This document shows positions 1-24,081 of a DNA stretch of 24,081 nucleotides, in pieces. Source of the DNA: a virus; the IMG/VR virus record IMGVR_UViG_3300047994_000236, positions 1-24,081 of that record; one strand, 5' to 3'. A program made the position numbers and the translations under genes. The number at the start of each line of letters is the position of its first letter. Within the stretch, counting starts at the first letter, position 1. The notes under the pieces were generated by a model. That model was not told the origin of the DNA, did not search any database, and saw nothing but the letters and a program-made list of their open reading frames with translations.

Positions 1-100
1 ATTGGTAAGCGTGCTGGATTGATTCGTAATCGGCATGTACATCGCCGAATACTAACATTCCGTTAAACTTTTCCTTTACGTAATTTTCTAAGGTAGTCAT
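1..100 (-). CDS. Calcineurin-like metallophosphoesterase, N-terminal 33 residues (cut by window edge)
   Basis: Only the first 33 codons are present; the gene continues beyond base 1. After a short amphipathic lead, a beta strand runs into the motif FGDVHAD (Asp20, His22). This matches motif I (GDxHG) of calcineurin-like phosphoesterases, where the Asp and His bind the first active-site metal. Tailed phages often carry such enzymes, acting as protein phosphatases or nucleotide phosphoesterases; which applies here cannot be seen. The second Gly of the classical GDxHG is Ala. The ATG follows the TAA of the preceding gene by one base and has an AGGAG ribosome site about 10 nt upstream, so it is translationally coupled. 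The family is fairly secure from one motif; the substrate is unknown. Confidence 0.7.
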   Translation of the reverse strand, partial: MTTLENYVKEKFNGMLVFGDVHADYESIQHAYQ

Positions 101-101
101 T

Positions 102-464
102 TTATTCCCACTCCTGGGGTATCCATCCAATACGCTCAAAGTTTTTTCTTACTGTTTCCGAAACAGTACCCTCATTACCGGAACAGTAAAAGGTTAAATA
201 AGTCTCACTAGTATTATTGTATGCGTTATTACGGATATCTGCAATGATGCCGCCGGCGTAACGCCAGGAACAACTCCAATTTCCTTGATTATTTCCCTTA
301 AGCCTGTTTATAATTTGTTCATCTTCGGGAATAGAAATTTTTTTAGACCACTGCATGTTACATAATGCAGCATAAAATTCTTTTGCCACAACGGTATCAT
401 TTAATAATGATACAATACACGCATCATTAGACATATCTTCTTCGAGATCAAATTCTATGTCCAT
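102..464 (-). CDS. Phage protein of unknown function (120 aa)
   Basis: Not recognised as any characterised protein. It is soluble with an acidic N-terminus (residues 1-12, Asp/Glu-rich) and no membrane segment. The second half looks alpha/beta, with an aromatic and cysteine-containing stretch (WSCSWRYAGG) and a conserved-looking FYCSGNEGTV motif followed by a helix ending in GWIPQEW. It overlaps the end of the upstream gene by 10 nt and ends one base before the phosphoesterase start, so all three genes are co-translated. The coding assignment rests on the compact operon fit and the protein-like composition. Confidence 0.75.
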   Translation of the reverse strand: MDIEFDLEEDMSNDACIVSLLNDTVVAKEFYAALCNMQWSKKISIPEDEQIINRLKGNNQGNWSCSWRYAGGIIADIRNNAYNNTSETYLTFYCSGNEGTVSETVRKNFERIGWIPQEWE

Positions 465-1228
465 AATGATCCTTTAATCTTTACTAGACGAATAAGCATT
501 TCTTCATCTTCTTTTTCCCACTGATCCTGTAAGTCGTTATTTTTTTGAATTACTTTTTTTGCGTTAAGATAATCAGCTGCGTTACGATCAAAATCATCAT
601 CAAGTACACCCATGATACCTAATCCTTGATCACTGTAATCTACAAAAGATTCTTCTTCACGAGAAGGCCTATCTTGTGTCCACCATTTATATAATACAAA
701 TTGTTCACGAGCCAAGGCCGCCTGCTCGGGAGATTGTTCATGTGGGGGTAAAGACGGGTCGTCAAGCGTCATCTCCCATTCGAGATACTTTAATCCATCC
801 TCAGGGCTACGAAACTCAATAAATTTCCAATAAAATGGTAATTTTTGATACCATTTTACATTTTGTTTTTTTCCTGTACACCAATTTAAACGTGCTTTTT
901 CACATTCAATAAAATCTCTGAACATGTTAAAATTAACATGAAGCATTCTTGTGTCAAAATCATAATAATTGGGTTTTAATCCAGTATTTACAACATGATA
1001 CTTATCGTAAGTCCTAAAACGAATCCAATTGCATACTGCATCATATTTCCATTTTATAGGCAATATAATCTCATGACGGAAATCTTTTTTGATCCAATAA
1101 CGTATTGGTGCGTTTTGTTTAAACTCTTTGTCAAAAAGTCTCCATCCGCTAGCCGTAAGAGAGCCTGGTGGGTACCAACTTAACCAGGCTTTATATCTTT
1201 TGTAAATTTTTTTTATTCTTTTGATCAT
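455..1228 (-). CDS. Conserved phage hypothetical protein (257 aa)
   Basis: No function is recognised. The protein begins with a strongly basic helix (residues 1-13, Lys/Arg-rich), followed by aromatic-rich segments. Motifs such as RYWIKKDFRHE, RFRTYDKYHVVNTGL and DTRMLHVNF near residues 43-98, then GLKYLEWEM near 145, recall a hypothetical family seen in many large myoviruses. The C-terminal third is helical and highly charged (QWEKEDEEM). No catalytic motif is visible. A sigma70-like promoter (TTGACC, 17 nt, TATAGT) lies immediately upstream, only 6 nt from the ATG, and no Shine-Dalgarno site is present. The mRNA may therefore be leaderless. This gene heads a three-gene unit with the 120-aa gene and the phosphoesterase. 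Confidence 0.8.
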   Translation of the reverse strand: MIKRIKKIYKRYKAWLSWYPPGSLTASGWRLFDKEFKQNAPIRYWIKKDFRHEIILPIKWKYDAVCNWIRFRTYDKYHVVNTGLKPNYYDFDTRMLHVNFNMFRDFIECEKARLNWCTGKKQNVKWYQKLPFYWKFIEFRSPEDGLKYLEWEMTLDDPSLPPHEQSPEQAALAREQFVLYKWWTQDRPSREEESFVDYSDQGLGIMGVLDDDFDRNAADYLNAKKVIQKNNDLQDQWEKEDEEMLIRLVKIKGSLWT

Positions 1229-1234
1229 TTATGT

Positions 1235-1263
1235 ACTATATATGATCTATTGAATAAGGTCAA
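1235..1263 (-). promoter_or_regulatory. Sigma70-like promoter, leaderless geometry
   Basis: Minus-strand -35 box TTGACC (1258-1263) and -10 box TATAGT (1235-1240) are separated by exactly 17 nt. The ATG of the 257-aa gene starts 6 nt after the -10 box, where transcription would be expected to begin. Boxes and spacing are seen; activity is inferred. Confidence 0.55.
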
Positions 1264-1461
1264 TCAATGTGGTGTGCCACCCTTAGAGATGAATGTGTTC
1301 ATCTTATCAGCTTCGGCAATTACTTCTTCTGTTGTAGGAGAAGTTGATACATTATTTCCATTCTTTACTCCTGCAGCATTATGCTTTGCAATAAGAACAT
1401 CGAAGGCAAGTTGCAAAAGTTCAAGACGAATTTCATATGGGGTTTTACTTACTGTTTTCAT
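1264..1461 (-). CDS. Small conserved phage protein (65 aa)
   Basis: A short helical protein of unknown function. It starts MKTVSKTPYEIRLELLQLAF and carries a second helix around PTTEEVIAEADKMNTFI. The pattern PYEIR-hydrophobic helix followed by PTTEEV-helix recurs in small proteins of T4-like marine phages, but no role is known. The reading frame extends upstream to a TTG (1488). The ATG at 1461 is preferred because it removes the overlap with the upstream gene, which ends at 1473, and has a GAG-containing weak ribosome site about 7 nt upstream. Confidence 0.7.
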   Translation of the reverse strand: MKTVSKTPYEIRLELLQLAFDVLIAKHNAAGVKNGNNVSTSPTTEEVIAEADKMNTFISKGGTPH

Positions 1462-1472
1462 AAAATACTCTA

Positions 1473-2339
1473 TTAAAGTGGAATACAAATAGTTGGAAAA
1501 GAAAATCCAAGAAACGATATAGTTTTATTACAAAAATTAACTATAATTGACAAAATATAATTACTAAAATTAGTATACATTAATACCAAACCTTCATTAA
1601 ATTCTACCTCTGGCATCATTATTGTAGGAACAAGCGGAGAAGGAAATGCAGGAAGTGCAGGAAAAGGATTTATTGTAATCTTTGATAATAGCAAACCTAT
1701 ATTAAAATTTGGAATTTCTATAAACAAATCAAAAATTGAAGGATATCCCGGAATTTTTGACATTATTAGTGATATAAGATCTTCAACCGTCGGTATCTTT
1801 GGTAATTTAGGCAATCCTGGTAGTTTTAATTTATCAGTAACTTTTTCAATTAAAGATTCAACAATTAAAGATAATGAATTTAAATAATCATTAATAATCA
1901 TCTTTACTGTTAAATTAAGTTGAATATCTGGAGCAGTTATTTGTTTAAATAACGGATCAGGAACTAATGGAAATTTTACTTTATTTATTAATGCTAACTT
2001 TATTTCATTATAAATGAGTGTTGCATCTAAGGATAATAAATCAATTAAAGTTATGGATGTTCCTGTAATTTTCGGTAATATACTATCCAGTGACATACCT
2101 AAATATGATGTTATGGGTTTAAGTATTGATTCAAAAGTTATCATATATTGATAACTTTGTAATTGTTGTGCTATCTGCACTAAAGAATACTTATCGCAAG
2201 TTATCTCTGGCATTACAGGATTAGGTAATGCTGGTAATGGAGGAATAGTAAATTTAAAATCAGGAAGTGTCAGGTAAGGCACTAACGCCGAATACAAAGA
2301 ATCAAACGTAGGTACCGGAGTATCTGCGCATAGAATCAT
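1473..2339 (-). CDS. Proline-rich hydrophobic protein, probable virion component (288 aa)
   Basis: Unusual composition: very rich in Leu, Ile, Pro and Phe with few charges. Short LPxLP-type motifs occur near residues 34-40, and LPGLPKLPKIP near 174-184. Further Pro-rich pieces follow toward the C-terminus (INPFPALPAFPSPLVP). Amphipathic helices lie between the proline blocks. There is no signal peptide and no clear membrane segment despite the hydrophobicity. This pattern suggests an extended structural protein that packs against partners, for example in tail or baseplate, but no family is recognised. The start overlaps the stop of the upstream Sm-like gene as ATGA, implying coupled translation. 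Confidence 0.7.
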   Translation of the reverse strand: MILCADTPVPTFDSLYSALVPYLTLPDFKFTIPPLPALPNPVMPEITCDKYSLVQIAQQLQSYQYMITFESILKPITSYLGMSLDSILPKITGTSITLIDLLSLDATLIYNEIKLALINKVKFPLVPDPLFKQITAPDIQLNLTVKMIINDYLNSLSLIVESLIEKVTDKLKLPGLPKLPKIPTVEDLISLIMSKIPGYPSIFDLFIEIPNFNIGLLLSKITINPFPALPAFPSPLVPTIMMPEVEFNEGLVLMYTNFSNYILSIIVNFCNKTISFLGFSFPTICIPL

Positions 2340-2638
2340 TTAATTATAGAACTCTTTTGAGGAAGTGCAATACCTGATGTTAACGATTCGTATTTAGATA
2401 CCATTTCCTGAGATGGAATCCCGATAATAACCGGTTTTGGAATTTCAATATTTTTATCTATATCGGCTAACATCAAGAGTGGAATAAAACTAACACCCTG
2501 TGGGGTCTGGCCTAATGTCAACGGTTTAGACACAAAATAATGTGTATCGTTTTCGTCGACAACTTTACATATAAACTCTTCGCCGCTAGGCATTTTTAGA
2601 ACAGTTATATAAGGATTACTTTTCTTTTGAATTAGCAT
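2336..2638 (-). CDS. Small beta-barrel protein, possibly Sm-like (100 aa)
   Basis: Predicted from pattern to be an all-beta barrel: ITVLKMPSGEEFICKVVDEN, then HYFVSKPLTL, then GVSFIPLLML. The order hydrophobic strand, Gly-Glu turn, strand, acidic turn and strand resembles the Sm1 region of Sm/Hfq-type proteins. An Sm-like fold is an inference, not a database match. The C-terminal tail (residues 68-100) is less ordered. It lies between a sigma70-like promoter and the proline-rich gene, to which it is joined by an ATGA overlap. Alternatives are an OB-fold or SH3-like barrel in a structural protein. Confidence 0.65.
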   Translation of the reverse strand: MLIQKKSNPYITVLKMPSGEEFICKVVDENDTHYFVSKPLTLGQTPQGVSFIPLLMLADIDKNIEIPKPVIIGIPSQEMVSKYESLTSGIALPQKSSIIK

Positions 2639-2666
2639 ATTATTCCGATCTTATTTTAATGATTCT

Positions 2667-2695
2667 ATTATTGCTTATATTACTAAAAGTGTCAA
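2667..2695 (-). promoter_or_regulatory. Sigma70-like promoter for the Sm-like gene
   Basis: Perfect -35 box TTGACA (2690-2695) and -10 box AATAAT (2667-2672) with 17 nt between them on the minus strand. It leaves a leader of about 28 nt before the ATG at 2638, with a weak GGA ribosome site 7 nt upstream of the start. Confidence 0.5.
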
Positions 2696-2716
2696 CTTTT
2701 TCGATAAGGTATTATA

Positions 2717-3733
2717 TTAAAAATCATCCCATCCTTTGACAACTTCTGATCTCGAGTATTCTGTAACTTTAGTTTCGAAGAAATTTTCACGTTTCTCTAC
2801 TGACAAATATTCATAAGGATTCTTTGTATAACCCTTAAAGACAATACCTAAACCGAGTAATTTAGTTCGTTGATTAGTTAAATATTTAACAAAGTCTTCG
2901 GTACTATTTGTAGAAATACCGAGAATACGATCACCATAAACTTCTATACCCCATTCAATCTCTTGTTCGGCAGCCTTAACCAATGCATTTAAGAGTATTT
3001 GTTTATCATCCTCGTTGTTTAAGTCAAATAATTCTCGAATAATATTTGCAAACATATTAACATGAGTTACTTCGTCATTTTCAATATACTTAATCATTTT
3101 TGCAACATTTGCAACCTTGTTACGTGACGCAAGTTGATAGAAGAATTGAAATCCATTATAAAAATAAATACCTTCTAGTGCAAAGTCTGCAGCAATAGCA
3201 ATCTTAAAGTTATTCAATGTTTTTTCATCAATAAACTGTTGAAACTGACTTGCAATAAACTTGTTACGTTTTAACAATAAAGGATTATTTCTCCAATAAT
3301 TATAAATTTCTTCACGTTCTACATTTGGGAAAAGTTCTAATAATAAATATTGATAAGATTGACTATGAATAAGTTCCTGAAATGCCTGTATAGTAAATAG
3401 CCCACTAACCTCTGGTGCTGTGATATAATCAGCAAGATTTGGTAAGTTTGAAACTTGCATACTATCGAGTGCAATCAAAAATGAAATTGTATTTTTAAAT
3501 GCATCCATTTCATCTTTAGTTAATTCTTTTATAGTAACTTTATCATCGACTAAAGATACTTTTTCTGGAATCCAAAAATTATTTACCATAATCTTATATA
3601 GTTTACTTGCCCATTGGTACTTAACACTATTTAGGTTAAAAATACCGGTGGCGGCGCCATTAATAATGTTTCTGGCGCTCATAGAGTCGTCGCCAAACTC
3701 GTTAAATATTGTTTTCGGTGTTAGTTCTACCAT
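2717..3733 (-). CDS. nrdB: Ribonucleoside-diphosphate reductase, class Ia small (beta) subunit
   Basis: Supplies the diiron-tyrosyl radical used by the large subunit to reduce ribonucleotides to dNTP precursors in the cytoplasm. At 338 residues it is slightly shorter than the E. coli protein. The ligand set is complete by motif: Asp90 (ALDSMQ), Glu120 and His123 (QELIHSQSY), Glu187 (ALEGIYFY), Glu221 and His224 (NDEVTH). Tyr127, four residues after His123, matches the radical tyrosine, so this is a conventional class Ia subunit. The C-terminus FFETKVTEYSRSEVVKGWDD plus Phe is the tail that docks into the large subunit. It follows nrdA by 9 nt in one operon. No intron or intein interrupts it, although homing endonucleases are nearby. 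Confidence 0.97.
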   Translation of the reverse strand: MVELTPKTIFNEFGDDSMSARNIINGAATGIFNLNSVKYQWASKLYKIMVNNFWIPEKVSLVDDKVTIKELTKDEMDAFKNTISFLIALDSMQVSNLPNLADYITAPEVSGLFTIQAFQELIHSQSYQYLLLELFPNVEREEIYNYWRNNPLLLKRNKFIASQFQQFIDEKTLNNFKIAIAADFALEGIYFYNGFQFFYQLASRNKVANVAKMIKYIENDEVTHVNMFANIIRELFDLNNEDDKQILLNALVKAAEQEIEWGIEVYGDRILGISTNSTEDFVKYLTNQRTKLLGLGIVFKGYTKNPYEYLSVEKRENFFETKVTEYSRSEVVKGWDDF

Positions 3734-3742
3734 ATATTTTCC

Positions 3743-5959
3743 TTATCCACTACAGGCCAAACAATTTTCTTCTTCCGATTTACCAGTAGCATCGGCTGAA
3801 GCATTATTTTTAATTGTCCTCACATAATATATTGCTTTTATTTCATTTTCGTGTGCATAATGAATAGCATCATAAAGTTCTTTAGCTTCAAAGTTTTCTT
3901 TTCGTTGATCAAATATTAGTTCCATTGAACAACCAGTGTCTATGAATTTTTGTAATTCAGCTACTACATTAATAATTTCTTTTGCAGTATGTTTTGGAAA
4001 TGTCTTTGAATAACCTAATGGATTATCTTTAAGAAATTTTGCAACTACAACAAGTTTACCATTTTTATTATCTTCCGAAAAGAATGCATTATATACCGGT
4101 AATACACTTGCACTTGAATCCATATAGATTGATGTCGAGGTATTAGGGGCTGGGCTAGTTAACTGACTATTTCTTATTCCAAATTCATCAATTCCGGCCT
4201 GGGCTGCCGACCAATCATATTTTCCAGATGCATGTTCTTTAAACTGTGCAATTCGGTTACCATTTTTCCATTCGGAATTATCAAATGCCTGAAATGAACC
4301 AAATCTTTTTGCAAGATCAATACTTTGCATAACTGCATGATATTCTACACACTCGGAAATTTCACGAATATAATCTAAGTCTCTAAAGTTAAGATATTCT
4401 CTTGCTAAATGATCGTGTAATCCTTGCAAACCAATTCCGATTGTTCTGTATCTATTATTATGATTTTCTGTTATAGATATTGGAGCATTTGTGAGACTAA
4501 TACCGTAATCAAGTATTTTGCATGTAAGTGCTGATATTTTACCCAGTTCTGTAAAGTTTTTAATATTACCCAGTACAATAGAGGCTAGATTGCAAACGTG
4601 GCCTAGTTTATCAGGCATAACATTTGAAAATGATTCGGTACAAAGATTTACATTAGTGATGCCTACGTTATCTGTATCATTTTTATTGGGATTATATTTA
4701 TTTATTGTATCAGTAAATGCAATATAAGGTAAACCAGTCTCGAATTGCATACGCATAATAATTTTCATTAAATCACGAGCATTATCAAACTTACGAGTAA
4801 TCTCAATTTTACCTTCTGCTGCTGCCTGTTCGATTTTTAAGTATGCGTTTGTAAAATCTTCGCCGTATAATCCGCGAATATCTATTCCTAATTTTTTCTT
4901 TACTTCAAAAGGAGAAAATGTTGTCCAACTACCTTTTTCTTTATCTCTCTTCATAAAAATATCAGGAATAGTAACTTGTGGGAAAATATCATAAGCCTTC
5001 ATTCTTGGATCACCGTGCTCGGTTTGCATATCTAGAAAATCTAAAATGTCATTATGCCATATCGGTAATGCAATGGTTCCGGCGCCCGCTCTTTTTCCGC
5101 CTTGGTTAACTGCAACTAATGTGTCATTAAGAATTTTAATCCATTGCACAACAGTACCGGCTGCATTTTTATATCCATTCACATCGTCGCCCTTAGCACG
5201 TAGATAACCTAAGAAAATACCAAGACCTCCGCCATTCTTCGAAATTTGAGCTACATTATGCACATTATTAAAAATACTGGTTAAATCATCCTCCATTGCA
5301 ATAATGAAACAGGATGCAATATTTCCTCCTTTGCGCAAATTGGATAAGAAAGGAGTTGCTAAAGAAATCTTACGTTGTGATAATGCATTGTACACTTCTT
5401 TTACAAATTTGATACGAGTTTCTTTTGGTTCGAGTTGACCGAATCTCATAGCATTTACCATATGCATATGTTGATTTAGTTCATACTTTCCTAAATATTT
5501 CATTTTTGCTGTAATTAAGCTAGCATAGCTATAATCTAAATCACGATTCATTTTTATAGAAGTTGCTAGTTCATCGAGTTCTACATCAGAATATATTTCA
5601 ATTAATTCTTTTGTATAATATCCTTTTTTAACATTATAATGTACTACTTCTTTAAATGATTTTCCACGTAATTCAAAGTTTGCCCACTCATCCATTGCTA
5701 GAGCACGTCCGGCAACATTTACCCAATCAGGCGATGATGGTGTAGCAAGTTGAATAGCATGCTGAATAACATTTAATTGAATATCACGAGTTTTTATTCC
5801 TGGCTTCAAGAATTGGTCAAGTTTAGATTCAAGTTCCAGTGGATTAACATCCTGTCCTTCTGAAGCCATTTGAATCGACTTCTTTATCTTTGATACATCG
5901 TATGATTCTTTTGTCCCGTCGCGTTTCGTTACAAATATCTCATTCTTCATTGATACCAT
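3743..5959 (-). CDS. nrdA: Ribonucleoside-diphosphate reductase, class Ia large (alpha) subunit
   Basis: Catalytic subunit of ribonucleotide reductase, 738 residues, close to the family length. Residues 5-95 form an ATP-cone, so dATP/ATP activity control is likely. Active-site residues follow the E. coli order: redox Cys217 (NIASCF), Asn438, thiyl Cys440 and Glu442 in NVNLCTE, and second redox Cys456 (HVCNLAS). The stacked radical-transfer pair Tyr711-Tyr712 lies in YYVRT. The C-terminal pair Cys733/Cys736 (ENCLACSG) passes electrons from thioredoxin or glutaredoxin. The first ATG is chosen because GAGAG lies about 10 nt upstream; a second ATG is three codons in. It is co-transcribed with nrdB. 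Phage copies raise dNTP supply during infection. Confidence 0.97.
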   Translation of the reverse strand: MVSMKNEIFVTKRDGTKESYDVSKIKKSIQMASEGQDVNPLELESKLDQFLKPGIKTRDIQLNVIQHAIQLATPSSPDWVNVAGRALAMDEWANFELRGKSFKEVVHYNVKKGYYTKELIEIYSDVELDELATSIKMNRDLDYSYASLITAKMKYLGKYELNQHMHMVNAMRFGQLEPKETRIKFVKEVYNALSQRKISLATPFLSNLRKGGNIASCFIIAMEDDLTSIFNNVHNVAQISKNGGGLGIFLGYLRAKGDDVNGYKNAAGTVVQWIKILNDTLVAVNQGGKRAGAGTIALPIWHNDILDFLDMQTEHGDPRMKAYDIFPQVTIPDIFMKRDKEKGSWTTFSPFEVKKKLGIDIRGLYGEDFTNAYLKIEQAAAEGKIEITRKFDNARDLMKIIMRMQFETGLPYIAFTDTINKYNPNKNDTDNVGITNVNLCTESFSNVMPDKLGHVCNLASIVLGNIKNFTELGKISALTCKILDYGISLTNAPISITENHNNRYRTIGIGLQGLHDHLAREYLNFRDLDYIREISECVEYHAVMQSIDLAKRFGSFQAFDNSEWKNGNRIAQFKEHASGKYDWSAAQAGIDEFGIRNSQLTSPAPNTSTSIYMDSSASVLPVYNAFFSEDNKNGKLVVVAKFLKDNPLGYSKTFPKHTAKEIINVVAELQKFIDTGCSMELIFDQRKENFEAKELYDAIHYAHENEIKAIYYVRTIKNNASADATGKSEEENCLACSG

Positions 5960-5979
5960 AATCTTTTTTCTCTCTTCTC

Positions 5980-6417
5980 TTAGTTTATTGTTTTTATATG
6001 TTTTTGTGAATACACTTTTATCACTTTTATTCCTGTGCAGGCGGCAGAAAATTTACTTACCAAACCTAATTCATAGTTCAGAACAAACTGATCATCTATT
6101 ACAGGTAATAGATAGACACCGGTATCATCTTCGACAAGATATAAATCTAATTTGACAGATATAGGAATTAATGATAACGTATAGAAAATCAAGAGACTAA
6201 TTGAACTAGTGCAGAATGATCCGTGAAAAAGAATCTCCCATGGTGTAGGCCAGTCGGCCGGTGAATAATAATCTATAGATCGTGATCCAAATGGAATATT
6301 AGCACAGAATTTAGCTACTTCTTCTAACTGTTTATCTAAGGTCATAGATTTTAAATCGCTCCTTAGTTTTTTCCAAAGAAGAAGTCGTTCCTCACCGTGT
6401 ATTGTATTCCATATCAT
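5980..6417 (-). CDS. Conserved phage hypothetical protein upstream of nrdA (145 aa)
   Basis: Function not recognised. The N-terminal helix (residues 10-40, Lys/Leu-rich) leads into a motif-like block, IPFGSRSIDYYSPADWPTPW, then EILFHGSFCTSS and a hydrophobic strand or helix (ISLLIFYTLSL). The remainder looks beta-rich (LDLYLVEDDTGVYLLPVIDD). The block PTPWEILFxGxFCxS, with cysteine and serine after a Trp-Pro rich loop, appears conserved in hypothetical proteins of large phages and resembles the nucleophile helix start of papain/transglutaminase-like folds. That likeness is weak. It ends 21 nt before nrdA and is probably co-transcribed with it. Confidence 0.75.
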   Translation of the reverse strand: MIWNTIHGEERLLLWKKLRSDLKSMTLDKQLEEVAKFCANIPFGSRSIDYYSPADWPTPWEILFHGSFCTSSISLLIFYTLSLIPISVKLDLYLVEDDTGVYLLPVIDDQFVLNYELGLVSKFSAACTGIKVIKVYSQKHIKTIN

Positions 6418-6471
6418 TTTTATTCGTAGATTGTATTTAGTCTTGGCCGAAGCGATCGTAATAGGCGCACA

Positions 6472-7116
6472 TCATTTTAATTTTAATCCCTTATTCCAGG
6501 GAATTTTTCCCTTCATTGGGGATGGACGACCTTTTAGAGCTTCACTTATTTTTTTCTTTGTCTCTTCTGTTATTATCTGCTTTTTCCTGATGTCAGACAT
6601 AACTATTCTGTGCTCGGGATGTTCTTCTATAAATCTAATTCTTCCGGCTGATATGGCCTGTTTTCTCTCTTCGGTGTATTCTCCAAATTTCATACCTTTA
6701 GTGGGTGAAATTCTTCCAGTATTTGTCATCGATAATTTATCCTTAGACAACTGGGACCATTCCCGGGCGCCTCTTCCGCCTGAATCTAAATTAGTTAATG
6801 TACCTGTATTAAGATTTCGTCTTCCGTATAATAAAATAAGTTCTGTCTCTCGTAAATATGCATCAGATAACGTAATATTTTCGTATGGGAATTTATATAC
6901 TAATGTTCCACCATTTTCTATAACTTCATTTATTACATTTAATTTATATAGATTTGCTGACTTAGATGTTTTCTTTGTATTTTTATACTTAGTTGCTTCG
7001 TAAAAATGATCTTCATACCTCTGATGTGCGCGACCTTTACGATCATGTTTTCCGTAGCCGACATAGATTGGAATATCTTCAATTGAACTCCATATTTCAT
7101 AGATATAATATGCCAT
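6472..7116 (-). CDS. GIY-YIG family homing endonuclease with NUMOD3 repeats
   Basis: Free-standing homing nuclease of the type that T4 carries as Seg proteins. The N-terminal catalytic domain has the GIY-YIG strands YYIYEIW and IYVGYGK (about residues 3-23), a following basic region with HQRYEDH, and a Glu in the helix YLRETELILLYGRRN (Glu about 91) that fits the metal-binding Glu. The C-terminal half carries DNA-contacting NUMOD3-like motifs: SPTKGMKFGEYTEERKQAIS near 137 and RPSPMKGKIPWNKG near 197. It probably nicks or cuts a related phage genome lacking the gene. It sits between exonuclease and nrd genes, both intact. A GATAAATA late box lies 24 nt before the ATG, as for several T4 homing genes. 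Confidence 0.93.
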   Translation of the reverse strand: MAYYIYEIWSSIEDIPIYVGYGKHDRKGRAHQRYEDHFYEATKYKNTKKTSKSANLYKLNVINEVIENGGTLVYKFPYENITLSDAYLRETELILLYGRRNLNTGTLTNLDSGGRGAREWSQLSKDKLSMTNTGRISPTKGMKFGEYTEERKQAISAGRIRFIEEHPEHRIVMSDIRKKQIITEETKKKISEALKGRPSPMKGKIPWNKGLKLK

Positions 7117-7139
7117 TATGCAACTCCTTACATATGCAT

Positions 7140-7808
7140 CTATTTATCTTCGCCATATAGTTTATAGTATTTTTCTAAGGATGCCAACCAAAGCCCAGTC
7201 GCTCTATCAAACTCCGATCCTTCGAAAATAAATTCCTGGTATTTTGCATCACGTGTAGCAATCATTACTACGCCTCTTTGTATATTTGTTCCATACATTT
7301 CGTTGTGAGCAAGGGCATAAGCAGCAAGCTGGGCTGCATAATCATCAATCCATTCTTTCTTTTTTTCTCGCAGACTATTCTTAAAATCCATTATTGACGG
7401 CACGCCTTCCCAACATCCAACAAGGTCTGTTGTGCCGGCATAAAGATCTTTAGAATAAAGAGATACTTCTGATCCCCATATTTCATTTATTTTCGGGAAT
7501 GCATTTTTAATGATTACCTTGGCAAGTGTCTGTGCATAGAATGTACCTGTAATAGGTTGCCCAAGAATGTAATTCTCAAGATTCTTGTGCATTCCGTTAC
7601 CTATACCAGAAGATTGTGCGGTAATTTTATTAGCCTCATCCTCCCCTACACGCTCTCTCCATTCTTTTAAATGTGTCGTGTCTTTTGTTTTAGAAAGGAT
7701 TGTAGTAACTGATACGAGTTTTTTTCCGTCCGGTGTCTCGTATTTTCTTATACCTTTTTCTTCGGCTCTTGTTAGAGCCATATAATCGAATTTTTTATTT
7801 ATTATCAT
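7140..7808 (-). CDS. PD-(D/E)XK family exonuclease
   Basis: A 222-residue nuclease-fold protein resembling the phage/mitochondrial MGME1-type exonuclease group. Visible in order: SVTTILS at 33-39, a Gly-rich turn with His74 and Glu78 (NGMHKNLENY), Glu114, Asp128 in AGTTDLVG, Asp141 and Lys143 in MDFKNS, and Gln160 in DDYAAQLAAYA. These correspond to motifs I-IV of the PD-(D/E)XK fold, where Asp128, Asp141 and Lys143 would bind the metal and catalyse phosphodiester cleavage. Likely roles are degrading host DNA or processing replication and recombination ends. The start is uncertain: neither the ATG at 7808 nor the one at 7781 has a good ribosome site. Confidence 0.88.
   Translation of the reverse strand: MIINKKFDYMALTRAEEKGIRKYETPDGKKLVSVTTILSKTKDTTHLKEWRERVGEDEANKITAQSSGIGNGMHKNLENYILGQPITGTFYAQTLAKVIIKNAFPKINEIWGSEVSLYSKDLYAGTTDLVGCWEGVPSIMDFKNSLREKKKEWIDDYAAQLAAYALAHNEMYGTNIQRGVVMIATRDAKYQEFIFEGSEFDRATGLWLASLEKYYKLYGEDK
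7141..7148 (-). promoter_or_regulatory. T4-type late promoter for the GIY-YIG gene
   Basis: Minus-strand GATAAATA overlaps the stop of the exonuclease gene and lies 24 nt before the homing endonuclease ATG, the same spacing as at the late genes. Confidence 0.65.
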
Positions 7809-7832
7809 CTAATTTGTTATAAGCATTAACGA

Positions 7833-7861
7833 AGTGTAACACAAAGAGCATCACGAGTCAA
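7833..7861 (-). promoter_or_regulatory. Sigma70-like promoter for the exonuclease gene
   Basis: Minus-strand -35 box TTGACT (7856-7861) and -10 box TACACT (7833-7838), 17 nt apart. An ATG (7826) begins exactly 6 nt after the -10 box and opens a five-codon frame (MLITN) whose TAG immediately precedes the exonuclease ATG in the same frame. Confidence 0.45.
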
Positions 7862-7865
7862 TATC

Positions 7866-9035
7866 TTACCAACAAATTACCCATTCAAAAGTTGTTCCGG
7901 TCGCTGGATTTGTTATTTGAGAAATAGTATAACCTAAATTTGTAAAATAAGTTATAACTGAATTCATTTGTAATTGTATTGGCTTATTTGTCTGTGTTCC
8001 TTGCCATACTTGATAATATAAATTAGGATTAGTTCCGTATGTATTGTTCGAAGTATTAACAGTAACAATCGCTGGAGTCGCTGGGGGATTTGGTAATGCC
8101 GCAGTTGATGGATTAAATACAGTACCAATAGAACCGGAAGTATATTCAGATCCATTTGTTAAAACCGATATAGAAGCAACAGAAGTGCCAGCAAGTGTTA
8201 CTGAGGTAGTCGCCCCTGTACCGGGATTAGATATCACCAAATAAGGCGAAACTGTAGCATAACCCGACCCCGTATTCACAACTACTACTGAAGTAATAAC
8301 ACCGGAATTATCTGTAAGAACATTAGCATAAAATCCAGTTCCTGTTGGATAAGGTAATAATGGATTTAATGTCGAAACTATTTGTGCTGTAGTAACACTT
8401 TGCTGATATCCTGTTCCGGGAGTCATTACAGCAACCGCAAGAATTGCACCTGTAACACTAATCGAAGTAATTTTGAATACTGCGTTAGTATATGCAGGAT
8501 CCGGTAATACTGCTCGTGTAGCAATAATAGAATCGGCTAATGTATAACCTGTTCCACCAGAAATTATATTTACATTTACTATTTCGCCATTACCGTCAAC
8601 AAGAGGCTGAAGATTTGCACCTGTTCCTGCTAAAGAACTTACAGAAAGTGTTGCGGAAACAGGTTCATATCCTGTTCCGCCGTTTGTTACAGTAACACCT
8701 AATATATTACCACCGTTAGTAGTTAATGTCGCTAATGCACCAGATGCAGTAGCACCTATAGGCGGAGTAAAACGAATAGATGGAGTATCGTTTACATAAC
8801 CACTGCCACCATTTACTACTGTAACTGATGATACCCCGGATACAAATGTCATTGGTGTAGTTCCGCCTACAGTTGTACACATTTGTCCACCACCCGGCTG
8901 ACATTGACTTGACGCTGCTAAGACTGCCTGTTGCAGCATGCAGATTTCTTCCCATACAACTGGTAAATTAGTGGCCAGTTGTTCCATTTGAGAAGCATTA
9001 GGAAATCCTGTACCCGGTGTGCAACAATCAGCCAT
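7866..9035 (-). CDS. Virion structural protein with six GG[ST]GY beta repeats (389 aa)
   Basis: The N-terminal 60 residues contain a Cys-rich start (MADCCTPG), a helix (EEICMLQQAVL) and a Gly/Cys linker. The rest is Thr/Val/Gly-rich beta repeats. Each repeat has a strand followed by a GxGY turn: VTVVNGGSGY at 71, VTVTNGGTGY at 114, VNIISGGTGY at 155, VAVMTPGTGY at 201, VVVVNTGSGY at 250 and the diverged ISVLTNGSEY at 289. A C-terminal domain (320-389) ends EWVICW. Such repeats are typical of phage fibres and decoration proteins. The frame opens 63 nt earlier, but the ATG at 9035 is chosen: AAGGA lies 9-10 nt upstream, and it starts just after the upstream stop instead of overlapping it by 59 nt. 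Confidence 0.85.
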   Translation of the reverse strand: MADCCTPGTGFPNASQMEQLATNLPVVWEEICMLQQAVLAASSQCQPGGGQMCTTVGGTTPMTFVSGVSSVTVVNGGSGYVNDTPSIRFTPPIGATASGALATLTTNGGNILGVTVTNGGTGYEPVSATLSVSSLAGTGANLQPLVDGNGEIVNVNIISGGTGYTLADSIIATRAVLPDPAYTNAVFKITSISVTGAILAVAVMTPGTGYQQSVTTAQIVSTLNPLLPYPTGTGFYANVLTDNSGVITSVVVVNTGSGYATVSPYLVISNPGTGATTSVTLAGTSVASISVLTNGSEYTSGSIGTVFNPSTAALPNPPATPAIVTVNTSNNTYGTNPNLYYQVWQGTQTNKPIQLQMNSVITYFTNLGYTISQITNPATGTTFEWVICW

Positions 9036-9039
9036 CTTA

Positions 9040-9375
9040 TTATCCTTTTTTAGAGTTTTTAGCGGCTTTAATGGCCATATCAGTAACTCGATCGGCATTA
9101 TCCTGCTTACTAGTATCTGTATTCATTTCTCCAGATCCTTCCGGCTCAGTAAGATGAACGCTTTCCGGAGTAGCATTTAACACCAGTGGATTTCTACTCA
9201 AGAGTACCATAATATTATTCTTATTGACAGAATATCCCATACCTCTTAGTTGTAAAACTAAATCTTCTGTATTAATATCTGTTGCACCAGAACCCTTAGC
9301 GCCCACTAAAATATTACTTAGATCTGAATCTAAACTTTCCTGGTAGTCCTCTTGAATAATTTCTCTTGCTCTCAT
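9040..9375 (-). CDS. Phage hypothetical protein (111 aa)
   Basis: Unknown function. After an N-terminal MRAREIIQED helix there is a helical core, with DINTEDLVLQLRGMGYSVNK near 33 and IMVLLSRNPLVLNA near 55, then a polar, disordered tail rich in Glu, Asp and Lys. The core resembles a small winged or helical bundle of the kind found in phage structural clusters, without a recognisable name. Start and the preceding stop share one base (TAATG), and it ends 4 nt before the GG[ST]GY repeat gene, so three genes form one translational relay. Confidence 0.75.
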   Translation of the reverse strand: MRAREIIQEDYQESLDSDLSNILVGAKGSGATDINTEDLVLQLRGMGYSVNKNNIMVLLSRNPLVLNATPESVHLTEPEGSGEMNTDTSKQDNADRVTDMAIKAAKNSKKG

Positions 9376-10766
9376 TATCCTCGTGCTTCTCTAATTTTTC
9401 TTGCTTTAGCAACAAGTTTTTGCATTTCCATAACCTTGCGTTGCAATGATTCTGTCTTCAATGAACGACCTAATGGCTCTTCTTCATCGGCTGCACCAAA
9501 ATCATCTTCTGCATCGAGGTCACCCTCGATATTATCAAGATCAGGATCAGGATTCATTTCGGCGTCTGCATCCATAGCTGTTGGATCCTCCATGCTATCT
9601 ATTGACGGATCTGCTTCCATATCATTTGATGCGGTAAATTGTCCAGTCTCGGCCATGTTAGATACTGCATCATCGACCTGTCCTTTAGCTGTATATAGGG
9701 CATCCATAACTCCCTGAAAGGCACCGTATATCTGTGTCTGGAATGCCGACGCAGATTCCATACCATATGTTTCTCTCATTTGATCAGTTACAGGTGGAAG
9801 ATCTTCGTTTTGTAAACGACCAATTTTTTCAATCATTTCCTGTAGTTCCTGCGCAAAGCCTTTTGCGTCCATCATTACTTCGGCCTGACTTACTTCTGTT
9901 TCGAGAAGACGACGAAGATTTTTTACTAAACTCTTATGTTCTTTCATTTCTTTTCCTTCTTTATAAAGAATACCTTTTCTGCGAGCGGCAGCTTGTGCTT
10001 TAAAGGGATCTGGAACCATTTTTCCCTGAGAATTTCTTACCATAGGCACTTGTTCATCATCATCGGGTAAAGGTTCTAATGATAATTTTGGATTATCTAA
10101 GACATTTATTGCATGCCTTGCTGCTGAAGTATTTGGTATTTCGGCAGAAACTCCGCCTAAGGCAGAAGATCTTTTCCCGATTTGACCTTGAAATGCATGT
10201 TTATTTCCGAGATTATCTGAACCTTCCTCAATGTCGGCACCCGATGAGGACAAATTATCCTCATCTTGATCATTATTATCTTCCATAACTGCACCATTAA
10301 TATTATTAGATTGAATTTTCGATATTGCTTCTTGCCTGACTTTTTGTTCAATAAGTTCATCAGGAAAACGATATCTACTCGAACGATATTCATCCATAGC
10401 ACTATTAATAGCTTTGTCAAAATCTGTCTGAGACATTCCACTGATTTCAAATACATCAACAACATAATCAACAAGATTGCTTACTACTGTATTTAATTTT
10501 GGTGACTGAAATGACATCATCGAATATTCTTTAAGAGTTCGAAGACCTTCAAGCACAAGTAATCTCTTTGATATTTCAGAAGATCTTTTAGAGTCGTCTC
10601 CCTTTAATTTCAGATCAGAAATTTCTTCTTTAATTTGTTCCATTATAGAAATCAGATCCTTGTCGCTAACATCTTCGGCGATTTTGAATCCGTAGTTAGT
10701 TTCGAGGTGCTGATTTATCTTCTTAAATGTGGAATCTGGTGATTTACCAATATCGTTCAAAAGCAT
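9375..10766 (-). CDS. Large acidic coiled-coil protein, probable structural or assembly protein (463 aa)
   Basis: No family recognised. Residues 1-160 are helical and charged, with strong coiled-coil character around 40-80. Residues 160-260 are a disordered Asn/Asp/Ser-rich linker with runs such as EDNNDQDEDN. Residues 265-380 are helical again (KSLVKNLRRLLETEVSQAEV). Residues 385-440 are extremely acidic (repeated Asp-Met-Glu-Pro patterns) before a basic C-terminal helix, SLQRKVMEMQKLVAKARKI. Separate helical blocks joined by acidic linkers suit an assembly scaffold or tail/head cofactor, but that is inference from composition. It is the first gene of a late unit with GATAAATA 30 nt upstream. 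Confidence 0.8.
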   Translation of the reverse strand: MLLNDIGKSPDSTFKKINQHLETNYGFKIAEDVSDKDLISIMEQIKEEISDLKLKGDDSKRSSEISKRLLVLEGLRTLKEYSMMSFQSPKLNTVVSNLVDYVVDVFEISGMSQTDFDKAINSAMDEYRSSRYRFPDELIEQKVRQEAISKIQSNNINGAVMEDNNDQDEDNLSSSGADIEEGSDNLGNKHAFQGQIGKRSSALGGVSAEIPNTSAARHAINVLDNPKLSLEPLPDDDEQVPMVRNSQGKMVPDPFKAQAAARRKGILYKEGKEMKEHKSLVKNLRRLLETEVSQAEVMMDAKGFAQELQEMIEKIGRLQNEDLPPVTDQMRETYGMESASAFQTQIYGAFQGVMDALYTAKGQVDDAVSNMAETGQFTASNDMEADPSIDSMEDPTAMDADAEMNPDPDLDNIEGDLDAEDDFGAADEEEPLGRSLKTESLQRKVMEMQKLVAKARKIREARG

Positions 10767-10796
10767 AATAAATCGTTTCCTGTTAGTTATTTCTAT

Positions 10797-10804
10797 TATT
10801 TATC
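10797..10804 (-). promoter_or_regulatory. T4-type late promoter
   Basis: GATAAATA on the minus strand in the 48-nt gap before the 463-aa gene, 30 nt from its ATG. It drives the unit 463 aa, 111 aa and GG[ST]GY repeat protein. Confidence 0.65.
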
Positions 10805-10814
10805 ATATACAATG

Positions 10815-11264
10815 CTATTTTACTCTCTTAAAAATAGAGATATTATCTCTAGTAGATTTAGCAAGTATTTCTGACATTTGAAACTTATCCTCAAGAATAA
10901 ACATTCTTTCAAAATCATTTTTTTTCTTTGCACTTTTATAGCAATGCAAGTAGTGTGTCATATCACTATGGTATTTGCTAAATTTTTCTTCAAGTTGTAT
11001 TACTCTCTTTACTGCTGACATTTCTCCATTACTGTGCCTTTGTGCAACAATAACAGCTACATCAAATACTGAAATATTTGAATATAATATATTCCTATCG
11101 AGACTTAATACATCATAAAAACCATTTTTATTTTTTTCAATAAGTGTGTTGCTTATACGAACTGATTTTTTTGAAACAGATATAGGCATTCCTCTTTGTA
11201 TTGCAAAAGTAGCGGCTCGATCGGTAGCTTTATCGAGTGTATCGAGAAGAGATGGTCTGTCCAT
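10815..11264 (-). CDS. Phage hypothetical protein (149 aa)
   Basis: Unknown. N-terminal helix (LLDTLDKATDRAATFAIQRG) then strands (SVSKKSVRISNTLIEKNKNG, FYDVLS) and a long charged helical C-terminal half, including LEEKFSKYHSDMTHYLHCYK. The pattern of an Ala-rich helix followed by beta strands containing KNKNGFYDV is shared by small proteins in structural clusters of related phages, but no role is known. The start shares one base with the stop of the preceding gene (TAATG), and GGAAGAAAAAG serves as ribosome site. It is the last gene of its unit. Confidence 0.75.
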   Translation of the reverse strand: MDRPSLLDTLDKATDRAATFAIQRGMPISVSKKSVRISNTLIEKNKNGFYDVLSLDRNILYSNISVFDVAVIVAQRHSNGEMSAVKRVIQLEEKFSKYHSDMTHYLHCYKSAKKKNDFERMFILEDKFQMSEILAKSTRDNISIFKRVK

Positions 11265-12004
11265 TATTTTCTTTTTCTTCCATTATTAGATCTTGATGCA
11301 GTTTTAATTCCGGTTGCAGCAAGATTGGCAGATAGTTGCCCGGATGCCTGATTAGGTTTTGTATCCCCTATAATGGTTTTTGCAGATTCTTTAGGAGTAT
11401 ATTCTTTCTTTAACATGGCTTCGTCTGTTTCTTGTCTACGCTTTACTTTTCCCATTGCTGCTGGCGCAATAGCTATAGCGCCGGCACCTGTTGCGCCTGC
11501 ACTACAATTTTCACGAATTCCGGCAAGTTCTTTTAGGCGAATTAAATCTGCATCCTCGGTAGTTGTTTGAGTTGTTTGTTGTTGTGCTGGTTGATTTGGC
11601 TGAGTTCCTTGTTGTCCGCCTTGTGCCATAAATGGTTGTAATGTATCAATATTAGCCCATTCATCTTGACCGGTTGTTGGGTTCTTTACCTTAACGCCTT
11701 TTGCACCCATATCAACTTGGGATACTTGTCCGGGAACAGGCATACCATTAGGTCCTTTTAATCCAACTGTCATTCCTACTTCTACGGGGGCTCCGTTACC
11801 CGGCCAGATCGATTTTACATTTGATCCGCCTGGTGCGGCAGTGCTATTACTACCACTTCCGCTACTTCCTGTAGGTGCAATAGTTTGCCCGGAGGGAGGA
11901 GTAATCATTGCACCTGCTTCAGCTACATATTCGCGAAATGATTTAGATTTATTACCCATTAATGAAGATACCAATGTGTTTAAGGATTCGTGCATTTTGT
12001 TCAT
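11264..12004 (-). CDS. Gly/Gln-rich phage protein with SH3-like segment and LAGI motif (246 aa)
   Basis: A mosaic protein with an N-terminal helix (MHESLNTLVSSLMGNKSKSF), then a Gly/Ser/Thr linker. A compact beta segment follows: VEVGMTVGLKGPNGMPVPGQ, then GAKGVKVKNPTTGQDEW, resembling an SH3/KOW-type barrel. A Gln/Thr low-complexity run follows. Next comes LIRLKELAGI, a motif found near the ends of many marine T4-like proteins, and then the repeat-like SAGATGAGAIA. The C-terminus is basic. The frame opens 39 nt earlier, but the ATG at 12004 is chosen because it overlaps the upstream TGA as ATGA and has GGAA 5 nt upstream. Role unknown; a virion or assembly protein is likely from context. Confidence 0.75.
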   Translation of the reverse strand: MNKMHESLNTLVSSLMGNKSKSFREYVAEAGAMITPPSGQTIAPTGSSGSGSNSTAAPGGSNVKSIWPGNGAPVEVGMTVGLKGPNGMPVPGQVSQVDMGAKGVKVKNPTTGQDEWANIDTLQPFMAQGGQQGTQPNQPAQQQTTQTTTEDADLIRLKELAGIRENCSAGATGAGAIAIAPAAMGKVKRRQETDEAMLKKEYTPKESAKTIIGDTKPNQASGQLSANLAATGIKTASRSNNGRKRK

Positions 12005-12501
12005 ATAGTTTCCAGTCTTGAAAAAGAAATATTCTGTGCCCAACCGGTCGGACTTCCCTGCACCGTTGTAACTCTAACCCCACTAGGAATTATTACTCCG
12101 TCGAGATCATCAATAAGTAATCCTACGGGACCGGGAGTTCCATAAGGAGTAAAATTATAAAATTGAACACCTCGTTCTACGGCAAATTTCCATAAAAATC
12201 CTTCACCCGAAAGATCTAGTGTATAATCTGCAAGTTGTAAAACAGGTACAGGATTAGATAATACTGTAGGCATAGCTCTTAATGCTATACTCATCAATAA
12301 TACTTCAAAGTTTTTTTGACTTTCGTCTAACGGATTTCCTGTAACTTGAATGTTTAATAATCGTGAAATTTCTTGGTCAGAAGGTGGATTTGGATTTGGA
12401 TCTGTAAATGCTCCGGGCGAGGATGCATAGCAGATATAAAATTGTAAATCTGCTGTTAAATTTTGCATTGATGACGCCGCGGCGTTTGTGTTAATTGGCA
12501 T
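12001..12501 (-). CDS. Probable virion structural protein (166 aa)
   Basis: Not recognised. The N-terminal 20 residues are Asn/Ala/Ser-rich, followed by LQFYICYASSPGAF, a Pro-rich loop (DPNPNPPSDQ) and a helical middle (FEVLLMSIALRAMPTV). The C-terminal half is beta-rich (TLDLSGEGFLWKFAVERGVQ, IIPSGVRVTTVQ). The absence of catalytic motifs, the beta content and the location among late genes argue for a virion role. Its stop overlaps the next start as ATGA. A GGTAAATA box, one base from the GATAAATA pattern, lies 19 nt before the ATG and may start this unit. Confidence 0.75.
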   Translation of the reverse strand: MPINTNAAASSMQNLTADLQFYICYASSPGAFTDPNPNPPSDQEISRLLNIQVTGNPLDESQKNFEVLLMSIALRAMPTVLSNPVPVLQLADYTLDLSGEGFLWKFAVERGVQFYNFTPYGTPGPVGLLIDDLDGVIIPSGVRVTTVQGSPTGWAQNISFSRLETI

Positions 12502-12520
12502 TATTGATCCTTATCTTCTC

Positions 12521-12528
12521 TATTTACC
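12521..12528 (-). promoter_or_regulatory. Possible variant late promoter (GGTAAATA)
   Basis: Minus-strand GGTAAATA in the 33-nt gap before the 166-aa gene, 19 nt from its ATG. It differs from the other late boxes at the second base, so it may be weaker. Confidence 0.4.
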
Positions 12529-12534
12529 TGGGTG

Positions 12535-13377
12535 TTATAGGTTGACCGACCCAATTTGTAAATTCCATGTTGACACCCCATCGAATACCATAATAATTTC
12601 TTGAGTTGCATCAACTTCGATAGAATTGGTAGTTCCTATATCTGTATTAATAATATCTGCACCCTGTGTATTAACTAAAAAAGAAATATTTCCAGAACCG
12701 TCTGCCGGTTTTGATATTACTACTGTGGTGCCAGATGCTCTACCAGACCCTGTACCAAGTGGTAATGTTACAAAAGCAAGCGGGGATGGTGCAACAGGAA
12801 ACGGACCTGTAACAAAATATCTTGTACTAAAATTTAATAATGTACCAGATGGAACAGGTATGTAGTCTACACCAGCAGTAGAATTAATTGTTACGCTTTT
12901 TGTTGATGCATTGGTAGTAATAATAATATTGCTACCAGGAATAAAAGTTAATGTATCATTTGGTCCTGCATTAATTGTAGGCTGTGATGGAACAGCAACT
13001 TGTGAAAAATAATTTCCAGTGCCGCTGCCAAGATCCCAGATGTAAGGTACTTCGGTACATGTGCATAATGTGCAATCAACATGATCGACACCCACATCAT
13101 TTCCGAGTGATCTTACCATAGCTGTAATAGAAGAACTATCCCAGTCTGATCTATTAATTTCTAATGCAAATGATAAATTATATTGATTTGGATTCATAAT
13201 ATTGATGTAACCAAATCTTGAAATATTAGTAAATATAATTTCGGCTGCTGAAAAAGGAACTGGTTGTCCAAACTGATTTATGGCACCACTAAAATCGGCA
13301 CCTTCTAAAACAAAATGACTTAGTGAACCAGTGAGCATTTGCTCATCAAAGACTCCACCATTTGTTCTTACGGGCAT
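12535..13377 (-). CDS. Virion protein, fibre/decoration type (280 aa)
   Basis: Two parts are visible. Residues 1-115 start MPVRTNGGVFDEQMLTGSLS and include PFSAAEIIFTNISRFGYINI. This resembles the N-terminal domain of the neighbouring 190-aa protein (LRVNGGIVNQQTLTGGL, then ESAAELVLRTL), so the two look paralogous. Residues 125-280 are a beta-rich C-terminal domain with NDTLTFIPGSNIIITTNAST, a sequence style common in phage fibre shafts, and a Gly/Ser/Thr-rich end. Two cysteines in CTLCTC near 102-107 are notable. It has its own late promoter 24 nt upstream. The precise location in the particle is unknown. Confidence 0.8.
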   Translation of the reverse strand: MPVRTNGGVFDEQMLTGSLSHFVLEGADFSGAINQFGQPVPFSAAEIIFTNISRFGYINIMNPNQYNLSFALEINRSDWDSSSITAMVRSLGNDVGVDHVDCTLCTCTEVPYIWDLGSGTGNYFSQVAVPSQPTINAGPNDTLTFIPGSNIIITTNASTKSVTINSTAGVDYIPVPSGTLLNFSTRYFVTGPFPVAPSPLAFVTLPLGTGSGRASGTTVVISKPADGSGNISFLVNTQGADIINTDIGTTNSIEVDATQEIIMVFDGVSTWNLQIGSVNL

Positions 13378-13401
13378 ATTACATTCCTCGAATATTTTGT
13401 A

Positions 13402-13409
13402 TATTTATC
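13402..13409 (-). promoter_or_regulatory. T4-type late promoter
   Basis: GATAAATA on the minus strand, 24 nt before the 280-aa gene. It lies just downstream of the terminator of the previous unit, separating the two genes transcriptionally. Confidence 0.7.
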
Positions 13410-13438
13410 ATGAAACTCAATTTGAAGGACTAATGGAA

Positions 13439-13456
13439 AAGCCCCCGAAGGGGCTT
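13439..13456 (-). terminator. Rho-independent terminator with UUCG loop
   Basis: Read on the minus strand: stem AAGCCCC, loop TTCG, stem GGGGCTT, then TTCC. The seven-base-pair stem closed by C(UUCG)G is very stable. It lies 18 nt after the stop of the 190-aa gene. The U-run is short, but the stem and position are clear. Confidence 0.85.
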
Positions 13457-13474
13457 GAATTAATTCAATGTTAG

Positions 13475-14047
13475 TTATGATAAATTGTAATATGTCAGTG
13501 AACCTAAAGAAAAAGAAACTTCAGTAACAGTTACTGAACTGAAATTTACTGTTGTTGTAACTGGTGCTAAGGATTGGTTAGCAGAACCTACAGTAATATA
13601 TACTGTGGCGTTAGGCATTGCTTGAATAGCTGCTTGCATTTCTATTGCAGCATGTGTCGGGGTTGTTGGTAATTGATCCTCGTCGGCATTTGCCGGTGGA
13701 ACAGTATAATCCGGATAGTCAGATCCCCAGCCAAATGCTGAGGCAGAACATGCAATATCCATTTCTGTGGTCGTACCATTTACGCCTGGTGTAAATCCAA
13801 TAATTGCAACATCACATTGGGCAGTAAGTGTTCTTAACACAAGTTCTGCAGCACTTTCCGGTACAGGAAATCCATTACCTACCTGAAAATATGTTGTTGC
13901 TGTGACTGCGCCGCCCGAAACCAAAACAGGTAAATTAACTGTTCCATCCGAAACTGCCCAAGCAAATGGTCCCACAATCTTAAAAAATCTTAGTCCACCT
14001 GTCAATGTTTGTTGATTAACGATTCCGCCATTTACACGTAATGCCAT
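13475..14047 (-). CDS. Probable abundant virion protein (190 aa), paralogue of the 280-aa neighbour
   Basis: Beta-rich, Thr/Val/Ala-rich protein with no enzymatic motif. The N-terminus MALRVNGGIVNQQTLTGGL and the later ESAAELVLRTLTAQCDVAII align by eye with the start of the 280-aa protein downstream, suggesting duplication with or without an added C-terminal domain. The end is strand-rich (TVNFSSVTVTEVSFSLGSLT). It forms a single-gene late unit: GATAAATA 24 nt upstream, a good AGGAG ribosome site, and a strong UUCG terminator just after the stop. That layout is typical of highly expressed capsid or tail components. No specific family is recognised. Confidence 0.8.
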   Translation of the reverse strand: MALRVNGGIVNQQTLTGGLRFFKIVGPFAWAVSDGTVNLPVLVSGGAVTATTYFQVGNGFPVPESAAELVLRTLTAQCDVAIIGFTPGVNGTTTEMDIACSASAFGWGSDYPDYTVPPANADEDQLPTTPTHAAIEMQAAIQAMPNATVYITVGSANQSLAPVTTTVNFSSVTVTEVSFSLGSLTYYNLS

Positions 14048-14071
14048 TTTCTAATCTCCTACAAGTTAATG

Positions 14072-14079
14072 TATTTATC
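14072..14079 (-). promoter_or_regulatory. T4-type late promoter
   Basis: GATAAATA on the minus strand, 24 nt before the 190-aa gene and just downstream of the preceding terminator. Confidence 0.7.
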
Positions 14080-14104
14080 ACTATATAGAAATTTTTGTCA
14101 ACAA

Positions 14105-14127
14105 AAAACCCGCCTAAAGCGGGTTTT
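14105..14127 (-). terminator. Rho-independent terminator
   Basis: Minus strand: AAAACCCGC, loop TTTAG, GCGGGTTTT, followed by further T residues. The nine-base-pair stem with flanking A and T runs could work in both directions. It lies 19 nt after the stop of the 198-aa gene. Confidence 0.88.
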
Positions 14128-14146
14128 GTGATAAAACAAGATGTAA

Positions 14147-14743
14147 TTAAACGCCTGTTTCGCCCTTTCCTGGATAGTAACCAGCGGTACCGGTTGGGCT
14201 GTTGGTTGGAGTTGCACCAGAGGATGCACCAGGACCAAGATCCAAGTCGCCGTTTGCAAATGTTGCAACTGGCATTGTACCATTAAACGTTGTGAATTCC
14301 ATTGAGAATGTAACTGATGTTGGAGTTACAGTAACCAAGTCACCAAGATTATTGAAAGGTGCTGCTGTAGCAACTGTTGTTACTGATGCCTGAGCATTAA
14401 CAATTGGAAGAGCAGTAGCAATAATACCGTTAACATCCGAGAACCAACCATCTGCAAAACCAATCATAACATCAACTGATGTTGTTCCTACATTGTACTT
14501 AGAAATACCAAGAACTGTAGACTTTGTTTCGAGAGTCTTAAGAGCCTGTACGATTGCACTTTCTACAATAGCAAATGTGGAATCTGCCACTGTATTGAGA
14601 CCAACAGGGGTTGTTGTTCCTAGAACAGTAAGATCAGCTGCTGGAAGGGCAGAAATGTCTGTACTAAAAGTTAGCTTAACAAAGGTAACTTGCTTTTCAA
14701 CCCAGATACCAGAATAAGCTGCGCCGTGAATTTTTTGTGTCAT
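14147..14743 (-). CDS. Probable abundant virion protein (198 aa)
   Basis: Starts MTQKIHGAAYSGIWVEKQVT. It is rich in Thr, Val, Ala and Gly, with alternating strands, a central helix (FAIVESAIVQALKTLE) and a flexible Gly/Ser/Thr/Pro tail (SSGATPTNSPTGTAGYYPGK). No catalytic residues or membrane segments are present. It is a single-gene transcription unit: late promoter 46 nt upstream, AAGGA ribosome site, and a nine-base-pair terminator directly after. This indicates high late expression, as for a major structural or decoration protein. Any homology with the two downstream NGG proteins is not obvious by eye. Confidence 0.8.
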   Translation of the reverse strand: MTQKIHGAAYSGIWVEKQVTFVKLTFSTDISALPAADLTVLGTTTPVGLNTVADSTFAIVESAIVQALKTLETKSTVLGISKYNVGTTSVDVMIGFADGWFSDVNGIIATALPIVNAQASVTTVATAAPFNNLGDLVTVTPTSVTFSMEFTTFNGTMPVATFANGDLDLGPGASSGATPTNSPTGTAGYYPGKGETGV

Positions 14744-14788
14744 ATAAATATTCCTTAAATTGTGATAGGTTTAATCCTATTCATAACT

Positions 14789-15676
14789 TTATTTATCATT
14801 TATAGGAAAATAGCGGCTTATTTCATCTGGATAATAAAAATTTCTTCCGGATGGCCAATCGTAAAAATTAGACGCCATTCGTCTATATATTTTTTCTTTT
14901 TCAACTAATCCACAGTATCTATTAACTGCCATAAGTATTGTTTCAAGACTGAATAAATCTTTTGCGCTAGCCTCTTCATTTTCAAATAATAATTCAGCAA
15001 TGGTGTCTGGGTCAAAATACGGACCAATAAGAATTGTTTCTTGCTGTTTTTTTAACCAATCACCGGAACGTGAGTCCTTAATACTACTTCTCATTACCTT
15101 TTTGAATCCGGCCGATCCAAAAATCCAACGAATAATTTGAATTGGTCGATTTTGCAGATCTCTTTCGGATGATTCTAATACACCCACTATTGCAGAAATA
15201 GCAGCAATTGCTAAATTTCTATGAGCACCTTTATATGCAGACTGATCACCGGGACTAAAATGATAAAATTTTTCCCAATCGGAATCGCCAAAATTAAAGT
15301 CTATTTGCACATATCCAGTTCTCGGTTGTGGATCAGTGCATTCGGCTGAATAGAATTGCTCGGGAATAGGATACTTCAAATGAAGCATATTTCCATTTCT
15401 TGCAATATTTTCTTTAGGAAAAATCTCTTCGAGTTTTTCTCTAAATGAAATTACACCATAATCCCACCATTTATTATCTATAACAAGATCGATATCGCCT
15501 GAAAAATCTCTTTTACCTGTTGACCCTATAATATAATTGTTTAAATCGAAGGGAAGTTTAAGATCGTTGGACAACTGAGAAAGCGTAGGCTTTATTTCAT
15601 AACGACTTATGGTTCCACATCCGGGTACTGCTGCGCCCCCTTGATTTTCGGGGGTAATAATATAATTTAGTTTCAT
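14789..15676 (-). CDS. Pol-beta-type nucleotidyltransferase-like protein (295 aa)
   Basis: Around residues 49-67 the sequence NYIIGSTGKRDFSGDIDLVI matches the minimal nucleotidyltransferase signature: a GS helix start, then DxD on the next strand (Asp61, Asp63). A third acidic position is offered by YVQIDFNFGD (Asp near 125). These three carboxylates bind the metals that position an incoming NTP. The C-terminal half is helical, with SAGFKKVMRSSIKDSRSGDW and a Trp/Tyr-rich end. Substrate unknown: the family includes poly(A) and CCA enzymes, antibiotic- and tRNA-modifying enzymes and toxins. It follows the ligase-like gene after 82 nt with its own candidate promoter, so a shared nucleic-acid end-modification role is possible. 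Confidence 0.78.
   Translation of the reverse strand: MKLNYIITPENQGGAAVPGCGTISRYEIKPTLSQLSNDLKLPFDLNNYIIGSTGKRDFSGDIDLVIDNKWWDYGVISFREKLEEIFPKENIARNGNMLHLKYPIPEQFYSAECTDPQPRTGYVQIDFNFGDSDWEKFYHFSPGDQSAYKGAHRNLAIAAISAIVGVLESSERDLQNRPIQIIRWIFGSAGFKKVMRSSIKDSRSGDWLKKQQETILIGPYFDPDTIAELLFENEEASAKDLFSLETILMAVNRYCGLVEKEKIYRRMASNFYDWPSGRNFYYPDEISRYFPINDK
14790..14797 (-). promoter_or_regulatory. T4-type late promoter
   Basis: GATAAATA on the minus strand, overlapping the last codons of the nucleotidyltransferase gene and 46 nt before the 198-aa gene. Confidence 0.6.
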
Positions 15677-15737
15677 TAATCTATAAGATCAGTTAAATCG
15701 ATATTTGAGATAAAATTATTATAGTGTTTACTAATTT

Positions 15738-15767
15738 ATTTTACTATCTTAAATACTCTTATGTCAA
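15738..15767 (-). promoter_or_regulatory. Candidate sigma70-like promoter
   Basis: Perfect TTGACA (15762-15767), overlapping the end of the ligase-like gene, with TAAAAT (15738-15743) 18 nt downstream on the minus strand. A TATAAT at 15718-15723 is an alternative -10 box but has no good -35 box. Confidence 0.4.
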
Positions 15768-17198
15768 CTCGGTCAGTTGTTTTCCAACTAATATAAAAAT
15801 TAAATCATTTACCGATTTTGAATTATTGATAGTCGATTTATAGCTCGAGATTTGCTCAAATATCGAGGCAAAGACTTCTCGTGTTCTTTGGTCTATCGGT
15901 GTGCCATCGTATCTACAAACAAGAGGTGATCTGATTTGTCCCTCAAATACAACAACTTTCCTTTTGGTTTTTTCTTTTTCATATTTATAAAAATTTTCTA
16001 AAAGTTCTTTTTCTTTTGTTTCAAGTAAAGAAATCCAATAATCTTTTACATTAGAAAAATTTACAGATTTTGATAAATTATAAATTCTTTCTTCTGTAAG
16101 TGTTCCTATTTTTCTTAAATAGTTTTTTGCCTGCAATGTTCCAAGATCAGGATGACCAAGTGCCGTTGCCATTGCTACTCTTAGTTTACCGACAAAACTT
16201 GGATTATTTTCTACACTTTTTGCATTTTCTATTAGGTTATTTCTAACTTCCCATGCAAATTCTCTAATTATGCCAAAAGTAGATTTATCAACAAGTTTTA
16301 CTACCTTACCTGAATCTCTGTGTTTTAGTACTACCCCTTCTATCCATCCGCCGGCATTAACTTCTGGACCAAAATAACTTCCTCGATTTCTAACAATATG
16401 ATCTAACAGTATTTCTTTAATTTCCAAAATAAAACCATTATGAATAATATTATTAATTTCAGTTTTCTTTTCTTTAATAAGATCTTTATATATTTTCCAT
16501 TCAGGTACTGCACACCAAGTAGGTCTTTTATTTAAAGGAATAGATTCTATATCTTTATTTGAGAGATTATTTATTCCTGAGGCAGATTCGAGAAATACTT
16601 GCATTTGACGAAGAGGAATAACAACTTTTTTCTGAATCATATTTGTGTCAACTGGAAGTTTTGGAACTCTTGCAAACTCCCAGTTATTTGTTTCTTCTAC
16701 AAGTATTATCGATTTACCATCTTCTGTGTATGGCGACTCGAGACAGATAGGAAGAGATAAACCACTAAGCTTCTGCTGTAGGCGATCTATATTCGCATTG
16801 CCGGCAGTGGTTCGCAGGAAGATTAGATAGTTTGTATCCGCCGAATATGGTACTACATTTGGAAGTTCTCCAAATAACACCTCGGCCTCGACCTGGTCAC
16901 CCGGTGCCATACCGGCTGCCAATAATGTTGGTAATACTTTTTCAAGAAGTCTGTGTGCTGAACGCATATAGGTTGTTGAAAATTTAATATCATACCTATC
17001 TGCTTCGTAAATTCGCGTGCCGCCTTTAGTTTCACGAGATGTATAAAAACCTTTCTCGTCTAACCCGAAGAGTATCTGTGCTCCATCGACTTTTTCAGTA
17101 ATTTCGTATTCATGTAGTTTTCTAATTACATGTATAAATTCGCTAAGAGGCAAATCTTCTAAATGTGTTATACTACTAGATACTTCATTTACATTCAT
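15759..17198 (-). CDS. Ligase-like covalent nucleotidyltransferase (479 aa)
   Basis: Carries the ordered motifs of the ATP-dependent DNA/RNA ligase superfamily. Motif I is TEKVDGAQ, with Lys36 as the likely AMP-accepting lysine; a basic patch SRETKGG at 54 could be motif Ia; motif III-like QVEAEVLFGE is at 102-111; motif IV is WIEGVVLK with Glu287 and Lys292; motif V is VVKLVD with Lys301. About 170 residues between III and IV are more than in T4 Rnl1 or Rnl2, implying an insertion domain. The C-terminal 170 residues are helical and not an OB-fold by eye. It probably seals or caps nucleic acid ends, but the substrate is not readable. The start overlaps the upstream stop as ATGA. Confidence 0.82.
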   Translation of the reverse strand: MNVNEVSSSITHLEDLPLSEFIHVIRKLHEYEITEKVDGAQILFGLDEKGFYTSRETKGGTRIYEADRYDIKFSTTYMRSAHRLLEKVLPTLLAAGMAPGDQVEAEVLFGELPNVVPYSADTNYLIFLRTTAGNANIDRLQQKLSGLSLPICLESPYTEDGKSIILVEETNNWEFARVPKLPVDTNMIQKKVVIPLRQMQVFLESASGINNLSNKDIESIPLNKRPTWCAVPEWKIYKDLIKEKKTEINNIIHNGFILEIKEILLDHIVRNRGSYFGPEVNAGGWIEGVVLKHRDSGKVVKLVDKSTFGIIREFAWEVRNNLIENAKSVENNPSFVGKLRVAMATALGHPDLGTLQAKNYLRKIGTLTEERIYNLSKSVNFSNVKDYWISLLETKEKELLENFYKYEKEKTKRKVVVFEGQIRSPLVCRYDGTPIDQRTREVFASIFEQISSYKSTINNSKSVNDLIFILVGKQLTELT

Positions 17199-17728
17199 TT
17201 TTTTATGCGGCCGAGTTGTGTTTGTTCCAAATGTTTAATAAGTTCAAATCTGTCTGATCTTTCTTCTTGCACAATATGCATAAAGACGCGTTTAATGTCT
17301 TCGTACATCATTTTACTTTCCGATATACCAAGTTCCTTACCAAATTCTTCTTGCATAAATGTTTTTATTTCGTCTGATAGTCCATTTTTTCTTATGTAAT
17401 CGGCAATCTTTTTTATAGCAGGACTAGATACGGGTTCTTCTGCTTTTCCAGTTTTTTTATCTTGTCCAAATACTTTTGAAAATACTTTATTAATTTCTTT
17501 ATCATTAAAGCCGAACTTTTTAGATAATAACTTACTTATGTCGCGTGTGTCATCCGGACGGCCTTGCGAGAGCCATTCTTGCATGATATCATTTACATCA
17601 ATTTTATCTTTTTTTAAGCCTTTAAATAAACGTGCAACACCGGTAGGATTATTACGAAAATCGGCAGCCGATTTAAATATTGCTTTTGTATCTACTGGAT
17701 TTAATAGTGCTTCTTTAATTTTATTCAT
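17195..17728 (-). CDS. Helical phage protein of unknown function (177 aa)
   Basis: Mostly alpha-helical and Lys-rich. Two similar helical modules can be seen. The first, near 48-88, is IMQEWLSQGRPDDTRDISKL followed by GFNDKEINKVFSKVFG. The second, near 105-160, has IADYIRKNG, LGISESKMMYEDIKRVF. The first resembles the N-terminal module of the 223-aa neighbour. Function is not recognised. It lies between that neighbour (8-nt overlap) and the ligase-like gene (4-nt overlap) in a late operon, so translation is tightly coupled. Confidence 0.75.
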   Translation of the reverse strand: MNKIKEALLNPVDTKAIFKSAADFRNNPTGVARLFKGLKKDKIDVNDIMQEWLSQGRPDDTRDISKLLSKKFGFNDKEINKVFSKVFGQDKKTGKAEEPVSSPAIKKIADYIRKNGLSDEIKTFMQEEFGKELGISESKMMYEDIKRVFMHIVQEERSDRFELIKHLEQTQLGRIKK

Positions 17729-18392
17729 TTAATTCTCGCCATAATGACATACGCTGAGACGGGATCATTGTATCTCTTATAATTCTTTTGAGTTTACGAA
17801 GGTCTTCTTCTTTCTTCCCAGGATCGGGCTGTGCTACCGGTTGTCCTGCAGCAGTGCTTGCTGAAGATTGTGCATTTCTTTGTCCCCTTTTATTTCCGGA
17901 TGTTGATTGAGGCGATGCAGAATTAGCACCGGGTTGTTGAGAAGATAAGATATTAAAAATAGATTCTACATCTTTTTCATCTAAAGGTGTCGGCTGTGTA
18001 TCCTTAATATTTTCACTTATTGTTTTATCGGGAATTTCTTCAGCATCGTTATTATTATATTTCTTTGCAGGTTTTTGTTGTGCTGAATTAGTGGAAGGAA
18101 GCTGCTTAGTATTAGACGACGTTTTAGACGAATTATCTACTGATGGATTATTTGTTAGTTTGGATGGTGATTTATTTACTGATTGCCTGGAGAAGACCAT
18201 CTGAATAGCATTACTAATTTCATCTTGTGAATAATTAGTGTTTAATTCTAAAAATCTACTAACATCATCAGTAGTAACTTCTCTTCTATAATCCAATCGA
18301 CCTGTTTGTGGATCTGATTTTAATCCAACAATTTGGTTATTTTTTAAATATTGGATCCATTGCTTAACAAGTTGTGGATTATTGTCCGCCAT
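17721..18392 (-). CDS. Phage protein with helical ends and Ser/Asn/Gln-rich linker (223 aa)
   Basis: Residues 1-70 are a helical module: LVKQWIQYLKNN, then VTTDDVSRFLEL and YSQDEISNAIQMVFSRQ, similar in pattern to part of the 177-aa neighbour. Residues 72-190 are low complexity with Ser, Asn, Gln, Pro and Thr, probably disordered. The last 30 residues are a basic helix, KKEEDLRKLKRIIRDTMIPS. Such two-ended proteins often tether partners, but no role is known. It overlaps both neighbours (14 nt and 8 nt). Confidence 0.75.
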   Translation of the reverse strand: MADNNPQLVKQWIQYLKNNQIVGLKSDPQTGRLDYRREVTTDDVSRFLELNTNYSQDEISNAIQMVFSRQSVNKSPSKLTNNPSVDNSSKTSSNTKQLPSTNSAQQKPAKKYNNNDAEEIPDKTISENIKDTQPTPLDEKDVESIFNILSSQQPGANSASPQSTSGNKRGQRNAQSSASTAAGQPVAQPDPGKKEEDLRKLKRIIRDTMIPSQRMSLWRELNE

Positions 18393-18666
18393 TTAGATCT
18401 TCATCCTCTTCGCTACCAGTTTTTATGCGTCTTACCATTCTAGTAAAACGATTAGGATCCGAACCACGAATACTTGAAACAAAACGTTTCTTTAAAGCTT
18501 CTGCTTCCTCGGTTGTGAAATTTTCGTCAATTGACTCTAATAAATTTATGGCAGAGACTATAATGTGCTGAGCTCTCGCTTCGATTAGTTCTTCTTTGCT
18601 CTTTTGAGGAACATAGGAACTAATCTCCTCGAGTATTGATCTACTTCTACGGTTTATGGATGGCAA
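18379..18666 (-). CDS. Small basic helical phage protein (95 aa)
   Basis: Begins MPSINRRSRSILEEISSYVP, then RAQHIIVSAINLLESIDENF, and ends with an acidic tail. It is entirely helical by pattern with no recognisable domain. The Arg-rich start and the motif RxQHxIxSAINLL look conserved in T4-like marine phages, without known function. It is the first gene of a five-gene late unit leading to the ligase-like and nucleotidyltransferase genes, and has a GATAAATA box 25 nt upstream. Confidence 0.78.
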   Translation of the reverse strand: MPSINRRSRSILEEISSYVPQKSKEELIEARAQHIIVSAINLLESIDENFTTEEAEALKKRFVSSIRGSDPNRFTRMVRRIKTGSEEDEDLNGGQ

Positions 18667-18691
18667 AATACGGTCTCCAAATGCTTTTAAC

Positions 18692-18699
18692 TATTTATC
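18692..18699 (-). promoter_or_regulatory. T4-type late promoter
   Basis: GATAAATA on the minus strand, 25 nt before the 95-aa gene, at the edge of the long non-coding gap. Confidence 0.72.
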
Positions 18700-18796
18700 T
18701 GTCGAGCGTAAAACCATACGATCTTTATTAGTATGGATGTAAGCGATTTGAGGCTAATACACCATCACTGTTTATATTGACTCATCATTCATATAA

Positions 18797-18824
18797 ACAT
18801 ATTCAAAGACATATTCAAAGACAT
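18797..18824. repeat. 12-bp tandem repeat, 2.3 copies
   Basis: The unit acatattcaaag occurs at 18797-18808 and 18809-18820 without mismatch, followed by a partial acat. It lies directly beside a hairpin at 18823-18840. Confidence 0.85.
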
Positions 18825-18840
18825 AGCATTGGGTTGCTAT
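18823..18840. repeat. Inverted repeat (hairpin)
   Basis: ATAGCA and TGCTAT flank a six-base loop TTGGGT. This could be the left-end hairpin of a decayed IS200/IS605-type element, or an isolated chance palindrome. Confidence 0.6.
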
Positions 18841-18920
18841 AGATGAAAATATGGGGATATTTGGCTCTGTGATGTATAGCAAACCCTTACATTAATACAA
18901 CCATCATATCGGCATCGAAA

Positions 18921-18944
18921 GAAGTAGAAGTAGAAGTAGAAGTA
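18921..18944. repeat. Hexanucleotide tandem repeat GAAGTA x4
   Basis: Four perfect copies of GAAGTA in a row. It is a simple-sequence tract of the kind that changes length by slippage. Confidence 0.95.
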
Positions 18945-18960
18945 AAAATATTGATTTGAG

Positions 18961-19125
18961 ATGAAGACATTCAGTAATGAAAGAACTTGTAGGGCAGGAA
19001 TTGCCCGAACAAGTAAAAATAACGCCTGTGGAGATACGAAACTACTTGTTGATGAGAGGCATATGTCTCGAGTTGATGAGGTATCGATAAAACAGGAAGC
19101 TACTGGATCTCTAGTCCAGTGGTAG
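18961..19125 (+). pseudogene. Possible remnant of a TnpB C-terminal tail (54 codons)
   Basis: An open frame from ATG to TAG on the strand opposite to the phage genes, preceded by an in-frame TGA and without a ribosome site. The translation includes CRAGIARTSKNNACGD and ends VDEVSIKQEATGSLVQW. The pieces NACGD and SxKQEA are, from memory of the family, common in the variable tails of TnpB proteins that follow the zinc-ribbon and RuvC III region. A second plus frame over the same bases reads KELVGQELPEQVKITPVEIR, also tail-like, so the frame may be shifted within the relic. No catalytic residue remains. A chance open frame is a real alternative. Confidence 0.33.
18985..19120 (+). ncRNA. Candidate structured RNA segment (several nested hairpins)
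   Basis: Hairpin 1: ACTTGT (18985-18990) pairs with ACAAGT (19009-19014), enclosing GGGCA/TGCCC (18992-18996 with 19002-19006) around a five-base loop. Nested helices: CCTGT (19025-19029) with ACAGG (19092-19096), inside it GATAC (19033-19037) with GTATC (19081-19085), then GAGA/TCTC around CATATG. Hairpin 2: ACTGGA with TCCAGT (19102-19120). Pairing is exact at each stem. Two GTTGATGAG copies (19048, 19072) lie in the middle. Whether it is transcribed, and from which strand, is not shown; the plus strand fits an omega-RNA reading. Confidence 0.35.
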
Positions 19126-19146
19126 TTCACCAGCTAATAAGATATT

Positions 19147-20487
19147 TTACCGTTTCTTTAAGAATGCTCTAAGAGTACTCATTCCAGCAAGAGGATTTTC
19201 TTCGGATTCTCTTGCTGTAATTTTAGTTATTTCACCTGATTCTGCATCTAATTTTTCTCCCGATTTAATGATACTTTTTTTCTTCAGTTGATCATATATG
19301 TTCTTTGAAGTTGCTGTTACTGCATTATCGTCGTCTTCATCGAGATCATAAATTCTTAAACTTTTATTATTAAATGATAAATCTACCTTCGAACCAACAC
19401 CAGAACTAGAGCGTGTCTTAATAAATTGAATTTGATATCTTCCGCTTTCCTTCATTGCTGCACTAGTAAAAATACCAATTACATTATCTGCTGTATTTAC
19501 TTTAGAAATGCCGCCAGCAATGTGGCTAGGATCATATTCAATTTCTTCATACGATCCTCGGTTCAATTGAGATGCTGAAACTGTAACAGTATCAAGTTCT
19601 ATTGCAAGATTTCTTAATTCTTCAGTTACATATTTGTCCTTAATGAATAAATTTTCTGCAGAAATCTTTTTAGACATCGGCATCATTAAGTCTAAATAGT
19701 CAACAAGAATTGCATCAACTTTTATCTTTGCATGTATTTCATATTCTTTAATGTATGCACGAATATCATTAGATGTGCATCCATTTGGAAGTTGCTTAAT
19801 TCGTAATGTTCCCTTACTTTTCTGTTGTGAAGAACGAACTTTTATGTGAACATCATCGATATTTCTCATTACCTCTCGAGTTTCATATCCGGTGTGCATT
19901 GCATCTATACGCATAGCACAAAGTTTTTCACTTAATTCAAGCGAAAGATAAACTACGTTTAATCCAGCTTGAGCCCAATTGACTGCGAGATTTTGAAGGA
20001 AAAGTGATTTGCCCGCACCGCTATTATGGGATGAGATTCCATTTGTATAATACCTATGATTTTCAGAATCAATAACAAGATCAAATACTAAATCCTTAGC
20101 GCCCGTGTTTATTACGTTCTTTACTATTTTTTGCCCATTTTTTGTTTTCAATGCATACCCGGGGCTGAGATTTATAGGAGCTATCCACCCACCGTGCATA
20201 TTTTCAAAGCAATGCAATCCCGATGAATGCACATGTGTATCATCTACAAAAGTTGTTTTATAAATATCGTAGGATCCTTTACTAATAAGCCCTGTAACAG
20301 ATACTAAACCATCGACTGAATCTACAAACCACTTATCTTCCGTAGAATGAAGATCAAGAACTTTATACTCCTGTGGTTGCATATCTTGGTAGAGTTTTTC
20401 AAAAAGTTTTATGTCTTTTTCTTTATAAAACAATAGTTTATCTAGGGAATAGAACTGCGAGAGATATTTTATTTTTTCACATATCAT
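19147..20487 (-). CDS. Replicative DNA helicase (gp41/DnaB-type), C-terminal part preceded by C-intein
   Basis: Residues 1-155 are the C-terminal part of a split intein and 156-446 the helicase extein. Intein features: block B-like DDTHVHSSG with a THVH (TxxH) pattern, block F-like DLVFDLVIDSENHRYYTNG, and block G ISSHN with His154 and terminal Asn155. Ser156 is the +1 nucleophile. The extein opens with SGAGKS, the second half of the Walker A motif, then Walker B-like VDAILVDYLDLM, the sensor-like VSASQLNRGS, a loop AGGISKVNTADNV and an arginine-containing FIKTRSSSGVG. Joined to the N-part it gives a 480-residue helicase, close to T4 gp41. The start overlaps the endonuclease stop as ATGA. Confidence 0.93.
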   Translation of the reverse strand: MICEKIKYLSQFYSLDKLLFYKEKDIKLFEKLYQDMQPQEYKVLDLHSTEDKWFVDSVDGLVSVTGLISKGSYDIYKTTFVDDTHVHSSGLHCFENMHGGWIAPINLSPGYALKTKNGQKIVKNVINTGAKDLVFDLVIDSENHRYYTNGISSHNSGAGKSLFLQNLAVNWAQAGLNVVYLSLELSEKLCAMRIDAMHTGYETREVMRNIDDVHIKVRSSQQKSKGTLRIKQLPNGCTSNDIRAYIKEYEIHAKIKVDAILVDYLDLMMPMSKKISAENLFIKDKYVTEELRNLAIELDTVTVSASQLNRGSYEEIEYDPSHIAGGISKVNTADNVIGIFTSAAMKESGRYQIQFIKTRSSSGVGSKVDLSFNNKSLRIYDLDEDDDNAVTATSKNIYDQLKKKSIIKSGEKLDAESGEITKITARESEENPLAGMSTLRAFLKKR

Positions 20488-21563
20488 TTTATCTTCAAAT
20501 CCTTATTTTTTAGATCTCTATTCCAGAATACATAATATTTACAATCAGGATATTTTCTCAGAATGTGATTGCGTTTTATCATATCATTATCATAGCTCAT
20601 GCCATATGTTCCTAAATGAGGTAGTTTCTTACCATCGACCTCGACTACACAATTCCTTATCTGTTCATCATAATCTGAAAAGTTTATATGGCCGGGGCCG
20701 TGAAATTCCATTATTGCCGTAAGTTGGGCATGATTCCTGTCCGAAAATATTGCCAAATCATATCTCCTAAATCCTATCTCATCAATCCATTGATAGAACT
20801 GATTTTTTGGAGCACCGAACTTACATAATTCTTCATCAATATTATTTTGTTCCAGGAACAATCTAATGGCTTGCATTTCTTGTCCATTTTCATTATAAAT
20901 CTGTGGAATAGTCTTGAGGTAATGAGCCTTAATTTCCTCAAATGATTTATTTTTCCATGTAGCTTTTCTTTTATTACAGGAATATGTGTATTTCTTTGCA
21001 CCTTCCACTAAACCATATTTTTCTATATAAAATGCTAAATCTCTCTTTTGATTATCTGAAACTAGTTCATCTGCCGTACTATCTGTGTATCCTTTTTCTA
21101 TCCAATATTCTTTACATCTAATACTATGCTTCCTATGATCTCTGTTTTTAGAAGACCTGTGTGACATTATTTGCTGATGCTCAGATACTTTTCTAATACT
21201 TTCTTCTTCAGAATATCCCTTGCAAATCCAATATTCTTTACAGTTTGGCCGACCCTTCCGTGTAGATTTGGTGTGTGCATTCCATTTTTCTTTCCCCAGT
21301 ATTTCTCCGTATAAAATACAAAAATAGTCTACGGACATTCTATTATGCACCAGCAACTCTTTTTCGCGGCCGATGAAATTGACAATACCCTGGTCAATAA
21401 AATGCGCCAATCGTGTATATTTGTCCTGCGATCTTCTGTATCCATACAGATCAAAGTACGTTTCGAGATTATTTTTTTGTAATTCGGATAGCTTATAATC
21501 TTTCGATAGTATATTCTGTACGATTTTTATACCTAAAAACTTCTCAACATTTGTCTTCTTCAT
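20484..21563 (-). CDS. Vsr-like homing endonuclease gene nested between split-intein halves (359 aa)
   Basis: Sits exactly between the two helicase fragments, overlapping the first by 20 nt and the second by 4 nt. The DNA-binding part carries two copies of a CKEYWIxKGY motif (108-117 and 150-159), each near a YGxxxG segment (85 and 183), as in phage homing nucleases. The C-terminal domain has YDLAIF (Asp269), IMEFHGPGH (Glu286, His288), a later DNDMIKRNHIL and a strand YYVFWNRD. This D-E-x-H layout fits the Vsr/PD-(D/E)XK-like homing family reported in fractured genes of environmental phages; the assignment to that family is by pattern. Likely role: cut helicase genes lacking the intein and spread the cassette by repair. 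Confidence 0.85.
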   Translation of the reverse strand: MKKTNVEKFLGIKIVQNILSKDYKLSELQKNNLETYFDLYGYRRSQDKYTRLAHFIDQGIVNFIGREKELLVHNRMSVDYFCILYGEILGKEKWNAHTKSTRKGRPNCKEYWICKGYSEEESIRKVSEHQQIMSHRSSKNRDHRKHSIRCKEYWIEKGYTDSTADELVSDNQKRDLAFYIEKYGLVEGAKKYTYSCNKRKATWKNKSFEEIKAHYLKTIPQIYNENGQEMQAIRLFLEQNNIDEELCKFGAPKNQFYQWIDEIGFRRYDLAIFSDRNHAQLTAIMEFHGPGHINFSDYDEQIRNCVVEVDGKKLPHLGTYGMSYDNDMIKRNHILRKYPDCKYYVFWNRDLKNKDLKIK

Positions 21564-22221
21564 TTACGGTTCCTGTATGCTGGCCAAACTGGCTAAAGTA
21601 TTTATCTAAATCTAATACTTTTACGGCCATTACAACAGTATCAGCGGTCACGCATTGTCCAGCAAAAATCGTAATCTCCCCCTTGTTGAGTCCTCCATAA
21701 AGTTTTTCATCCACCGTTTTCCAGCCGGTGGAGCACTGCCCCTTACCTTCCCTGATCGCTTCGAGCCTCGCTTTTGGATTAGCATAGTAATCCGTTCCGA
21801 GATCCTTGACAAGGGCAATTTGCACGGCCGCCTTAATCGTTGCTTCAACTTCGCCATACCTTCCTTCATCTAATAGTGTCGGAGATCCCAGAATAGCATC
21901 TCGCAAGGCTTTATGTTTACAAAAGGTTTCAAACTCTCTAAGAAACCAGTTCTCGTGAGTTGCTGCCTCTAACTCCATAATAGACACTTCTTTTTTCGTA
22001 ACTGCTTTTATCTGTTCTACAGATGGTATATTTGAAAAATCAGTGCTATATGATTCAATGAATGCAACAGTATCTCTGTTCTGTCTATCATCAAAATATT
22101 CCGACTTTAGAATACCCTTACAACGAATAAAAAGATCAGGTTTGCTCATCATAAAGCTAATAAACAAATCCTCAATTTCCTTACTATAATTGCTTATTTC
22201 ACTTGCGTTTTCTTCTTGCAT
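21544..22221 (-). CDS. Replicative DNA helicase (gp41/DnaB-type), N-terminal part ending in N-intein
   Basis: Residues 1-189 are the N-terminal helical domain and linker of a gp41-type helicase, ending YGGLNKGEITIFAGQ, the first half of the P-loop. Residue 190 is Cys1 of an intein: CVTADTVVMAVKVLDLDKYF fits block A. The fragment stops only 36 residues into the intein, before any block B, so the split is near the N-terminal end, as in the atypical split inteins described from phage terminase genes. Alone this protein cannot bind ATP. Trans-splicing with the C-part would give GQ-SGAGKS. The start lies inside the primase gene end (23-nt overlap), so expression is coupled to primase. Confidence 0.93.
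   Translation of the reverse strand: MQEENASEISNYSKEIEDLFISFMMSKPDLFIRCKGILKSEYFDDRQNRDTVAFIESYSTDFSNIPSVEQIKAVTKKEVSIMELEAATHENWFLREFETFCKHKALRDAILGSPTLLDEGRYGEVEATIKAAVQIALVKDLGTDYYANPKARLEAIREGKGQCSTGWKTVDEKLYGGLNKGEITIFAGQCVTADTVVMAVKVLDLDKYFSQFGQHTGTVNEEDKC
21599..21606 (-). promoter_or_regulatory. Late promoter box inside the N-intein coding region
   Basis: GATAAATA on the minus strand, 35 nt before the endonuclease ATG, coding for part of LDLDKY of the N-intein. It matches the late boxes elsewhere and could give the endonuclease separate late expression. Confidence 0.5.
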
Positions 22222-23254
22222 TAGCTTGAATTTCCCATGTTAGTCTAATCTTATCCTTACCGTGAATTGCAGATGCAATTATTGAATGAGTAGTAAGCAA
22301 TCTGCCGTATTTTTCTGCTGCTTTTGCTGCATCCTTTATATTATCGTCCCACTTAGGGAAAGATACGGCCCAGTTGTTTTCTATTGCAACTTCTACAAGA
22401 TCCCGGCCTTTTTCATCTCTATCGGGGCAGACTATTACCTGTTTCTGCAATCGGTCGATAATGTCGACTTTTGCTTGGCCTATCTCACCAAGAATACTCA
22501 CACCGTCTACTGTCCATGCGTCCAATACACCTTCATTTACAATAACGTATTTACGCGACCAACCGTCTTGATGATCTAAGTTATAGACAAAGTCTGTAGG
22601 ACATTGCTGATAGTATTTAGGCGGTCCGGATTTAGGTGGGTCATAATACAATCGAGAAGTATAACCTACTATTCTATTTTTAAATGTATATGGTATTATT
22701 AATCTTTGATTCAGCTGATGTTTTGTGTCCGGTGTCCAGTAAAATTCATTAAGATTGTAAATGTGACGATTGATTGCATATTGTGTCACATTTAGAAACA
22801 TCGAATCATCTAAGCCGTAATCTAACCACTGTTGAATAGATAAAGAATCCGCAGGCAGCTCGATAGTTTTCCATTTTTGAAATAGTGACTTTAGTTTATC
22901 ACCCTGCTCTGAAGGTATTTCACCATCTCGTATCTGTTTTATACTATTCTTTAGTTTAAATATCTCAAACTTGATATGTTCTATAAACTTTTCATCTATG
23001 CTTATTTGCCTAAGAAAAAATTCAAAGGATTTCGACATATCCATATCTTCTGTATAACCGGCTTTAAAAGCACAATTAAAACAATTCAGAGAAATTGATT
23101 GAGTATTGAACTGTATACCAAATCTACTTCGTGTATCTATTCCGTGCCCTCTTGATTGACAGAGCATACAATTTCTTTTTAAAAATCCTTTAGGTGCCTG
23201 TTTTAATGGACCTATATTTTGTAAGATGGCGTCACGTAGAATTTCGATAATCAT
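22199..23254 (-). CDS. DNA primase, T4 gp61-like
   Basis: Makes RNA primers for the lagging strand with the gp41-type helicase encoded next to it. At 351 residues it is close to T4 gp61. A zinc-binding ribbon uses Cys29, Cys32 (CMLC) and Cys58, Cys61 (CFNC). The catalytic TOPRIM domain begins at YVIVNEGVLDAW with Glu241 and continues to VIVCPDRDEKG with Asp278 and Asp280. A downstream WDDNIKDAAKAAEKYG block is typical of phage primases of this kind. An extended -10 promoter lies only 6 nt before the chosen ATG and there is no ribosome site, so the mRNA may be leaderless. An internal start would cut into the zinc ribbon, which argues against it. Confidence 0.93.
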   Translation of the reverse strand: MIIEILRDAILQNIGPLKQAPKGFLKRNCMLCQSRGHGIDTRSRFGIQFNTQSISLNCFNCAFKAGYTEDMDMSKSFEFFLRQISIDEKFIEHIKFEIFKLKNSIKQIRDGEIPSEQGDKLKSLFQKWKTIELPADSLSIQQWLDYGLDDSMFLNVTQYAINRHIYNLNEFYWTPDTKHQLNQRLIIPYTFKNRIVGYTSRLYYDPPKSGPPKYYQQCPTDFVYNLDHQDGWSRKYVIVNEGVLDAWTVDGVSILGEIGQAKVDIIDRLQKQVIVCPDRDEKGRDLVEVAIENNWAVSFPKWDDNIKDAAKAAEKYGRLLTTHSIIASAIHGKDKIRLTWEIQANARRKRK

Positions 23255-23260
23255 CGACTG

Positions 23261-23289
23261 ATTATAGCAAATCTTGCATAGAAAATCAA
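23261..23289 (-). promoter_or_regulatory. Sigma70-like promoter with extended -10, leaderless geometry
   Basis: Minus strand: -35 TTGATT (23284-23289), 17 nt, -10 TATAAT (23261-23266), preceded by TGC (extended -10). Six bases separate the -10 box from the primase ATG. Confidence 0.65.
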
Positions 23290-23302
23290 TATATTTCTTA
23301 AA

Positions 23303-23896
23303 TTATTCGTTAGGAATGCAATTATTAACTCTAACTCCATTTTTTGTCTTGGTTCCAAATTTATGATATCTTTTCCAACAAGATTTATCTAATCTTTGTT
23401 TTACACTTTCTTGCATTTTTATATTATTTTCTAAATCTTGTCTAATCAGATCAAGAAGTTCATCTGCGGCACCGTCGCCCCATTCTAAACTTTTAACAAT
23501 TGCATGGGCTCCTTCAGTGCCAATTTGCTGAACAATATGAGATAATAATTCTTTTGTCAGATGGGGTACGCCATCAGCATCACCCTCGGCTTCTCTCATA
23601 CTTTCATGACAATGCCATTTTTTCAGGGAAAGTGCTTTTCTGGTAGGTTTTCCGTGCTCGTCCTTCATAGGACCCTTCATACCGCTCATTCTTGCACAGA
23701 ATGATTTTCTTCTTTTATCGTCCTTACTTCCTGCTTTTATTTCACTAGGCTTTTTGGTTACAGCTTTTTGAAGCTTAGATCCGGGGTGTTCTTTTCTATA
23801 AGATTCGACACCCTTATCGTTTAGTCCGCCATTCTTATTTTTGCCTTCCTTCTTTTTCCAGGCAGCTGATTCGGCTAATATTTCTTCTAAAGTCAT
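23303..23896 (-). CDS. DUF6321-like phage protein (197 aa)
   Basis: The N-terminal 95 residues have a recognisable phage-family pattern. They include AAWKKKEGKN, GGLNDKGVESYRKEHPGS, SKDDKRRKSFCARMSGMKGP, GKPTRKALSLKKWHC. This is assigned from memory as DUF6321-like. The middle is helical (LTKELLSHIVQQIGTEGAHA). The C-terminal 30 residues (SCWKRYHKFGTKTKNGVRVN followed by NCIPNE) form a separate Cys-containing tail that I believe recurs on unrelated marine phage proteins. Biochemical role unknown; the basic, Cys/His-containing N-terminus could bind nucleic acid. The start overlaps the upstream stop as ATGA. Confidence 0.75.
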   Translation of the reverse strand: MTLEEILAESAAWKKKEGKNKNGGLNDKGVESYRKEHPGSKLQKAVTKKPSEIKAGSKDDKRRKSFCARMSGMKGPMKDEHGKPTRKALSLKKWHCHESMREAEGDADGVPHLTKELLSHIVQQIGTEGAHAIVKSLEWGDGAADELLDLIRQDLENNIKMQESVKQRLDKSCWKRYHKFGTKTKNGVRVNNCIPNE

Positions 23897-24081
23897 TTTT
23901 TATTAAATAGCTTGGAATAAGAATATGCAGTGTCTGGATCTGACATGATTGTCTTCTCTGCTTCGGGCCATCTGCCTTTAATTACGTTCCTGGCATAAGC
24001 ATATGCAGTGCGTGGATCTGACATGATTGTCTTCTCTGCTTCGGGCCATCTGCCTTTAATTACATCTTTTGAATATGAATA
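23893..24081 (-). CDS. C-terminal end of a protein made of 26-residue repeats (cut by window edge)
   Basis: Sixty-two codons and a stop remain. The translation is two near-identical copies of a 26-residue unit with the core VIKGRWPEAEKTIMSDP followed by a YxYxxxVIKG lead, then the end YSYSKLFNKK. I recall similar YAxxVIKGRWPEAE repeats in other marine phage and bacterial proteins, probably forming paired helices of an elongated solenoid, but no function is established. The stop overlaps the start of the DUF6321-like gene (ATGA). Length and N-terminus lie outside the window. Confidence 0.8.
   Translation of the reverse strand, partial: YSYSKDVIKGRWPEAEKTIMSDPRTAYAYARNVIKGRWPEAEKTIMSDPDTAYSYSKLFNKK
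23914..24069 (-). repeat. 78-bp coding tandem repeat, two copies
   Basis: Two units of 78 nt (offset 23923 to 24001). Between atatgcagtg and tttaattac, about 70 bases, only two differ. Third-codon positions are conserved too, pointing to a recent duplication or conversion. Confidence 0.9.

What the first reader, a model, noticed from the sequence alone, without database searches (positions are those of the whole stretch)
19147..22221. Replicative helicase fractured in its Walker A motif by an atypically split intein, with a homing endonuclease gene between the halves
The N-part ends at FAGQ followed by intein Cys1 and a 36-residue N-intein. The C-part carries a 155-residue C-intein with a THVH block, terminal His-Asn and +1 Ser, then SGAGKS. 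Trans-splicing would restore GQSGAGKS, so ATPase activity depends on splicing. Fractured phage genes with split inteins and Vsr-like nucleases are known from environmental sequences, and atypical near-N-terminal splits are known in terminases. The combination here (gp41-type helicase, P-loop site, very short N-intein, nested Vsr-like nuclease) may be an undescribed variant. An N-intein this short would also be useful biochemically if active.
Basis: partly seen in the sequence, partly recalled or inferred. Interest (0 to 1): 0.92.

Follow-up and report, generated by a model that had tools for sequence, protein, structure and literature searches.

The report
Phage helicase broken by split intein
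A virus of bacteria makes its DNA-unwinding enzyme as two separate proteins that are predicted to join themselves together at the exact spot where the enzyme grips its fuel; this is a new example of a kind already known, but the relatives found here show that the kind is widespread, that the gene is sometimes in three pieces, and that the pieces can fuse again.

Summary
On the minus strand, a gp41/DnaB-type helicase gene is broken after FAGQ by a 36-aa N-intein. A 359-aa nuclease-like ORF follows, then a 155-aa C-intein ending HN|SGAGKS. Joining the exteins gives a 480-aa helicase that aligns gap-free across the junction with intact relatives (88.8% identity to L005). The same arrangement recurs in three other contigs, plus one cut at its end; it is not an assembly error. 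Both intein parts and the nuclease ORF are under purifying selection.

Corrections: the "THVH block" is not conserved (block B is SSGLH); a 36-aa N-intein is long for this family; the nuclease is only weakly Vsr-like. Nor is the combination unique. The best match is VidaL, a characterised atypically split intein (6vgv, Z 15.6). All 80 best IMG/VR relatives (of 290) sit in the same helicase Walker A loop, with N-inteins of 14-46 aa.

Verdict: new member of a known kind (VidaL-type split intein in a fractured gene). The surroundings are more interesting: three nuclease families in one gap, nuclease loss without refusion, one natural refusion, helicases in three pieces with two split inteins, and relatives in UvsX (cultured Pseudomonas phages) and PhoH. 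Trans-splicing itself was not tested.

The parts
21655..22221 (-). N-extein: first 189 aa of the gp41/DnaB-type replicative helicase, ending FAGQ in the Walker A loop
   Evidence: phrog_19 E 7e-18, profile 151-360
21547..21654 (-). N-intein, 36 aa from Cys1 (CVTADT..); conserved core about residues 1-22, variable tail
   Evidence: pN/pS 0.37 across four members
20484..21563 (-). Nested nuclease-like ORF, 359 aa; N-terminal helical DNA-binding-like part, C-terminal PD-(D/E)xK/Vsr-like fold (about residues 219-359)
   Evidence: homologues only inside this helicase intein; AF2 pLDDT 82; TnsA Z 6.7, Vsr 1cw0 Z 6.0; no Pfam, PHROG or PDB sequence match
20023..20487 (-). C-intein, 155 aa; residues 1-35 are extra helices, residues 36-155 the HINT domain; block B SSGLH, block F NHRYY, block G SHN
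   Evidence: VidaL 6vgv Z 15.6 over model 31-158, Foldseek E 1.1e-8, profile E 6.6e-24
20212..20214 (-). Codon of block-B histidine (His92 of the C-part), invariant in 26 members
19150..20022 (-). C-extein: SGAGKS.. 291 aa, rest of the helicase ATPase domain; +1 residue Ser
   Evidence: phrog_19 E 3e-49, profile 362-603; DnaB_C; PDB DnaB-like helicases
22199..23254 (-). Primase gene directly upstream, overlaps the N-part start; same order in relatives
   Evidence: phrog_47

Best explanation
The locus is a mobile, atypically split class 1 intein of the VidaL type, inserted in the Walker A loop of the phage's only visible replicative helicase, with a homing-endonuclease-like gene in the gap between the halves. 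Mechanism: the two precursors are translated from one overlapping gene set. The N-intein docks into the preformed HINT core of the C-intein. Cys1 and Ser+1 carry out the usual acyl shift and transesterification, and Asn155 cyclisation releases the intein. The exteins are joined as FAGQ-SGAGKS, giving a 480-aa helicase that can bind ATP only after joining. The nuclease gene spreads the insert by cutting intein-free P-loop alleles, a conserved DNA target. Shown here: anatomy, homology and fold of the C-intein, catalytic residues, purifying selection, intein-free sister alleles, patchy distribution, and a fused allele of a related intein. Inferred: splicing activity, dependence of ATPase on splicing, and nuclease activity and target.
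For: Anatomy. Spliced product aligns with intact helicases without a gap at the junction, 88.8% identity to L005. Same arrangement in L002, L003, L024, with L004 cut. C-intein: VidaL is the best match by profile (E 6.6e-24), Foldseek (E 1.1e-8) and VIA-align (Z 15.6). Cys1 in every N-intein found; block-B His, Asp136 and SHN invariant in 26 C-inteins. pN/pS 0.37 (N-intein), 0.34 (C-intein), 0.38 (nuclease) at near-saturated synonymous divergence, exteins 0.14-0.15. Contiguous inteins at the same site: L072, L098, L107/L113. L077 is a fused form of the L054-type split intein: 1206 nt, a multiple of three, is missing at a 4-bp AATT microhomology and the frame is kept. The intein-bearing helicases do not form a clade (AU test). 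No second helicase in ten records, which show only the two or three pieces. Nuclease family found only in this intein.
Against: No splicing assay. The window and most relatives are fragments, so an intact second helicase is not excluded. Block B has Ser, not the common Thr, before xxH. The nuclease has no sequence-profile match, and the structural match is weak (Z 6-7, within the noise range the tool states). The intein halves evolve faster than the exteins.
Confidence: 0.88

Rival explanations
1. Genes in pieces without splicing: the two helicase fragments assemble non-covalently and the intein parts are inert leftovers.
For: Known for phage Aeh1 NrdA and phage 25 gene 43, broken by nuclease genes (PMC2988022).
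Against: The break lies inside the ATP-binding loop; intein catalytic residues are invariant across very distant members; purifying selection on both intein parts; a fused related allele keeps one open frame through the whole intein.
Confidence: 0.05
2. The intein is decaying and this phage relies on another helicase; the locus is a dead fractured gene.
For: The window is a fragment, so another helicase elsewhere in the genome cannot be excluded.
Against: Exteins under strong purifying selection (pN/pS 0.14-0.15); conserved place next to primase; no second helicase in ten related records.
Confidence: 0.04
3. Assembly artefact that joins unrelated pieces.
For: Metagenome contig only; no read data.
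Against: Recurs with strongly diverged sequence (nuclease 57-62% identical) in contigs of different samples and in many deeper relatives.
Confidence: 0.01
4. Trans-splicing is a regulatory gate that delays helicase activity, not merely a harmless parasite.
For: P-loop DnaB intein of M. smegmatis is redox-responsive (PMC6195587); helicase activity here would need two proteins to meet.
Against: Most close relatives lack the intein, so the gate is dispensable.
Confidence: 0.08

Closest known systems
VidaL split intein (PDB 6vgv, 6vgw)
   Same: Best homologue of the C-intein by sequence profile, Foldseek and VIA-align; Cys1; split after the first strands (S1 position, PMC13014065); +1 Ser-Gly.
   Different: VidaL N-intein is 16 aa; here 36 aa plus three extra helices at the C-intein start. 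VidaL's flank (SGK) fits UvsX rather than gp41 (the host gene of VidaL was not checked in a paper).
Fractured genes (Dassa et al. 2009, doi 10.1093/nar/gkp095; read only as a citation, content from memory)
   Same: Conserved phage DNA enzyme broken by a split intein with a free-standing endonuclease gene between the halves.
   Different: From memory those splits are at the usual place (long N-intein); here the split is near the N-terminus, and the nuclease is of a family without a library match.
gp41-1 and gp41-8 split inteins
   Same: Same host protein family; gp41-1 is a structural match (Z 13.5).
   Different: Other insertion sites and canonical split. The SQLNR site (gp41-8 site, from memory) is occupied in L024, L038-L040, L050-L053 and L063, not in the window.
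AceL-TerL and GOS-TerL atypically split inteins
   Same: Short N-inteins of 25 and 37 aa (PMC11766414).
   Different: Terminase host; split after the first helix (S2).
M. smegmatis DnaBi1 (P-loop) and DnaBi2 (H4) inteins (PMC6195587)
   Same: Same P-loop site in a DnaB-family helicase; P-loop Ser also serves in splicing.
   Different: Contiguous; DnaBi1 is class 3, here class 1 with Cys1.

Membership tests
Class 1 intein (HINT domain) | Cys or Ser at position 1, terminal His-Asn, Ser/Thr/Cys at +1 | tested here: met
   Cys1, His154-Asn155, Ser+1; conserved across the family
Class 1 intein (HINT domain) | Block B TxxH | tested here: inconclusive
Class 1 intein (HINT domain) | HINT fold | tested here: met
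   AF2 pLDDT 86; VidaL Z 15.6
Class 1 intein (HINT domain) | Protein splicing activity | not testable with these tools
   needs co-expression
Atypically split intein (VidaL type, S1) | Short N-intein ending after the first strands, C-intein holding the rest | tested here: met
   Model residues 31-158 align with VidaL residues 17-144; N-intein 36 aa
Fractured gene (Dassa 2009) | Enzyme gene broken by a split intein with an endonuclease gene between the parts | tested here: met
   endonuclease nature of the ORF itself only by position and weak fold match
Vsr-like / EDxHD homing endonuclease | Vsr-type nuclease fold and catalytic residues | tested here: inconclusive
   C-terminal domain Z 6.0 to Vsr and 6.7 to TnsA; Foldseek no match; no family match; invariant E286 and H292 in EFHGPGH
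gp41/DnaB-type replicative helicase | PHROG 19 / DnaB_C match over both halves and Walker A after joining | tested here: met

The most novel reading that the evidence does not exclude
A phage-borne lineage of atypically split inteins specialised on Walker A loops (gp41 helicase, UvsX, PhoH), in which the split is stable by itself: nuclease genes of at least three families occupy, decay in and vanish from the same gap without the halves fusing, and one case of refusion is caught. In at least two lineages the replicative helicase is made as three proteins and needs two separate trans-splicing reactions.
Probability: 0.5. Interest if true: 0.65.

Novelty: new member of a known kind. Interest (0 to 1): 0.52.

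Why it matters
The window adds a distinct member (extra helices at the split, N-intein of about 22 conserved residues) to a small set of characterised atypically split inteins, which are wanted as ligation tools. A homologous UvsX split intein in culturable Pseudomonas phages allows a test in living phage.

Tried and rejected
THVH as block B: rejected, not conserved. 'Very short N-intein': rejected, it is among the longest of this family. Single origin of the intein-bearing jumbo helicases: rejected by AU test. Nuclease identification by Pfam, PHROGs and PDB sequence: nothing; Foldseek nothing. Family in bacterial or archaeal genomes: no relative in genome contigs. RNA-level explanation (intron): no Rfam match in the window. 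Dassa 2009 and one VidaL paper tried by DOI are not held, so the host gene of VidaL and earlier reports of helicase P-loop members (a recalled name, T4Lh-1) could not be checked. A search for reports of natural three-piece helicases returned nothing.

Full report
OBSERVATION. On the minus strand of the window lie a primase gene (23254..22199), the helicase N-part (22221..21544), a 359-aa ORF (21563..20484) and the helicase C-part (20487..19147). The N-part has 189 helicase residues ending FAGQ and then 36 residues from Cys1. The C-part has 155 residues ending HN and then SGAGKS. The open frames overlap by 20 and 4 nt. PHROG 19 matches the N-part up to profile position 360 and the C-part from 362. 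Joined, the exteins give 480 aa that align with intact relatives without a gap at the junction: 88.8% identity to L005, 73-80% to L017, L020 and L023.

CLOSE RELATIVES. The same intein stands in L002, L003, L024 and (N-part off the contig) L004; close relatives with a complete site read FAGQ-SGAGKS or a near variant without interruption. PA5oct and MIJ3, cultured jumbo phages, also have an intact helicase. On the helicase tree the five intein-bearing rows are scattered, need five changes of state, and one clade is rejected. This fits repeated gain or loss of a mobile insert. Synonymous divergence of the inteins is as high as that of the exteins, so no recent transfer among these members is shown.

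CATALYTIC PARTS. In 26 diverse C-inteins the block-B His (His92), Asp136 and SHN are invariant, besides NHRYYTN, which was itself a search pattern and so is biased. N-intein residues 1-22 are conserved in the jumbo clade; the tail varies in sequence and length (36 or 46 aa) and overlaps the start of the next gene.

FOLD. The C-intein model (pLDDT 86) is a HINT domain from residue 36 on. The best solved structure is VidaL by profile, Foldseek and VIA-align (Z 15.6, 126 residues, 2.7 A). VidaL's aligned part starts at residue 17, that is, at about its own split, so the split point is the same; residues 1-35 here are three helices that VidaL lacks. They may pair with the longer N-intein (inference).

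THE NUCLEASE ORF. No family library or PDB sequence matches it. The model (pLDDT 82, pTM 0.46) has a helical N-terminal part and a C-terminal domain whose weak structural matches are mostly restriction-endonuclease-like (TnsA Z 6.7, Vsr Z 6.0); the tool warns that such Z values can be noise, and the top row is a mitoribosome protein. All 12 homologous loci found in IMG/VR that I inspected carry it inside this helicase intein. PA5oct gp275, which sits in the UvsX intein, is a distant relative (29.8% over 149 residues). I regard it as a homing endonuclease by position and company, with moderate confidence.

THE FAMILY. A profile of five C-inteins finds 290 relatives in IMG/VR. The 80 best are all in the helicase Walker A loop, in 30 clusters at 90% identity including the window. 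The insertion point has two registers..G|SGAGKS or ..G|TGVGKS, and ..GGSG|SGKS. N-inteins are 14-46 aa. The gap holds: the window's nuclease family (plus strand), a 601-aa homing endonuclease of phrog_3339 (plus strand), or an HNH gene of phrog_655, mostly on the opposite strand. In one cluster the gap shrinks from 692 nt with a 210-aa HNH gene (L114, L118), to 375 nt with a 75-aa remnant (L109, L111), to 61 nt (L106, L110) and 22 nt (L117, L119, L124, L125), still split. L091 has no gap and no nuclease. Contiguous inteins at the site occur in L072, L098 and L107/L113. L077 is the L054-type intein with 1206 nt missing at an AATT microhomology, in frame, giving one 622-aa protein. Thus the split does not depend on the nuclease gene and can be reversed.

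TWO SPLIT INTEINS IN ONE HELICASE. In L024 the helicase is three proteins: N-part (3217-3939), middle part with C-intein 1 and N-intein 2 (4992-6194), and C-part with C-intein 2 (7521-8051), with two different nuclease-like genes in the gaps. L050-L053 show the same plan with another first nuclease family; the second nuclease gene is broken in L051/L052 and whole in L053. L063 has the P-loop intein split and the second one contiguous. The second site is SQLNR|S. M. smegmatis DnaB has contiguous inteins in its P-loop and in motif H4 (PMC6195587); that SQLNR is the H4 position is my inference.

OTHER HOSTS. Close homologues of VidaL sit in UvsX of cultured Pseudomonas phages (PA5oct gp276, 81 aa, ends GESG|CLPETAKVKIRLSKKQS; gp275 nuclease-like; gp274 starts with the C-intein, HN|SGKS, and is annotated ESI-MS/MS), contiguous in UvsX of Salicola phage SCTP-2, and in a PhoH gene of LR756500. 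The MIJ3 paper reports only a PolB split intein (PMC6892783).

MECHANISM AND LIMITS. The sequence evidence supports a working trans-splicing intein: selection on both parts, intact catalytic residues, a fused relative. It does not show splicing. The known counter-model, broken genes that work without splicing (PMC2988022), is unlikely here because the break is within the ATP-binding loop.

NOVELTY. By kind this is a VidaL-type atypically split intein in a fractured gene; natural N-inteins of 15-37 aa are known (PMC13014065; PMC11766414). The reach of the family, the changing nuclease genes, the refusion and the three-piece helicases are, as far as the held library shows, not described; that library lacks the key papers of 2009-2020.

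Noticed in passing
L024 3217-8051; L050-L053 (e.g. L053 633-5878): Helicase encoded as three proteins by two split inteins, each gap with a nuclease-like gene; two lineages with different first nuclease families.
   Followed up: partly
L077 1743-3611: Contiguous intein that looks like a fused form of the split L054-type intein: 1206 nt lost at a 4-bp microhomology, frame kept.
   Followed up: yes
L106, L109-L111, L114, L117-L119, L124, L125: Graded loss of the HNH gene between the intein halves (692, 375, 61, 22 nt) while the intein stays split.
   Followed up: partly
L134 2260-5266 (PA5oct gp276-gp274): Cultured Pseudomonas phages carry an apparently unannotated atypically split VidaL-like intein in UvsX with a nuclease-like gene between the parts.
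   Followed up: partly
L135 1656-4918 (LR756500): PhoH-like ATPase broken in its Walker A loop by the same kind of split intein with a 430-aa nuclease-like ORF.
   Followed up: partly
L146 2743-4713 (Salicola phage SCTP-2 gp204): UvsX with two contiguous inteins, annotated hypothetical.
   Followed up: no
L090 4104-4877, L102 1984-2820: A plus-strand ORF with no nuclease match lies between the intein halves.
   Followed up: no
window 6472-7116 (-): Free-standing GIY-YIG/NUMOD3 homing endonuclease next to an exonuclease gene.
   Followed up: no
L038 3593-4471: ORF resembling a GIY-YIG endonuclease between primase and helicase genes, in a relative whose helicase has a split intein at SQLNR.
   Followed up: no
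window 23913-24063: Two 78-bp direct repeats in frame (26-aa protein repeat) at the contig end.
   Followed up: no
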